Assembly (NCBI GenBank): GCA_903925075.1
Contig: CAIYDQ010000298.1
Coordinates: 1 to 57,041 of the forward strand
Source: an uncultured Geobacter sp.
GTDB lineage: Bacteria > Desulfobacterota > Desulfuromonadia > Geobacterales > Geobacteraceae
Length of the DNA stretch: 57,041 bases
Direction of reading: 5' to 3'
Part shown: piece after piece, positions 1 through 57,041 of the stretch
How the letters are laid out: every line of letters starts with the position of its first letter
Position numbering within the stretch: position 1 is the stretch's first letter
The notes under the pieces: model-generated
Database searches by the model: none
Seen by the model: the letters and a program-made list of their open reading frames with translations, nothing else
What the model was told of the DNA's origin: nothing
Made by a program: the position numbers and the translations under genes

Positions 1-268
1 CCGGCTATTATCCGACATGCCTTCCTTAATAGGGGAGACCACCTCGCTATTATCCTACCTACCATCCTTATTAGCGGAGGCCACCCGGCTATTATCCGAC
101 ATGCCTTCCTTAATAGGGGAGACCACCTCGCTATTATCCTACCTACCATCCTTATTAGCGGAGACCACCCGGCTATTATCCGACATGCCTTCCTTAATAG
201 GGGAGACCACTCCGCTATTTTCCTACCTACCATCTTTATTAGGGGAGGCACCTCGGCTATTATCCGAC
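1..268. repeat. 84-bp tandem repeat (minisatellite), 3.2 copies, cut by window edge
   Basis: Copies begin at 1, 85 and 169, with a partial one at 253, so the period is 84 bp. Each unit is two related 42-bp halves, one with ACATGCCTTCCTTAATAGGG and one with CTACCATCCTTATTAG. The first half carries CTATTA and TAATAG arms about 16 nt apart and could form a small hairpin; in the second half the arms match less well. The plus strand stays open through the array because 42 is divisible by three, giving a Leu/Ser-rich 14-residue repeat. No ribosome binding site or conserved domain supports a protein. The array probably extends left of the window. Confidence 0.9.
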
Positions 269-422
269 TCCCAAACTTGTCGACAAATGACATAAAGACG
301 CTTGCATTGTGAGCCGGATTCCAAATCTGACCCAGCATCGGCGTCAAGAGAACATGAGAACAAGGGGGACGCTGTTCACTTGGTACACTTGCACCCTTCC
401 CAGAAGGCGATGACCTTGCAAC

Positions 423-614
423 ATGCCAAGATCATCCCGTCTCGATATTGCTGGAGTACTTCAGCATGTGATGGTTCGGGGGATCGAGCAAAGGAACATC
501 TTTCTCGACGACCGCGGCCGGTCCGACTTCGTGAACCGACTCTCCCAACTCCTGCTCAAAACTCGGACCGACTGCCTCGCATGGGGCCTCTTATCAAACC
601 AGAATTTATGTTGA
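423..614 (+). pseudogene. REP-associated (IS200-like, Y1) transposase, N-terminal fragment
   Basis: The 63 codons begin MPRSSRLDIAGVLQHVMVRG and continue through IFLDDRGRSDFV to CLAWGLLSNQN. This is the usual N-terminus of the TnpA_REP/Y1 transposases that are abundant in Geobacterales. The reading stops just where the family continues from the WxLxxNH stretch into its HUH metal-binding motif, and the catalytic tyrosine region is missing, so the gene is broken and inactive. No remnant of the C-terminus is visible in 615-856, where I see no gene or clear element. The fragment lies next to the 84-bp tandem repeat. REP-associated transposases are known to move short palindromic elements, and several palindromic repeats occur elsewhere in this window, but a link is speculation. 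Confidence 0.75.
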
Positions 615-856
615 GCTCAAAATAATACATGTTGGATGCAGAGAAAGGGACGAAGGGGGTGCAACTGAGGTTGCTCGCTGCCACCGCCGCCAGCTTGTTG
701 AGGTGCAGCTTAGAGCAAACCCAGGGGAGAGGTTGGTGGCGGCGGGGGTAGCCCCACCGCCACCAGAACCCGGATATCCGCGGGATGATGCGCAGCAGCC
801 GCCGGCTGATCAGCCCCATGAGCAGAGCGGCCGGCGAGAAGCGGAAAAACTTGACT

Positions 857-1726
857 TTATCGCGTGTAGTACCCGACGCCGACCAGGTAGTTGTTCACCT
901 TGCGCAGGAAGGTGCGCTTGGCCTCCACTCTTTCGGTGACGGGATTGCGCCAGTGATATTCCATGGAGCCCTGCCCTTTGCCCCCCGCGGTGGCAATCAT
1001 CTCTTTTAGCAGCGGCTTGCCGGTGGGGTCCTTCAAATCCAGGGCATCGGTGCCGATCAGGCGCGGCGTGGCTCCGTGTGCGCGGAATTTCGAATCTTTC
1101 AGGTCGATGGCGAAGACGTACAGGTCGTCCTGGATGAATCTGCCGTTCAAGTCGTTGAAGGCGGTGAAGGCTGCGGCGGGATCTGCTTTCACCACCGTGA
1201 CGGCCTCCTCCAGCAGCGCCTTGGCCTGATCCTGGCTGGCCCGCGGGATGTAGAATCCGACGGCGATGATGCGGTCCCCGACCCTTTGATAGTAGGCGAC
1301 CTTGCGCTCGATCTTCCTGTCCAGTCGGTTGAGCCACCGGTATTCCACCACGCCGCCGCCTTTGTTTACCGCGGTATCGATCATCTCGCGGAAGAACGGC
1401 TTGCCCGCGGCGTCGCGCATGTTGGAGATGTCCCGACCCACCAGCGCCGACGAAGAGCCGCCGCTGGCGAGCATCTTGCCGTCCGTGCCCAGCACGTAGA
1501 CGTACAGGTCGCCGTTTATGAACTCTCCGGCGCGCATGAAGGCCGGAAGTGCCCTGTCCTTGTTCCCCTTGTAGTAATCCACCGCGCGGGCCAGCAGCGC
1601 CTGCGCGCGTTGGCTTTCGCCGGCCTCCTTGTCGGCCGCCGGCGTCGCAGGTTTCTCCGCGGCAAGCAGGCTACCGTTGAACAGCAGGCAACTGACGGCC
1701 ACCAACAGATAAATTAAACGCTTCAT
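857..1726 (-). CDS. Secreted double-Cache-domain protein
   Basis: The 289-residue protein has an N-terminal signal peptide (MKRLIYLLVAVSCLLF, cleaved near SLLAAEKP) and two similar sensor-like halves, about residues 45-150 and 160-289. Each half has the pattern FINGDLYVYVL / FIQDDLYVFAI, then GRDISNMRD / GTDALDLKD, GKPFFREMI / GKPLLKEMI, and a final GYYxR-like strand, as in single Cache type 2 domains. No transmembrane anchor or output domain follows, so it is probably a periplasmic ligand-binding protein. The start at 1726 is preferred over a longer in-frame start because GAGGAGG lies 7 nt upstream and the signal peptide then begins correctly. The ligand is unknown. Confidence 0.8.
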   Translation of the reverse strand: MKRLIYLLVAVSCLLFNGSLLAAEKPATPAADKEAGESQRAQALLARAVDYYKGNKDRALPAFMRAGEFINGDLYVYVLGTDGKMLASGGSSSALVGRDISNMRDAAGKPFFREMIDTAVNKGGGVVEYRWLNRLDRKIERKVAYYQRVGDRIIAVGFYIPRASQDQAKALLEEAVTVVKADPAAAFTAFNDLNGRFIQDDLYVFAIDLKDSKFRAHGATPRLIGTDALDLKDPTGKPLLKEMIATAGGKGQGSMEYHWRNPVTERVEAKRTFLRKVNNYLVGVGYYTR

Positions 1727-1938
1727 GTTTAAGCCTCCTCGTCTTACCAAACGCATCGGTTGATTTGCTGAGGATTCGGCAGGTTCAGCCCAACGATCCT
1801 CGCAGGTTGCCCTTCGGCCGCCAAGGCTGGAACATAAACGGTGTCGCCTGCGAATGCAAGCCTTTTTTATTAGCCAAAAACAAGACAGCGGTTGAATTTG
1901 CACACCGTGGGCGGACTCGGCGAATTTTCCGGTAACCA

Positions 1939-1967
1939 TCGACAAAATCGAAAATAACTAATAAGAT
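1939..1967 (+). promoter_or_regulatory. Putative sigma70 promoter for the DUF294 gene
   Basis: TCGACA and TAAGAT are separated by 17 bp. Transcription would start near 1974, about 80 nt before the ATG at 2056. The assignment rests on match and spacing alone. Confidence 0.5.
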
Positions 1968-2055
1968 GCGGTGTCGGGATCGGCATCTGCATGGGCGTAT
2001 CTGGCGACGCGTCATCGGAAGAGCCGGGCAACGCGGATCAGGCAGGGGAAAGGAC

Positions 2056-3288
2056 ATGGTCAAGGAGCAAGCAGAGCAGGCGCAATCGGTATCACAGCTT
2101 TCCAGCGCAGTCGGCGCACATCTCCAGACCCTCGATCTGGCGGCGGCTTCGGCCTTTTTAGCCGGGCTCGCCGACAAGATCGACCCTCTTCGGGAGAGAT
2201 ACCGGCTAACACGCGAGGAACTGCTCGGGATGGTGAACGAAGCCGCCGCGGCAAGCGAGGTCGCGCAGTTAGCCGCCGTGAACGATCGGCTGGTGGATCT
2301 GGCCTGCCGATTGTTCCAGGACAGCGGCTCGGCGCGGCTCGTCCATCAAGCATGCACCATGGTCAGGGCCGCGCTCGTCAAGCGGACGCTGGAACTGGCC
2401 CGCCTTGAGTTGCGCTCCAGCTCCACGGCGCGCGGCATCCCGATGGCCCTCTTCTCCACCGGGAGCGACGGTCGGCAAGAGCAATCGTTGTTCGCCGAGC
2501 AGGCTTACTTCTTCGTCTACCAGGCAAGCGAAGCGGACACGGCGCTTTACCAGCAAGCCGCCGACGGTTATTTCGAGAAGCTCGGCTCGCTGTTCTCCGA
2601 GAGACTCGACCAAGTCGGCATAGCTAGGCGCAGCGGCGGGATCATGCCGTTCAACGCCCAGTGGCGCGGCTCTCAACAGCAATGGCAGCGGCGGGTGAGG
2701 GGGTTGGTGCGCTACGCCAACGAGGACTGGACGAAAAACGTGCTGGACCTGATCGTGCTCAGCGACGCCCGGTATCTGTCCGGCGACCCGGAGCTTGGAG
2801 CGTGGTTCGGGCCGTTCGTGCTCTCCACCGGGCAAAATACGCCTCAGGCGATCATCAACATGGCCAGGGTCGCCTCCGCGATGCCGCTGGCCAACGGCAT
2901 CTTGCGCCGATTCGCGATCGAGGGTGAGGGAGAGCACAAAGGGGAGTTGAATCTAAAGCTTTTGGCCTGGAAACCGTTGGTGATCTGCGTGGAGGTGCTG
3001 GCGGTGCGCTATGGCGTGGAAGAGACCTCGACCCTGAAGCGGCTCGACCGGCTGCAAGCCCTGGGCTGTCTGACGCCGAAACTGACCTCCGAGTTGGCGG
3101 AAGCCTTTCGGGTGATTTCGGGGCTCCTCATCATGCAGCAGATCAAGAAGCATGACGGACTGCTCCAGGACGAAAACTACCTCAACCCCTATCAGCTGAC
3201 GGCGGTTGAGAGAGAAGGGCTGAGCAGGGCGATCGGCAGCATCCAGGAGTTGCAGGGGGTGCTCAAGAGCAAGTTTTCACTGGCCTAG
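2056..3288 (+). CDS. DUF294 nucleotidyltransferase-like signalling protein, probably catalytically dead
   Basis: The 410-residue soluble protein has the DUF294 layout: a helical N-terminus, a nucleotidyltransferase-like core with STGSDGRQEQSLF (residues 134-146), and a C-terminal DUF294_C helical part with NPYQLTAVEREGLSRAI. In active-looking relatives the GSxxRxEQ motif is followed by TDQDNALI, which supplies the metal-binding acidic residues. Here that stretch reads AEQAYFFVY, so the second acidic position is lost. Most family members also carry CBS or cyclic-nucleotide domains on the same chain. None is present here, but a separate CBS-pair protein lies convergent at 3394-3831. The ATG at 2056 has GGGGAAAGG upstream, and the 30 in-frame codons before it have no support. 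Likely a regulatory protein. Confidence 0.75.
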   Translation: MVKEQAEQAQSVSQLSSAVGAHLQTLDLAAASAFLAGLADKIDPLRERYRLTREELLGMVNEAAAASEVAQLAAVNDRLVDLACRLFQDSGSARLVHQACTMVRAALVKRTLELARLELRSSSTARGIPMALFSTGSDGRQEQSLFAEQAYFFVYQASEADTALYQQAADGYFEKLGSLFSERLDQVGIARRSGGIMPFNAQWRGSQQQWQRRVRGLVRYANEDWTKNVLDLIVLSDARYLSGDPELGAWFGPFVLSTGQNTPQAIINMARVASAMPLANGILRRFAIEGEGEHKGELNLKLLAWKPLVICVEVLAVRYGVEETSTLKRLDRLQALGCLTPKLTSELAEAFRVISGLLIMQQIKKHDGLLQDENYLNPYQLTAVEREGLSRAIGSIQELQGVLKSKFSLA

Positions 3289-3296
3289 TTTGGCCG

Positions 3297-3338
3297 AAAA
3301 AAAGGCGGCCCCCGGAGGTGCCGCCCTGCGATTTTGTT
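3297..3338. terminator. Bidirectional intrinsic terminator
   Basis: GGCGGC (3304-3309) pairs with GCCGCC (3320-3325). On the minus strand the stem is followed by seven T, suiting the CBS gene. On the plus strand it is followed by ATTTTGTTT, suiting the DUF294 gene. Confidence 0.75.
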
Positions 3339-3393
3339 TCGCTTCTATCCGCCGGCCTCTTGCGCCGGCCGGCCCTTCACACAGCAACCGACA

Positions 3394-3831
3394 TCACCCC
3401 TGCATGATGTAGTCCTGCAGGTTTTTGATGGCGATATGCTGCTCGCTGATGATGGTGTTCACCACGTTGCCCATGGAGATCACGCCGACCACCTTGCCGT
3501 CCTCGATTACCGGCAGGTAGCGCACCGAGTTCTCGATCATCAGCGCCATGCACTCCTCGATGGTGGTTTCGGGTTTGATGACCAGCACTTGTTGTTTCAT
3601 GATTTCCCTGACCAGGGTGTTGCCGGACGATTTGCCGACCAGGACCACCTTTCTGGAATAATCGCGCTCGGAGATGATCCCGACCAGATTGCCGTTCTCC
3701 ATCACCAGCAGCGAGCCGATATTCTTGTTCGCCATATCCGTCAAGGCTTCGAATACCGTCGAATCCGGCTTGATCGAAAAGACGCCACCGCCGCCCTGCT
3801 TGCTACGAAGTATATCTTTCACGGTTTTCAT
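3394..3831 (-). CDS. Stand-alone CBS-domain-pair protein
   Basis: The 145 residues form a tandem CBS pair (Bateman module), about residues 8-62 and 72-132, with the typical GSLLVMENGNLVGIISERDY and RYLPVIEDGKVVGVISMGN turns. Such modules bind adenosyl ligands (AMP, ATP, SAM) and act as energy or redox sensors. No enzyme or channel domain is attached, so the partner must be another protein. The convergent DUF294 protein, whose family normally carries CBS domains in the same chain, is an attractive guess. GAGGAGG lies 7 nt before the ATG, and a sigma70-like promoter is visible at 3911-3940. Confidence 0.85.
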   Translation of the reverse strand: MKTVKDILRSKQGGGGVFSIKPDSTVFEALTDMANKNIGSLLVMENGNLVGIISERDYSRKVVLVGKSSGNTLVREIMKQQVLVIKPETTIEECMALMIENSVRYLPVIEDGKVVGVISMGNVVNTIISEQHIAIKNLQDYIMQG

Positions 3832-3910
3832 GGTTGTTCCTCCTCTTAAGAGAGCGCTTTATGAGTTTACCGGAGCGCGTGAGCTGCGACCGGCAGCATC
3901 GCCGTAGATT

Positions 3911-3940
3911 TATATACCATTCGAGTCGAAGCGCAGTCAA
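3911..3940 (-). promoter_or_regulatory. Putative sigma70 promoter of the CBS-pair gene
   Basis: On the minus strand TTGACT is followed after 18 bp by TATATA (or after 17 bp by GTATAT). Transcription would begin about 75 nt before the start codon. Confidence 0.6.
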
Positions 3941-3972
3941 TCCAATAGTGAAACTTTGTGCTGAACTGAGCA

Positions 3973-5016
3973 CTAGTGCGCCGGAACCGGCTGGCCGTCC
4001 GGCACATCGGCGAACATGACGCCGTCGCGTCCGCTGTCCTTGACATGGTAGAGGGCGAGATCGGCCCGCCGCAGCAGGCTTTCCGCCGTGTCTTCGGCGA
4101 CGGCTTCGGAGACGCCGATGGACACGGTTACCGTTATTTCTTTGCCGTCCAAAAGGAAACGGCTGCCGCGGACGCTTTCGCAAAGCTTCCAGGCCAAGGC
4201 GGTCGCCGTGTCGTGGGTCGCCTTGATCAGGACCAGGGCGAACTCGTCGCCGCCGAATCTGGCTACGAAGTCGCTGTCCCTGAGGGTGCTCTTCAGCTTG
4301 AAGGCCACCCCCTTGAGTATCCTGTCCCCGGCCTGGTGGCCATAGCCGTCGTTGATGTTCTTGAAGTTGTCGACGTCGATGAGCATCAGGAAGAAGGAGT
4401 CGTTGTAGCGCTTTTTGAGTTGCAGCACCTCGGCCAACCGGTCGTCGAAAAAACTCCTGTTGGCCAACTGGGTCATGCCGTCGATGCGCACCGCCGTGCG
4501 CAGCGACTCGATCAACTGCTGCTGGGTGCTTAGGATCTCCTGGGAGTTGGCCAGTTCCCCCTTCAGATAGCTGTTGCTGTCAAAGACCCGGTCGATTTGC
4601 GCGACCAGATGGGAGGCGGTACGCGCCAACTCCGGGGGCAGCGCCATTTTGCTCAATACTTCCCGCGCCTCGACCAGCGCGCGCGAGGAATTGGTTGCCG
4701 CCAGGTCGGTGCGCTGGATAGCCGCGGTGAGGATGAGCAGCAGGCTTCTGATGGTCTGGGCCAGGTCGTTGATCCGCTGCTCCCGGGCGTCCACCTGCGC
4801 GTCCTGCGCCCCCGAAGGACGCCGGGCCTTCTTGACGCCGAGCAATCGTGAGAGGGCCTCGCCTGCGCGCAGAAAAGGGGAGGCCACCATGCGTCCCAGG
4901 GCATCGAAAAAATCATGCAGCATCCCGGGCTCGCCGAGGCGCGACAGAATCGGCAGGAAGGCAAGCCCCACGATGAAACCCGTGACCAAAAAAGAAATCT
5001 GCTGCAATCTGCTCAC
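3973..5016 (-). CDS. Membrane-associated diguanylate cyclase (GGDEF)
   Basis: With the GTG start at 5016 the protein has 347 residues. It has one N-terminal hydrophobic segment (residues 8-26), a helical linker rich in heptad-like positions (about 75-175), and a C-terminal GGDEF domain (about 180-335). The active-site loop is RFGGDEF (GGDEF at 255-259). An inhibitory RxxD site (RDSD, 246-249) sits exactly five residues before it, so product-inhibited c-di-GMP synthesis is expected. No EAL domain is present. The reading frame is open 83 codons further upstream, but that stretch is low-complexity and lacks a membrane signal, so I prefer the GTG immediately before the hydrophobic helix. Its ribosome binding site is weak and the start is uncertain. 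Confidence 0.8.
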   Translation of the reverse strand: MSRLQQISFLVTGFIVGLAFLPILSRLGEPGMLHDFFDALGRMVASPFLRAGEALSRLLGVKKARRPSGAQDAQVDAREQRINDLAQTIRSLLLILTAAIQRTDLAATNSSRALVEAREVLSKMALPPELARTASHLVAQIDRVFDSNSYLKGELANSQEILSTQQQLIESLRTAVRIDGMTQLANRSFFDDRLAEVLQLKKRYNDSFFLMLIDVDNFKNINDGYGHQAGDRILKGVAFKLKSTLRDSDFVARFGGDEFALVLIKATHDTATALAWKLCESVRGSRFLLDGKEITVTVSIGVSEAVAEDTAESLLRRADLALYHVKDSGRDGVMFADVPDGQPVPAH

Positions 5017-5327
5017 AAGGGACCCCCCGGTTGCGATTGAGCTGCTTAAGACCCGACAATGCCAGCGATTGTAACCACTTCGCTCTTTCGATACAACAGG
5101 AATTATGCCCCGGGGCGCAGCATCGCGCGCAAAAGAGAGCTTTGTCGACCAATATCCAAAGGATGAGCGGCTTTCCTTAAAGAAGGGGCGCGGCGTAGGG
5201 GGCGCGGAAGCGGTAAACTGCGGCGCGCCGGCTTTGCCATTGAATACCGCGGCTCTTTCTGACACAATGGCGTCTACGTTAATACGAAGAGAAAGAGATC
5301 GATTGGGAAAGGGGAAAGAGTCTGCAC

Positions 5328-5867
5328 ATGCCTGGGTTGAAATATCTGGCGGGGTATTCGGAGAGCGTGACCGGCAGGGTACTGCAACTGCTGAAGGAAG
5401 GGAGGCTTGGCAGCGTCTTGGCGGCGAAATACCCGTCGGCGCACGAGGTCAGGACCGACCGGGCGCTGTACGACTTCACCGTGCGGATGAAAAACGAATT
5501 CCTGCGCAAGTCGCAACCGCTCAGCAAGGTGAGCTACGATTACCGGATCAGCGCCATCGACAACGCCCTGGGCATGCATTCCTTCGTCTCCAGGATTCAG
5601 GGGACGAAGCTTAAGTCCAAGCACGAGATCAGAGTCGCCGGCGTCTTCAAAGACGGCCCCCTGGCCTTCCTGAAGATGATAGTGGCCCACGAGTTGGCCC
5701 ATCTGAAGGAGAAGGAGCACAACAAGGCTTTTTACCAGTTGTGCGAGTTCATGGAGCCCGACTACCACCAGTTGGAATTCGACACCAGGCTGTACCTGAC
5801 CCACCTGGAAGCGACGGGCCTGCCGCTTTCTCGACCGGCGGACCCCGAGCCGGCGCCTGCTACATGA
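5328..5867 (+). CDS. YgjP-like metallopeptidase-domain protein (DUF45)
   Basis: The 179-residue soluble protein has the zinc-peptidase motif HELAHLKEKEHNKAFYQLC (HExxH plus a third His) near residues 121-139, followed by EPDYHQLE. That arrangement is typical of the YgjP/DUF45 family, whose substrates are mostly unknown. The usual DUF45 CxxxW nucleic-acid-like segment is not obvious. A purine-rich stretch GGGAAAGGGGAAAGAG lies about 8 nt before the ATG. The 3' end overlaps the convergent DUF4337 gene by 8 bp, so no terminator separates them. Confidence 0.75.
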   Translation: MPGLKYLAGYSESVTGRVLQLLKEGRLGSVLAAKYPSAHEVRTDRALYDFTVRMKNEFLRKSQPLSKVSYDYRISAIDNALGMHSFVSRIQGTKLKSKHEIRVAGVFKDGPLAFLKMIVAHELAHLKEKEHNKAFYQLCEFMEPDYHQLEFDTRLYLTHLEATGLPLSRPADPEPAPAT

Positions 5868-6396
5868 ACAGGAAAAAACCGTTGACGAACTGCAGGATGC
5901 CGTAAATTCCCACCACCACGCCCAGCACCCAGATGTACTTCTTCTTCAAGAGCGCCGCAATCGAGGAGAGCAGGATCGCTATCTGCAGGAAGATCACCGC
6001 CACGCCAAAGGCCTGCCCGTGCCGCTGGGCGTCGTCCCTGGCCTCTTCCAGACTCTTGGCGTCGGCCTGGATCTTGATTTTCTCGCCTTCGTACTTGGCG
6101 ATCTTGGCGGCGTACCCCTCCAGCTTGCGTCGGTATTCCTCCGCGACGGCCGGCGGCAGGGATTTCCCCTGCATCTTCAGCTGCATCTCCACTTGATCCT
6201 TCTGCATCTCGTAGAGGTACCCTTTGATGCTTTTGGACTGGAAAAAGGCCCATTGATCCGAGGCCTTGGTCTGGCTCAGCACCGAGCGCGTCGAGAAGCC
6301 CCCTCCCTTGAAGGTCGCCATGGTGGCGCAGACGGCAAGGATGATGGTGGTAAGCGCGAGCCAGTTGAGCCAGGGTTCCTTCTTGTCTTCAGCCAT
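5860..6396 (-). CDS. DUF4337 inner-membrane protein
   Basis: The 178-residue protein begins MAEDKKEPWLNWLALTTIIL and has one N-terminal membrane helix (about 12-32), then a long charged coiled-coil-like stretch (about 55-130), and two C-terminal helices (about 130-150 and 155-176). This is the standard DUF4337 layout and the function is unknown. The start at 6396 has GGGAGGAG 5 nt upstream, which rules out the 19 extra in-frame codons before it. Downstream of bamD on the same strand with a 63-nt gap, so possibly co-transcribed. Confidence 0.8.
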   Translation of the reverse strand: MAEDKKEPWLNWLALTTIILAVCATMATFKGGGFSTRSVLSQTKASDQWAFFQSKSIKGYLYEMQKDQVEMQLKMQGKSLPPAVAEEYRRKLEGYAAKIAKYEGEKIKIQADAKSLEEARDDAQRHGQAFGVAVIFLQIAILLSSIAALLKKKYIWVLGVVVGIYGILQFVNGFFLFM

Positions 6397-6459
6397 AAAT
6401 CTCCTCCCGAACGGGCAGCGGGAGGCAACGACCACCGCCCCCGTCCTCCTCAAGAGTTC

Positions 6460-7203
6460 TTAAACGGAGCCCAACAGTTTGGCGGCAGCGGCCGCATGCG
6501 GGCTGGCCGGGTACTTCTCTCGCAGTTTATTGAAAGTCTCCCTCGCTTGCGCCTTGTCCCCCGACTTCAGATAGGCCTGGCCGAGGTAAAAGAGGGTCTG
6601 GTCGAGTTTGGAGGTGCCCGGGAAGCGCAGCAGGGCGGCGTTCAGGCGCTTGATGGCGGCGGGGTATTTGCCGGTCCTCAGATAGAAATTGCCGACGTAA
6701 TTCTCGTATTCCAGCTGCTTGCTCCGGCAATCGGCGAGCTTTTGACGCACCTCGGCGGCGTAGCTCGAAGTCGGGTATTGCACCAGAAACGTCTCCAGGG
6801 CGGAGACCGCGTTCTTCACCGGCGTTTGATCGGTGTCGATCCCCTCGATCTGGTGGTAATGGCTAAGCCCCAGACGGTAGAGCGCGTAGGCGGACTGCTC
6901 GTTTCGGGGATGAAGCTTTCTGAAATCCTCGTAGGCCGCGGCGGCCTCGACGTAAGCCTTGTTGTCGAACTGGGCGTCGGCGATCTTCAACTCGGCCCGG
7001 GTGGTCAGCTCCGGCGAGCTGTAGGCTTCCTTGACCTTCTTGAAGCTGGCGATGGCGTCCGTGTATTTTTTGGACTGGTAGGAGGCCTCCCCTTCCTTGA
7101 AGTTCAGCTCCGCGCTCTTGATGGGCGTCGGCGCCGATGCGCAGGCGCCGAGCAGCGAGACCACGGAAAAGAGACCGGCGTACAGCAGGGCGCGCAAAGA
7201 CAT
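6460..7203 (-). CDS. bamD: Outer-membrane protein assembly factor BamD
   Basis: The 247-residue lipoprotein has a signal peptide ending in the lipobox LLGAC (Cys20), followed by five to six TPR-like repeats, as in BamD/YfiO. Recognisable repeats are YQSKKYTDAIASFKKV, YVEAAAAYEDFRKLHP, a long middle repeat with ALETFLVQYPTSSYA, and YLKSGDKAQARETFNKL. BamD is the essential lipoprotein partner of BamA in beta-barrel insertion. The length and order fit the family, and no BamA gene is nearby, which is usual. AAGGAG lies 8 nt before the start. It may be co-transcribed with the DUF4337 gene downstream; the strong terminator at 7274-7308 separates it from typA upstream. Confidence 0.85.
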   Translation of the reverse strand: MSLRALLYAGLFSVVSLLGACASAPTPIKSAELNFKEGEASYQSKKYTDAIASFKKVKEAYSSPELTTRAELKIADAQFDNKAYVEAAAAYEDFRKLHPRNEQSAYALYRLGLSHYHQIEGIDTDQTPVKNAVSALETFLVQYPTSSYAAEVRQKLADCRSKQLEYENYVGNFYLRTGKYPAAIKRLNAALLRFPGTSKLDQTLFYLGQAYLKSGDKAQARETFNKLREKYPASPHAAAAAKLLGSV

Positions 7204-7269
7204 GGGGCACTCCTTGTAGGGCAGATAGATGCATGATGCAGGGGCTGCGGCAAATCGAAATCGGATACA

Positions 7270-7308
7270 AAAGGGGTCCCCGCAGCGTGCGACCGGCTGC
7301 GGGGACCC
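7270..7308 (-). terminator. Intrinsic terminator of typA
   Basis: A perfect 12-bp stem (7274-7285 with 7297-7308, sequence GGGTCCCCGCAG) is followed on the minus strand by CTTTTG. It lies 10 nt after the typA stop codon. Confidence 0.85.
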
Positions 7309-7317
7309 GTGAGGTCA

Positions 7318-9123
<1,806 letters not shown>

Positions 9124-9157
9124 GACTGACCGGCTCCTTTTTTGCTGTTACCGCTAA

Positions 9158-9188
9158 AATAAAAAGACGAGCATGGCGCCCGTCTTAA
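9158..9188 (-). terminator. Intrinsic terminator of the membrane TPR-like gene
   Basis: AAGACG (9164-9169) pairs with CGTCTT (9181-9186) and is followed on the minus strand by TTTATTTTA. It ends the gene at 9228-9956 before typA. Confidence 0.7.
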
Positions 9189-9227
9189 AAACAGCTCAAT
9201 ATGACATCATCGCGCTTTTTTTACAAG

Positions 9228-9956
9228 TTATTTTCTCACCACCCGCCGCCTGCCGCCCATGGCCGCCATCTGCTGCTTCTGAATGGCGGCCAGGCTTTCC
9301 AGGTGGAACTGCAGCCACATCTCGCCGTACCCCTTCATCTTCATCTTTTTCCCTTCGCGCAAAAGCTCCAGGTTCTGCTTCAGGTTCTCGTCGCCGGGGA
9401 GTTTGGCCACCCCCTTGGCGAGCACCTCGCAGGCCTTGACGCTGTCGCCGCACTCGTTCAGGCAGTAGCCGTACAGGCTCCAGAGCAGCGACTCCTTGGG
9501 CGAGGCGAGCACCGCCTTGTCGAAGGTCTCGCGCATCAGATCCCGCTTGTTCCGCTTCATGTAGGTGACCGCCAGCATCCCCATGGTGACCCAGTTCTTG
9601 AAGAACCCCTTCTCCAGATAGGGAAAGGCCAGGGCGAATTCGCGGCGCACGAAATACACCATGCCGATGGCCGAATTGATCTGGCTCTCCACGTAGATCT
9701 GCCACTTGGCGTAGCGCAGCGCGCCCTTCAGGTCCCGGATCCCCTTGTCGAAGCGCTGGGCCTGGATGTCCTTCATGGCCGGCTCCATGATCGCCTCCAG
9801 CTTCTTGGCGACCATGCGGGAGATGAGCAGAAAGCTCCCCATGAACACCAGCAGCGCGGCCAAAAGCCCCCCCCACCAGTAATGGAAGCCTGCGATGAGG
9901 GTGACCAGGAGAAAAGAGATCAGTGCTGCGCCTGCGGAGATGGCAATGTTGTACAT
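9228..9956 (-). CDS. Membrane-anchored TPR-like protein, unknown function
   Basis: The 242 residues start with two adjacent hydrophobic helices (about 5-24 and 27-47), followed by a cytoplasmic or periplasmic helical domain with degenerate TPR-like units. Examples are FDKGIRDLKGALRYAKWQ, FALAFPYLEKGFFKNW, RETFDKAVLASPKESLLWSLYGYCL and KACEVLAKGVAKLPGD. The C-terminus is basic (GGRRRVVRK). I do not recognise a specific family. Such proteins are common, uncharacterised members of Geobacterales genomes. AAGGAT lies 9 nt before the ATG. It lies 65 nt downstream of the mltD-like gene on the same strand, so the two may share a transcript. Confidence 0.75.
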   Translation of the reverse strand: MYNIAISAGAALISFLLVTLIAGFHYWWGGLLAALLVFMGSFLLISRMVAKKLEAIMEPAMKDIQAQRFDKGIRDLKGALRYAKWQIYVESQINSAIGMVYFVRREFALAFPYLEKGFFKNWVTMGMLAVTYMKRNKRDLMRETFDKAVLASPKESLLWSLYGYCLNECGDSVKACEVLAKGVAKLPGDENLKQNLELLREGKKMKMKGYGEMWLQFHLESLAAIQKQQMAAMGGRRRVVRK

Positions 9957-10021
9957 CGACGGTTATCCTTATGAACGATAATTTCGGGCCTGCGGAAATT
10001 GCGGCGGCGGCGAAGCTGCGG

Positions 10022-11518
10022 CTAGCCCGACTCTTTGGCCAGCGCGCCCTTTTTGTCCTGGTACTTGGCGATGATGATGCGTTTGCCCGGCTTGAGCGCC
10101 ACCTTGGTTTTCATGTTGTTCCAGGCGGAGAGTATCCGGGCGGTGACGTTGAAGCGCTTGGCGAGGGTGGCCAGGGTGTCGCCTTTTTTAACCGTGTAGT
10201 ATTTGTTGAACCACGCCGACTTGCTCGGCTGCGCCGGCTCGACCGCGGAGTGCTCGGGGCGGGCCGAGGGGAGCTCGCCGTCGTCGCTGGCCACGAGCAC
10301 CGGGATGGTCAGGACGCGGCCGTGCAGATGCCCCGCCCCCCTCTTGCCGATGTCGTTCAGCTCGGCGATGGTCTGCGGGGTGGTCTTAAAGCGCCGGGCG
10401 ATCGAGGCCAGGGTGTCCTTCCCTTTGGCGCGGTAGGCTACGTGCCTCACCCGCTCCCGGTAGCGCTCGTTCTCCGGGATCTTCGCGTAGTGGGCCTCGA
10501 AAAGGGGGGCCGTCCCCTTGGGGATCTTCAATTCATAGCCGGGGTAATCGGGCGGGGTGGAGAGGCGGCGCAGCTCCGGGTTCAGCTCGCGCAGGGTCTG
10601 CACGCTGACCCCGCACCCCTTGGCCACCAGTTCCAGGTCGGTCCGGGACGGGATCTTGACCACGTCGAAATCGATGGAGGGGAGGTACGCCACGTCGGCG
10701 AAGCCGTATTTGGCGGGCTCCTTGGCGATGATCGCGGCGGCCAGAAGCTTCGGCACGTAATCCTTGGTCTCCGGCTTCAGATACTCGCCCTTGGAGATCT
10801 CCCAAAAGTCGCGGCTGTTGTACATGTTGATCGCCCGCAGGATCTTGTTCTCTCCGGCGTTGTAGCCCGCGGCGGCCAGGTACCAATCCTTGTTGAACAT
10901 CGCGTACAGCTCTTTCAAATAGAGAGCGGCAGCCACCGTGGACTTCAAGGGATCACGCCTCTCGTCGATCCAGGGATCGATGCGCAAGGCGTAGCGTTTG
11001 CCGGTCCCCGACATGAACTGCCAAGGACCCGCGGCGCTCGCCACCGACAGGGCATGGGGCGTGAAGCCGCTCTCGATCATGGCCAGGTAGACCAGGTCTT
11101 CCGGCATCCCTTCCTTCCTGAGCACCGTCCTCATCATCGGGACATAACGCTCGCTCCGGGAGAGCCACCTGGCAAAGGAAGAGCGGCCGGATTTCTGGAA
11201 GTACTTGATGAAATACTCCACCTTCTTGTTGAAGGTGAGCGGGATGTCCGAATCCGGCAGGTCCTCTTCCGGGAGCTTCAGCTCGAACGCTCCCGCGGCG
11301 GCCATTTCCTGATCGTCGAGGTCGGCAAGTTCGGAGGCGGAGACCCCCAGTTCGGTGGGCAGAAAGGAGGCGGGAACGGCGTAGTTGGCCGCATGCCAAC
11401 CGTCGGCGTGTTGGGTCTGCGCCTGGCCGGAAGCGGCGCCAGGGACGGCCGGCGGCTGCGCCGCCAACGCGGCGCAAGGAGCCAGCAACGCCAGTATGAA
11501 AAGGATAACCTGGTTCAT
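10022..11518 (-). CDS. mltD: MltD-like membrane-bound lytic transglycosylase with LysM domains
   Basis: The 498-residue exported protein has a signal peptide (MNQVILFILALLAPCAALA). An SLT domain of family 1D follows, at about residues 100-250, with the catalytic Glu in AMIESGFTPHALS and then AAGPWQFMSGTGKRY and AAGYNAGENKI. Three LysM-like peptidoglycan-binding domains come next, near residues 285-330, 355-395 and 442-485 (the last KKGDTLATLAKRFNV). The first LysM is the most divergent. It cleaves the glycan backbone of murein to make 1,6-anhydro ends. AAAGGTGAT precedes the ATG by 4 nt, and a near-consensus promoter lies at 11560-11588. No lipobox is evident, unlike E. coli MltD. Confidence 0.88.
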   Translation of the reverse strand: MNQVILFILALLAPCAALAAQPPAVPGAASGQAQTQHADGWHAANYAVPASFLPTELGVSASELADLDDQEMAAAGAFELKLPEEDLPDSDIPLTFNKKVEYFIKYFQKSGRSSFARWLSRSERYVPMMRTVLRKEGMPEDLVYLAMIESGFTPHALSVASAAGPWQFMSGTGKRYALRIDPWIDERRDPLKSTVAAALYLKELYAMFNKDWYLAAAGYNAGENKILRAINMYNSRDFWEISKGEYLKPETKDYVPKLLAAAIIAKEPAKYGFADVAYLPSIDFDVVKIPSRTDLELVAKGCGVSVQTLRELNPELRRLSTPPDYPGYELKIPKGTAPLFEAHYAKIPENERYRERVRHVAYRAKGKDTLASIARRFKTTPQTIAELNDIGKRGAGHLHGRVLTIPVLVASDDGELPSARPEHSAVEPAQPSKSAWFNKYYTVKKGDTLATLAKRFNVTARILSAWNNMKTKVALKPGKRIIIAKYQDKKGALAKESG

Positions 11519-11559
11519 TTATCACCTTTGTGGGTCTTCCGCAGCCGCACAGGAGCCGC

Positions 11560-11588
11560 AGAATAGCGGAATTTTACGGGGTTGTCAA
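11560..11588 (-). promoter_or_regulatory. Sigma70 promoter of the mltD-like gene
   Basis: On the minus strand TTGACA and TATTCT are separated by 17 bp. The transcription start would fall near 11553, giving a leader of about 35 nt. Confidence 0.8.
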
Positions 11589-11679
11589 ATCAAAGGGCTT
11601 TTCGACGCAGGATTAAATAGCATAGCAGGGTGGCGGGGAGACGCTTGCGGAGTGGCCGGTCTTAGCCGGCGGGGCGGAG

Positions 11680-11701
11680 AGCCGCGCAGGGCGGCTTTTT
11701 T
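11680..11701 (+). terminator. Orphan plus-strand terminator-like hairpin
   Basis: GCCGC (11681-11685) pairs with GCGGC (11691-11695), extended by one A-T pair, and is followed by six T. No plus-strand gene lies upstream in 11519-11679. Either it ends an unannotated small RNA or antisense transcript, or the match is fortuitous. Confidence 0.4.
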
Positions 11702-11708
11702 CATAATG

Positions 11709-11739
11709 AAAAAGGCCCCCCGTGCGGGACAGGGGGCCT
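11709..11739 (-). terminator. Intrinsic terminator of micropeptide gene 1
   Basis: AGGCCCCC pairs with GGGGGCCT (11713-11720 with 11732-11739), followed on the minus strand by TTTTT. A second hairpin (11750-11757 with 11766-11773, GCCCGCCG arms) lies between it and the peptide, and includes the last base of the stop codon. Confidence 0.85.
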
Positions 11740-11772
11740 CTGGGGGCACGCCCGCCGTTTGCATGCGGCGGG

Positions 11773-11835
11773 CTAACTAGGGCAACCCTCTTTGCAGCGG
11801 GTAACCGGGCGAATCATATAGAAGTTAGTCCACAT
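11773..11835 (-). CDS. Micropeptide 1 of the MWT-IRPV-CKEGC family (20 aa)
   Basis: The peptide reads MWTNFYMIRP VTRCKEGCPS. It shares MWT, IRPV and CKEGC, at the same positions, with the 20-residue product of 41173-41235 (12 of 20 identical). AAAGGAGAT lies 8-9 nt before the ATG. A TTGACT/TATCAT promoter stands upstream, and a stop-codon hairpin plus an intrinsic terminator stand downstream, so it is a complete monocistronic unit. Two cysteines spaced CxxxC and the absence of a signal peptide or membrane helix suggest a cytoplasmic peptide or a modified (RiPP-like) precursor. No maturase lies in the window. Alternatives are a regulatory upstream ORF or a small RNA whose peptide is incidental, but conserved residues with changed codons argue for translation. 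Function unknown. Confidence 0.75.
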   Translation of the reverse strand: MWTNFYMIRPVTRCKEGCPS

Positions 11836-11903
11836 TTCTTCGATCTCCTTTTCGCTGTTGGATTTAAATCCCTCGCGCGGTGCGCTTCCCCGAGGTTGGA
11901 CCA

Positions 11904-11932
11904 ATGATAGTCCCTGACTTATGAGAAGTCAA
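11904..11932 (-). promoter_or_regulatory. Sigma70 promoter of micropeptide gene 1
   Basis: TTGACT and TATCAT on the minus strand are separated by 17 bp. Transcription would begin near 11897, about 62 nt before the ATG. TGACTT and AAGTCA (5 nt apart) form a palindrome overlapping the -35 box, a possible operator. Confidence 0.8.
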
Positions 11933-11956
11933 CAGCCGAGCTTATAATTATAATCG

Positions 11957-13099
11957 TCACCCCATCTTTTTAATAAGAGCCAAAAGCCAGCCGTCCTTGA
12001 GCCTGAGTGCGGCGTGCGGGCAGAGTTCCCGGCAGCAGAAGCAGCGGATGCAGCGCCGATAGTCGAAGCGCAGCCTCCCCGCCTCGATCCGGATCGCCTC
12101 CGGGGGGCAGGCGCGCAGGCAGACGCCGCACAGCTCGCAGCTTCCCGGCTCCACTTCCGGCCGGGAAGTAAGCTGGTTTCGCAGCCGATGTTTCAAGAAG
12201 CCGGGGAGCCCGAACTGGACGTCGGACAGATGCGGCAGCTTGAAGGGCGCGCAGCCAAGCCGGTCGAGCGGCGAGCCGAAGCAGTCGATGAGCGCCCTGT
12301 CGGCGCCGGGAAGGGAGAGCGCGCGGGCGGCGTTTTCCAGGTAGAGCAGTTTTTTCGGGATGCCGGCGATCTCGGCGGCTATCACGTCGACCGCGACCGC
12401 GTTGCTGCCGGCCAAAAGCAGGCCGACGCCGACCGGGTCGCCGCTCCCCGGCCCGTTCCCCTCCATGGCGACGATGGCGTCGACGATGTTGAGATCCGGT
12501 TCCCGCAGCCGGTACACCTCCAGCAGCATGCGGGCGAAGAGATCCTTGTCCGCCCCCGCCTTCAGGTGCCAGGCCGCCTTCTGGGTCCCGACCACCGCGC
12601 CGAACAGGTTCTTGACGCAGCAGGTCATGGCCATCATCTCGTGGGTCTTCAGCTTGGGGAGGTTGATCAGCCGGTCCGCTTCCAGGTAGGGGCGCGCCAG
12701 CTCAAACTGGCGGAAGGTCCCGGAGCCTTTGACCGGAACCGACTCCTCGAACGGGACGAAGCGCGCGCCGGTTTCCTCGATCACCCGCAGCAATCCGCAG
12801 CGCTCGGCCACCCGCCGGCCGCTGCCAAAGCCGGGCGAATCTCCCACCAGCGCCTCCCCGCCCGCCTGCTGCACCAGTTCGATGACGGCGCGCAGCAGCT
12901 CCGGGTGGGTGGTGACCGCAGCCTGCGGGGGCTTGGCGGAGAGCAGGTTCGGCTTGATCAGCACCCGCTCGTCCGGCTTGACGAAGCGCTCCATCCCCCC
13001 CAGCGGTTCCAGCAGGCGGACGAGCCCCGCCTGCACAAGCGACCGGTGGTAACTCCCGACCTTCTCCACGCAGACCTGGTACCTTTCGAGCTGATGCAT
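11957..13099 (-). CDS. DUF362 protein with C-terminal 2[4Fe-4S] ferredoxin domain
   Basis: Of the 380 residues, about 1-290 form a DUF362 domain (VLIKPNLLSA, GDSPGFGSGRR, NLPKLKTHEMMAMTCCVKNLFG). About 315-365 carry two ferredoxin clusters, CELCGVCLRACP and CIRCFCCRELCP, each CxxCxxCxxxCP. DUF362-ferredoxin proteins are common in anaerobes. Their reaction is not established, but electron transfer to or from the DUF362 core is likely. No signal peptide is present, so it is cytoplasmic. AAGGAGGG lies 9 nt before the ATG. Its stop is only 25 nt from the -35 box of micropeptide gene 1, and I see no terminator between them, so read-through into that gene is possible. Confidence 0.9.
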   Translation of the reverse strand: MHQLERYQVCVEKVGSYHRSLVQAGLVRLLEPLGGMERFVKPDERVLIKPNLLSAKPPQAAVTTHPELLRAVIELVQQAGGEALVGDSPGFGSGRRVAERCGLLRVIEETGARFVPFEESVPVKGSGTFRQFELARPYLEADRLINLPKLKTHEMMAMTCCVKNLFGAVVGTQKAAWHLKAGADKDLFARMLLEVYRLREPDLNIVDAIVAMEGNGPGSGDPVGVGLLLAGSNAVAVDVIAAEIAGIPKKLLYLENAARALSLPGADRALIDCFGSPLDRLGCAPFKLPHLSDVQFGLPGFLKHRLRNQLTSRPEVEPGSCELCGVCLRACPPEAIRIEAGRLRFDYRRCIRCFCCRELCPHAALRLKDGWLLALIKKMG

Positions 13100-13174
13100 G
13101 ACGATAACCCTCCTTTTTCCCCCGGCCGGGCAAATCTGTTGTCAAGCGGGCCGGACCTGGGTTAGATTCATAGC

Positions 13175-14053
13175 ATGAAAGAGGGAATTGAGCAATTTTG
13201 CCGCTACATGGAGAACGAGCGCAACCTGTCGGCGCATACCGTGGAGGCCTACCGCAGCGACCTTAGCCAGTTCGCGGCCTTTCTCGCCGACCAACAACTG
13301 CCGGACGCGCCCGGGGAAGTGAACCATCTCACCGTCAGGCGCTATCTGGCCCACCTGCACAACGGGCACGCCAAGAGCACCATCGGCAGGAAACTCTCCG
13401 CCATCAGGGCGTTGTTTCGTTACCTCCTGCGCGAAGGGAAGGTGGGAAAAAACCCCGCGGAACTGGTCGCCACGCCCAAGAAAGAGCAGCGGCTCCCTTT
13501 TCACCTGAACATCGACCAGGTGACGGAGCTGGTGAGCGCCCCGGCCGGCAGCTCGGGGCTGCCGCTCAGGGATCGCGCGGTGCTGGAGACCCTGTACTCC
13601 TGCGGCATCAGGGTGAGCGAGTTGACCGGCATGAACGTCGGCGAACTGGATCTGGACGCGGGGCTCGCCCGGGTGCTGGGCAAGGGCGGGAAGGAGCGGA
13701 TCGTGCCGGTAGGGACGAAGGCCGCGCAGGCGCTGGCGGCCTACCTTGAGGAGCGCAACCGCCCCCCGGCCGGCGCGCCGCTGATCCTGAACGCCCGCGG
13801 AGGGAGGCTCACCCGGCGCAGCGTCGGCAGGATCGTCGACGCCCACATGCTGCTGATCGCCGCCATGCGCAAGGTCTCGCCGCACACCCTGCGCCACACC
13901 TTCGCCACCCATCTTTTGGAGGGGGGCGCCGATCTGCGCGCCATCCAGGAGCTTTTGGGGCACGCCTCGCTGTCCACCACCCAGAAATACACCCACGTCA
14001 GCATCGACCGGCTGATGGAAGTCTACGACAAGGCGCACCCCAAGGCGCGCTGA
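13175..14053 (+). CDS. xerC: Tyrosine recombinase XerC
   Basis: The 292-residue protein has the N-terminal SAM-like DNA-binding domain ([20 protein letters not shown]) and the catalytic domain with all expected residues. These are Arg146 in SCGIRVSEL, Lys in [10 protein letters not shown] (about 170-173), His237/Arg240 in SPHTLRH, His263 in [10 protein letters not shown] and the Tyr272 nucleophile in KYTHVS. Its length and motifs match chromosomal XerC/XerD-type enzymes that resolve chromosome dimers at dif. No dif-like site or integrated element is visible next to it, so a phage-type integrase is less likely. The start has only a weak ribosome binding site (GGGTTAG). XerC rather than XerD is a judgement. 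Confidence 0.9.
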
Positions 14054-14070
14054 AACCGGTGAACCATTGG

Positions 14071-14326
14071 CCACGGAGAAAATCTGAGAAGATCGGCGAA
14101 AAGCTAACTATTCACCACATCAGCTAGCAACGTTTCATCCCCGTAGGTCGTGTTGAACGGCTTCATCGTGAAACGCGACACTGCCGTCGTGGCACCCTTG
14201 CGACATCGCGTTTCGTACCTCAACGCGACCTACGGAAATAGTGCTGAATAGTTACATCTTTTTGTTTGGTCCTATCCAGGCTTTCCAGCTTTTGATTTCT
14301 CAGATTGCCTCAGATGTTCTCCGTGG
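14071..14326. repeat. 256-bp nested inverted-repeat element
   Basis: Four concentric inverted repeats fill this non-coding segment. They are CCACGGAGAA-x-ATCTGAG (14071-14088 with 14309-14326, 17 of 18), TAACTATTCA (14105-14114 with 14245-14254, perfect, plus CAC/GTG), CCGTAGGTCGTGTTGA (14141-14156 with 14220-14235, 15 of 16) and GAAACGCGA (14170-14178 with 14206-14214, perfect). At the tip TGCC/GGCA (14182-14185 with 14191-14194) makes a last hairpin. The whole segment could fold as one long imperfect hairpin. It has no ORF and looks like a dispersed palindromic element (MITE-like) or a structured RNA between xerC and the acetate CoA-transferase gene. Confidence 0.85.
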
Positions 14327-14355
14327 CGAATAGGTTCGATGCTTGTTTTTTTACT

Positions 14356-14400
14356 AAAAGAGGGGCTCAGCCGTTTCTCCGGTTGAGCCCCTCTTTTTTT
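14356..14400. terminator. Bidirectional intrinsic terminator
   Basis: AAAAGAGGGGCTCA (14356-14369) pairs with TGAGCCCCTCTTTT (14384-14397), with an inner CCG/CGG pair. T runs follow on both strands. It serves the CoA-transferase gene on the minus strand and possibly transcripts through the palindrome on the plus strand. Confidence 0.9.
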
Positions 14401-14428
14401 GTTTACCTTAACTGACGACGATCTCTTG

Positions 14429-16027
14429 TTAGTCCTCGCAGAGGTCGACCTTCACGTTCCAGTTTTTCAGCTTCATGGTGCCGTTACGCTCCAGGTTGAG
14501 ATGCATCTTGAAGGCGCGGTCCCACATCTGCGGCTCGTGGCCGACTTTCCTGGCCAGGCAGTCCTTCTCGGCGATGTCGAGGTACTCGGTCAACTGCGCC
14601 TTGTACTCGGGATGGGCGCACTTCTCGATGATCCTTCTGGCGCGGTCCTTGGGAGCGAGCCCGCGCAGGTCGGCCAGGCCCTGCTCGGTGATGACGCAGT
14701 CCAGGTCGTGCTCGGTGTGGTCGATGTGGGAGCAGTGCGGCACCACGCAGGAGATGCCGTTTGGGTCGTTCTTGCTCGGGCGCGAAGACGGGGTGTGCAT
14801 CATCTTCAGGAAGCCGTTCCTGAGGAAGTCGCCGGAGCCGCCCAGGCCGTTGATCATGCGGGTGCCGCCGACCAGGGTGGAGTTGGCGTGCGCGTAGATG
14901 TCGATCTCCACCGGGGTGTTCATGGCGATGCACCCCAGACGGCGGATCGGCTCAGGCGCGTTGGAGATGGAGAGCGGGCGCAGGGTGATCTTGTCGAAAT
15001 ACTTGTCCATGTTCGCGAAGAAGCGGGGGAAGCCCGGATCGGCGGAAAGGGAGAGCGAGCAGGAAGAGGCCATGTCCAGCTTGCCCGAGTCGAACAGGTC
15101 GAGCATGGTGTCCTGCAGCACCTCGGTGTAGACGGTCAGGTTGCTGAAGGGTCCCTTGGCCAGACCGCCGATGACGGCGTTGGCGATGGAACCTACGCCC
15201 GACTGGATCGGCAAAAGGTTCTTGGGGAGACGGCCGGCCTTCACTTCCTGGGTGAAGAACTCGATCACGTGACCGGCGATCGCCTCGGAGGTGTCGTCCA
15301 GTTCGGCGAAGGCGCGCCCCTGGTCGCGCAGCTTCGACTCGACCACGGCGATGATCTTGTTGGGGTCGCAGGGAATGGAGGTCGATCCGATCCTGGAGCC
15401 GGCGTTGACGATGTTGAACGGCTGGCGGTTGGGAGGAAGCGCCGGCGTCAAGAGGTCGTGGATCCCTTCGAAGGAGGGCTGGCCGGTGTTGACCTCGATG
15501 ATGATCCGGTCGCAGATCATCAGGATCTCGGGGATGACGCCGCAGGAGGAGGTCGGAACCAGGCTGCCGTCTTCCTTGATGGCGGAGACTTCGATGATGG
15601 CGAGGTCGAGCTTGCCGGTCTCGGTGTCCTTGGTGTAGAAGCCGTAACCCAGGTCCTGGGCGAAGAGGGAGAGATGCTTGTCGCCCATGCGGATGCGGCC
15701 CGCGTTGATGCCGGCGGCGATGTTCTTGCCGGTCTGGTACGGCCAGCGGCGGTCGATCATGTCGTTCACGGCCCAGCGGTCCTCGGTCTCTGCGCCGACG
15801 GAAGCCCCGATGAACAGGTTGAACTTCAGCTTGCCCTGCAGGTTGTTCTTCTCGACATGTTCGGCCAAGGCGATGGGCACCACTTTCGGGTAGCCGGCAG
15901 GGGTGAAGCCGGACCAGCCGAGGTTCATCCCGTTCTTGAAGAACTCGACCGTCTGCTCGGGCTTCATGACCTTGCTCAGCAGTGATTTGCATTGTACGCG
16001 ATCTTGCAGCGTGCCGTAATCGGACAT
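14429..16027 (-). CDS. Acetyl-CoA hydrolase/transferase (succinyl:acetate CoA-transferase type)
   Basis: The 532-residue protein is a full-length class I CoA-transferase of the acetyl-CoA hydrolase/transferase family. It has the N-terminal domain (GMNLGWSGFTPAGYPKVVPIAL, NLFIGASVGAETEDRWA) and the C-terminal domain. The latter contains PIQSGVGSIANAVIGGL followed by TEVLQDTMLDLFDSGKL, whose Glu is the likely acyl-carrying residue, and then GGLGGSGDFLRN and TEQGLADLRGL. In Geobacter such enzymes convert acetate plus succinyl-CoA to acetyl-CoA plus succinate, coupling acetate activation to the TCA cycle. AGGAGGAAGAG precedes the ATG. A strong promoter at 16186-16214 implies a leader of about 150 nt. 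Monocistronic between terminators. Confidence 0.93.
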   Translation of the reverse strand: MSDYGTLQDRVQCKSLLSKVMKPEQTVEFFKNGMNLGWSGFTPAGYPKVVPIALAEHVEKNNLQGKLKFNLFIGASVGAETEDRWAVNDMIDRRWPYQTGKNIAAGINAGRIRMGDKHLSLFAQDLGYGFYTKDTETGKLDLAIIEVSAIKEDGSLVPTSSCGVIPEILMICDRIIIEVNTGQPSFEGIHDLLTPALPPNRQPFNIVNAGSRIGSTSIPCDPNKIIAVVESKLRDQGRAFAELDDTSEAIAGHVIEFFTQEVKAGRLPKNLLPIQSGVGSIANAVIGGLAKGPFSNLTVYTEVLQDTMLDLFDSGKLDMASSCSLSLSADPGFPRFFANMDKYFDKITLRPLSISNAPEPIRRLGCIAMNTPVEIDIYAHANSTLVGGTRMINGLGGSGDFLRNGFLKMMHTPSSRPSKNDPNGISCVVPHCSHIDHTEHDLDCVITEQGLADLRGLAPKDRARRIIEKCAHPEYKAQLTEYLDIAEKDCLARKVGHEPQMWDRAFKMHLNLERNGTMKLKNWNVKVDLCED

Positions 16028-16185
16028 CTCTTCCTCCTGTTTTTGTTGTAGTGTCTTACGCAGAAAAAACCAGCTAGCGCGAGACGATAGCTGATTTCAA
16101 AAGGTCGACCAGACCTGGAATGCCGGCAACCCCCAAGCGCGCCTCGGCGGCTGCCGCGGCAATCCAGGATAAAAATTAAAACCGG

Positions 16186-16214
16186 ATTCTACTTAACAGA
16201 GTCCTCATAGTCAA
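16186..16214 (-). promoter_or_regulatory. Sigma70 promoter of the CoA-transferase gene
   Basis: TTGACT and TAGAAT on the minus strand are separated by 17 bp. The long GC-rich leader (about 16028-16178) contains a GCCGCGGC palindrome but no riboswitch I recognise. Confidence 0.8.
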
Positions 16215-16265
16215 GGCTAAAAACGGCCGGACGAAATATTCCGTAAACGCTATGCCTGTTAATTG

Positions 16266-16295
16266 AAAAAGGGGGAAGCCGTGCCGGCTTCCCCC
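16266..16295 (-). terminator. Intrinsic terminator of the small membrane protein gene
   Basis: GGGGGAAGCC (16271-16280) pairs with GGCTTCCCCC (16286-16295) and is followed on the minus strand by TTTTTC. Confidence 0.85.
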
Positions 16296-16347
16296 CTCAT
16301 TTTCAACTCGACGCTACCACTGCGACTCCCCCCGAACCGGGGAAAAG

Positions 16348-16728
16348 TCACTCCAGATAAGTTGCTTTCACGATAAAATATTCACTTTCGCCGAAACATG
16401 TGGTCGGGATCCCCTTGTGCTGCTCATAGCCGATCGAGATCCGCTTGCCCAATCCCCTGTTCATGAGTTGAGCCACGGCATCGTCGCGCACCGTGAAAAA
16501 GAACTTTTCCGGGACCACGCCCTGCACCGGCGGCATGGTAAGCTCCCCTTCCCAGGTCTTGCATAGCCATCCCTTCTTGGAGAGCTTCTGGATATAGCCC
16601 ACCCGCTCTCCCGAGGAGTAGGTCCAATGCAAGGCCGCATAGAGATAGGCCGCGGCCAGCAGGACCACAGCGACCAGCAAGCCGAGAAAACCACCGATCA
16701 CCCTGTTCTTTATCCCGCGTCGATCCAT
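16348..16728 (-). CDS. Conserved hypothetical protein with one membrane helix
   Basis: The 126-residue protein has a basic N-terminus, one membrane helix (residues 10-33) and a small C-terminal domain with YSSGERVGYIQKLSKKGWLC, KTWEGELTMPPV, EKFFFTVRDDAVAQLMN and GYEQHKGIPTTCFGESEYFI. The same motifs occur in a widespread proteobacterial family that is sometimes mislabelled 6-phosphogluconate dehydrogenase; there is no dehydrogenase fold here. Likely an anchored periplasmic or cytoplasmic domain of unknown role. GGAGGGG precedes the ATG by 4 nt. It lies 94 nt downstream of the chemoreceptor gene and has its own terminator. Confidence 0.75.
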   Translation of the reverse strand: MDRRGIKNRVIGGFLGLLVAVVLLAAAYLYAALHWTYSSGERVGYIQKLSKKGWLCKTWEGELTMPPVQGVVPEKFFFTVRDDAVAQLMNRGLGKRISIGYEQHKGIPTTCFGESEYFIVKATYLE

Positions 16729-16822
16729 ACCCCTCCCGGTCCGCTCATTGATGGAAATCCTGCGCGAAGGCTCCTTGTATAGCAGAAAGAGCCTGCCGGG
16801 TCAATTCGGATTCCCCCCGCCG

Positions 16823-18910
16823 CTAGGTCGCCTGATAGCCGATGCGCACGGCGCCCCAGTGCCTGCCGCCGAAGTGGATGGGGGTGGAGATGTCGTTCAT
16901 GACCTCGCCGGTATCCCTCATGTAGGTCTGCAGCAGGAACGCCTCGGTGTTCTGGGCAGCCTTCAAGCCGGTCTTGTCGTTGAACAGCCTCTTGGTCCTG
17001 TTGTTGACCATGTCCAGCGCCGGGTCCCCGGTAAGCGGCTTGGAGTAGCGCAGGTTGTGGCTGGCCACGTAGCCGCGCTCGTCCACGCAGATGGCGAAGA
17101 ACACCGAGCCCTGTCGGGCGAGGATCTCCTCCTGCAAAGGGGAGATGTACTGGTCGAAGTAGCGGTCGAAGGCCGTGCCGTATTTTTGGGGGGAGGTGTT
17201 GGGGATGGGGCGGTAGTTGCGGTCGAACAGGTCGGCCAGGGTGAGCCTGTTCTCGGCGATCGCCTTTTCCAGCGCCGCAATCGCCCCGTCCCTCAGGTCG
17301 CGGGCCAGCGCCTTCATGCCGTCGTGGCGGTTGCCGACGCTGAACTTGCCGACCGTGGAGAAGATCTGTTCGGCGACGCCGGTGAGCACGGCAAAGCGCT
17401 TTTCGCTTTCCTGCATGTCGCTGTGCACGGTCGAGGCGGAATGGGAGACGTTTTGAATCTGATGGGAAATGTCGCTGGTGGTCGAGCTTTGCTCCTCGGT
17501 GGCCGAGGCGATCTGGTTGATCAGTTGCGCCGTCTCGCCGGCCAGGCCCAGGATCCGCTGCAGGCAATCGCGGGCGGCGGTTGATTTGGCGACGCCGTCC
17601 TCGACCCGCTCCTGCTCCTCGGCGATCAAACTGGCGGCGTCCCGGCTCTCGCTCTGGATGCTGGTGATGATTCTGGCGATCTCCTTGGTGGAGGTCGCCG
17701 TTTTTTCCGAGAGGTTTTTCACCTCGTCGGCCACCACGGCGAATCCTCGCCCGTGCTCGCCGGCCCGGGCCGCTTCGATGGCGGCGTTCAACGCCAGGAG
17801 CTTGGTCTGGTCCGCTATGTCCTCGATCAGGCTGATGATGTCGCCGATCTGGGCGGAGGAGGCCTCGAGCCTGCCGACCGTGCCCAGGGTCTTCACCACG
17901 TTCTCCCGGATCATCGCGATGCTCTGGCAGGCGCCGTCCACCACGGCCATCCCTTCGCTGGCGGCGGCGTCCACCTGCTCGGAAAATACGGCGGCCTGAT
18001 GCGTATTGCCCGCGACCACATGGAGGGTGGTCGCCATCTGCTCCGCGGCCACCGCGACCGACTGGGAGCGGTCCTTTTGATCGGCCGCGGAGAGAACGGT
18101 CTTGGTGGTGCGGCTGGAAACGTGGCAAAGCGAGACGGAGATGTTCTCCGCGAGTAGGTAGAGCACCGAGACCGTTTCCCGCAGTTTTCTGACCAGGTGA
18201 TTGATGTGGCCGGCGAGCTCGCCGATCTCGTCCTCGGAGCGAACCGGTATCTCCTTGGTGAGATCCCCCTCCCCCGCCGCGATGTCCTGCAGCTTCTCGG
18301 AAAAGAACAGCACGTCGCGCACGACGGTCCTCTTGAAGAACACCCACATGCAGGCCAGCATCAGGACGAAGAAGCAAAGGCCGGCGGCAACCAGGATCGC
18401 GCTCATCTTAACGGCGCTCTGGTAGCCGTCCTCCAGCGAGGAGGTAAGCATGATCACGCCGCGATACTTCTCGCCGGCGTCGTGGCACTGCTTGCAGCGC
18501 TCCTCGTTGACCAGCGGCACCACCGCCCGCAAGGTATGCAGGCCGTTCTCCACCTGCCGCGTCTCCAGGCGCTCTCCGCTGGCCAGCGCCTTCATCACTT
18601 CCGGGTCGGCCGGCAAGCCCGAAGACGAGGATTCCTTCCCCTCGCTGTTGTAAACCTTCAGGTCGAACCCGAATTTCTTCTCCCGAGCGACTCGGGAAAG
18701 GCTCAGCACCCCTTTCGAGTCGTCCTTCATCATCAGCTCCGCGATCTGGTTGATGATGACCTTCGACATGATGCGGCTGTTTTTCTCCTGCAAGGCCATG
18801 GTCGACTGGTACTGAAGCCAGATCGCCAGCAGCCCCACGATGTTGATTCCGATGAAGAGGGTGACCCCGATTATCGCCAGAATCTTGTGCAACAGCTTCT
18901 TTTTAAACAT
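16823..18910 (-). CDS. Methyl-accepting chemotaxis protein with periplasmic haem c motif and C-terminal sensor-like domain
   Basis: With the start at 18910 (GGGAGAA 5 nt upstream) the protein has 695 residues. The first membrane helix is at about 9-32. A periplasmic sensor domain follows with CKQCH at 139-143, a covalent haem c site, and the second helix is at about 170-193. Next come a HAMP domain, the MCP signalling domain with its hairpin tip ([27 protein letters not shown]), and a C-terminal extension of about 150 residues ([37 protein letters not shown]). The extension resembles a cytoplasmic PAS/Cache-like domain seen on other deltaproteobacterial MCPs. Haem-PAS receptors of this kind in Geobacter are thought to sense redox conditions. 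Eleven in-frame codons upstream lack a ribosome binding site and were excluded. Confidence 0.9.
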
Positions 18911-19047
18911 CAAATTCTCCCGGGGTCCAACGATGCATTTCATTACCGTGTTTTATTATCGGCATATTACTACAGCACTTTAGGAAAACCTATCGGAAAA
19001 TAACGAGGCGGATGGACTGCCCCGGCAAACGGAGGCTCGCAGCATCT

Positions 19048-19088
19048 TTGACTTTGGTCAAGGTTCGACTTGGCCCTTGTGCTATCAT
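19048..19088 (+). promoter_or_regulatory. Crp/Fnr-family-like site and extended -10 promoter of the PAS gene
   Basis: TTGAC-N4-GTCAA (19048-19061) is a perfect palindrome of the Crp/Fnr type, like the sites described for HcpR/DNR nitrosative-stress regulators. TATCAT (19083-19088) preceded by TG-C forms an extended -10 element with no good -35. The palindrome centre lies about 40 bp before the predicted start, the class II activator position. Confidence 0.5.
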
Positions 19089-19116
19089 GAATCATCAAAC
19101 AACGAGGGGAGGAGTC

Positions 19117-19560
19117 ATGATCGAGATGTCCAACGAGGAGCTGTGCCGGCAGTTAGTGCAGGAATGTAACGACGCAATCATCTATTCGGACCGGGCAGGC
19201 ATCATCCGGCTCTGGAATGCCGGCGCCGAGCAGATGCTGGGTTTTAGCGCCGAAGAGGCCACCGGCCAGTCGCTCGACATCTTCATCCCTGAAAACCAGC
19301 GCGCCCGCCATTGGGAAGGCTATTTCAAGGTGATGGAAACCGGGGTGACCCGGTACGCCAAGGAGCTCTTGGCGGCGCCCGCCATCCGCAAGGACGGCAC
19401 GCGCCTGTCGACCGAGTTCTCGATGACCATCATCAGGGACGAGGTCGGACGGATCGCCGGCAGCGTCGCGGTGATGAGGGACGTTTCCGCCAAATGGCAG
19501 AAGGAAAAGGCCTTGAAATCGCGCCTGGCTGAGCTGGAAAAAGAGAGCAGCGCCGGCTGA
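19117..19560 (+). CDS. Single-PAS-domain sensor protein
   Basis: The 147-residue soluble protein consists almost entirely of one PAS domain (about 8-128: NDAIIYSDRAGIIRLWNAGAEQMLGFSAEEATGQ, then the PAC part RLSTEFSMTII, VAVMRDVSAKW). A short charged helix at the C-terminus could form a coiled coil. No kinase, GGDEF or DNA-binding output is present, so it must pass its signal by protein contact or oligomerisation. Cofactor residues for haem or flavin are not evident. The ATG at 19117 with GGGGAGGAG upstream is preferred to longer in-frame starts. A Crp/Fnr-like palindrome precedes it and a terminator follows, so it is a monocistronic and probably regulated gene. Confidence 0.82.
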   Translation: MIEMSNEELCRQLVQECNDAIIYSDRAGIIRLWNAGAEQMLGFSAEEATGQSLDIFIPENQRARHWEGYFKVMETGVTRYAKELLAAPAIRKDGTRLSTEFSMTIIRDEVGRIAGSVAVMRDVSAKWQKEKALKSRLAELEKESSAG

Positions 19561-19594
19561 GCCATGGTCGGGCGGGATATACGCTATACGCAAG

Positions 19595-19627
19595 AAGAGC
19601 GCGGGAAAAATTTCCTGCGCTCTTTTT
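19595..19627 (+). terminator. Intrinsic terminator of the PAS gene
   Basis: AAGAGCGCGGGAAA (19595-19608) pairs with TTTCCTGCGCTCTT (19611-19624, one G-U) and is followed by T's. Confidence 0.8.
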
Positions 19628-19639
19628 GCTCGCGTCTCT

Positions 19640-19675
19640 TTTATTTCGGGCACCCGGTTTATTTCGGGCACCCGG
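19640..19675. repeat. Two tandem 18-bp repeats with palindromic core
   Basis: TTTATTTCGGGCACCCGG occurs at 19640-19657 and, identically, at 19658-19675. Each copy contains CGGG-CA-CCCG. It sits between the convergent PAS and bacterioferritin genes. Confidence 0.9.
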
Positions 19676-19710
19676 AGGTTCAACCGCCCAAACCGCTGCC
19701 GGCAGGCGCT

Positions 19711-20178
19711 TCAGCCGACCTGGTCGACCAGGTAATTCTGCACTCCCATTTGCGCGATCTGGTCCAATTGCGCCTCGATCTCGTCGATGTGGGTCTCTTC
19801 CTGGCTCAGGATCTCGTTCAGCAGTTCCCGGGTGCCGTTGTCGCCCAGTTCCACCGCGATGCGGATACTCTCATTGTAGCCGCGGATGGCGGTCTCCTCG
19901 GAGCCGTGATCGAACTGATGCATCTTCGGGACTTCGGCTCCGATGTGGATCGGATCGAGCCTGCTGACGATCGGCCTCCCCTCGAGAAAAAGTATGCGCT
20001 CGATTAGCTTCTCCGCATGCTTCATCTCCGTGATCGCCCGGCTGCGGATCATGGCGTGAAGGCGCTTGTAGCCCCAGTTCTCACACATCTCCGCATGCAC
20101 CATGTACTGATTGGTCGCGGTCAACTCCTCGGCCAGGCGCACATTGAGCTGCTCTATGATCCTCTCGTTCCCCTTCAT
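19711..20178 (-). CDS. bfr: Bacterioferritin
   Basis: The 155-residue four-helix-bundle protein aligns throughout with bacterioferritin. Ferroxidase ligands are visible: Glu18 (EEL), Glu51 and His54 in EMKHAEKLIERILFLEG, a middle Glu in IRIAVELGDNG, and Glu/His in SQEETHIDEIEAQ. Met52, the residue that binds the inter-subunit haem, is conserved. It oxidises Fe(II) and stores iron in a 24-mer shell. The C-terminal tail carries GVQNYLVDQVG. AAGGAGG lies 7 nt before the ATG and a promoter is proposed at 20284-20311. No bacterioferritin-associated ferredoxin gene is adjacent. Confidence 0.95.
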   Translation of the reverse strand: MKGNERIIEQLNVRLAEELTATNQYMVHAEMCENWGYKRLHAMIRSRAITEMKHAEKLIERILFLEGRPIVSRLDPIHIGAEVPKMHQFDHGSEETAIRGYNESIRIAVELGDNGTRELLNEILSQEETHIDEIEAQLDQIAQMGVQNYLVDQVG

Positions 20179-20283
20179 GAATGACCTCCTTAGGTGTGAT
20201 GGCCTTGCGGCCGCCAGCCGATCGGGCGCGGGCGTCTGCGCAACACGGTCGGCACGTTAACGCCAATTAATTCACAGTGAAAG

Positions 20284-20311
20284 AGTATACCGACCATAAT
20301 CGAGTTGGCAA
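20284..20311 (-). promoter_or_regulatory. Putative sigma70 promoter of bfr
   Basis: TTGCCA and TATACT on the minus strand are 16 bp apart. The leader would be about 100 nt. No clear Fur box was recognised. Confidence 0.5.
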
Positions 20312-20342
20312 TCGGAGGGGAGATTTTGCCGGCGGGAAGGAA

Positions 20343-20616
20343 CAGTTAAGTTAAGGCAAGGGTACTGAATTTATGGCAACGGTTGCATCGGATCGGCTTC
20401 CCCCCCCTAACCCTCCCCCGCTGGGGGAGGGGACCGCTAGCTCCTTTCCCCACGCTGCGGGAGGGATCACTAGCTCCTCCTTACAGCTGCGGGAGGGGAC
20501 CACTCCCCTCCCGCTGGGGGAGGAAATAGCTCCTCCCCCCAGCGGGGGGAGGTTGGGAGGGGGGAAGAACCGCCAAGGCTTAATTTAACCGCAGTAGGGG
20601 TGGGGAGAGGGTGAAA
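20343..20616. repeat. Diverged MITE-like dispersed element, C/G-rich interior
   Basis: The left border CAGTTAAGTTAAGG (20343-20356) and the right border CTTAATTTAACCGCA (around 20579-20593) are degenerate versions of the 17-bp terminal repeats of the element at 48846-48990. Between them lie several CTCCCCC/GGGGGAG palindromes. The right flank TGGGGAGAGGGTGAAAAGC recurs at 40035-40055. No gene is supported in 20179-20667 apart from the bfr promoter; the open frame here is an artefact of the low-complexity repeat. Confidence 0.65.
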
Positions 20617-20667
20617 AGCTCGCCAAAGCCCGAAGAATCCCCGGCGAGGGACTCACGGTCCGGCGGC

Positions 20668-21495
20668 CTAAGGGGCGGCAAAGAGCGCCAAGCAGGCGGC
20701 CATGAGCAGGATCAGGACGGTAACGACCAGGCAAAGAAGCGCCAACAGCCGGTGCCCCATGGTCTCCGGGCGAAGAGATCGGTAACCCAACAGCTTGCCG
20801 AGCAGCACCCCGCCGACGATGCCACCGCCGTGACCCCAGTTATTGATCCCCGGCATGATCAGCCCGAACAGGACCAGGCTGATCAGCCAGCCGCTCACCT
20901 CACGCGAGACGGCGGCGCCGTAATCGCCGCCGCAGCTCTTGCCGAAATAGAACAGCGCGCCGATCAACCCGCAGACAGAGGCGGATGCGCCGATGGTGAA
21001 GGAGACGCCGGCAAGGCAGGAGGCCAGATAGCCGCTCACCCCGCTAAGCGTGTAGATGATGAACATGCGGCTGGCCCCGAATTCGGCGCTTACCCAGGGC
21101 CCGATCTGGCGAAGCGCCATCATGTTGAAGAGGATGTGCAGCACGCCGCCGTGCAGGTAACTCGCGGAAATCAGAGTCCAAAAGCGGCCGAATTCCACCA
21201 CCGGCACCACCCCGGTAGCCCCCAGCAGCAACAGGCTCGATTGGTCCGGCGACAAAAAGTTGAGCGGGTTGCCTCCGAACCCGCCGTGCCTGCTCACCAG
21301 CAGGGAAAGCAGGTAAAAGAGGACGTTGGCCGCGATCACCCCTTTCACCAGCCACTCCCGGTCGCTCTCCAGGCGCGACCAAGCGGCGAGGCCGGCCCAG
21401 AAGCCGGGGCGCGGGGCTCCGCACCAGGCGCAGGAGGATTGACTGCCGTCGAGCGGTCTGCCGCAGCGCGGGCATGGCAGGGAAGTTCGAGCCAT
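20668..21495 (-). CDS. Rhomboid-family intramembrane serine protease with zinc-ribbon N-terminus
   Basis: The 275 residues begin with a small zinc ribbon (CPRCG at 8-12 and CAWCG at 22-26), followed by six to seven membrane helices. The rhomboid signature is present: HGGVLHILFNMMAL (loop and helix 2), the catalytic serine in GASASVCGLIGALFYFG (Ser171; canonical is GASG) and the catalytic histidine in NNWGHGGGIVGG (His222). It should cleave single-pass membrane substrates within the bilayer. AAGGAGG lies 8 nt before the ATG, and the gene begins 5 nt after the E2 stop, so it is the last gene of the dehydrogenase operon. Why a protease is co-transcribed with these enzymes is not clear. Confidence 0.87.
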   Translation of the reverse strand: MARTSLPCPRCGRPLDGSQSSCAWCGAPRPGFWAGLAAWSRLESDREWLVKGVIAANVLFYLLSLLVSRHGGFGGNPLNFLSPDQSSLLLLGATGVVPVVEFGRFWTLISASYLHGGVLHILFNMMALRQIGPWVSAEFGASRMFIIYTLSGVSGYLASCLAGVSFTIGASASVCGLIGALFYFGKSCGGDYGAAVSREVSGWLISLVLFGLIMPGINNWGHGGGIVGGVLLGKLLGYRSLRPETMGHRLLALLCLVVTVLILLMAACLALFAAP

Positions 21496-21500
21496 CAGAA

Positions 21501-22832
21501 TCAGCCTCCTTCCAACAACAGCAGGGCGGGATCCTCCAGGTAGCGGAGCACCTTGCCGAGGAATCGAGCGGCATCGGCGCCGTCGGTGGCGCGGTGGTCG
21601 AAGGTGAGTGAGAGCGGCAGGATTTTTCTGATGGCGATCTGACCGCGATGCACCCAGGGGCGCTCCACGATGCGGCCGAAGCCGAGGATGGCCACGTCGG
21701 GCCAGTTGATGATGGGGGTGGCGAAGGTGCCGCCGAAATGTCCGTAGTTGGTGATGGTGAAGCTGCTCCCCCGCAGGTCCTCCAGCGCGATGGTCCGCTC
21801 GTGAGCCTTGCGCCCCAGTTCCTGGATCACCGCCGCCAGTTCGATGATGCTCTTTTTGTCGACGTCCCGTATCACCGGCACCATCAACCCCTCCGGCGTA
21901 TCGACCGCGATGCCGAAATGGTAATGCTTCTTGAGCACGATGGTCTGGGCGTCGTCGTCAATGGAGGCGTTCAGCAGCGGATGCTCCTGCAGGGCGTGCT
22001 GGGTGGCCTTGATGAAAAAGGGGAGAAAGGTAAGATGGGTGCCTCGGGACTCCACTTCGCCCTGCTCGCGATTGCGCAGTTCCCAAATCTCGGTGATGTC
22101 CGCCTCCTCCATGCTGGTGACGAAAGCGGTAGTTCTTTGGGAGGCAAGCACGTTGCGGGCAATGGTGCGTCGCAGTCCTCGCAAGGGAAGTTTTTCCTCC
22201 AGTGGAGCCCCTTGTTCAAGTTCGCCGGCAGCTTGTCGATCCGGTTCGCCGGCAGGCTGCCGATCCTGTTTGGCAGCGGCCTGTCCGATAAGATCCTCAG
22301 GGATGATGCAACCGCGCGGACCGCTTCCCCGGACGTAGCTCAGATCGATTCCCCTCTCCCTTGCCAACTTCCTGACCTGCGGCGTAGCGAGCACGTCCCC
22401 CCCCTGCCGCGGCGCAGAAGGCGCTTCGTCGTCTGCTTCGGGAAGCGACCCCACGATGCCAACCGAAGGGGAACGCCGAGGCGGCTCAGCCTCAGCTTTA
22501 ACCTCTGCCTCAGCCTTGACCTCAGCCTTACCATCGGCCTCAGCCTTAGCCTTAGTCTTAGTCTCGGCTTCAGTGGATGTCTGCCTGGCCGCGTCGACCA
22601 CAGCTATGGTCAGCAGCGTCTCGCCGACCTTGACCATCTCCCCTTCCCTGCACAGCAGGTTGGAGACGACGCCGGCGCGCGGAGAGGGGACTTCGACCAC
22701 GGCCTTATCCGTCTCCACCTCCAGGAGGATCTGGTGTTCGGCAACCTCGTCCCCTACCGCCACCAGCCACTTGCGCAGTTCGGCCTCGGCGATCCCTTCG
22801 CCGAGATCGGGAAGCTTGAAATCAAAAGACAT
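21501..22832 (-). CDS. 2-Oxoacid dehydrogenase E2 (dihydrolipoyl acyltransferase)
   Basis: The 443-residue E2 has three domains in order. A single lipoyl domain (about 1-78) carries the lipoylated Lys43 in EVETDKAVVEVPS. A peripheral subunit-binding domain (about 145-180) reads VLATPQVRKLARERGIDL. The catalytic domain (about 210-440) has DHRATDGADA, with His413 and Asp417. The first linker is made of KAEAE-type repeats encoded by short DNA repeats. It transfers the acyl group from E1 to CoA. One lipoyl domain and the E1a/E1b neighbours suggest a branched-chain, acetoin or Gram-positive-like pyruvate complex. Substrate cannot be decided from sequence alone. AAGGAG precedes the ATG. Confidence 0.92.
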   Translation of the reverse strand: MSFDFKLPDLGEGIAEAELRKWLVAVGDEVAEHQILLEVETDKAVVEVPSPRAGVVSNLLCREGEMVKVGETLLTIAVVDAARQTSTEAETKTKAKAEADGKAEVKAEAEVKAEAEPPRRSPSVGIVGSLPEADDEAPSAPRQGGDVLATPQVRKLARERGIDLSYVRGSGPRGCIIPEDLIGQAAAKQDRQPAGEPDRQAAGELEQGAPLEEKLPLRGLRRTIARNVLASQRTTAFVTSMEEADITEIWELRNREQGEVESRGTHLTFLPFFIKATQHALQEHPLLNASIDDDAQTIVLKKHYHFGIAVDTPEGLMVPVIRDVDKKSIIELAAVIQELGRKAHERTIALEDLRGSSFTITNYGHFGGTFATPIINWPDVAILGFGRIVERPWVHRGQIAIRKILPLSLTFDHRATDGADAARFLGKVLRYLEDPALLLLEGG

Positions 22833-22862
22833 AGAGCCCGCTCCTTGCCTACTTAATTTTAG

Positions 22863-23825
22863 TCAGTATTTCAGCACCTCGGCAACTGCGGCCTGTATCT
22901 GCTGGGTGCTCGGTAGATAGTAGTCCATGAGCTTTGCCAACGGGACCGGCGCATCGGGAGCCGTCACCCTCAAGACCGGCGCCCGCAGATAGAGCATCGC
23001 CTCTTCGGCAATGGTGGCCGCGATTTCCGCCCCCAGGCCGCAGGTCTTGGCCGCCTCGTGCACGATCACCGCGCGGCCGGTCTTTTTTACCGAGGTCAGC
23101 ACGGCTTCGACGTCGAAAGGGTTGAGGGTGAGCAGGTCAATGACCTCGGCGTCATAAGCTGCCACCGACTTTAGCACCCGCTCCAGCATGCTTCCCCAAG
23201 CGATAACGGTCACCGCTTTACCGGCGCGGGCAACTTTGGCCCGCCCCAACTCCAGGAGATACTCTCCTTCCGGCACCTCTTCCCTAAGCAACCGGTAAAG
23301 CCTGGTAGGCTCCAGGAAAAGCACCGGGTCCGGGTCGCGCAGGGAGGCGAGCAGCAACCCCTTGGCACTGTAAGGGCCTGAAGGGACCACCACCTTCAAC
23401 CCCGGAATCTGGCAGAAAATAGACTCGGCGCTTTCCTCGTGCAGTTCGGGCGCCTTGATCCCCGCGCCGTAGGGGGTGCGCACCACGAGCGGGCAGCTGT
23501 AGCGCCCGCGCGAGCGGGAACGCAGCCGCGCCGCGTGGGCCGCCAACTGTTCGAAGGCGGAATAGATGAAGCCCAGGAACTGGATCTCGGCCACCGGACG
23601 CAGCCCGTAGGCCGCCATGCCGATGGCGGCGCCCATGATCGCCGACTCGGAGAGCGGGGTATCCAGCACCCTCTCGGCGCCGAAGCGCTCCTGCAGCCCC
23701 TCGGTAACCCGGAACACACCGCCGTCGCGCCCCACGTCCTCGCCCAGGAGCACCACCCGGTCGTCACGCTCCATCTCCTCGCCGAGCGCCTGATTGATAG
23801 CCTGCACCATGTTTAGTTGGGCCAT
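22863..23825 (-). CDS. 2-Oxoacid dehydrogenase E1 beta subunit
   Basis: The 320-residue protein is a complete E1 beta subunit. It has MVQAINQALGEEMERDDRVVLLGEDVGRDGGVF at the N-terminus, TPLSESAIMGAAIGMAAYGLRPVAEIQF, the RTPYGAGIKAPELHEES loop (typical PDH-type enzymes have GGG..GPxHSQS), and a C-terminal transketolase-like domain with VTVIAWGSML and IVHEA. It binds thiamine diphosphate together with E1 alpha and decarboxylates the 2-oxoacid. The start codon lies one base after the E1-alpha stop (TGA-C-ATG), so translation is coupled. GGAAGGGA serves as ribosome binding site inside the alpha gene. Confidence 0.93.
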   Translation of the reverse strand: MAQLNMVQAINQALGEEMERDDRVVLLGEDVGRDGGVFRVTEGLQERFGAERVLDTPLSESAIMGAAIGMAAYGLRPVAEIQFLGFIYSAFEQLAAHAARLRSRSRGRYSCPLVVRTPYGAGIKAPELHEESAESIFCQIPGLKVVVPSGPYSAKGLLLASLRDPDPVLFLEPTRLYRLLREEVPEGEYLLELGRAKVARAGKAVTVIAWGSMLERVLKSVAAYDAEVIDLLTLNPFDVEAVLTSVKKTGRAVIVHEAAKTCGLGAEIAATIAEEAMLYLRAPVLRVTAPDAPVPLAKLMDYYLPSTQQIQAAVAEVLKY

Positions 23826-23826
23826 G

Positions 23827-24882
23827 TCAGCGTCCCTTCCTTTGCTCAGCCTGGCGCGGGCTCAGCGTCTTGCGCGTCCCTGTGAACAGCTCGGCCGCGG
23901 CAGGCGGCGCGATCGCCTCCATCTCCTGCACCGCGGCGTCGATGATGCCGATCGCCCGAGCCTTGACCTCCTTGCCGCTCTGCTCGCTCCACAGCCCGCG
24001 AGCAGTCAGGAAGCGCTGCAACCTGACGATCGGGTCCCGGGTCCGCCAGAGATTCACCTCTTCGGGTGAGCGGTAGCGGCCGGCATCGTCTGCGGTGGTA
24101 TGGTCGGCCATCCGGTAGGTGAGACACTCGATGAAAGTGGGCCCGGCGCCGCTGCGGGCCTTGTCGAGCGCCTGCCGGGCGGCGCTGTAAACGGCAAAGA
24201 CGTCGTTGCCGTCCACCTGTATGCCCGGAAAGCCGTAGCCTATCGCCTTTTGCGCCAGCGAGGCCGATGCCGTCTGGTTCTTGAGAGGCACCGAGATGGC
24301 CCACTGGTTGTTCTGGCAGATGAAGACCACCGGGAGCCGGAACACCCCTGCCATGTTGAACGCCTCGTGAAAATCGCCCTTGGAAGTGGCGCCGTCCCCG
24401 AAGTAGGCGACAACGGCAATCGGGTCGCGCCGGTAGCGGGCGGCCAGAGCGGCGCCCACCGCCTGCGGGATTTGGCTGCCGACCGCCACGCATAAAGGGA
24501 AGATGTTGAGCCGCTGCGGCCCCAGTTGGCCGCGCTCGTCGCCGGTCCAATACTGCAGGAGCTGCGCCGCGGGATAGCCGAGCGTCAGTTGCACTCCCAT
24601 CTCGCGAAAAGAAGGGAAGATCCAGTCGGTCGCCGCGATGGCAAAGGCGCTTCCCACCTGGGCCGCCTCCTGTCCCGAGATCTGCGGATAGGTGCCGAGG
24701 CGTCCCTCCCGTTGCAGCGCCACGGCGCGCTCGTCGAAGGTGCGCGCCAGCACCATCGCCTCATACATGCGCCCTATTTCGAGATCCGACAGCGACGGCA
24801 TCAGCGTCTCGTCGATGTTGCCGTTGTCGTCCAAAATGCCCAGACGCAGAACCTCAAAACTGGCAATAATATCTTGTGGCAT
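23827..24882 (-). CDS. 2-Oxoacid dehydrogenase E1 alpha subunit
   Basis: The 351-residue protein has the thiamine diphosphate motif running from GDG (162-164) to NN (191-192). Around it are YPQISGQEAAQVGSAFA and the phosphorylation-loop-like YRMADHTTADDAGRYR. It forms the alpha2beta2 E1 with the next gene. I use ATG 24882; a TTG two codons earlier is the alternative, with AAAAGG in between. Its own sigma70 promoter lies at 24927-24955, so E1a-E1b-E2-rhomboid can be transcribed apart from the TVP38 and flavoenzyme genes upstream. Confidence 0.93.
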   Translation of the reverse strand: MPQDIIASFEVLRLGILDDNGNIDETLMPSLSDLEIGRMYEAMVLARTFDERAVALQREGRLGTYPQISGQEAAQVGSAFAIAATDWIFPSFREMGVQLTLGYPAAQLLQYWTGDERGQLGPQRLNIFPLCVAVGSQIPQAVGAALAARYRRDPIAVVAYFGDGATSKGDFHEAFNMAGVFRLPVVFICQNNQWAISVPLKNQTASASLAQKAIGYGFPGIQVDGNDVFAVYSAARQALDKARSGAGPTFIECLTYRMADHTTADDAGRYRSPEEVNLWRTRDPIVRLQRFLTARGLWSEQSGKEVKARAIGIIDAAVQEMEAIAPPAAAELFTGTRKTLSPRQAEQRKGR

Positions 24883-24926
24883 AGTCAAAGCCTTTTTTTA
24901 TAGTAGTCACAGCTATTTCTCAATTC

Positions 24927-24955
24927 AGTGTAATCGCACCTTGATACTATGTCAA
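24927..24955 (-). promoter_or_regulatory. Sigma70 promoter of the E1a-E1b-E2-rhomboid operon
   Basis: TTGACA and TACACT on the minus strand are separated by 17 bp. The leader is about 37 nt. Confidence 0.72.
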
Positions 24956-25024
24956 AGCACGCCATCGGCGGCAGGATCTGGAACAAGATAGGCAACAAGA
25001 TTTTTAAGACAGTACTAATGCAGT

Positions 25025-25723
25025 TCAGACCTTGTCCATAGGGCCGGATGCCCCTTTTTTCTTTAGTTTCCCGAAGATCACCGGCACTAAGGCGAAAAGA
25101 CCCAGCAGCGCAAACGATCCGAGCACCCGAGGCGAAGCCACGTCCCGAAGCGAACTGATGCCGGCAAGGCTCGCTCCGGCGTTCACATAAACAAAGCCGC
25201 CGGGAATGATGCCGAGCAAGGTGGCGAGCAGGAAGGTTCTGAGCGGCAACGCCGTGAGGCCCGCAGCCAGGTTGATCAGGAAGAAGGGGAAAAGCGGCAC
25301 CAAACGGAGAAAGAGGAGGTAGTTGAAGCCGCGGGCCTCCAACTCGCGGTTCAGCCCCTCCAGCTTTGGGCCGAACTTCTCCAGGACCGGGTCGCGCAGC
25401 AGGTAGCGCGTCACCAGAAAGGCGCAGGCGGCGCCAATGGTGGCCGCGCTTACCGCGTAGAGCGTCCCCAACAACGACCCGAAAATGGCGCCGGCAGCAA
25501 GCGAGAGGATCGCCGCCCCGGGAAGCGACAGCGCCGTTTGCACGACGTAGACCGCCATGAAGCCTGCCACCGTCGCGATGCCGTGGGCGGCGTAGTAGGC
25601 GGCAAGCGCCTGCTGGTTTGCCTTGAGGGCGCCGAGAGTCAGGAACCGTCCCAGGTCAAGGTAGAAAAATAGACCGACTGCCGACAGGGCGGCCAGGAGC
25701 AGCAGCAATTTTTTCGCGTTCAT
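25025..25723 (-). CDS. TVP38/TMEM64 (DedA-like, VTT domain) membrane protein
   Basis: The 232-residue protein has about six hydrophobic segments and the VTT/SNARE-associated core: GAAILSLAAGAIFGSLLGTLYAV, GAACAFLVTRYLLRDPV, then the conserved FLLFLRLVPLFPFFLINLAAGLT-like segment (here beginning NYLLFLRLVPLFPF) and LLGIIPGGFVYVNAG. Homologues are membrane transporters or lipid scramblase-like proteins. In many bacteria a TVP38 protein is encoded next to, or fused with, a mercuric-reductase-like flavoenzyme, as seen here with the upstream gene (68 nt apart). AGGAGC lies 8 nt before the ATG. Confidence 0.88.
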   Translation of the reverse strand: MNAKKLLLLLAALSAVGLFFYLDLGRFLTLGALKANQQALAAYYAAHGIATVAGFMAVYVVQTALSLPGAAILSLAAGAIFGSLLGTLYAVSAATIGAACAFLVTRYLLRDPVLEKFGPKLEGLNRELEARGFNYLLFLRLVPLFPFFLINLAAGLTALPLRTFLLATLLGIIPGGFVYVNAGASLAGISSLRDVASPRVLGSFALLGLFALVPVIFGKLKKKGASGPMDKV

Positions 25724-25791
25724 CCATCAGCTCCTAAAAGGGCAGTTTTTTGGTGAAGTCAGGAGCAGTCACCCGGCAGCGGCTGAGCCGC

Positions 25792-27303
25792 TCAGTTCCT
25801 TTGCCAGCTGAGCCAGGCAGCCAAAAGCCTCTTGATGAGAGGCGTCAAGCGGCTGCGATTATAGGCGTCGGCAAGCTTTTTGATGGCTTCACCCTGGGTG
25901 GGGTAGGGATGAATGGTCCTGCCGATGGCAGAGATTCCCAGCCCGGAACCGATGGCGAGCGAAAGCTCGTTGATCATTTCGCCCGCATGGCGGGCAACAA
26001 TGGTGGCGCCGAGAATCCGGTCGGTTCCTTTTTTCAGGTGCACCCGCGCGAAGCCTTCGGTCTCGCCATCCAAAACGGCGCGGTCCACGTCGGAAAACGG
26101 CACCGTCAGCGTGGCGACCTCGAGTCCCTGCGCCGCGGCGTCCTGTTCGTACATTCCGACATGGGCGATCTCCGGGTCGGTGTAGGTGCACCAAGGGACG
26201 GTCAGCGCGGAATTTTTCTGCCGTCCCTTGAAAAGCGCGTTGGCGATCAAGATCCGGGCCTGGGCATCGGCCACGTGGGTGAACTTGTAGGCCGAGCAGA
26301 TGTCTCCAGCCGCATAAACCCGGGGATTGGTGGTCCGCAGGGTATCGCTCACCTTGACGCCGTCCTTGTCGAAGGCGATGCCCGCCGCCTCGAGACCAAG
26401 TCCCTCCAGGTTCGGACCCCGGCCTACCCCCAGCAGAATGCAGTCCGCAGCGACCTCGAACGGCATCCCATCACGCTCCAGGCGCAACAACTTGTCTGCC
26501 CCGCGGCTCTCGACGCCGGCGATCTTCACCCCGAGTTCCAAGGTGATTCCCTCGCGCAGAAAGGCGGCCTGCAGCACGGCTGCGGCGTCCCGGTCCTCGC
26601 GGCCCAGGATCTGCTCGCCCCGCTCGATAATGGTCACGCGGCTGCCGAAACGGGCAAAAGCCTGGGCGAGCTCGCAACCGATGGGACCTGCGCCGATCAC
26701 CGCCAGACGCGACGGCAGAGAGGTGAGCGAAAAAACCGTCTCATTGGTGAGGTAGCCTGCCTCGGCGAGTCCCGGTATCGGCGGAGCTGCGGCGCGAGCG
26801 CCGGTGCAGATGCCCCCCTTGGCAAAGAGCAGTTTTCTGCCGGCGACTGCTACCGTGTCCGGCCCGGTGAAGGTTCCCTCGCCCAGATAGACGTCCACCC
26901 CCAGTTCCTGGCTGAAGCGCCTGGCGGAGTCGTGACCGCTGAGGCCGGCCCTTAGTCGTCGCATCCGCTCCATGGCCGCGGGGAAGTCAGCATGCGCCCC
27001 TGCCAGACCGCGCACCCCGAATTCGCCGCTTGAGCGGGCATCGAAAATGGCGCGGGAGGCCCGGATCACCCCTTTTGAAGGCACACAGCCGACATTCAGA
27101 CAGTCTCCGCCCAAAAGGCGCCTCTCGATCAATGCCACCTTAGCGCCTAAGCCCGCCGCGCCTGCGGCGCAGACCAAGCCCGCCGTGCCGCCGCCGATCA
27201 CCACCAAGTTGTAGCGCCCGACCGGTTGCGGGTTGACCCACTCCGGCGGCTGAACGTTGGCAGTCAGTTCTCGGTTTTCTTCCGTATCGGGCTGCAACAG
27301 CAT
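25792..27303 (-). CDS. Mercuric-reductase-like FAD-dependent pyridine nucleotide-disulfide oxidoreductase
   Basis: With the start at 27303 the protein has 503 residues. It has the FAD motif GGGTAG (37-42), the redox-active disulfide CLNVGCVPSK (Cys68/Cys73), the NAD(P) motif GAGPIGCELAQAFARFG, the second FAD motif VYAAGDIC and a dimerisation domain ending with IHPYPTQGEAI, which holds the catalytic His/Glu. The C-terminal vicinal cysteines of true MerA are absent. Location near E1/E2 genes would suit an E3 lipoamide dehydrogenase, but the HPYPTQGE motif and the TVP38 partner fit the separate TVP38-linked reductase group better. Twenty in-frame codons upstream lack a ribosome binding site; AGAGGTC serves the chosen ATG. 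Confidence 0.85.
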   Translation of the reverse strand: MLLQPDTEENRELTANVQPPEWVNPQPVGRYNLVVIGGGTAGLVCAAGAAGLGAKVALIERRLLGGDCLNVGCVPSKGVIRASRAIFDARSSGEFGVRGLAGAHADFPAAMERMRRLRAGLSGHDSARRFSQELGVDVYLGEGTFTGPDTVAVAGRKLLFAKGGICTGARAAAPPIPGLAEAGYLTNETVFSLTSLPSRLAVIGAGPIGCELAQAFARFGSRVTIIERGEQILGREDRDAAAVLQAAFLREGITLELGVKIAGVESRGADKLLRLERDGMPFEVAADCILLGVGRGPNLEGLGLEAAGIAFDKDGVKVSDTLRTTNPRVYAAGDICSAYKFTHVADAQARILIANALFKGRQKNSALTVPWCTYTDPEIAHVGMYEQDAAAQGLEVATLTVPFSDVDRAVLDGETEGFARVHLKKGTDRILGATIVARHAGEMINELSLAIGSGLGISAIGRTIHPYPTQGEAIKKLADAYNRSRLTPLIKRLLAAWLSWQRN

Positions 27304-27417
27304 TGTTTGACCTCTCGCGGTGCGGTCAGTGCCGATCGCCGGCCTTCCTATAACAGCCTGCATGGTACACGATCGAATTCACCAAGCAACAATTTTTATC
27401 GAGTCGAGTACTGGGGA

Positions 27418-27483
27418 GTGAACTGGTATTCAGGAGAGAATGAGGAGTGGCGTCAACGGCAGTTAAAAGAACTTCAGGGTTAA
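27418..27483 (+). CDS. Possible 21-aa microprotein
   Basis: A GTG-started frame encodes MNWYSGENEE WRQRQLKELQ G, charged, Trp-containing and predicted helical, and is followed by a hairpin with TTTT at 27491-27540. No convincing ribosome binding site precedes it and the GTG choice is arbitrary. It could be the end of a decayed gene or chance. Kept because composition looks coding and a terminator follows. Confidence 0.25.
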   Translation: MNWYSGENEEWRQRQLKELQG

Positions 27484-27540
27484 AAAGCATCAGGCTGGAA
27501 AACACGGGTTACGTGGAGCACCGTGTGGCCAGCCTGTTTT
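27484..27540. terminator. Bidirectional terminator hairpin
   Basis: CAGGCTGG (27491-27498) pairs with CCAGCCTG (27529-27536), with inner CACGG/CCGTG. T's follow on the plus strand. On the minus strand the hairpin is followed by ATGCTTTTTAA, suiting the gene at 27614-28537. Confidence 0.6.
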
Positions 27541-27613
27541 GAATTTCATTACGGAACGGGTCAATAACCGATCAGGAAAAGTTCCCATCGGCCTCAGCTA
27601 CTCAGTTACTCAG

Positions 27614-28537
27614 CTACTCGCTATCCTCGTCATTATCCGAGTCATCGGTGTCCGCATCTTCATCATTATCGTTGTCCTCGCCCGGGCTTGCAGTCATCGT
27701 TGAAGAGGGCGGCATCGACGCACCTTCATCATGGTGATGCATCCGTTTTTGCATCATCTTTTCCATGTGCGCGGTCATGGCCGTGTGCTGCTGAACCATG
27801 CGGGTTACTATCTCGGCCAGCAGATTCACTTTCTGGTCCTTGGGCGCGCGGTTCATGTTATCAACCAATTTGGCCATTTCTGCACCTTGAGCTTTCATGC
27901 GAAGCATCATTTCTTGCATCGCCCTGCCACGATCCTGCATCATCCTTTCGCCCTGGCAACCCTGGCAACCCTGGCAACCCTGCATCCCTTTGTTATGCAT
28001 CCACTTGCCATGCATGTCCCGACAATGCATGCCTTTGCCGTGGGTCATCGCGCTGTCCATCCCCTGACACCCTTTCACGATGAACTCCAACTGCTTGATG
28101 ACTTCCTGTGAGGGGATACGGTCGTTCTTCACCAGAGCCTCCAACTCTCTTAGATGGCTCTTCACGTTCACTAAGTGTTCGTCCATCATCTTCTGCATGT
28201 CGCCATGCGCCTTTACGTCGGCTGGCATGTTGTGCAGCACTTCAGCCCGGTATTTTTCCAGCTCATCCGTACTGCGTCTCATCTCGGCGACAGCAGTTCT
28301 GGCAAACTCGCGCGGGACCGTGTCTCCTTTATGCGCCACCTTGTCCAACGCATTGGCAAAAGTCAGTAAATTCTTGTGATAAGCCATCACCAGCATATGC
28401 GATGGCGTTTTCTCCATTTTCATCCCATAGTGCGGCGGCATCCTCTGCGCCGTGGTATCCGGCGTTGGCACATCCGCGGCAAAAGAGGACATAACGGTCA
28501 CTGTAAAAACGGCGATCGCAATCAACATAGTCTTCAC
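27614..28537 (-). CDS. Secreted Met/His/Cys-rich protein with acidic tail
   Basis: The 307-residue protein starts at a GTG (AAAGGAGAT 8 nt upstream) and has a signal peptide (MKTMLIAIAVFTVTVMSSFA). The middle is helical and rich in Met, His and Lys. It contains GKGMHCRDMHGKWMHNKGMQ followed by three GCQ triplets encoded by a CTGGCAACC DNA repeat, then MEKMMQKRMHHHDEG. The end is a run of about 25 mostly Asp/Glu residues. The composition suggests periplasmic binding of copper or another soft metal, but no known fold is recognised. It heads a cluster of envelope-stress-like small genes on the same strand. Confidence 0.7.
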   Translation of the reverse strand: MKTMLIAIAVFTVTVMSSFAADVPTPDTTAQRMPPHYGMKMEKTPSHMLVMAYHKNLLTFANALDKVAHKGDTVPREFARTAVAEMRRSTDELEKYRAEVLHNMPADVKAHGDMQKMMDEHLVNVKSHLRELEALVKNDRIPSQEVIKQLEFIVKGCQGMDSAMTHGKGMHCRDMHGKWMHNKGMQGCQGCQGCQGERMMQDRGRAMQEMMLRMKAQGAEMAKLVDNMNRAPKDQKVNLLAEIVTRMVQQHTAMTAHMEKMMQKRMHHHDEGASMPPSSTMTASPGEDNDNDEDADTDDSDNDEDSE

Positions 28538-28580
28538 GATTTATCTCCTTTGCATTGTCTGGGTTTGTTTCAGTCGCCGG

Positions 28581-28730
28581 CTACAATGCTCGCCTTCCCT
28601 GAATCAGGTTGACCACGATTATGATCAGGGCCAGTACCAACAGCAGATGTATAAAACCTCCCAGGGTGTAACTGCTGACAATGCCAAGCAGCCACAGAAT
28701 CAGCAAAACCACCACTATTGTCCACAGCAT
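28581..28730 (-). CDS. lmo0937-family (DUF5670) small membrane protein, 49 aa
   Basis: The frame starts MLWTIVVVLLILWLLGIVSS and continues with YTLGGFIHLLLVLALIIIVV and NLIQGRRAL. This two-helix protein has the typical lmo0937/DUF5670 sequence (LWLLG, GGxIHLLLVxAxI). Members accompany general stress genes such as csbD, and the function is unknown. GGAGG lies about 5 nt before the ATG, and the CDS ends 44 nt before the start of the Met/His-rich protein gene. Confidence 0.85.
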   Translation of the reverse strand: MLWTIVVVLLILWLLGIVSSYTLGGFIHLLLVLALIIIVVNLIQGRRAL

Positions 28731-28822
28731 CTCATCCTCCTTCAGGACTTTTGGATCTGGGTTCCCAACCCATACCCAGCCCTTCTTTTGATCCCCCGCA
28801 CCCGGATACAGTCAGTGCGGGG

Positions 28823-29014
28823 TCACTTACCTATCCGCAGCATTGAGAGATTGTGCATGAGTCCAAAGACGTTGAGCAGCCATAAAACCACTACAATGAC
28901 GACAACAGCATTCAGTATCGATTTGATTGAGCCTGCCATCGGTATGTAGGTGTTGACCAGCCACAGCAACACGCCGACGACGATGAGAACCAGAACTACT
29001 TGTATCAGAGGCAT
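28823..29014 (-). CDS. Thivi_2564-family small membrane protein
   Basis: The 63-residue protein has two membrane helices (about 4-22 and 31-50) separated by the conserved short loop NTYIPMAGSIKSILN, ending LWLLNVFGLMHNLSMLRIGK. This matches the Thivi_2564 family of small membrane proteins of unknown function. GGAGGTG lies 8 nt before the ATG. It sits between the lmo0937-like and CsbD genes on the same strand. Confidence 0.85.
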   Translation of the reverse strand: MPLIQVVLVLIVVGVLLWLVNTYIPMAGSIKSILNAVVVIVVVLWLLNVFGLMHNLSMLRIGK

Positions 29015-29123
29015 GACCGATTCACCTCCATGTTGTTTGACGGCGCGACCGCAGCCACCGTAGGCGCTGTGAAACCGTCTCTCAATTCACCTGACTAGGG
29101 GCGGTGAAACCTCGCCTTGGCAC

Positions 29124-29303
29124 CTATTTCTCCAAGTCCTTTTCGACATCGCCGACTTTCTTCTGGACCTTGCCGGCTATTTTTTCCGCTCTGCCCTGAT
29201 TTTCCAAGGAGGTGCTATGGGTGATTTTCCCGGTGGTCTCCTTGATCTTTCCTTTGACCTCGTGCATCGTGCCTTTTGCCAGATCTTTCGTGCTCGGCTT
29301 CAT
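29124..29303 (-). CDS. CsbD-family stress protein, 59 aa
   Basis: The 59-residue hydrophilic protein begins MKPSTKDLAKGTMHEVKGKI and continues KETTGKIT, GRAEKIAGKVQKKVGDVEKD. This is the CsbD pattern of Lys/Glu/Gly-rich repeats around KGKxKExxGK. CsbD proteins are induced by general stress in many bacteria and their mechanism is unknown. AGGAGG lies 6 nt before the ATG. It is the first gene of a minus-strand run with the two small membrane proteins and the Met/His-rich secreted protein. Confidence 0.88.
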   Translation of the reverse strand: MKPSTKDLAKGTMHEVKGKIKETTGKITHSTSLENQGRAEKIAGKVQKKVGDVEKDLEK

Positions 29304-29634
29304 GGTATACCTCCTGAGATCGCTTGGTGCTCGTTATAACCTGCCGTTTTTTCCGTTTTACGATGACTGCGGTCGCTCTGCTGACCGCCGGCATGCCGGC
29401 ATTCCCTACTAGGATAAAAAAGATACCAATAGTGTTATTGTCGAACGCCGACGGCACAGATTAGATATTTACAATATATCATAATCCAGCGCAGTTTACA
29501 GCGTTCCGTTCGCCTGGAGACATCCATCCGCAGCCCAATAGCTCTGGCTACGACTGTTCAAGACCGCCAGCGATGATAAGATTCTTCTTAAATTCGAATT
29601 GGGGTTACACAGCGGAGCCCAACGGGGAGGCGAC
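29304..29634. other. Intergenic region between divergent small genes
   Basis: No gene is supported. It contains a perfect 14-bp palindrome GCCGGCATGCCGGC near 29387-29400 and an AT-rich stretch around 29440-29485. I found no sigma70 promoter that I trust. It should hold the promoters of the csbD run (minus) and of the 66-residue protein (plus). Confidence 0.5.
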
Positions 29635-29835
29635 ATGGCGGACGAGAACATAGCTTACATCAGGACCGAGCCGATCAGTCAATCAACTCTTTGCATGTAC
29701 AGCAATCGCCCAAATTTCAGGTGCACCATCGAGTTGCTTGACGGCTCTACCATCATGAGGTGCGGCTTAACGGTGGAGGAAGCTTTTACCAACGCAATGG
29801 CCTGTTACCAAACGGCAATCAAGCCGGCAAGATAA
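29635..29835 (+). CDS. Hypothetical protein, 66 aa
   Basis: The frame begins MADENIAYIRTEP and includes MYSNRPNFRCTIELLDGSTIMRCGLTVEEAFTNAMACYQTA. It appears to be a small alpha/beta protein. GGGGAGG lies 5 nt before the ATG, which is preferred over a start 12 codons earlier. I do not recognise a family. The strand-like 'CTIELLDGS' followed by a helix resembles small HicB-like folds, but this is a weak impression. It converges on the metalloprotease gene. Confidence 0.6.
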   Translation: MADENIAYIRTEPISQSTLCMYSNRPNFRCTIELLDGSTIMRCGLTVEEAFTNAMACYQTAIKPAR

Positions 29836-29856
29836 CAGGCAATCGGAGGTGGGACC

Positions 29857-29882
29857 CGGGACGATGAACGCTCATCGTCCCG
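29857..29882. terminator. Perfect 11-bp hairpin overlapping a stop codon
   Basis: CGGGACGATGA (29857-29867) pairs with TCATCGTCCCG (29872-29882) around the tetraloop ACGC. The metalloprotease stop codon lies in the right arm. There is no T run, so it may act as an RNA 3'-end stabiliser for the convergent pair rather than an intrinsic terminator. Confidence 0.55.
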
Positions 29883-30591
29883 AGCCATTGGACGCAGGAA
29901 CCAGCCTCCCGGCTGCCAGCGGTCGCTTCCCGTTGGCTTTTCTGCAGCGCTCAATATCGCAGGCGGTAGGGAAATCATTTCGGTATTCCGGGACGCTGTC
30001 AATCTGCGATCGGTCACGACTAAAACACACCTCGCCTTTCCCATTGCTGTAATAGGACATCACATCGACGCAGCGTCTGGAATGCGCCATCAAGCCGAAC
30101 AGGTGGCCCATTTCGTGCGAGATGACCATCTGCAGGGTGGCGCCCGCGTCGTAGCCAGGATTTTTGGACTTGAGAAGCCCGAAGGCCTTGGGGCCAAGCG
30201 ACAGGGTACGCAACCGGAAGTTGGCCAGGCCGAAATTGCCGCCGCTTCCCGCTTCGTTCCACTGCACGACCACCAGGTCTGCCGGTTGCTTCTGGCCCGG
30301 GTTCCAGGCAACCCTTTGGCTGGGCACGCCGCACAGGGACCAAGCCGCGGCGGCCAGAGCCACCATGCCGCTGGCCTGCTTCTCGGAGAACCAGGGCGGA
30401 GCGCCCGCCGGGTTGTAGGCGATTTTCATGGGCGACGCCGCAGCCGGGCGGTCAAGGCCGTCGCCCCAGGTCATCACCTCGTTGTCGCGGCACTCGAAGA
30501 TCTCCTGGGTCCTGACCGACTCTATGGCCAAAACCTCGGCTCTCCCCGAAAGGAAGGCAACCATCAATGCGGCTACACGGAGTGCTTTCAT
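29872..30591 (-). CDS. Secreted zinc metalloprotease (metzincin-like) with shifted third ligand
   Basis: The 239-residue exported protein has a signal peptide (MKALRVAALMVAFLSGRAEVLA) and a catalytic segment ISHEMGHLFGLMAHS followed by the Met-turn-like CVDVMSYYSNG. His159, Glu160, His163 and Gly166 fit the HExxHxxG part of metzincins. The third histidine (His170) is one residue later than in the classic HExxHxxGxxH, so zinc geometry may differ. Several cysteines suggest disulfides. GGTGGAG precedes the ATG by 7 nt. Isolated gene, 19 nt after the isochorismatase stop on the same strand, so possibly co-transcribed. Confidence 0.72.
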   Translation of the reverse strand: MKALRVAALMVAFLSGRAEVLAIESVRTQEIFECRDNEVMTWGDGLDRPAAASPMKIAYNPAGAPPWFSEKQASGMVALAAAAWSLCGVPSQRVAWNPGQKQPADLVVVQWNEAGSGGNFGLANFRLRTLSLGPKAFGLLKSKNPGYDAGATLQMVISHEMGHLFGLMAHSRRCVDVMSYYSNGKGEVCFSRDRSQIDSVPEYRNDFPTACDIERCRKANGKRPLAAGRLVPASNGSGR

Positions 30592-30610
30592 TGTACGCTC
30601 CACCTCTCTC

Positions 30611-31240
30611 TCAGACTCTTAGGCCTCTTGCCCGCTGGTTGGAAGCGAAGATGGTATCGCGCCCAGGTTGAGCGCCGGTGGCTAGATTGTCGACCCATTG
30701 ATCGGTGCTCAAGACCGCCGCGAACCTGGACTGCATCACCACGGTGACCACGCGGTGAATCTCCTCGGCACTAGCGCTCCCGGCCCCGTTGGCATAAGGG
30801 AGCGAGCCGGAGGCATCCGACAGGAACTCTACGGCGAAGCCGGCGTGCACCGCTTGGACCGCGGTAGAGAAGTCGCAGTTGTGAGTCATGTAACCGACGA
30901 TGGCTATGGTATCTATTTCGCGCTCGTTCAACCACGCTTCCAGATCGGTATTGGCGAAGGCGCTCGGCAGGGTTTTGAGGACATAATGATCCCACCCGCG
31001 CGAGGTGACGGTGCTGTGCAACTCTGCACCATGAGTCCCTGCCGCCATGATCGGCGCTCCCTCCGGCAGCACGTTGTGGACCACCACAATGGGAACGTCG
31101 GCGCCTCTTGCCGCATCCATCGCTTTGCCGATCTTGGCCAGCGACAGCTCGACCGGAGGATATTCGACGGGTAGATTCCCCCCCACATAATCGTTCTGCA
31201 CGTCGATGACTACCAGTGCCCTGCGCGGTACCTGTGGCAT
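30611..31240 (-). CDS. Isochorismatase-family cysteine hydrolase
   Basis: The 209-residue protein has the Asp-Lys-Cys triad of the family: Asp13 (VVIDVQNDY), Lys89 (VLKTLPSAF) and Cys122 (YMTHNCDFST), with a central Rossmann-like beta sheet. Relatives hydrolyse isochorismate, nicotinamide or other amides. The substrate here is not evident. GGGAGGGG precedes the ATG. It is transcribed divergently from the GlxA-type regulator at 31414, which by position is its probable regulator. Confidence 0.88.
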   Translation of the reverse strand: MPQVPRRALVVIDVQNDYVGGNLPVEYPPVELSLAKIGKAMDAARGADVPIVVVHNVLPEGAPIMAAGTHGAELHSTVTSRGWDHYVLKTLPSAFANTDLEAWLNEREIDTIAIVGYMTHNCDFSTAVQAVHAGFAVEFLSDASGSLPYANGAGSASAEEIHRVVTVVMQSRFAAVLSTDQWVDNLATGAQPGRDTIFASNQRARGLRV

Positions 31241-31413
31241 AGCCCCTCCCTTTAAGTTCCTGACTGCCGATGTCCATCATCCTTTTGCCGTCCGCTTGCC
31301 GACTTTCCACTCTAGTTACGACCGCTGCGATTATCAACAAAAAGTCGCAAGAATCATAGTGGCCTGAACGCCAATATCTGCTATGATCGGGCCAAACAAC
31401 GCCCGGAGGGGCC

Positions 31414-32376
31414 ATGCGAGCAAAAACGGCGGGAACAATTGCAGTCGTCGCTTTCGACAGGATCAGCCCCTTCCACTTGTCCGTTCCCTGCGCCGTTTTT
31501 GGAGAAGATCGCCGCGAGGCCGGAGTGCCTCGCTTCGAGCTGCTGGTCTGCGGAGTGGAGACGGGGGCGCTGACCACCAGCGCCGGCTTCTCGATCGCGG
31601 GACTGGGCAGCCTGAGCGATGTGCCCCGCGCCCAGATGGTCATCGTGCCGAGTTGGCGCGACCCTGACGAGTTGCCGCCGCAGTCGTTACTGGCGGCGCT
31701 ACGCGAAGCCAGCGAGCGAGGCGCGACCATCGTGGGACTTTGCCTGGGCAGCTACGTTCTGGCAGCAGCCGGGCTTCTGGACGGCCGACGGGCAACCACC
31801 CATTGGCTTTGGGCCGAGCATCTGGCACGGCGTTACCCTCGGGTCGAGGTGGACCGGGATGTGCTGTACGTGGATGAAGGCGCGATCGTCACCTCCGCCG
31901 GAGGAGCCGCGGGCATCGATTGCTGTCTGCACATCCTGCGCAAGCTGCACGGCGCCGAGATTTCCAGCCGCGTGGCGCGGCGGCTGGTCGTTCCGCCGCA
32001 TCGCCAGGGAGGCCAGGCCCAGTATATAGAGCAGCCGCTGCGTGCGCCCCCTGCCCCCGATCGTTTTTCCCAGGCGCTGGAGTGGGTGCAGCATAACCTT
32101 TGCCTGCCGCATAACCTTGACGACCTGGCCGACCGCTCCTGCATGAGTCGGCGCACCTTCACCCGCAAGTTCCGGCAAGCGACCGGCGCCACCGTCGGCA
32201 GTTGGTTGCTCAATCAGCGTCTGTGCCTGGCGCAGCGATTGCTGGAGACGACCGGCAAGCCGATCGAAGCTGTGGCGCAGGAGTCGGGTTTTGGTTCGGA
32301 AGCCTCGTTGCGTCTGCATTTCAACAAGGCCTTCGCGACCTCGCCCGCCAGATACCGCAAAGAGTTCAGAGGCTGA
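31414..32376 (+). CDS. GlxA-family AraC-type transcriptional regulator (DJ-1/PfpI + HTH)
   Basis: The 320 residues comprise an N-terminal DJ-1/PfpI-like domain (about 8-190) with VGLCLGSYVLAAAGLLDGRRATTHW and a C-terminal AraC/XylS double HTH (about 215-318) ending SPARYRKEF. The cysteine in GLCLGS corresponds to the nucleophile position of DJ-1-type amidotransferase folds but usually serves ligand binding in GlxA regulators. GGAGGGG precedes the ATG. Divergent from the isochorismatase gene across 173 bp. Possible targets also include the cupin and flavoprotein genes downstream on its own strand. Confidence 0.9.
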   Translation: MRAKTAGTIAVVAFDRISPFHLSVPCAVFGEDRREAGVPRFELLVCGVETGALTTSAGFSIAGLGSLSDVPRAQMVIVPSWRDPDELPPQSLLAALREASERGATIVGLCLGSYVLAAAGLLDGRRATTHWLWAEHLARRYPRVEVDRDVLYVDEGAIVTSAGGAAGIDCCLHILRKLHGAEISSRVARRLVVPPHRQGGQAQYIEQPLRAPPAPDRFSQALEWVQHNLCLPHNLDDLADRSCMSRRTFTRKFRQATGATVGSWLLNQRLCLAQRLLETTGKPIEAVAQESGFGSEASLRLHFNKAFATSPARYRKEFRG

Positions 32377-32413
32377 CGGCCCGAGAGCCGATTGGCAAGG
32401 GAAGAGACGAGGT

Positions 32414-32482
32414 CGGCAATAAAACGGCAACGTTGGCTTGGCAAGCAAAGGGCGACCTCGGCAATAAAACGGCAGCGTCGGC
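32414..32482. repeat. Two 24-bp direct repeats, 45 bp apart
   Basis: CGGCAATAAAACGGCA followed by A/G-CGT-T/C-GGC occurs at 32414-32437 and 32459-32482, between the regulator and the cupin gene. It might be a regulator binding array for the cupin-flavoprotein pair, or a small duplication. Confidence 0.6.
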
Positions 32483-32524
32483 AAGGAAGCTCAGATCGAT
32501 AACCCGCACAAAAGGAGGATACCT

Positions 32525-32851
32525 ATGTTTGAGAAGCAATCGCCAGACGGCTATCGACAGGCAGCGCCGGGCATCGCGCAACGAACGCTGGTGCATGGCA
32601 ACAAGACATTGATGGCTGAGTTCCGGCTGCAAAAGGACGCCGTACTGCCGCTTCACGCCCATCCTCACGAGCAGACCGGCTATCTGGTCCAGGGTCGGAT
32701 CAGGCTGACCATCGGCGACCGCGTTCACGAGGTCGCTCCCGGGGACAGTTGGTGCATCCCCGGAGACGTGCAGCATTGCGCGGAGATCATCGAAGATGCG
32801 GTGGCGATAGAGGTCTTCTCCCCGGTAAGAGAAGACTATCTTCCGCTTTAG
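32525..32851 (+). CDS. Small cupin-domain protein
   Basis: The 108-residue single-cupin protein has motif 1 (LPLHAHPHEQTGYLVQGRIRL, with His-x-His and Glu) and motif 2 (PGDSWCIPGDVQHCAEI). A mononuclear metal site is therefore likely. Such small cupins act as isomerases, dioxygenases or sensors, and no specific substrate can be inferred. AAAGGAGG lies 7 nt before the ATG. It is followed after 28 nt by the iron-sulfur flavoprotein gene, likely the same operon. Confidence 0.85.
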   Translation: MFEKQSPDGYRQAAPGIAQRTLVHGNKTLMAEFRLQKDAVLPLHAHPHEQTGYLVQGRIRLTIGDRVHEVAPGDSWCIPGDVQHCAEIIEDAVAIEVFSPVREDYLPL

Positions 32852-32879
32852 TAATACTATTCAACAGGAGGAATCACCT

Positions 32880-33515
32880 ATGAAAATCGTCGCATTCAAT
32901 GGAAGTCCCAACAAGGAAGGCAATACCTATCATGCGATCAAGATGGTGACCGCTGAACTGGAGAAAGAAGGTATTGAAACCGAACTGATCCAGGTAGGAG
33001 ACAAGACCATCAAAGGCTGTATCGCCTGCGGGAAGTGCATTAAAAGCAAAAACGAACAATGCGGCTTGCCCGGCGACGAGGTCAACGATTGGATTCAGAA
33101 GATGAAGGAGGCCGACGGCATTTTGTTCGGCTCACCGGTACATTTCTCCGGCATGGGCGGAACCCTGAAGTCGTTCATGGACCGGGCCTTTTACGTCACC
33201 AGCGTCAACGACAGCATGCTGAGGCACAAAGTCGGCGCGGCGGTGGTCGCCGTCCGGCGCTCCGGCGGGCTGCCGACCTTCGACCAGTTGAACCATTATT
33301 TGTGCTACGCGGAGATGTTGCTGCCGGCCTCAAACTATTGGAACGTACTGCACGGAGCAAGGCCCGGGGAAGCGACTCGGGACGCGGAAGGCGTGCAGAT
33401 CATGCGGGTCCTGGGGAAGAACATGGCATGGCTGATGAAACTGGTCGAACACGGCAAAGGCGCGATTACGCCTCCCGAGCGCGAGGCCAAGGTGTTCATG
33501 AATTTCATTCGCTAA
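32880..33515 (+). CDS. Iron-sulfur flavoprotein / NADPH-dependent FMN reductase family
   Basis: The 211-residue flavodoxin-like protein has the FMN phosphate loop FNGSPNKEGNT near the N-terminus and SPVHFSGMGGTLKSFMDR, typical of the NADPH-dependent FMN reductase family. A compact cysteine motif CIACGKC-x7-C (about residues 47-61) matches the CX2CX2CX4-7C ligand set of methanogen Isf proteins, so a [4Fe-4S] cluster is likely. Its role would be electron transfer, for example in oxidative stress defence or quinone reduction. CAGGAGG lies 8 nt before the ATG. Confidence 0.87.
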   Translation: MKIVAFNGSPNKEGNTYHAIKMVTAELEKEGIETELIQVGDKTIKGCIACGKCIKSKNEQCGLPGDEVNDWIQKMKEADGILFGSPVHFSGMGGTLKSFMDRAFYVTSVNDSMLRHKVGAAVVAVRRSGGLPTFDQLNHYLCYAEMLLPASNYWNVLHGARPGEATRDAEGVQIMRVLGKNMAWLMKLVEHGKGAITPPEREAKVFMNFIR

Positions 33516-33531
33516 TCCCGGCAGATCCGCA

Positions 33532-33567
33532 CCCGCACTCGCGCAGCCGGGGCCGCGCGTGTGCGGG
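33532..33567. terminator. GC-rich hairpin between convergent genes
   Basis: CCCGCAC (33532-33538) pairs with GTGCGGG (33561-33567), with more GC pairs inside. No T run follows, so termination is uncertain. Confidence 0.4.
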
Positions 33568-33608
33568 ACAGCAGCAGGTGCGGCTATGGTCAAAAAGCAG
33601 TTCTCGGA

Positions 33609-34130
33609 TCACAGCCGCCTTAGATATTCCCTCTCCGTCACCAGGTCCAAGGTGCTCTCGATCCGATCGATGAAGACAACCCCCTGGATATGGTCGAACT
33701 CGTGCTGGAAGACTCTCGCCAAAAAATCGGTATATTCCTCTTCCTTTTGCTCCCCTTCGCGGTTCAGGTATCGAAAACCGACCCGCCGATGCCGCGGCAC
33801 CACGCCGCGCAGGCCCGGAATGCTCAGGCATCCCTCCCACCCCTTCTCCATCTCGTCCGACAGCCAGAGGATCTCAGGATCGATGATCGCTACCGGCTCC
33901 ATCGCGGTCGCCTGCGGGTAGCGCGGGTTGGGACGCGAGGCGACGATGAACAGCGAGAGCGATTCGAACACCTGGGGAGCTGCAATCCCCACGCCGCTGG
34001 CATCGGCGACGGTGACCATCATGTCGTCGATCAGCGCCTGAACGGACGGGTCGAGCGGATCGTCGATCTTCCTGGCTACTTGCCGCAGGATCGGCTGACC
34101 GAGCTGCGAAATCTGTCTAAGAATTGGCAT
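33609..34130 (-). CDS. def: Peptide deformylase
   Basis: The 173-residue protein has all three deformylase motifs: GVGIAAPQV (motif 1), EGCLSIPG (motif 2, metal ligand Cys101) and QHEFDHIQG (motif 3, His143, Glu144, His147). It removes the formyl group from nascent proteins with an Fe or Zn centre. No methionyl-tRNA formyltransferase gene is adjacent, unlike the usual def-fmt pair, so this may be a second deformylase copy. The 24 in-frame codons upstream of the ATG at 34130 have no support, and GGGAGAGT serves this start. Confidence 0.93.
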   Translation of the reverse strand: MPILRQISQLGQPILRQVARKIDDPLDPSVQALIDDMMVTVADASGVGIAAPQVFESLSLFIVASRPNPRYPQATAMEPVAIIDPEILWLSDEMEKGWEGCLSIPGLRGVVPRHRRVGFRYLNREGEQKEEEYTDFLARVFQHEFDHIQGVVFIDRIESTLDLVTEREYLRRL

Positions 34131-34249
34131 GACACTCTCCCACAGTACGAGGTAAAGTTTGTCGCAGCCGACCCTCAGGTGCCGTTTGGTCGTTAGACCC
34201 ACAGCACCCGATGACCGGGCTGCATCTTTTCACCATCATACTGCCGGGC

Positions 34250-34888
34250 TTACTTTCCGGCAACGGCATACGGACCAGGCGGAATACCGACGCCGTCCCC
34301 GTAAAAGGCCATGGCGTTGGCTTGGCGGGCAAGCGGCACATAGTTGGGGGCGGCTTTGGCCACGGCTGCGGTAATGGCCATCACGATCAGATCGCCGAAG
34401 GGGTTGCCGGTGCTGTTGTTGTTGGGCGTGTACGCCATCTTTTGTTCGTGCTCCCAAATCGTGGCTCCCGTCTTGCAGTCCTTGATCTTGTACGCCATCT
34501 TCACGTTCACCACCGTGGCAAGCACCATGTACTGAGCGTTCCACTCTTGAATCGTCACGTAGAGCACGGCGTCGGTCCCGAACATGGGGCAAATCTTGTC
34601 GGTGCCGGCCGCATGGACCAGGCTCGCGTCGGACAAGCCTTCGTCCTCGAGCATCCTTTTGACCAGGTTCACCGGAAAAACGTAAAAGCCCCGCTCCGCC
34701 AGCGGGACGGAGACGGTGGACAGAAAATAATCCGCAGCGGTCACTTCCACAGACTGGTTGACGACCGGCACGACAAGTATCGAGGAGGGATTCGCCGCCC
34801 GGAATTGGCTCAGATCCTTGTCGGGAGCGTGGACGCATCCGGAGAACGAAGCGGCAAGCAACAACGCGAGCGCTGACATCCTTTTCAT
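34250..34888 (-). CDS. DUF799 (GNA1162-like) lipoprotein
   Basis: The 212-residue protein has a lipoprotein signal (lipobox FSGC, Cys18) and the DUF799 pattern SILVVPVVNQSVEVTAADYFLSTVSVPLAERGFYVFPVNLVKRMLEDEG, here seen from residue 36 onward, ending with PLARQANAMAFYGDGVGIPPGPY. In Neisseria and Shewanella homologues lie with DUF4810 and CsgG-like genes, as here. The start overlaps the DUF4810 stop by 4 nt (ATGA), so translation is coupled. It is the last gene of the four-gene lipoprotein operon and probably works in an outer-membrane CsgG-type assembly. Confidence 0.88.
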   Translation of the reverse strand: MKRMSALALLLAASFSGCVHAPDKDLSQFRAANPSSILVVPVVNQSVEVTAADYFLSTVSVPLAERGFYVFPVNLVKRMLEDEGLSDASLVHAAGTDKICPMFGTDAVLYVTIQEWNAQYMVLATVVNVKMAYKIKDCKTGATIWEHEQKMAYTPNNNSTGNPFGDLIVMAITAAVAKAAPNYVPLARQANAMAFYGDGVGIPPGPYAVAGK

Positions 34889-35388
34889 TTCGAGCCCCCC
34901 TTGGTTTCCGTCGTTTTATCCGAGGCCGAGCTGCCGGAGGCGGCCTCATTGGCAGGCTTGCCAGTGGAATTGCCGGAGCCGGCCTCATTGGCAGGCTTGC
35001 CAGCGGAATTGCCGGAGACGGCATCGTTGGCGGGCTTGCCGCGCTTGCCGGTCGCTTGAGCGTACTGCGTCATCTTGGCCATCAACACCCGCGATTCAGG
35101 CCACTTGGCGCTCTCCAACTGGAAATATTTGCCCGCTTCGGCAAAACTCCCCTTTTCGCATAAGGCAAATCCATATTCGGCGTAGATGCCGGGAGGCACC
35201 AAACCCGCGGCCTCCCCGGCTTCCATGACCGTCTTCAGGTCTTGGATGAAAAGGTCCAACTCGGCTGGATTCTTGTAGTGCTGATAAAGCTTGTTGTCAT
35301 AGTCGGTCCAGACATAGCGCGTCTTTGGTCCACAACCAGTCACCAGAAAAAGGGCGTAACAGCAAAGAATAAGTCTCGGCAGGCTCAC
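34885..35388 (-). CDS. DUF4810 lipoprotein with repeat tail
   Basis: With the GTG start at 35388 the protein has 167 residues. The lipobox is LVTGC, followed by the DUF4810 core (KTRYVWTDYDNKLYQHYKNP, IYAEYGFALCEKGSFAEAGKYFQLE). The last 45 residues hold three imperfect repeats GKPANxAxSGNS. AAGGAG lies 6 nt before the GTG and overlaps the previous gene's TAA, which makes this start better than an ATG seven codons upstream inside that gene. Operon partner of the CsgG-type and DUF799 lipoproteins. Confidence 0.87.
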   Translation of the reverse strand: MSLPRLILCCYALFLVTGCGPKTRYVWTDYDNKLYQHYKNPAELDLFIQDLKTVMEAGEAAGLVPPGIYAEYGFALCEKGSFAEAGKYFQLESAKWPESRVLMAKMTQYAQATGKRGKPANDAVSGNSAGKPANEAGSGNSTGKPANEAASGSSASDKTTETKGGSK

Positions 35389-35398
35389 GGCGGGCTCC

Positions 35399-35692
35399 TT
35401 ATTTGGCAATAATGGTCTTGTGCTCGCTCTCGATGAAGATCATCTGCTCGAAAATGGTGGCCCCGTTCTCTACTAGCGACACCCGATGCGTGCCGGGCTC
35501 AAGCCTCAACTGATTGGGTTCCTGGAAATCGGCGGCTCTTCCTATCCTCAAACCATCAACGTAAAGCTCCGAAGCATCGCCGACATTGGCCACGGAGATG
35601 CTGGGCCTGACATCTACGGAACGAACCGTGGTCGAAGGCATAGAGCAGCCAAGCAAAGACAGCCAGCAAACAACGACAAGGGAGGTCCTCAT
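35399..35692 (-). CDS. Small PEGA-like lipoprotein
   Basis: The 97-residue protein has a lipoprotein signal (LLGC, Cys16) and a short beta domain reading SELYVDGLRIGRAADFQEPNQLRL, then GTHRVSLVENGATIFEQMIFI. This is the pattern of PEGA-type domains (VxVDGxxxGxxP..LxPGxHxVxV). Its start overlaps the CsgG-like stop by 4 nt (ATGA). Standard CsgG-DUF4810-DUF799 clusters do not usually include this protein, so it may be an extra surface-exposed subunit. Confidence 0.78.
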   Translation of the reverse strand: MRTSLVVVCWLSLLGCSMPSTTVRSVDVRPSISVANVGDASELYVDGLRIGRAADFQEPNQLRLEPGTHRVSLVENGATIFEQMIFIESEHKTIIAK

Positions 35693-36651
35693 GGTTTTGC
35701 CCCCTCTACATAGCCGGATTTGACCAGGGCGGGATCGACGGCCCCGGATATAACCTCGCAGATTGCGCCTTCGTTGTTCTCGTTGTCGCCGAACAAGGCG
35801 CTGACTTTCAAGGTCGCGGCCTTCCTGGCAGGCAGGTTGATTTCGAAGCCCGACTGCCCACTTTTCACCGTGCGCCCTTTCTCCATGACCTGCAGCAGAT
35901 CTCCGACCTGCAACCCCTGTCGCTTACCGCCGCTGATAAACACCTGCCCCCCTTCTATTTGCAGGATGTCCGTCTTCCAGGGACGCTCTTCGAGAGTGGC
36001 GACCAGTTTGTCGATCATGTCGGAAATGGAGGCGGAGATGGCCCGGTCATTCAGGGTCGAATCGTACTCCGAACGGCTGCCGTAGCCGGCGATCTCACCG
36101 GATTCGGTGCTGGCCTCCCCTGATCCGGTGGCTGAAAAGAAGGCCTGGCCCGTTTTGACGTCAACCATGCGGGTGTCGACCTTGGCTTTTGCGGTTTGCA
36201 CCTTGGTGCTGCTCAAAAAACCGGATTTGCCGGAGATCGAGCGGCCAAACTCGGTGACGGACCCTATGATCAGAGCATCCACGCCGATCAGACCGGGTTC
36301 GCGGGTGATGGCTTGTTCGTTGAGGATCTTGTTCAGATCGGTGCGCTCAAAGACGATGAACTTGTTGGATTTGATCAACTTGCTGGCCAGCATGTCCGAC
36401 GCCTGCTTGCCGATCCGGTCGTACTCCTGATCCGTCATCAGCGAGCGGCCATAATTGGACTCGTTGCTGAATCGGCCTATGGCGACTTTTCGTTTATAAC
36501 GCTTGGTTAAAGGAGACTGCTCGGCGGTTTGGGCGCGCAGTTGTTCGGTTTTAGGCGCCGGTGCCTCAACGGTGACCGGCCGATCCGAAACCGTAGCGCA
36601 TCCCGCGGATAATGACGCGGCAAAAAGCAAACACAGGTGGCTTTTTTTCAT
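35689..36651 (-). CDS. CsgG/HfaB-family outer-membrane lipoprotein
   Basis: The 320-residue protein has a lipobox (LSAGC) and the CsgG-type core: KVAIGRFSNESNYG, ASDMLASKLIKSNKFIVFERTDLNKILNEQ, GVDALIIGSVTEFGRS, VDTRMVDVKTGQAFFSATGSGEA. The C-terminal 100 residues form a FlgT-like or beta domain (GGKRQGLQVGDLLQVMEKGR). CsgG family members form nonameric export channels or periplasmic-facing rings in the outer membrane. GGAGGG precedes the ATG, and the 15 upstream in-frame codons are not supported. First gene of a four-gene operon with 4-nt overlaps. Confidence 0.88.
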   Translation of the reverse strand: MKKSHLCLLFAASLSAGCATVSDRPVTVEAPAPKTEQLRAQTAEQSPLTKRYKRKVAIGRFSNESNYGRSLMTDQEYDRIGKQASDMLASKLIKSNKFIVFERTDLNKILNEQAITREPGLIGVDALIIGSVTEFGRSISGKSGFLSSTKVQTAKAKVDTRMVDVKTGQAFFSATGSGEASTESGEIAGYGSRSEYDSTLNDRAISASISDMIDKLVATLEERPWKTDILQIEGGQVFISGGKRQGLQVGDLLQVMEKGRTVKSGQSGFEINLPARKAATLKVSALFGDNENNEGAICEVISGAVDPALVKSGYVEGAKP

Positions 36652-36781
36652 CGATCCCTCCTCTCGCTGATTTTCTCCGGCAGAAAAAAACATCATGAGC
36701 GGAAATGCAGTTTTCGTCGACGCTCTCCCGTTTTTGCAGGCCGCTTTCCCTCAAAACGTGCTTGACACGCTGACGTCTCAA

Positions 36782-36811
36782 TCAATACACCCGATGAGTC
36801 GACCAAGTCAA
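36782..36811 (-). promoter_or_regulatory. Putative sigma70 promoter of the CsgG-type operon
   Basis: TTGACT and TATTGA on the minus strand are separated by 18 bp. The leader would be about 125 nt. Confidence 0.5.
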
Positions 36812-36925
36812 TTAGATTTAGTTGTAGATAATACGCTACTAAAACCGAGACTGCGATCGCGGAACGGAGACCGCAGGAGGCAAAAAAACAAAAGAAATAC
36901 GATGTCGCCCGCAAGTGTGTAAGGC

Positions 36926-36959
36926 AAATAAAAAGGCCAGGGAGATATCTCCTTGGCCT
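36926..36959 (-). terminator. Intrinsic terminator of the HAD gene
   Basis: AGGCCA-G-GGAGAT (36934-36946) pairs with ATCTCC-T-TGGCCT (36947-36959) with almost no loop. On the minus strand it is followed by TTTTTATTT. Confidence 0.8.
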
Positions 36960-37051
36960 CTTATATTGGATCGGTCGTCACGTCTCGGATCAATCGATCA
37001 CATGTCTGGGATCAGCCAATCGTCGCGGATTGGTCGAGCACATGTCTCGGG

Positions 37052-37696
37052 TCAGTCGGTCAACTGTCTCAGATTCTCCACCACTGCGGCGCTCGGGAAG
37101 GCGTCAAACTCTTCTCTGCGCGTCACCCCCGACAGCACGGCCGCAAAGGAGACGCCGGCCTGCTGCGCCGCCTCGGCGTCCACCACGCTGTCGCCCACGT
37201 AGAGCGCATCCTGCAGCCGGCAGCCCAGACGCTCGACCGCGAGCTGCAACCCCTCCGGGTCCGGCTTGTGCCGAAGGACATCCTCGCCGCCGACGATCAC
37301 CTCGAAAGCCTCCAACAGCCCTTCCCTTTGCAGAAATTCCGAGATGCGGGAGCGGTACTTGGTGGAGACGATCGCCAGCTTCTTCCCCTCCCCTTGCAAG
37401 CGCCGCACGGCCTCGGGCACCGTTTCGAACAGCACCGTCATCTCGTTCATCACCTGATCGGCGCGCCGGCCGAAGTGGCGCTTGAAGTCGTCGCGCCGCC
37501 CGGCGTGCCGCTCTCCCGCCAACCGGACGAAGGCTTGGTCGAGGTGCAAACCGATGGTTCGGTGCGAGGCCTCAGCCGGCACCGGCGGCAGATTCAACTC
37601 GGCCAGCGCGAAATCGATGCACTCGGCTATCCCCCGGGAGGAGTCGGCCAGCGTGTAATCGAAATCGAAGATGACCGAGCGGAAAGGACCGCAGAT
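37052..37696 (-). CDS. HAD-superfamily phosphatase (phosphoglycolate phosphatase-like), non-canonical start
   Basis: The frame encodes a complete HAD hydrolase. The nucleophile motif I is VIFDFDYTLADSS, motif II the Ser/Thr of AIVSTKYRS, then Lys in RHKPDPEGL, and motif IV GDSVVDAEAAQQAG. The first ATG/GTG/TTG-type codon (TTG at 37597) lies after motif I, so an enzyme starting there would lack its catalytic Asp. Upstream, back to an in-frame TGA, no canonical start exists. The best candidate is an ATC at 37696 (GAAGGG 3 nt upstream), giving 214 residues, the usual length. The gene starts 31 nt after the decarboxylase stop. A base error in the sequence or coupling to the upstream gene are alternatives. 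Confidence 0.7.
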   Translation of the reverse strand: MCGPFRSVIFDFDYTLADSSRGIAECIDFALAELNLPPVPAEASHRTIGLHLDQAFVRLAGERHAGRRDDFKRHFGRRADQVMNEMTVLFETVPEAVRRLQGEGKKLAIVSTKYRSRISEFLQREGLLEAFEVIVGGEDVLRHKPDPEGLQLAVERLGCRLQDALYVGDSVVDAEAAQQAGVSFAAVLSGVTRREEFDAFPSAAVVENLRQLTD

Positions 37697-37727
37697 GGTC
37701 CCTTCGCTCTCCTGGCTCGCCGGCGGA

Positions 37728-39047
37728 TTAAAGTTCCACCTCCAGCTCGTTTTGGATCACCTGCTGCCGCGTCTGTTTTTTCCTGATCAAGACCAGCTCC
37801 GAGTTGAGCCTCTTCATGACCGCAGGCGCCTTGCGATGCGAGTTGTAGTTTTCCGGAGACATGCTCTCGGAATAGGCGCCGGTGCCGCCGATCACCATGT
37901 AATCGCCGATCTCCGGCTCGACGATCTGCACGGGGACGATATTGCCGTCCCCGTCCAGGCGCACCGAGTCGCCGCTTTCGCAGCACCTGCCGACGATGCC
38001 GAAGGGTTTGCTGGCGCCGGTCGCTACGGCGTCGAACTCGCTGGAGAGCAGCGCGCCGTCCTGGCGCACGATGGCCACGGGGTGCTCCGAGCCGTAGAGC
38101 AGGGGCCTGGACAACAGTTCCATGCCGCCGTCGACGATCAGGAAGTTCATCTCGTTGGTCAGTTTCTTGTCGATGATCCTGGTGATGATGTGCCCGGAAT
38201 TGGCCACGACGAAAGTGCCCGGCTCGATCTCCATCTTCAGCTCGCGTCCGGTCGCCTCCTTGAAGGCCTTGATCCTCTGGGCGGCGTACTCTCCCAGCGC
38301 CGTGATATCGGCCCATTTTTCGCCCGGCATCCTCGCCACCTTCAGACCGCCGCCAAAACTTACCGTGTCGGCATCGGGGAAATACTCCGCGACAAAGCCC
38401 AACTCGCGGTCGATGTTTTCCCGCCACTTGTCCGGATCGCCGCCCGACCCGATATGCACATGAACCTGGGTGAAGCGCACGCCGAGTTCGGCGGCCATGG
38501 CGGTCGCCGTCGGAACATCTTTAAGGTGCACGCCGAAGCAGGAATATTCGCTGCCGGTATCCCTGGTCTGGCTTTCCCCGCCGCCGGCGGCGCCGGGGTG
38601 CACCCGGATGGAGAGATCTACGCGGTTTTCCTTAGCGAATCCCGAGATCAGCCGAAACTGGGTCATGGAACAGACGTTGTATTTAAGCCCGGAGCGGATC
38701 ATCTCCTCCAGTTCCAGCCGTTCTTCGTCGAGCGGCACCTGTTGGGTGGTCAGCATCATCCGGGAGTAGGGAACGCCGGCGGCGAAAGCCCTGGCGGCCT
38801 CCTCCAGCGAGGAGCAATCCAGATCCAGCCCCTTGGCGGTCACCACGCGCAGCACCGTGCGGTCCGAATTCGCCTTCATGGCGTACCTGACGTGCAGGCC
38901 GTAGGCGTTGGGCATCCCCAGCAGTTGTTCGCAGCTCCTCTCGATGAATGCCTGGTCGTGCAGATAGACCGGCGTGCCCCACTGCCGGGCGATCTCAGGC
39001 ACCAGGGCCGCATCGAGCTTGGTCGGTCCAAAATGTTTCGGTGTCAC
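37728..39047 (-). CDS. Fold-III PLP decarboxylase, diaminopimelate decarboxylase-like
   Basis: With the GTG start at 39047 (AGGAGGACGA upstream) the protein has 439 residues. The alanine-racemase-like barrel carries the PLP lysine in VRYAMKANSDRTVLR, HIGSGGDPDKW, VSFGGGLKV and EPGTFVVANSG. The C-terminal beta domain has GRCCESGD and GDYMVIGGTGAYSESM. This is the organisation of DAP decarboxylase and of related amino-acid or nitrogen-base decarboxylases. The CESGD motif and overall length fit LysA-like enzymes. Whether it is the main lysine enzyme cannot be told, since no dap genes are nearby. Followed by the HAD gene. Confidence 0.85.
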   Translation of the reverse strand: MTPKHFGPTKLDAALVPEIARQWGTPVYLHDQAFIERSCEQLLGMPNAYGLHVRYAMKANSDRTVLRVVTAKGLDLDCSSLEEAARAFAAGVPYSRMMLTTQQVPLDEERLELEEMIRSGLKYNVCSMTQFRLISGFAKENRVDLSIRVHPGAAGGGESQTRDTGSEYSCFGVHLKDVPTATAMAAELGVRFTQVHVHIGSGGDPDKWRENIDRELGFVAEYFPDADTVSFGGGLKVARMPGEKWADITALGEYAAQRIKAFKEATGRELKMEIEPGTFVVANSGHIITRIIDKKLTNEMNFLIVDGGMELLSRPLLYGSEHPVAIVRQDGALLSSEFDAVATGASKPFGIVGRCCESGDSVRLDGDGNIVPVQIVEPEIGDYMVIGGTGAYSESMSPENYNSHRKAPAVMKRLNSELVLIRKKQTRQQVIQNELEVEL

Positions 39048-39322
39048 TCGTCCTCCTAACGTTTTAAAAATGGTCCGGCAAACAGACCTTATGAATGTAT
39101 CTCCAGTGGACAGCCGGTGGCCGTCGTGGCTACCATAGCACGAGCGCGGCTCTGACGGAACAATTTTCTGCTTAAAAACGGTGATTTGTCGCTGCTGCCG
39201 TTTCGGGGAAGAGGCCCGGAGAGGCTCGTCGAGCTGCCCCTGGCCATGGCTCGCCATTGACAACGCAGCATCTTTAGTGGTTCAATGCTGGCACGATTCA
39301 TCACCGCACGGAGGTAGGTTCA

Positions 39323-39940
39323 ATGAAACGATCTATGACATTGTTTTTTTGTGGGTGGGCGATTGCTTTGGCGGGCATCAGCGGGTGTGCGGGAGTAGGC
39401 AAAAGCGCCTCCACCCAAACGGAGCCGGCGAAAGCCGCGGCAACGCCGGCAAAAGTCGCGGCAACGCCGGCAAAAGTCGCGGCAGCGCCGACCGAAGCCG
39501 CGGCAGCGCCGATAGAAGTCGCGGCAGCGCCGACAAAAATCTCGGCAGCGGAGCTGACTCTCAGTACCGAGGGCGAACTATCGCCGGGAGGCAGCATAGG
39601 CTCGATTGACGTCTCTTTCGCCGTCCCCGCCGGTATGATCGTCAAAGCGGAAAAAACATCGGAGATTTCAGCGGGTAGCGTAGTCGCTTCCGGGGCGGCA
39701 AAGGGGGCGATCATTATCGGCAAATACACCCCAGCCGAGGGGGACGCACCAGGAATAGTCAGGTCAGCCATCATCAAGATAGACGGATTTAAAATCGGCG
39801 AGTTTGCGACGGTGAAGCTGGATCTTACCGGCAGTCTTCCCCAAGCGGCCGATTTCAAGATCACCAATCTGGCCGTCACCGACCTCAGCGGCAACAAGCT
39901 GGAAGGAATAACGTGCCGGATCGGTCTGAAAGCGAAGTAA
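39323..39940 (+). CDS. Lipoprotein with Ala-rich repeat linker and cohesin-like domain
   Basis: The 205-residue protein has a lipoprotein signal (ISGC), then a linker of about seven AATPAKV/AAAPTEA heptapeptides encoded by near-identical 21-bp DNA repeats (about 39430-39540). The C-terminal beta domain spans about 78-205 (LSPGGSIGSIDVSFAVPAGMIV, KVDGFKIGEFATVKLDLTG-like). It resembles cohesin or type-IV-pilin-like beta sandwiches, but the match is only by pattern. GGAGGT lies 7 nt before the ATG. The repeat linker probably spans periplasm or cell wall, and slippage could change its length. Confidence 0.72.
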   Translation: MKRSMTLFFCGWAIALAGISGCAGVGKSASTQTEPAKAAATPAKVAATPAKVAAAPTEAAAAPIEVAAAPTKISAAELTLSTEGELSPGGSIGSIDVSFAVPAGMIVKAEKTSEISAGSVVASGAAKGAIIIGKYTPAEGDAPGIVRSAIIKIDGFKIGEFATVKLDLTGSLPQAADFKITNLAVTDLSGNKLEGITCRIGLKAK

Positions 39941-39945
39941 GGCTA

Positions 39946-40056
39946 TGCCGTTAAGTTAAGGATTGGGCGAATCGAAAAGCCCCCTCTCCCTTGAAGGGGA
40001 GAGGGCTCGCCCGCCGAAGCCTTCGCGAAGGAGGGTTGGGGAGAGGGTGAAAAGCT
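39946..40056. repeat. Partial copy of the MITE-like element
   Basis: It begins with TGCCGTTAAGTTAAGGATTG, identical over 22 bp with the left end of the 48846 element, then CCCTCTCCC/GGGAGAGGG palindromes and the shared right flank TGGGGAGAGGGTGAAAAGC. A right terminal inverted repeat is missing. Confidence 0.75.
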
Positions 40057-40095
40057 CACGAAAGCTCTCACCCCCCCTGCCCCCCCTCGAATCGC

Positions 40096-40500
40096 TCACA
40101 AGGTGAAGGTTCGCGGCGGTGCGCCGCTGAAATCGGCAATGGTCCCAACCGCCTCCTCCAGATAGAAGATGGCAAAGGCTGGATTGTCCGGCGTCTGATA
40201 GATCGACTTCACCAGCGGGTTTATCTCTATAACTCTTGCCTTCATCCCCAGGTCGTCCGAGAACTTCGCCTTTCCGCTCAACCGCAGCCATGAGTAATTT
40301 TCCCCCGAAGCGCATAGCTCGACGCAGGGGTGCGCTTGCATCTCCTTGAAAACCATCTTCTCCGTCGAAGTACAGAAGTAGAGCTTGCCGCCATCTTCCA
40401 GCATGAACTGAAAGGGACGAACCTTGGGTCTGTCATCGATGCCGACGGTGGCGAGATACTGATGCTGGCTCTGGCTAAGGAAATCGGTGATGGTCTTCAT
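40096..40500 (-). CDS. Pyridoxamine 5'-phosphate oxidase-family FMN-binding protein
   Basis: The 134-residue protein is a split-barrel flavoprotein. It has LATVGIDDRPKVRPFQFMLEDGGKLYFCT, MVFKEMQAHPCVELCASG, WLRLSGKAKF and the C-terminal VGTIADFSGAPPRTFTL. Relatives reduce flavins, F420 or nitro compounds, or bind haem. It lies 98 nt after marR on the same strand, and the gap contains a second copy of the MarR-type operator, so it is the likely target of that repressor. AAAAAGGAG lies 6 nt before the ATG. Confidence 0.87.
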   Translation of the reverse strand: MKTITDFLSQSQHQYLATVGIDDRPKVRPFQFMLEDGGKLYFCTSTEKMVFKEMQAHPCVELCASGENYSWLRLSGKAKFSDDLGMKARVIEINPLVKSIYQTPDNPAFAIFYLEEAVGTIADFSGAPPRTFTL

Positions 40501-40562
40501 TCGTTGCTCCTTTTTGGTAGTTTCTGGCAGGTTCGACAGTCGATCCCTGCATCAGTCGGGGA

Positions 40563-40584
40563 ATTAGTTCGTGGCCGAACCATA
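40563..40584 (-). promoter_or_regulatory. Second MarR-type operator, before the FMN-protein gene
   Basis: ATTAGTTCG-N4-CGAACCAT (40563-40583) is an imperfect copy of the perfect palindrome at 41069-41092. On the minus strand it falls between possible TTGCCG and TAATTC promoter boxes. Confidence 0.6.
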
Positions 40585-40598
40585 ACGGCAAATTTTTT

Positions 40599-41060
40599 TC
40601 AGCTTTCCAGGTTATCTTCCACCGTCGACAGCAGCCCGACCAGCAGATTGCGGTCTTGCTCCGGCATGCCGCCGTACAATTTGGCGAGCAACAGCACCGA
40701 GATCTCCTCAAAGTCCTTTTTCAGCGCCCATCCCTTGTCCGTCAGGCAGACTCGCACGCACCTGGCGTCCTGATCGCAGGGTTGCTTGCTGAGATAGCCG
40801 TAGCGCTCCAGCGTGTTGACGATGCCGGTGACCGTGGATTTGACGCGGCCGGAGCGCTGCACCAGGGAGGTGATAGGCACCGGGTTCTCCTGGCTGAAGA
40901 GAAAGTGGAGCACCGAGCCGTGAGCCGGTACGATGCCGATCATGCCACGCCGGTGCAATTCTCTTTCGATCAAGAGGTTGGCAGCCCCCCGGATGCGCGC
41001 GATCCGTCCGACGACGCCCTCAAGATCTTGTGATGTTTTAATCGATGTGCGCTGCTTCAT
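40599..41060 (-). CDS. MarR-family transcriptional regulator
   Basis: The 153-residue winged-helix protein has the MarR DNA-binding core: PITSLVQRSGRVKSTVTGIVNTLERYGYL (helices 3-4) and the wing PCDQDARCVRVCLTDKGWAL, with helical dimerisation ends. Three cysteines in or near the wing could sense oxidants. An ATG three codons further upstream (41069) lies inside the -10 box, so the ATG at 41060 is chosen. It almost coincides with the predicted transcription start, so the mRNA may be leaderless. A perfect 10-bp inverted repeat fills its promoter, implying autorepression, and a similar site precedes the FMN-protein gene downstream. Confidence 0.88.
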   Translation of the reverse strand: MKQRTSIKTSQDLEGVVGRIARIRGAANLLIERELHRRGMIGIVPAHGSVLHFLFSQENPVPITSLVQRSGRVKSTVTGIVNTLERYGYLSKQPCDQDARCVRVCLTDKGWALKKDFEEISVLLLAKLYGGMPEQDRNLLVGLLSTVEDNLES

Positions 41061-41067
41061 AGTGGTC

Positions 41068-41097
41068 ATTTTAGTTCGTGCCCGAACTAAAAGTCAA
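41068..41097 (-). promoter_or_regulatory. marR promoter with operator in the -35/-10 spacer
   Basis: TTGACT and TAAAAT are separated by 18 bp. The palindrome TTTTAGTTCG-N4-CGAACTAAAA (41069-41092, perfect) spans the spacer and the -10 box. Confidence 0.8.
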
Positions 41098-41108
41098 GCC
41101 TCTAAATG

Positions 41109-41141
41109 CAAAAAAGCCCCTGTATTTCTACAGGGGCTTTT
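41109..41141. terminator. Terminator of micropeptide gene 2
   Basis: AAAAGCCCCTGTA (41112-41124) pairs with TACAGGGGCTTTT (41129-41141). On the minus strand it ends in TTTTTT. As in gene 1, a hairpin over the stop codon (CTAGCCCG 41149-41156 with CGGGCTAG 41169-41176) precedes it. Confidence 0.9.
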
Positions 41142-41172
41142 CGTTGCTCTAGCCCGCCGATGACTCGACGGG

Positions 41173-41235
41173 CTAGATACTGCAGCCTTCCTTGCAGTGT
41201 GATACAGGGCGAATACGGAATCTAGAAGTCCACAT
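41173..41235 (-). CDS. Micropeptide 2 of the MWT-IRPV-CKEGC family (20 aa)
   Basis: The peptide reads MWTSRFRIRP VSHCKEGCSI, colinear without gaps with the peptide at 11773-11835: MWT, I-R-P-V and CKEGC are invariant. AAAGGAGAT, identical to gene 1, lies 8 nt before the ATG. A sigma70-type promoter (41274-41302) gives a 32-nt leader, and a stop-codon hairpin and terminator follow. The DNA differs at several synonymous sites (for example TGCAAAGAGGGT against TGCAAGGAAGGC for CKEG), which supports selection on the peptide. It lies upstream of marR but behind its own terminator, so no regulatory link is assumed. Function unknown. Confidence 0.78.
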   Translation of the reverse strand: MWTSRFRIRPVSHCKEGCSI

Positions 41236-41273
41236 TGGCGTATCTCCTTTCAGTCAGAATATCTGCAGGGGTT

Positions 41274-41302
41274 ATGTTACTACTCTTGATACCTCGCGTC
41301 AA
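41274..41302 (-). promoter_or_regulatory. Sigma70 promoter of micropeptide gene 2
   Basis: TTGACG and TAACAT on the minus strand are separated by 17 bp. CTTGA-N9-TCAAG overlaps the -35 region as a weak palindrome. Confidence 0.75.
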
Positions 41303-41339
41303 GAAAAAGAGTAAATAAGTCTTATTTCCTGGCTCTTGA

Positions 41340-41546
41340 CTATCCTGCGGTTCGAGGTCTCTTGAAAACCGCGTGATGCTTCCAGGTATCTTTTGACGAC
41401 GGATGTCCGAGGAATTGAACCAGTTCCCATCCCTGCCCGCCTAGTTCGTTGAGCACGCGGACCCCGTCGTGCAACTGTCGTTCATATTCCGCTTCATCAC
41501 GCAGCGGTTCGGTTCCGAAATAGACGATCCTGTATTCCCACGTCAT
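41340..41546 (-). CDS. DUF4177-like small protein
   Basis: The 68-residue protein begins MTWEYRIVYFG and has LNELGGQGWELVQFLGHPSS, then KHHAVFKRP. That is the YxVv...LNxLGxxGWELVxv...FKRp pattern of the DUF4177 family of small cytoplasmic proteins of unknown function. GGGGAG lies 6 nt before the ATG. It lies upstream of the micropeptide 2 promoter on the same strand. Confidence 0.75.
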   Translation of the reverse strand: MTWEYRIVYFGTEPLRDEAEYERQLHDGVRVLNELGGQGWELVQFLGHPSSKDTWKHHAVFKRPRTAG

Positions 41547-41740
41547 GACGTCTCCCCTTCAACATGCGGCAGGATGCCGGCGGCGACAGCCGCCTCATTT
41601 GTCGCAGACAGCTGCCGGGGAGATTATAAAACGGTCTACTTCCTTTGCAACTGTTTGGTATATTATAGGGTTAGGCAACGCTGAGTCGTTGTTCAAAACT
41701 GCAGTTACCATCGAAACGATACCAAAGCGAAGGAGGCATT

Positions 41741-42244
41741 ATGAAAAAGATATTAGCAATCGCCCTGGCGGTAGTCGTCCTGCAAGCAGCTTCCATGGCT
41801 CGGGCAGCGGACGTCGGTTTCAGCATCAATGTGGGAGGGCCGCCGGTCGTCATCTCGCAGCCGCCCGATTTCCTTTACCCGCCTGAGTTGGGCTACGGCG
41901 TGGCGGTCGACGTACCGTACGACCTGTTTTACATCGACAACGTCTACTACGTCTTCCGGGGAGGCGGCTGGTACCGGGCATCCTATTACGGCGATACCTG
42001 GATCAAGGTGCGGAAACGGGATCTCCCGCCTGAGATCAGAAGATACAGCATCGCCAGAATCCATCAATTCCGCGACCGGGAATACCGCATGTACGCCAGA
42101 GACCACGAGCACTACCGCGGACAGCACTTCCGGCCTGAAGGGGGGATGAGAGAGGAGCATCGCGACATGAAAGAACGCGGCCATGAGGAGCATCGCGAGA
42201 TGCACGAGGAGCGCGGCGGCGAGCACAGAGAGGAACGGCGCTGA
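41741..42244 (+). CDS. Periplasmic protein with charged His/Glu/Arg tail
   Basis: The 167-residue protein has a signal peptide (MKKILAIALAVVVLQAASMARA). A folded part (about 24-115) is rich in Tyr, Pro and Gly (DFLYPPELGYGVAVDVPYDLFYIDNVYYVFRGG, here seen from residue 44). The C-terminal 50 residues are mostly His, Glu and Arg (EEHRDMKERGHEEHREMHEE). Similar 'YPPELG...YYxxGxWYRA' proteins are frequent and uncharacterised in Geobacter. The tail may bind metal. GAAGGAGG lies 6 nt before the ATG. Confidence 0.75.
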   Translation: MKKILAIALAVVVLQAASMARAADVGFSINVGGPPVVISQPPDFLYPPELGYGVAVDVPYDLFYIDNVYYVFRGGGWYRASYYGDTWIKVRKRDLPPEIRRYSIARIHQFRDREYRMYARDHEHYRGQHFRPEGGMREEHRDMKERGHEEHREMHEERGGEHREERR

Positions 42245-42284
42245 CGTCTGAAGGAATCGTCGGCTCTAAATCCTGATATCGCGT

Positions 42285-42321
42285 CCCCAGTATCGGCGCC
42301 GCAATCGCGCTGCTACTGGGG
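42285..42321 (+). terminator. Hairpin after the charged periplasmic protein
   Basis: CCCCAGTA (42285-42292) pairs with TACTGGGG (42314-42321). The following ATTGTCGTTT is only weakly T-rich, so it is a weak terminator at best. Confidence 0.4.
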
Positions 42322-42489
42322 ATTGTCGTTTATCGACCGCGATGGTTAAGATAGCGTAATTATGCTTTCAAAAACAGTTCAAATATGTAAAAGTGGCTAA
42401 TCTGCGGCGACAAGCAAAGGGCGCACTGAACCGAGAAGGTCTCTGTGCCTTTCCGGCAGGCATTGCTGACAATGGGGAAGAGGTAAGGC

Positions 42490-44414
42490 TTGAAACCGGT
42501 AACGACGCGGACTGAGCAGTTGGACGACAACGTCCGGTTTAGCGGCATGGTCATGGGCAAAGGGCGTCCTGCCCGCTCCTTGATGCTCGCCGGCGCGGCG
42601 CTGGTCGCCGTCACCTTGTTCGTCTATCTTCAGGTGGGAAATCACCAGTTCCTGAGTTTCGACGACCACCAATACGTCACCCAAAATCCGCACATAGCGT
42701 CCGGCTCGATTACCGGCGAAAACATCGTCTGGGCCTTTACCTCGGTCGAGGCCTACAACTGGCACCCCCTCACCTGGCTTTCGCATCTGGCCGATGCCCG
42801 CCTCTACGGCCTGAACCCTCGCGGTCATCACCTTAGCAACGTCGTCCTGCACGCGGCCTCCTCCCTGCTCCTTTTGCTCTTTCTTTCCCGCTGTACCGGC
42901 TCGGTTTGGCGAAGCTCGTTTGTCGCCGCGTTGTTCGCGCTCCACCCCCTGCATGTGGAGTCGGTCGCCTGGGTGGCCGAGCGCAAGGACGTCCTCAGCG
43001 CCTTTTTTGGTTCCTCACCCTGGTCTTTTATTGCGAATACGCCGCGACGCGCAAGCGCGCTCCCTACCTGCTCGCCCTTGTTTCCTTCGCTCTGGGGCTG
43101 ATGGCCAAACCGATGCTGGCGACTCTGCCCGCCGTCATGCTCTTGCTCGATTACTGGCCTTTGCAGCGCTGGCCTTGGCGGCACCTTCAGGGGGAGAAAG
43201 GCGAACGACCTTCACGAGGTTTTTTCGACACGGGGCGATCCCTGGTCGCGGAGAAGCTTCCCTTCCTCGCCTGTTCGCTTTGTTCGGTGATTATCACCAT
43301 CTACGCCCAGCACAAGGGGGGCTCGGTGATAGCCTTGAGCGCGCTCCCCTTTCCGCTTCGCGCCGAAAACGCCCTGGTGGCCTATGTGAAATACCTCGGC
43401 AAGACGCTCTGGCCCAACGACCTTGCCGTTTACTATCCCTTCCCTGCCGCGATTCCGCTGCCGCAGGTCGTCGGCTCGCTGTTCGTCCTGCTCCTTGTGT
43501 CCGCGGCGGCCGTTTTCGCCGGGCGTCGCCATCCCTTTTTCGCGGTCGGTTGGTGCTGGTTTCTGATCACGCTCTTGCCGGTGATCGGCTTGATGCAGGT
43601 GGGGCGACAGTCGATGGCTGACCGCTATATGTACCTGCCGGCGACCGGGCTATTCATCGCGGCGGCTTGGGGAGTCCCGGAACTGACCAAGGGATGGCGG
43701 CACGGCAAGGCGCTCCTTGCCGTGCTGGCCGGCGTGGCGGTGCTCGCCTCGGCGGCGTTGACCTGGAACCAGCTCGGCTACTGGCGAGACGGCGTCACCC
43801 TTTACCGGCATACGCTACGGGTCACGGCCGACAACTATCTGATCAATTACAACCTGGGAGTCGATCTGGCTGAGAGGGGGGAGATGGACGAGGCGATTTG
43901 GAACTTGCGGGAGGCGCTTCGCATCCGTCCGGATTTCACCGAGGCGCACAACAATCTGGGCTTCGCTCTCGCCGGAAAGGGCGAGTTGGACGAAGCCATG
44001 CTGGAATACCAGGCGGCTCTGCGGACCAACCCCAACGACGCCAAGGCCCACGCCAACCTGGGGAAAGTTTTCCTGCAAAAAGGGCGTCCGGACGCCGCCA
44101 TCGGGGAATACCGGGCTGCCGTGCTGGCAAATCCCGCCGACTTCGATGCGCGCAACAACCTGGGAGTCGCCCTTGCCGAGAAAGGAGATCTGGATGCCGC
44201 CATCCTGGAATACCGGGCGGCGCTGCGGATGCTCCCCGACAACGCGGACGCCCACGGCAATCTGGGCGTCGCCCTCACCAGAAAAGGGGAGTTGGCCGCG
44301 GCGATCCTGGAATACCAGGCGGCGCTGCGGATACAGCCCGACAATGCAGACACGCTCAACAACCTGCGCATCGCCCTCGCCAGACAACAGCGGAGCGATC
44401 CGGTAATCCGGTAG
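42490..44414 (+). pseudogene. Membrane glycosyltransferase-like protein with TPR tail, interrupted by a frameshift
   Basis: The first frame (42490 to about 43008) encodes a TMTC/PMT-like membrane protein start: FDDHQYVTQNPHI, NWHPLTWLSHLADARLYGLNPRGHHLSNVVLHA, HPLHVESVAWVAERKDVLSAFF. The second frame continues it exactly with WFLTLVFYCEYAATRKRAPYL, more membrane helices, and five to six TPR repeats (AGKGELDEAMLEYQAALRTNPNDA and relatives, read from 43930 to 44400). The break lies in a T6 run at 43003-43008; one extra T would restore a single 640-residue protein. Family members are thought to glycosylate exported proteins or O-mannosylate. Possible causes are a real mutation, phase variation, programmed frameshift or sequencing error. 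The first frame otherwise ends at 43101. Confidence 0.85.
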
Positions 44415-44435
44415 TCCGGAGCGGCGCGGCGCAGA

Positions 44436-45626
44436 TCAGGACGCCGAAGGATCGCCCTCCCCCAACAGCTTCGTCGCCTCTCGTCCAACGACCCTCGCCC
44501 TGCACCCTTCAGGCGCATCCTCCAGCCAGACCCGTTGCGGCCGGATCGCGGCCCTCGCCAACAGTCCGACCATGGCTATCACCGCTCCCAGGAAGATCAA
44601 AGACAGGTGCCTTCGGTGCACCACATGGATTTCCGACCAGACACCCATTTTCTCGCACAACACCGAAAAATTGGCGGACCTGCTGAGGCGATCTATCTGA
44701 AAGATCAGCTCCGTGTCCAGCAGCGTCGCCCTCCCCTGGTGCACTACCACCTTGAGACGGCTTTTCTCCGGCTGGTAGTAGACTTCGCCGTCCAGCGGCC
44801 CCTCGACAAAGGCGCCGTAAAAGCCGAAGCCGTTCTCCTTCGCGGCCATCTGATGCAACAGCACCTTGCCGGAGAACACCGGCGAGGAGTCGTTGATGGC
44901 AATGGCGAGCTGCGGCTCGTACACCATCTTCGACATGTACAGGTCGTAGTCGCCGGCCGGATAGAGTTCCGACGCCTTGAGGACGACTTCCTGTTCCTTC
45001 CCCTCCGCGGAAATAAAGGCGATCCCGACCGCCCCGCGCGGATAGGCGTCGCCCGGGATGATCTGCCTGATTATTTTCATCCTGGGCAGAGTGGTCGGCT
45101 TGCGGGTCAAGGGGCCGGTGGTCAGGCGGCGGTAGGCCTCGACGCGATTGAGATCCGTCGAGACCCCGACCCCGTCCAGCAGCACGCCGGAATACTGGCA
45201 CATGTTGTCCCGCGTGCCGGTGAAAAGAACCAACAGCAGCCCCGCATAGAAAATCGCGGTTCCCAGATAGCCGGCATCCCGCTTTTCGGCGTACTCTCCG
45301 CCGCGGCTGAACACGAAACCGGCGCCGGCCAGCGAAGCGCGCACCGCTTCGGTCGAGCGCGCCACAGCCAGCGACTCCCTGGGCGCGCCGGAGCCGGAGC
45401 CGTATCGTACCCCCCTGGCGATCCCCTGAAGATAGTAAAGAAGGCGAAGCGCGACAAAGAGGGTGAAGCAGGCGTTGTTGTAAAGAAGCGGATATTTGGA
45501 GTTCGCCAACGGGAGGTTAAGATGCAGGAAAACCGCCATGAGGACGAGGAGCGGCACGACGCAAAAAATGAGCAGCAGCCAGGGCGAGGCGAACACCAGC
45601 CTGGCGATTTTGGAATCGGATTTCAT
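44436..45626 (-). CDS. ResB-like membrane protein (cytochrome c biogenesis type)
   Basis: The 396-residue protein has three N-terminal membrane helices (about 12-34, 48-68 and 122-138), a large extracytoplasmic region of about 190 residues (YAEKRDAGYLGTAIFYAGLL, GFGFYGAFVEGPLDG), and a last helix near residue 350. The topology and the motif of a periplasmic loop between helices 3 and 4 resemble ResB/Ccs1 proteins of system II cytochrome c maturation, though the sequence is divergent. It lies downstream of the ten-haem cytochrome but behind that gene's terminator. The ribosome binding site (AAAGGA, 13 nt away) is poor, so the start is uncertain. Confidence 0.6.
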   Translation of the reverse strand: MKSDSKIARLVFASPWLLLIFCVVPLLVLMAVFLHLNLPLANSKYPLLYNNACFTLFVALRLLYYLQGIARGVRYGSGSGAPRESLAVARSTEAVRASLAGAGFVFSRGGEYAEKRDAGYLGTAIFYAGLLLVLFTGTRDNMCQYSGVLLDGVGVSTDLNRVEAYRRLTTGPLTRKPTTLPRMKIIRQIIPGDAYPRGAVGIAFISAEGKEQEVVLKASELYPAGDYDLYMSKMVYEPQLAIAINDSSPVFSGKVLLHQMAAKENGFGFYGAFVEGPLDGEVYYQPEKSRLKVVVHQGRATLLDTELIFQIDRLSRSANFSVLCEKMGVWSEIHVVHRRHLSLIFLGAVIAMVGLLARAAIRPQRVWLEDAPEGCRARVVGREATKLLGEGDPSAS

Positions 45627-45737
45627 AAGCTGGGGGGCTTCCTTTCATGGATAAGCAGAAATTAACATACCAGCAAACCGCCGCCAGCGTCAACATAATA
45701 TGCCCGCGCGGACGGCGGCAGTTCGGGCCGGGCGAAC

Positions 45738-45767
45738 GAAAAAAAAGGCCGGCGCCAGGCGCCGGCC
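45738..45767 (-). terminator. Strong intrinsic terminator of the cytochrome gene
   Basis: GGCCGGCGCC (45747-45756) pairs with GGCGCCGGCC (45758-45767), followed on the minus strand by eight T. A second perfect 12-bp hairpin (45790-45801 with 45805-45816, GGCGAGAGGGGG arms) lies between it and the stop codon. Confidence 0.92.
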
Positions 45768-45837
45768 GATTGCAGCTTCATCGCTACCTGGCGAGAGGGG
45801 GACTCCCCCTCTCGCCACAACTTTCTGATTTTCCAGC

Positions 45838-48468
45838 CTAGTAGGTTATAGGACGGACGATGCCTCTGGTGAAAGGCTCGCTCGATCTGCCGGCAACACT
45901 GCCATGGTCCTCGCAGCCGCCCCAGTTGTCGAGGGCTTCCTTGCCGTCGACAGCAAGCATGCCGTCGGAAGGCGAGAGGCGAACGTCGTCGGCCGGATAG
46001 CCGGCGGAGGCAAGGGCGTTCACCCGCACGGTTCCTTTGACCGAGAGGGTATAGCAGCCGGAAATGCCCTGCGACGTGGAGGTCGACCCGTTGTCGTAAC
46101 CCGCGGTTTTCTGCTCCCAGTTCAGGTCGTTGGTCACGCCGCCGGTGGTGTAGGTGAAGGAACCGGTTTTGCCTGCGCCGTAGGGAGTGTTTCTCACCGG
46201 CAGCTCGGCAAACGCGGTCGGGTAGGCCTTGATGGCCCTGTTGGTGGCGCTGGTTGCGGAGTACTTGTTAAAAGCATACCCGGAGTAGTTTCTGTACAGA
46301 GCAGTGGTTCCGCCGACGTAGCCGCCTTTGGTGCCCGGTACGAACATGGCGTTGCCAAGGCCCGGCAGGAAGCGCTCGTGCTTGGTCGTGTTGCCTATGC
46401 CGTCCGTGTAGGTCTGGCTCTTGGAGCCGTGGATGCCGCCGAAGCCGTTGTCCACGCCGGAGTTGTGGCAGTTGGCGCACTGGATGCCGTAGATGTTGCC
46501 CAGCATGCCGCCGTGGCCCGTCGTCTGCGCGCTCCAAGCGCCGGCGGTGGTCCCGCCGATCTGGGTGATCACGCTCTTCAGGCGGTCTTCGCCGATGCCG
46601 GTGTATTCAGTGGCAACCGGGGTGAGGGAGCTGATTTTATTCAGCAGGCCCGGGATCGGCTCGGAACGGGTGTTGTAGGGGCCGTTGCATTGCTCGGAGC
46701 CGGCTCTTTCGCCGTCATGGCCCTGGCCGTTGCCATAGGAGGAGATTTTGTGGCAGTTGAAGCAGATCAGGTAGTTACCGGTCGATATGTAGACGCCGGC
46801 GGCGGTGAGCTGCTGACCGACGTGCCTCTGGTCGGTGCCGATCATGTTGCGCAGCAGGTACTCGTTGTTGGAGCCGTGGGCGCCGATGGCCGCAGGCGCC
46901 AAGGAACCGTCGGCGTTCCTGGCGATGTTCGCCTTCCACTGGCCGACGGTGTGGCAGTCGCCGCAGTGCAGGGTGGAGTCGTCGCCCAGCGTCGCTCCGC
47001 CGTTGCGAGCTCCGCTTTCGCCGCCGGCGTTGGCCAAGGTCGTGTAGGTCGTCGTGAACCTGCCCGCGTCATAGATCGTGGAACGTGCGCCGGGCAGGGT
47101 CGCCGACGAGTTGGCGGTGAAGGCCGCGTCGGCGATGGTGCCGCCCTTGGAGGCCCGCGACCTGCCGCTGTAGCGCTTGCCTTTTACCGCGTGGTGCGAA
47201 TTGTTGCTGGTCGCGAACTGGCCGGAGGCGTCAACCACGGCCGGGCGCTCCATCTTGTCGTACTGGTTGGAGATGGTGTCGCCGAACGGGTTGGTGGGGG
47301 TGGCGGTCTTGCCTGCCGCGGCGATGCCGTTCGCGTTGATGAACGCCTGGATCTTGGCGCTCATGGGGGAGGTGGCGCCGTTGCCGTCATGGCAGCTCAT
47401 GCAGAAGTTGTCCATGCCGGTGTGGTTGGGAGCGGCCGGATCCCAGGCGAAGTCGGCGTCGGTGTCGGCGTCGCGCAGGTGGGTTTTGGCGTCGGCCATG
47501 TGCAGGCTGGTGTCGACCACGACCTCGCCGTCAACGATTTTGCCTTCCAGGTGGCAGGCGGCGCAATGCGCGTCGTTGAGAGTCACGCCGGTCACATGGT
47601 GCGACCATTTGCCGAATTCGGAAGTGATGGCGCGCACGCCGCTGTTGTCGTTAACGTAGTTGCCGCTGGCGGTGGCATCCTGGCCGAGCGCATGGCAGGC
47701 GATGCACTTGCCCTTCTCGAAGGCCATGATGTTGTGAGGCTGATGGCAGCTGACGCAGTTGTTGGCGACGATCAAGCCGTCGTTCCCTTTGTGGCTCGCG
47801 ACCAAGACGCCGCCGTGGCACTCGTAGCATCTGCCGCTGGCCGAGGGATCGGGATCGTTGTGGGAAGGACCGTGGCAGCCGGCGCAGCCGGTGCCGGTCA
47901 CGCCGAATTTGTCGTTGGCGGTCCAGCTGGCGTTGGTGTAGTGGCCGGACTGCTTGAAGTCGGCCACCAGGTTCTGGCCGTTGGTGTCCAGCGTGGTCTC
48001 ATGGCATTGGATGCAGCCCGAGTCCTGCGCCTTCTCCACCGGCTTGGACATGACAATCGGATTAGCAAGCGTGGTGGTGGTGCCCGAGACGACGACTACG
48101 CCGATGGCGAACCCCTCGTAGCTTACCGTGCCGCCGGTGAAGGCCTTGACCGTCACCGTCACCTTGCCCGGATAGATGCCGCCGATGGAGGCCTGGCTCG
48201 AATCCGTGCTGGTGCTCCTGACGACGGGAATGGCTTTGCCGTCGTTGCCGGTGCCGGTGACGGTCATTTGAATGCTGGTGACGCCGACAGGCACCGACGC
48301 CGTCGCCTTAGCCGCGGTTTTGCCTTCACCCCACGCCAGTTTCCCCGCGATCGAGCCCGGTTCGTTGCTGTTGCCCGTGCGGGCAAGATTGCTTGCACCG
48401 CAGCCCGTCAGGGTAAAAATCATCAGTGCATACAGCAGATATTGCAATTTACCGATACTTGTGCTCAT
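45838..48468 (-). CDS. Ten-haem c-type cytochrome lipoprotein
   Basis: The 876-residue protein has a lipoprotein signal (LTGC near residue 23), an N-terminal beta-sandwich (about 35-135, TSIQMTVTGTGNDGKAIPVV), and ten CxxCH motifs: CIQCH, CAGCH, CYECH, CVSCH, CIACH, CAACH, CMSCH, CGDCH, CFNCH and CANCH. The last 200 residues lack haem motifs. It is probably an outer-surface or periplasmic electron carrier for extracellular electron transfer. It resembles OmcZ-like large cytochromes in being long, but OmcZ has eight haems and no lipobox, so it is a different type. AAAGGAGGGAGC precedes the ATG. A sigma54-like site lies far upstream (48771-48786). Confidence 0.92.
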   Translation of the reverse strand: MSTSIGKLQYLLYALMIFTLTGCGASNLARTGNSNEPGSIAGKLAWGEGKTAAKATASVPVGVTSIQMTVTGTGNDGKAIPVVRSTSTDSSQASIGGIYPGKVTVTVKAFTGGTVSYEGFAIGVVVVSGTTTTLANPIVMSKPVEKAQDSGCIQCHETTLDTNGQNLVADFKQSGHYTNASWTANDKFGVTGTGCAGCHGPSHNDPDPSASGRCYECHGGVLVASHKGNDGLIVANNCVSCHQPHNIMAFEKGKCIACHALGQDATASGNYVNDNSGVRAITSEFGKWSHHVTGVTLNDAHCAACHLEGKIVDGEVVVDTSLHMADAKTHLRDADTDADFAWDPAAPNHTGMDNFCMSCHDGNGATSPMSAKIQAFINANGIAAAGKTATPTNPFGDTISNQYDKMERPAVVDASGQFATSNNSHHAVKGKRYSGRSRASKGGTIADAAFTANSSATLPGARSTIYDAGRFTTTYTTLANAGGESGARNGGATLGDDSTLHCGDCHTVGQWKANIARNADGSLAPAAIGAHGSNNEYLLRNMIGTDQRHVGQQLTAAGVYISTGNYLICFNCHKISSYGNGQGHDGERAGSEQCNGPYNTRSEPIPGLLNKISSLTPVATEYTGIGEDRLKSVITQIGGTTAGAWSAQTTGHGGMLGNIYGIQCANCHNSGVDNGFGGIHGSKSQTYTDGIGNTTKHERFLPGLGNAMFVPGTKGGYVGGTTALYRNYSGYAFNKYSATSATNRAIKAYPTAFAELPVRNTPYGAGKTGSFTYTTGGVTNDLNWEQKTAGYDNGSTSTSQGISGCYTLSVKGTVRVNALASAGYPADDVRLSPSDGMLAVDGKEALDNWGGCEDHGSVAGRSSEPFTRGIVRPITY

Positions 48469-48770
48469 GAGCTCCCTCCTTTGTTTAGGTTAGCTTCAGG
48501 CCCAGATTGACTTTTACCAATGCGCTGCATTCCCCACACTTGCTAGCAAGCTCTCCGCCTCTCCTATCTGTTATTGGACTCCAACCGAAGTTAAGTGACT
48601 CGCATTCGCCAAGGCTTATATGGCGAAATAACTGGATTCAGCGTTAGCACCGGGTCAATCCGCCTTTTAACGGCGCCAGCTTCTCCCCTTCGCGCTGCCG
48701 CCGAAGCGCCCCCCCCACTGCCATGGCAGGCTTTTCACCTTAATCGCTTTTATTGGCACAGTCATAATTA

Positions 48771-48786
48771 AGCATATTTTATGCCA
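48771..48786 (-). promoter_or_regulatory. Sigma54-type promoter candidate for the cytochrome gene
   Basis: On the minus strand TGGCAT-N5-ATGCT has the GG and GC at the correct 12-bp spacing for -24/-12 elements, with two departures from TGGCAC/TTGCW. Transcription would begin about 290 nt before the ATG, which leaves a long leader with no riboswitch I recognise. Confidence 0.35.
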
Positions 48787-48845
48787 TGATCCGGCCGCGC
48801 ACAGCAACCAAGCCGAGTTCTAGCTCTCCCTCCCCCCGACCCCGC

Positions 48846-48990
48846 TGCCGTTAAGTTAAGGATTGGGAGCATCCAAAAGCGCCTTCCCCCTTGATGGGGG
48901 GGGGCGCTAACTTAAGCTTTTGCCGAGGCTCCCCCTCCCGCAAGGGGAGGGGGGACTGTTTGAGCGTCGCGGTTCCTTAACTTAACGGCA
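48846..48990. repeat. MITE-like 145-bp element with 17-bp terminal inverted repeats
   Basis: TGCCGTTAAGTTAAGGA (48846-48862) and its exact reverse complement (48974-48990) bound the element. Inside are CCTTCCCCC/GGGGGGG and CCCCTCCC/GGGAGGGG palindromes. Two relatives occur in this window (20343-20616 and 39946-40056). No transposase is encoded. The rest of 48469-49048 holds only the cytochrome leader and no gene. Confidence 0.88.
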
Positions 48991-49048
48991 AGTGTGGGTG
49001 GGGAGATGCGGCTGAGACGGATTAAGGCCTGGAGAGAAGAGGGGTCGT

Positions 49049-50410
49049 TTAAACAACCATCCCTTCCTTGACGTACTCGCGCCGGATCGCCGCCTCCAAC
49101 CGCTTCAAGTCGAGGGAGAGCGACCGGTCGGACAGCGCTTCCAAGGCGCAGTAATGGGTGACGTTCATGATGCCGGCGCCGGCCAGCTCGAAGCGGGCCG
49201 CGACCTGCCGCCAATCCACGTCTTCGGCGATGCGAATTTGGGGAGGGAAGGCTTTGCTCCAGATCCCGTAACGCTCCTCGGGGCTGGGCATGGGGAAATG
49301 AATCATGCTCTGAAAACGCCGCACGAAGGCGTCGTCTATGTTGCCGCGCTGGTTGGTGGCCAGGATCACCAAGCCGTCGTAACCCTCGATGCGCTGCAAA
49401 AGGTAGGCGACTTCCTGGTTGGCGTACTTGTCGTGGGCGTCGCGGATATCGGTTCTCTTGCCGAACAGGGCGTCGGCCTCGTCGAAAAAAAGTATCCAGT
49501 CCTTGTTCTCGGCTTTCTGGAACAGCCTCGACAGGTTCTTCTCGGTCTCGCCGATGTATTTGGAGACCACCCGCGACAGATCGATGCGGAACACGTCCTT
49601 GCCGGTGTGCTTCCCCAAAAGGGTCGCGGTCAGGGTCTTGCCGGTGCCGGGCGGCCCGTAAAAGAGGGCATGGTAGCCGGGCTTAATCTTCTTTTTCATA
49701 CCCCAATCCTGCAGCAGCGTGTCGTTGTGCGTGATCCAGTTCTCGATCTCGCGGATCTGCCGCAGTGTGCTGGGGTGCAGCACCAGGTCGCTCCATTCCA
49801 TCCGGGTCTCGATGTATTCCGCCGGAAACTCCAGGCTGAAGCGGGGCCTGCTCACCCTGCCGACGGTGATCATTTCCACGATCTCCGGGTCCACCACCAA
49901 ACGGCCGCTCATCGCCGGTTCGCCTTCGCTCACCGATTCCAGCCACAAGACGCGCTTTTGCGCGAACCAGTGCTCGTTGCTCAACAGGCGCTGCACCTCA
50001 AGCCGCTTCCCCAGGTTATCGCCGGCCAGGATGAATTGCGCCGTCTCGCCGGTGGGGAGGATGCCGCGATGATTGGCGCCTTTGACGCCGCCGAATTCAG
50101 GGAAATCGCCCCCCTCGGGAAGATATTCGGCGACGATCCTGCCGAAGAAACCGGGCCGCAGATGCGGCACCAGGGCCAACATCAACAGGATGAATTCTTC
50201 CAGGGAGGGGTTGTGCGTCTTGATGAACCGTTCCAGCCAGCAGTTGTCGTCGTAAAATTCCAGCGGCCCGGGCCGAAAGCTGTCGGATTGGCGAAAGTGC
50301 ACCCGCAGGTAGCCGGCCACCAGCTCCTGCAGCCAGTCAAAGGCAAGCTGAAGGTTGGCGGCCTCCGGGTTTTGGACCGCCTCTTTGGGTTCCCTTTTAG
50401 TTTTCCGCAT
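49049..50410 (-). CDS. AAA+ ATPase of the eCIS-associated (Afp15/PVC15-like) type
   Basis: The 453-residue protein has a helical N-terminal domain (about 20-200), then an AAA+ module with Walker A GPPGTGKT (252-259), Walker B ILFFDEAD (306-313), sensor 1 ATNQ and the arginine-finger-like VRRFQSMIHFPMPSPEER. ATPases of this architecture are encoded in extracellular contractile injection system clusters and next to DUF4157 effectors, where they are thought to help loading or assembly. Its start overlaps the preceding gene by 14 nt, so it belongs to the toxin operon. No sheath, tube or baseplate gene is in the window. Confidence 0.87.
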   Translation of the reverse strand: MRKTKREPKEAVQNPEAANLQLAFDWLQELVAGYLRVHFRQSDSFRPGPLEFYDDNCWLERFIKTHNPSLEEFILLMLALVPHLRPGFFGRIVAEYLPEGGDFPEFGGVKGANHRGILPTGETAQFILAGDNLGKRLEVQRLLSNEHWFAQKRVLWLESVSEGEPAMSGRLVVDPEIVEMITVGRVSRPRFSLEFPAEYIETRMEWSDLVLHPSTLRQIREIENWITHNDTLLQDWGMKKKIKPGYHALFYGPPGTGKTLTATLLGKHTGKDVFRIDLSRVVSKYIGETEKNLSRLFQKAENKDWILFFDEADALFGKRTDIRDAHDKYANQEVAYLLQRIEGYDGLVILATNQRGNIDDAFVRRFQSMIHFPMPSPEERYGIWSKAFPPQIRIAEDVDWRQVAARFELAGAGIMNVTHYCALEALSDRSLSLDLKRLEAAIRREYVKEGMVV

Positions 50411-51026
50411 GAGTCATCCCACCGCTTGCTTCCAGCATCGAGACCACGCGGTCCGGATAACCGCCGGTGAAAAAGCCCTCGTCTCCCGCGCCGATTTCGG
50501 CCCGCAGCTGAAATCCTCCGGCAGCCAGGCGATAAACGTCTATCACGGGCTCCGGCGCCGAGACTTTCCGTCCGGCTTCATGGATCTCCTTGTCGTCGGC
50601 GATTTTCCCGGCGGCGGATCGTGCCTGCTTCTCCGTGTGAAATGCGCCGACGACGAGACATTTAAAAGGCGGCTGCTTGTAGCTCTCTAGCTGCGCGGAA
50701 TAATCGTCGATCTCGTCGGTTCCGACATAGGTTCGCATCAAAGTCGGCGGGGAAACAGGCCCGGCAAAATGGACGCAAAGGCGCCAAATATAATCCCACT
50801 TCGACTCCCAGCCGTTCTCCTGCCAGTACTCGCTGTAGTAATTGCAGCGATAGGACTGTACCGACCATCGCTGCGGCTCGGCGGAAACGCCCACTGCCCG
50901 GGCAATGCCGGCGACGAACCTTTTACTGCCGGCGCCGACTCGGTCGGAATCGCCGCGGGTAAGAACCAACTCCAGTTGGGATTTGTCGTCGCTCAGCCAT
51001 GGATTCCAGACGTACAACATGCTCAT
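50397..51026 (-). CDS. Hypothetical protein in the toxin operon, candidate immunity or adaptor
   Basis: The 209-residue soluble protein is not recognised. It begins MSMLYVWNPWLSDDKSQLEL, contains several Trp/Tyr-rich segments (QSYRCNYYSEYWQENGWESKW) and a C-terminal half of alternating strands (FKCLVVGAFHTEKQARSAAGKI, IDVYRLAAGGFQLRAEI). The start overlaps the toxin stop by 4 nt (ATGA) and its end overlaps the ATPase start by 14 nt. Position directly after a toxin gene is where cognate immunity proteins sit, but it could equally be a loading adaptor between toxin and ATPase. Confidence 0.7.
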   Translation of the reverse strand: MSMLYVWNPWLSDDKSQLELVLTRGDSDRVGAGSKRFVAGIARAVGVSAEPQRWSVQSYRCNYYSEYWQENGWESKWDYIWRLCVHFAGPVSPPTLMRTYVGTDEIDDYSAQLESYKQPPFKCLVVGAFHTEKQARSAAGKIADDKEIHEAGRKVSAPEPVIDVYRLAAGGFQLRAEIGAGDEGFFTGGYPDRVVSMLEASGGMTHAEN

Positions 51027-54000
51027 GGGGGATCTCCCGGTCCTCGAAATGACATGGTCACGCGCGTGCCGTAGCTGCCGGCGAGCTTAGCCCCCATCGA
51101 GCTGTTTTCTCCGTAAGGGACCACTTCGCAGCCGCTGGTGTCGTTGAAATAATCCGCGCGCGTTTTCTGAATCGTCTTCCGGCCCTCGTCGTTCCAATGG
51201 TCGACGACCGGCTGCGTCTTGTGATCGACCGTCGGCGATTCGCGCAGGATGGTCTTGTCCCACCACTTTCCCCGCCACGAATAGAGCTTCGAGTCGGTCG
51301 GATGGGCAAGTTTTCCCGCCAACAATCCGTCGCGCCATTTGTACGTGCTCGGGCGATAACTCTTGCCGTAAAAACTGTCTCGAATGTGTTCCTTGGTGTC
51401 GTAGCCGGATTTGAGGATGTACTTCCCGCCCTTTCTGGTCACGTATTGCGACTTGTGCTTTTTCAGATGGCTCTTCTTGGGAGTGGAGGCGCTAGGGTTG
51501 ATGGTGGCTTTGACCGCATCCAGCACCTCCTCTTCGCCTTGCGGGGTCTCGGCTAGTTCAATGGTCGTGAGTTTATAGCGGTTCTTGATCTCGGGCAGAG
51601 CGCGCTGGATCTCCGCGCCGTCCTTGTTCTCGTCCTCGACCAGCGCCGTGGCTTCCTTGATGGCCGCGGCGAGGTCGTGCGTCTTCTGCGCCTCGGTCCT
51701 CTCGTCCTGCTTGCCGGCGTCCTTGGCGGGCAGCTCGATCCCCTTGCCGCTCTTGCCCCCCGCTTTCGGCGACACCAGCCATTTGTAGCCCTTGGCCTGG
51801 ACGGAAAAATCGACGCCGCCGACTTGCGCCTTGATCTTGCCAAGTTCCTGGTTCAACTCCGAGCGCCGCATCGGTCCCTTCCCCTTGAGCGCCGCCAACG
51901 GCTGGGCCGCCTGCTGCAAGATCTTGCCGCTGTCCTTTTCCTTGGCCGACTTCGGATCGGGAGCGGCCGACTTCCCCTTGCCCGGCGCGCTCTTCTTGCC
52001 GGGAGGCTTGGCGTCGCCTTTTTTCGGCGCGGGTTTTTTAGGCGGCACCGTCGGTTTCGGCACCGAGCCATCTTCTTTGAAGGACCCTTGCCCAGCCCCT
52101 TTGCCCCCCGATTTCTCCGGCAGCTTGTCGTCCACCATGTTGGTCATGAACTTGGACGGGTCGAATTCCGGCTTCTTCAGTTCGATCTCGGGGACCGATT
52201 TGGAACCGAGCACGTAATCCTTGACCACCGCGCTGATGCCGATCGGATCGCCCATCGGCCATTCCTTGGAGAACAGCGGCCAGGTCCAGCGGTGATCGGA
52301 AAGCGGCGACCACCAGGGAGTTTCCACCGCGATGAAAAAGTCGCCCCCCAGGCCGAGCATCGGTTGCGCGACTATGTCCAAGGTGCCGCTGATGAAGAAC
52401 ACGCCGGGGTCGCGATAGCCGACGGTGGGGCGCGCGTCGGCGTACGCCTTGACCCCCACGTCGGCCTCGAGGCCCACGCCGAATTTGAGGTCGTGGGAAA
52501 GGATTTCGATGCCGGCGCCCCCTTCGGCGCGCAGCTTCAGCCCGGCGTAGGCAGAGATGTTGATGGAGCCGGAAATCTGGATGCTTTTCTGAATTTCGGG
52601 ATCGGTGGAATAGGTCCCCAGTATCTCGATGTTGTAGATCTTGGCCGGCCCCAGTTTGGCGATGGCGTGCAGGCTGATGTTGGCGAACAGATTCAGATTG
52701 CCGACCACCGGCAAGCCGTAATAGGCCTTCGCCTCAAGCTTGATGATCTCCTTGTCCCAATCCTTTTGCTTGAAAAGTTCTATTTCGCCGGGCGGGGCGA
52801 TTTTGCCGATGACGGTCACCATGCCTTTGCCGTCCACGACGACGCAGACCGTTCCGGCAAACCAGGTGGTCAGATTGAACGCCAGTTGTCCCGTGGCGGC
52901 AAGCGCGCGCTGCTTGCTGTTGGCCTTGGGCGCCGGCACCGGTCCCGGCGGAGGGGCCTCCAGCACGTTCTCCTTACCGCCCGCCGCGGCAATCGCGTCC
53001 TTGGCGAACTTGTTGGCCGCCTCCAGGTCGGTCGAGACGAACTGCACTTCGCCGGACAATTTGTCGGCGCTGTACGCGCCTTTGCCGCCGATATCGACGC
53101 TGCCGTCGGCGTTGTATTTGATGATCGCCGAGCCGCTAAAGGACTTGTAGTCGATCGCCAGTGAGATCAGCCCTTCGAGTTTGTCCTTGCTGTTGTCCAG
53201 GTGCAACTGCCCCTTGGCGATCCCTTTGACGTTGATGTCGGCAGTCGCGTCGATCTTCGGTTTGTCGCCGTTTTCCACCGACAGATTGAAGACGGCGTCC
53301 AGAAAACCGCCCACCTCGACCTTGAGGTTGCTGACGCCGAGCGTCAATTTTCCCGCTTCGAATTTGTTGACCGGCGTGGGCAGATGTCCGAGTTTGAGCC
53401 CCAAACCGCCGAGCAATTCCGCGTTCTTTTGCAGAGCCTGCAACCACTCGTTGGTGTCCCCGCCGCCGGGCTTCAAGGAAGCGTAACCGCCCTGGATCTC
53501 GCCGTTTTTGATGGTGAAATTGACGTACATACCGCCGAGCTTGTCGGCCCAGGGGTTGAGCAAAGGCATCGATCCCTTGCCGACGGAGTGATGGTTCTTT
53601 GCGCTGTCGGCCTTTACCTTTACCCTCGACTCGCCGGTGAGCCCCTTCACGACCACGCGCACGTCGAGCCCTTTGTTGCCTTGCCCCTCGATCTCGTCCT
53701 TGGTTTTTTGGGAGGGCGCGAACGCGTTGGAGGAGAGCTCGACCACTTCGGAACTAGTCGCGGCCAGATCAGCCGCCGGCGGCTTGGCGCCGGCGGCGGG
53801 AGCCATCTGGATACGGTCGTGCCTTTCCGGTTCGCCGAGATGGGTCATGCGCTGCAAGGCGTGGCCCTGTTGCAGGGTATGGCTCAGTTCGTGAGCCAGG
53901 AGTTTTTTGCCCTCGACGGTGCCGGGCTGGTACTGGCCGCGGGCGAAGAAGACGTGGTTTTGATAGGTGAATGCGCGGGCGTGCAGTTGGTTGCAGAGGC

Positions 54001-54619
54001 TGGCGGCGGCCTGGTCGTTGTGAATGCGCACCTTGCTGAAGTCGGCCCCGAACCTGGACTCCATGAAGCTGCGTTCTTCGCCGGGCAGCGGCTGGCCGGG
54101 GCTGCTTTGATTTCGAATCGCCGACTCGGTTTGCGCGCCTACCTCCGAAGCGCCCTCGGCGTACTTGCGCTGCGCTTTCTCTTCGCCGACCGGAGATTTG
54201 GCGATCTTGTCTTCCGGCGCGGCGGCCTTCTGCGCCGGCATCTCGGCCTTGCGCAGCTTGTCGTCTGCCTGCCGCTGCAGTTTGTCGTCGGACGCTCGTT
54301 GAACTTTATCGTCTGCCACCTTCTGAACTTTGTCGTCTGCAGCTCGCTTTAGTTTGTCATAGGGTTGCCGTGATAGTTTCTCTTCCTGGCCGGGCGCGGG
54401 AGCCGGCATGCGCATGACCTTGCCGGCCATGGCATCCGCCTCGCGTTCCAGCTTGTCGCCGGGCTCGCTTACCGCCAGCTTTGTCTGGATAGTCGGAGCC
54501 GCGGCAGCTTTGCTGGGCGCAAAGAAGTCGCCGCCTCCCGCCTTGTTGAAAAAGGGGGCGTGGGAAGGATGTGCTGCTGTAGGCGAAGCCGCTGGGGATT
54601 TGGTGGCACTGGTTGTCAT
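51023..54619 (-). CDS. DUF4157 (eCIS core-type) polymorphic toxin with HNH-like C-terminal domain
   Basis: The 1198-residue protein opens with the eCIS-associated signature VSEPGDKLEREADAMAGKVM (about 50-69) and charged repeats of the DDKVQ type (93-125). The DUF4157 metalloprotease-like domain (about 180-252) reads RFGADFSKVRIHNDQAA and has a HELSHTLQ motif (His243, Glu244, His247). A long beta-rich middle (about 290-850) follows, then a Pro/Lys linker. The tail (about 1044-1198) has VDHKTQPVVDHWN (from about 1131) and NSSMGAKL (from about 1172), an HNH/Endo VII-like nuclease pattern. The start is the ATG at 54619 with a weak ribosome binding site (GGGGTGA). Confidence 0.83.
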   Translation of the reverse strand: MTTSATKSPAASPTAAHPSHAPFFNKAGGGDFFAPSKAAAAPTIQTKLAVSEPGDKLEREADAMAGKVMRMPAPAPGQEEKLSRQPYDKLKRAADDKVQKVADDKVQRASDDKLQRQADDKLRKAEMPAQKAAAPEDKIAKSPVGEEKAQRKYAEGASEVGAQTESAIRNQSSPGQPLPGEERSFMESRFGADFSKVRIHNDQAAASLCNQLHARAFTYQNHVFFARGQYQPGTVEGKKLLAHELSHTLQQGHALQRMTHLGEPERHDRIQMAPAAGAKPPAADLAATSSEVVELSSNAFAPSQKTKDEIEGQGNKGLDVRVVVKGLTGESRVKVKADSAKNHHSVGKGSMPLLNPWADKLGGMYVNFTIKNGEIQGGYASLKPGGGDTNEWLQALQKNAELLGGLGLKLGHLPTPVNKFEAGKLTLGVSNLKVEVGGFLDAVFNLSVENGDKPKIDATADINVKGIAKGQLHLDNSKDKLEGLISLAIDYKSFSGSAIIKYNADGSVDIGGKGAYSADKLSGEVQFVSTDLEAANKFAKDAIAAAGGKENVLEAPPPGPVPAPKANSKQRALAATGQLAFNLTTWFAGTVCVVVDGKGMVTVIGKIAPPGEIELFKQKDWDKEIIKLEAKAYYGLPVVGNLNLFANISLHAIAKLGPAKIYNIEILGTYSTDPEIQKSIQISGSINISAYAGLKLRAEGGAGIEILSHDLKFGVGLEADVGVKAYADARPTVGYRDPGVFFISGTLDIVAQPMLGLGGDFFIAVETPWWSPLSDHRWTWPLFSKEWPMGDPIGISAVVKDYVLGSKSVPEIELKKPEFDPSKFMTNMVDDKLPEKSGGKGAGQGSFKEDGSVPKPTVPPKKPAPKKGDAKPPGKKSAPGKGKSAAPDPKSAKEKDSGKILQQAAQPLAALKGKGPMRRSELNQELGKIKAQVGGVDFSVQAKGYKWLVSPKAGGKSGKGIELPAKDAGKQDERTEAQKTHDLAAAIKEATALVEDENKDGAEIQRALPEIKNRYKLTTIELAETPQGEEEVLDAVKATINPSASTPKKSHLKKHKSQYVTRKGGKYILKSGYDTKEHIRDSFYGKSYRPSTYKWRDGLLAGKLAHPTDSKLYSWRGKWWDKTILRESPTVDHKTQPVVDHWNDEGRKTIQKTRADYFNDTSGCEVVPYGENSSMGAKLAGSYGTRVTMSFRGPGDPP

Positions 54620-54793
54620 GGGGTCACCCCGCTCAAGGCCGGACGTGGTTCAGAGAATAAGGTTCCGTTTATTGCCGCACGGTTGTTACCTGTTTCACCT
54701 CTTTGAACAGGAAGATCACCGAGGAAACCTGCTGAAAAATCACTAATAGGATGGCATTTAAGCAGATACTTAAAAATTTTATGTTACCACGAA

Positions 54794-55177
54794 TCACTCG
54801 ATTATTTCATTGCAAGGGTAGCATACTATTTCAAGAACCATTTCAGGCAATTTAGACAACATTCTGCCTAAAAAATTACTTGGTATATCTACTGTGCATG
54901 TGGCGGAATCATAATATACTGCGATAACTAGGTAGATGCTGACTACTTGCTTAGGTGTTTTGATTGCCTTACCATTGGGGAAAATACCCAAAATTGACTC
55001 AATTTTATCTCCAAGAGACCCTCTCTTATCAAGGTTTGGTTCAATCGTCCATAGCACTAGATCCCTTTCGCTCCGCATTTCGAGCAAGGAGGTGGTCACC
55101 TCCAATGCCACTGCTAATGATGATGCAGTTACACTTCGGTTTGTCATAATATTAAGAGACACGCTGTATTGTTTCAT
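54794..55177 (-). CDS. DUF4279-like protein, candidate immunity to RHS tip 2
   Basis: The 127-residue AT-rich gene begins MKQYSVSLNIMTNRSVTASS and continues with SLLEMRSERDLVLWTIEPNLDKRG and VSIYLVIAVYYDSATCTVDI. The last part resembles DUF4279-type proteins, which are frequent immunity proteins of polymorphic toxins; the assignment is by pattern only. Low GC relative to neighbours and its place 29 nt behind RHS tip 2 fit horizontal acquisition as a toxin-immunity pair. GGAG lies 6 nt before the ATG; 12 codons upstream in frame are unsupported. Confidence 0.65.
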   Translation of the reverse strand: MKQYSVSLNIMTNRSVTASSLAVALEVTTSLLEMRSERDLVLWTIEPNLDKRGSLGDKIESILGIFPNGKAIKTPKQVVSIYLVIAVYYDSATCTVDIPSNFLGRMLSKLPEMVLEIVCYPCNEIIE

Positions 55178-55206
55178 TGTTGCTCCATAAACTTTGTTAT
55201 TTAAAT

Positions 55207-55869
55207 TTACCACATCAAACGTGGCATCAACGGCCTTACAGGAACAGTTATTTTAGATGCTGTTATCGTTGGTGTTACCAAAGACGGGTACAGCAAAGGA
55301 ATCAGTGGCCCCATCCCATCAGGAAGATTGGTGTATGTAATTTCGTCTATTTGACAAGCACGAATATTCCTTTTGTGATCTGGTCCTGGCTTACCTAAAG
55401 ATTCCCATTCCGTGACATATTCATCTGCTTCATCTTTTGTAATATCTGGATCACCAGGCTTTTTTACATTTCGATGATACCAATGCCAAAAAGCGTCTGG
55501 TAATCCATAAAGTTTGTCATTCGGCGCTAATCCAGATGAATCAGTCAGATTAATTGGATCATTATGGACGTATTGATACAGATTAAACTGTCCAGATTTG
55601 TACAGGATACGGTCACGACTCACCCATCGTCCGCTTCCTGGTTCATAGTCCCTGAAGCCAAAGCGAATCAAACCGGTTGTATCGGGTATCCCTCCCGCAA
55701 ATCCTATCGGCAAGTCGAATGACGGGTTGCTGACGGAATGAAGGAATCCATAGCTGTCATACTCCATTGCCTTGACCACGGCTCCCGAAGCATCCGCAAC
55801 CACTCGCGGGGTACCCAAACGGTCCGACGCGACATAATAGGTGGACATACCCCGTTGAAAGGCAAACAC
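55207..55869 (-). CDS. Orphan RHS C-terminal tip with toxin domain (tip 2)
   Basis: The 220 residues start inside an RHS core end (GTG 55869, STYYVASDRLGTPRVVADASGA), pass the signature FGFRDYEPGSGRWVSRD and YQYVHNDPINLTD, and continue with a variable tip of about 100 residues (GLPDAFWHWYHRNVKKPGD, EWESLGKPGPDHK). Upstream in the same frame NVLPQAADGRV continues the RHS sequence for about ten codons to a TGA, so the cassette is a displaced 3' end without its core. It is not expected to be translated unless recombined into the main RHS gene through the 167-bp repeat. The toxin activity is unknown. Confidence 0.75.
   Translation of the reverse strand: MFAFQRGMSTYYVASDRLGTPRVVADASGAVVKAMEYDSYGFLHSVSNPSFDLPIGFAGGIPDTTGLIRFGFRDYEPGSGRWVSRDRILYKSGQFNLYQYVHNDPINLTDSSGLAPNDKLYGLPDAFWHWYHRNVKKPGDPDITKDEADEYVTEWESLGKPGPDHKRNIRACQIDEITYTNLPDGMGPLIPLLYPSLVTPTITASKITVPVRPLMPRLMW
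55611..55777. repeat. RHS core-end direct repeat, copy 1
   Basis: Identical in 164 of 167 positions to 56875-57041. The three differences are T/G, A/T and A/G. Both copies encode the conserved end of the RHS core before the variable tip. Copy 2 runs off the window. Confidence 0.95.
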
Positions 55870-56016
55870 CCGTCCATCGGCGGCCTGGGGCAGAACATTT
55901 GCTCAACTTTACCAACTGAAGCATGGCATCGACGCCACGGTTCGGGGAGTCGACACCAAGAGGGGCGCTATGGAATTCCCTCTGGCCGCTCCCCTCGGAA
56001 TTCTCGATGAAGCCGA

Positions 56017-56517
56017 TTACGTCGTAGCCTCTTGTTCTGGTAGAAAAACAACAACATCCGTCAATACCGAAGTCAGGTAGTCGACTGCGACCATAGAATT
56101 TAGAAATTCCAAGGTCCATTCGCCATCATTCTTATCATAATGCAAGAACAACAGTCCATCTTCTAGGCCCAGTCTAACAAGTTTATTCTTCCATGAATAA
56201 CCAATATCTTCCAGCACTTGACGTTTTAGTTTATCAGCTCTTTCTCTGGATCTCTCGAAACACAAATCTAAAGTTAAACTGGGGTTGAAATAGTTATCAA
56301 ACTCTTCAAGCGAATTTATTTTATGGTTATCTTTATACTGTTTCAGAATGAATTCACTTTTTAAAATTGATTTAATTTCAACAGCATTATTGTTGGCAGT
56401 TTGAAATATTATATCCGCATCAATAAAGACATAATTACACATCAAAAATATTGGAGCATACTGTAATCGGTGAACCAAACGATAAAATTTCTTTTTATTC
56501 CTGTTTTTCCACGACAT
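56017..56517 (-). CDS. AT-rich hypothetical protein, candidate immunity to RHS tip 1
   Basis: The 166-residue protein (MSWKNRNKKKFYRLVHRLQY, then FEEFDNYFNPSLTLDLCFERSRE-like segment from about residue 70) has no family I recognise. It is AT-rich, follows the first RHS gene after 4 nt and precedes the displaced RHS tip, the usual place for an immunity gene. Its last codons (FLPEQEATT) run into remnant RHS-like sequence at 55870-56016, which is otherwise non-coding and appears to be a rearrangement junction. Confidence 0.65.
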   Translation of the reverse strand: MSWKNRNKKKFYRLVHRLQYAPIFLMCNYVFIDADIIFQTANNNAVEIKSILKSEFILKQYKDNHKINSLEEFDNYFNPSLTLDLCFERSRERADKLKRQVLEDIGYSWKNKLVRLGLEDGLLFLHYDKNDGEWTLEFLNSMVAVDYLTSVLTDVVVFLPEQEATT

Positions 56518-56521
56518 ATAA

Positions 56522-57041
56522 TTACTCCGCGTCGCTAGACCCGAAAGGATCTAAAAAATCACCTAAAATTGGTATAAATCCTTCAAGGGCTGATTTGGCT
56601 TTGTCGATGGCATTGTCAGGGACTTTGGCACTTGAGGGTTTCACAGACCCATCTTCAAATATTTTTATACCAGTATAGTTTTTGCATTGTTTGTCACTAT
56701 AGACTTTGACCCTTGCCTTTTTGAAAATATTTGCAGTCATCACTTTACCATATAGCTTTTCAGAAAGTCGGATTGTCTTAGATACAGGTGACAACCCTAC
56801 AGGATCAACCTCGTTTATAGGATCATTATCAACATATTGAAACAAGTTAGCTTGGCCTGCTTGGTACAAAATTGGGTCACGACTCACCCATCGTCCGCTG
56901 CCTGGTTCATAGTCCCTGAAGCCAAAGCGTATCAAACCGGTTGTATCGGGTATCCCTCCCGCAAATCCTATCGGCAAGTCGAATGACGGGTTGCTGACGG
57001 AATGGAGGAATCCATAGCTGTCATACTCCATTGCCTTGACC
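56522..57041 (-). CDS. RHS-repeat protein C-terminus with toxin tip (tip 1), truncated by window edge
   Basis: The frame is open to the window end, so 173 or more residues belong to a longer RHS gene. It contains the core end VKAMEYDSYGFLHSVSNPSF, the boundary signature FGFRDYEPGSGRWVSRDPIL and NLFQYVDNDPINEVDPVGL, then a variable tip of about 90 residues (KLYGKVMTANIFKKARVKVY, IDKAKSALEGFIPILGDFLDP). RHS proteins form a shell around the toxic tip and release it into competitors. The tip function is unknown. The codon use of the tip is AT-richer than that of the core. Confidence 0.85.
   Translation of the reverse strand, partial: VKAMEYDSYGFLHSVSNPSFDLPIGFAGGIPDTTGLIRFGFRDYEPGSGRWVSRDPILYQAGQANLFQYVDNDPINEVDPVGLSPVSKTIRLSEKLYGKVMTANIFKKARVKVYSDKQCKNYTGIKIFEDGSVKPSSAKVPDNAIDKAKSALEGFIPILGDFLDPFGSSDAE

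Follow-up and report, generated by a model that had tools for sequence, protein, structure and literature searches.

The window, a 57,041-nucleotide stretch of Geobacter DNA analyzed here at its full length, carries two minigenes, copies A and B (Table 1). As the initial annotation had described, each lies on the minus strand and encodes a gap-free 20-residue peptide, the two peptides are identical at 12 of 20 positions, and their CKEG stretches differ by synonymous changes. It had also given each copy a sigma70-type promoter with a 17-nt spacer, the same ribosome-binding site, and a terminator of its own, and all of these parts were found again; the promoter-like sites lie 69 to 97 nt (copy A) and 39 to 67 nt (copy B) 5′ of the start codons. 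The neighboring genes differ, as first noted: copy A lies beside a DUF362-ferredoxin gene and an SLT/LysM transglycosylase (mltD-like) gene, and copy B beside a gene for a MarR regulator. Compared with shuffled sequences, the hairpin region of copy A folds as drawn with a z of only −1.0 (−3.8 for a longer stretch that includes the terminator), and that of copy B folds far better (z −6.7).

Table 1. Positions of the minigene parts in the window and of three viral-contig pseudoknots in their own loci
Feature	Positions	Strand	Basis or detail
Copy A ORF MWTNFYMIRPVTRCKEGCPS*	11773..11835	−	last conserved codon Cys18 (TGC) = 11784-11782
Copy A sigma70-like promoter TTGACT-17-TATCAT	11904..11932	−	promoter scan, consensus 10/12
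Copy A Shine-Dalgarno AAAGGAGAT	11843..11851	−	read in sequence
Copy A hairpin GCCCGCCG-CATGCAAA-CGGCGGGC	11750..11773	−	begins 8 nt past Cys18; overlaps stop codon
Copy A U-tailed terminator	11711..11741	−	terminator scan
Copy B ORF MWTSRFRIRPVSHCKEGCSI*	41173..41235	−	Cys18 codon = 41184-41182
Copy B sigma70-like promoter TTGACG-17-TAACAT	41274..41302	−	promoter scan, consensus 9/12
Copy B Shine-Dalgarno AAAGGAGAT	41242..41250	−	read in sequence
Copy B hairpin GCCCGTCGA-GTCA-TCGGCGGGC	41152..41173	−	begins 8 nt past Cys18; helix extendable outwards by 4 bp
Copy B U-tailed terminator AGCCCCTGTA-GAAA-TACAGGGGCT + T's	41115..41138	−	read directly; absent from the scan's list
Pseudoknot beside tRNA gene, L223	4411-4436	−
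Pseudoknot beside tRNA gene, L280	4474-4499	+
Pseudoknot beside tRNA gene, L247	9861-9886	−

When the 6.55 Mb assembly was searched at E up to 10, copies A and B were the sole two matches. Neither peptide scored above a curated cut-off in Pfam or NCBIfam, neither matched PHROGs (which has no curated cut-off of that kind), and Rfam gave no match to the window DNA at gathering scores. In the open-license literature the core strings HCKEGC, RCKEGC, AHCSEGC, IPRVAHC, RPVSHC, and RPVTRC were not found, pseudoknot strings occurred only in papers unrelated by title, and no title named the minigene family. The initial remark that no described family with this motif was known is in line with the family libraries and literature searched. 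By eye, copies A and B and the family sequences lack the hydrophobic membrane-spanning stretch that is a hallmark of type I toxins.

Distribution and anatomy of the family

Relatives of the two copies are of two types, with a hairpin following the peptide in Geobacterales and kin and an H-type pseudoknot following it elsewhere in the phylum. (The order, phylum, and genus names of matched genomes are in part those in the titles of sequence records.) With copy A as the query, all 58 related genomes gave a match, with best E values at or below 0.0014, and copies A and B are therefore no chance matches. Of 195 genomes of the class, 102 matched at E at or below 0.05, comprising 94 of 97 from the same order and 8 of 98 from outside it, where 73 of the unmatched genomes were placed outside the order from sort order. 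At the same threshold, 13 of 18 congeners had two matches and 5 had one. A scan for V[ST][HR]CKEGC in one genome per species returned 154 relatives, and the 80 of these that were listed were Geobacter-like, Desulfuromonadales, or unspecified Delta- or Proteobacteria records; the reach beyond the phylum consists of this one scan, and the pseudoknot type was searched for within the phylum and in viral contigs. A plasmid collection searched at E up to 10 matched neither window peptide, which is a weak test for 20-residue queries, and relatives of the hairpin-type peptides were not found in viral contigs.

A profile built from 16 peptides and run over 395 genomes of the phylum matched 55 genomes with E no higher than 0.1, and chance probably accounts for many of these. 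Twenty loci were fetched after peptide searches (19 from the profile search and 1 from the related-genome search), and 16 of them proved to be of the pseudoknot type. The covariance model built from these 16 loci matched 67 of the 395 phylum genomes at E at or below 0.01 and 75 of the 195 class genomes at E at or below 0.001. Copy A of the window is also among the hits of this model (E 1.8e-6), so that the hairpin and pseudoknot types find each other. Seven same-order genomes carry an extra copy of the pseudoknot type, MLRKRYQLRAIAHCKEGC or close to it.

Every one of 120 distinct hairpin-type copies has AAGGAG ahead of the start codon and a terminator within 140 nt (7% in shuffled sequences), and 103 of 119 have a sigma70-like promoter within 110 nt (9% in shuffled sequences); both sets of shuffles preserve base composition only. 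Because the 36 pseudoknot-type copies have GGAG in 32, a terminator in 22, and a promoter in 17, good support for an independent transcription unit is confined to the hairpin type.

Peptide conservation ends at Cys18

The core is present in all 151 loci found by peptide, which represent 120 distinct elements. For codons 9 to 18 of 64 distinct sequences we measured a pS of 0.59 and a pN of 0.05, hence a pN/pS of 0.085 (0.26 for codons 2 to 18); finding loci by peptide similarity favors conserved ones, and the high synonymous divergence is independent of that selection. Control frames shifted by 1 and 2 gave pN/pS values of 2.4 and 1.4. Together with the promoter, Shine-Dalgarno sequence, and terminator seen across the family, these values uphold the earlier proposal of independent transcription units selected for the peptide.

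The conserved part of the peptide closes with H/R-C-K/S-E-G-C, the last conserved codon being that of Cys18, and the residues beyond it are unconserved. In the 120 distinct hairpin-type copies the stop codon lies 6 nt past Cys18 in 76, 18 nt in 34, 21 nt in 5, and further in 5, and the tail past the last Cys is 0 to 8 residues long in most copies. Codon 19 encodes Pro in 84 of the 120 without being fixed, and in five pseudoknot-type copies it is the stop. The proposed family of 20-codon genes is real and larger than was stated, but its product is no fixed 20-mer, because the stop codon moves. In some copies Cys18 is replaced by His or Ser.

Several observations concern single groups of copies. 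Cys18 is encoded by TGC in 120 of 120 hairpin-type copies and Cys14 by TGC in 96 and TGT in 24, the copies being related to one another. Three copies from one genus (L032, L038, and L039) reach the hairpin without an in-frame stop, and as this hairpin carries a T-rich tail of its own, their mRNA may lack a stop codon. A divergent subfamily, MRW[ML]FPHATHCS[ATS]CGS (L202, L203, L205-L208, and L343-L356), has one residue inserted in the motif, and the pseudoknot still follows 8 nt after it. A TGA beside Cys18 in L154 raised the possibility of a SECIS element and selenocysteine, but other copies have TAG or a sense codon at that position and we dropped this reading; the minigene structure is also unlike a bacterial SECIS.

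An RNA structure is locked 8 nt after Cys18

The main point, which the initial annotation missed, is that an RNA structure is locked 8 nt past Cys18, the codon at which peptide conservation ends. Among the 120 hairpin-type copies, which were selected on the peptide only, 119 have a stem of at least 5 contiguous bp starting exactly at +8, with a mean length of 8.3 bp, and all 120 have the letters GC there. For offsets 0 to 7, stems of 5 bp or more begin in 1 to 33 of the 120 copies; at offsets −6 to −3, which are coding sequence, such stems start in 66 to 110 and are shorter (mean at most 5.2 bp). At inner positions of the hairpin the paired bases change together, the fifth pair, for example, being GC in 96 copies, AT in 12, and CG in 8; the set used for pair types was filtered on G at +8 and has two copies of another kind inside it, so that its own count of 122 of 122 at +8 is circular.

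The pseudoknot-type element is an H-type pseudoknot, GUC-C-YGRGCA-N-GAC-7 nt with AAA-UGCYCA. We aligned 51 of 52 copies, leaving out L211, whose pseudoknot is one base shorter, and in the resulting 49 distinct rows 93.2% of the cells pair. Cells with a double change numbered 30, against a shuffled mean of 10.2 and 0 to 9 in slid controls, whereas further pair types fell below the shuffles (6 versus 7.1) and the two outer pairs of stem 2 fail in 16 and 13 of the 49 rows. The spacing between motif and pseudoknot was 8 in 58 of 58 copies where the pattern found both parts (52 of 52 before later copies were added), a count in which the copies found by the covariance model (R1) are biased to 8. 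A less biased sample is that of the 20 loci fetched after peptide searches, in which all 16 pseudoknots stand at a spacing of 8. In a second approach with less bias, from the RNA, the pseudoknot pattern alone gave 56 matches in 50 of the 395 phylum genomes, and in 30 of the 34 loci examined out of these 56 an in-frame peptide ends 8 nt upstream; the reversed pattern had no match among the matches listed. The letters of the spacer vary while its length is constant, although the fixed spacing may be partly inherited because the copies are homologous. Both the amino-acid sequence and the RNA structure are conserved.

In 115 of the 120 hairpin-type copies, and in 51 of 58 of the pseudoknot type, the stop codon overlaps the structure or sits inside it. 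At the common offset of 6 the third base of the stop is the first base of the stem, so the hairpin must open for this stop to be decoded. Exceptions to the arrangement are L204, in which the motif is in another frame relative to the pseudoknot, and L212 and L169, in which a motif-like peptide has no pseudoknot. In L221 the reading frame is disrupted inside the motif and the pseudoknot is kept, and in a few other bacterial copies (L370-L373, L399, and L216-L218) the pseudoknot stands with a degenerate peptide motif or none. Small riboswitches in Rfam resemble the pseudoknot type in being compact H-type pseudoknots with an A-rich loop, yet an Rfam search of 13 loci at a relaxed E-value gave no match over the element.

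The pseudoknot recurs in viral contigs near translation stops

The pattern GUCCYGRGCANGACNNNAAANNGCYC, an H-type pseudoknot of 26 to 27 nt, occurs in at least 120 stretches of viral contigs. We fetched 80 of these loci (L222-L301, e.g. L233, L249, and L250), which contain 81 matches. A complementary 4-bp stem 2 is present in 80 of the 81, and the reversed pattern had 0 matches in viral contigs; on both counts we reject a chance origin. In 50 of the 81 matches (61.7%) the stop codon of a long reading frame starts 6 to 26 nt upstream, compared with 6.4% of random positions, and in 21 there is no such stop within 60 nt. Measured from the first base of the stop, the commonest offset is 9 (13 cases) and none is closer than 8; the viral pseudoknot thus begins 5 or more nt, most often 6, past the stop codon. 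Rfam gave no match over the pseudoknot in five viral loci. Used as a blastn query, the element gave 140 matched records, mostly weak, at E up to 10, and among those that align across the pseudoknot are named phages of Nostoc, Mycobacterium, Lactobacillus, and Microcystis. In three of nine loci scanned a same-strand tRNA gene follows the pseudoknot at a distance of 5 to 10 nt (Table 1).

Genomic neighborhood

Neighbor families were named from single members and otherwise by sequence clustering, and gene calls are naive longest ORFs. Of 71 loci, 34 have a same-strand DUF362-like frame upstream, and other copies have unrelated neighbors. In raw counts from some families outside the order, the pseudoknot type lies near a geranylgeranyl-reductase-like FAD protein in 9 loci, and 8 loci, one of them of the hairpin type, lie near a PDZ/metal-resistance-like protein; raw counts also place 8 loci, 6 of the pseudoknot type, near hemerythrin and 4 near a PrdB/GRDB-like protein. 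Seven loci (L158, L163, L190, L191, L195, L200, and L219) combine the geranylgeranyl-reductase-type FAD protein, the PDZ/metal-resistance-like protein, and the minigene, with a hemerythrin frame in 5 of the 7. Six of the seven extra same-order copies lie 84 to 149 nt (to the end of Cys18) behind a same-strand gene, encoding a nitroreductase-ferredoxin, an ArsM-type methyltransferase (two cases), an FMN-reductase-like protein, a TetR-type regulator, or a CMD/AhpD-like protein. By eye, a MoaA-like radical-SAM frame lies 0.5 to 4.1 kb from the minigene in L032, L036, L155, and L162. NCBIfam selenoprotein names for some neighbors were left unused, as their scores were far below the cut-offs.

Of 153 hairpin-type loci, 96 have the next gene on the same strand and 56 on the opposite strand; for the pseudoknot type the corresponding numbers are 36 and 13 of 51 (naive calls, repeats included). 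Downstream of the hairpin type both the gene and its strand vary, so no one gene in cis is a constant partner. With 36 of 51 next genes on the same strand, the pseudoknot type may have a role in cis.

Discussion

For a family with demonstrated coding selection, hairpin-type anatomy, and a structure locked to its reading frame, the explanation that we favor, at a probability of about 0.4, is a free-standing ribosome-pausing minigene, possibly linked to redox or metal state. Both the peptide and the interval between it and the structure seem to be under selection, and this points to an event that takes place on the ribosome at Cys18. Structures that stimulate recoding commonly stand 5 to 9 nt past the decoding site, at the site of mRNA unwinding, according to PMC5009743. 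The 8 nt past Cys18 correspond to such a decoding-site distance if Cys18 is in the A site, and leave 5 nt past the A-site codon if Cys18 is in the P site. In either case the ribosome would meet the structure at its mRNA entry site, where the conserved nascent peptide and the structure could jointly hold it at Cys18. As the stop usually overlaps the structure or lies inside it, finishing the peptide means unwinding the structure. The minigene may therefore switch between a paused state, with the structure folded and the peptidyl-tRNA held, and a completed state, with the structure melted and the peptide released. Because neither the kind nor the strand of the downstream gene is constant, the minigene would be expected to work in trans, through the peptide, the paused ribosome, or the RNA. 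From the Cys/His motif, and from recurrent neighbors of redox, hemerythrin, metal, and arsenic kinds, we speculate that the switch would read thiol, metal, or oxidant state.

The nascent-chain arrest peptides SecM, TnaC, and MifM offer the nearest comparison. Like them, the minigene product is short, is conserved as far as the residue that the P site would contain, and is often continued by Pro, as would fit a ribosome stopped on its own product; here conservation stops at Cys18, the putative P-site residue, and the tail is unconserved. Unlike them, the minigene has no constant gene in cis and no fixed stop, and the distance to its RNA structure never changes with the copy's sequence. The terms pseudoknot, Geobacter, and Desulfo were not found in the main text of a genomic survey of arrest peptides (PMC10987492).

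The main rival, which we consider unlikely on balance, is an ordinary Cys/His microprotein whose peptide, once released, would use H-C-x3-C to bind metal or thiol-reactive compounds, while the 3′ structure would only stabilize the mRNA or aid formation of the 3′ end; indeed, the peptide could equally act after release. Strong amino-acid selection fits such a product, as do the His and Cys ligands and the copies with His or Ser in place of Cys18. Bacterial microproteins and metal-binding peptides likewise have their own promoter, a strong Shine-Dalgarno sequence, and a Cys/His motif, and some pseudoknot-type copies follow PDZ/metal-resistance, nitroreductase-ferredoxin, or ArsM-type methyltransferase genes or precede hemerythrin genes. 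However, the minigene differs from them in its open C-terminus and in a structure locked to the coding frame, and a microprotein leaves unexplained both the near-invariant 8 nt, across a spacer whose sequence varies freely, and the moving stops.

It is quite improbable that the RNA is the product, acting in trans or binding a protein as a hairpin or pseudoknot that translation only keeps exposed or stable. The pseudoknot sequence is conserved and common to viral contigs, and the few bacterial copies that keep it without the peptide motif would suit such a role, but in hairpin-type copies a plain hairpin with a variable loop replaces the pseudoknot while the peptide stays constant.

Two further possibilities are, in our estimation, very improbable. 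The first is a recoding signal, whose structure would drive frameshifting or stop-codon readthrough into a longer product. Stimulators of these events, as PMC5009743 presents them, match the minigene in spacing and structure type, being hairpins or H-type pseudoknots 5 to 9 nt past the decoding site. Yet by eye we saw no slippery heptamer at codons 17 to 19 and no conserved sequence past the structure in any frame, the nascent peptide being conserved instead, and in the hairpin type a terminator follows within 140 nt. The second is an orphan RiPP precursor whose modifying enzyme would be encoded at another locus, as a small Cys peptide with no fixed C-terminus and the MoaA-like radical-SAM frames near four loci would allow. 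Against it, conservation extends as far as the last Cys and is lost in the tail, whereas a leader would precede a selected core, and no dedicated maturase was found among the neighbors run against family libraries.

A leader peptide with an attenuator for the next gene would suit the terminator that follows, the same-strand next genes of many loci, and the 22 of 117 cases in which masking the 5′ arm of the first hairpin abolishes the terminator, but it is hardly credible, since downstream genes differ in kind and strand (56 of 153 on the opposite strand in hairpin-type loci) and the terminator still folds in the other 95 of 117.

Within the favored pausing minigene, a more specific form, which on present sequences we put forward as doubtful, is a new kind of RNA-peptide switch in which a Cys/His nascent peptide, still within the ribosome, would decide whether a pseudoknot or hairpin at the leading edge of the ribosome stays folded. 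The pseudoknot would be a module that in phages follows stop codons and there always escapes the ribosome; the Desulfobacterota may have put it under the control of a sensing peptide, with a hairpin taking its place in Geobacterales.

The minigene family is carried by nearly every sampled genome of the Geobacter-like order and by many others in the phylum, and it has no match in the family libraries. Since the pseudoknot is also frequent in viral contigs, near translation stops, work on one would inform the other. If ribosomes do pause on it, the minigene would be a free-standing arrest gene that unites a nascent peptide with an RNA roadblock, and it would provide a simple system in which to test the cooperation of peptide and RNA.
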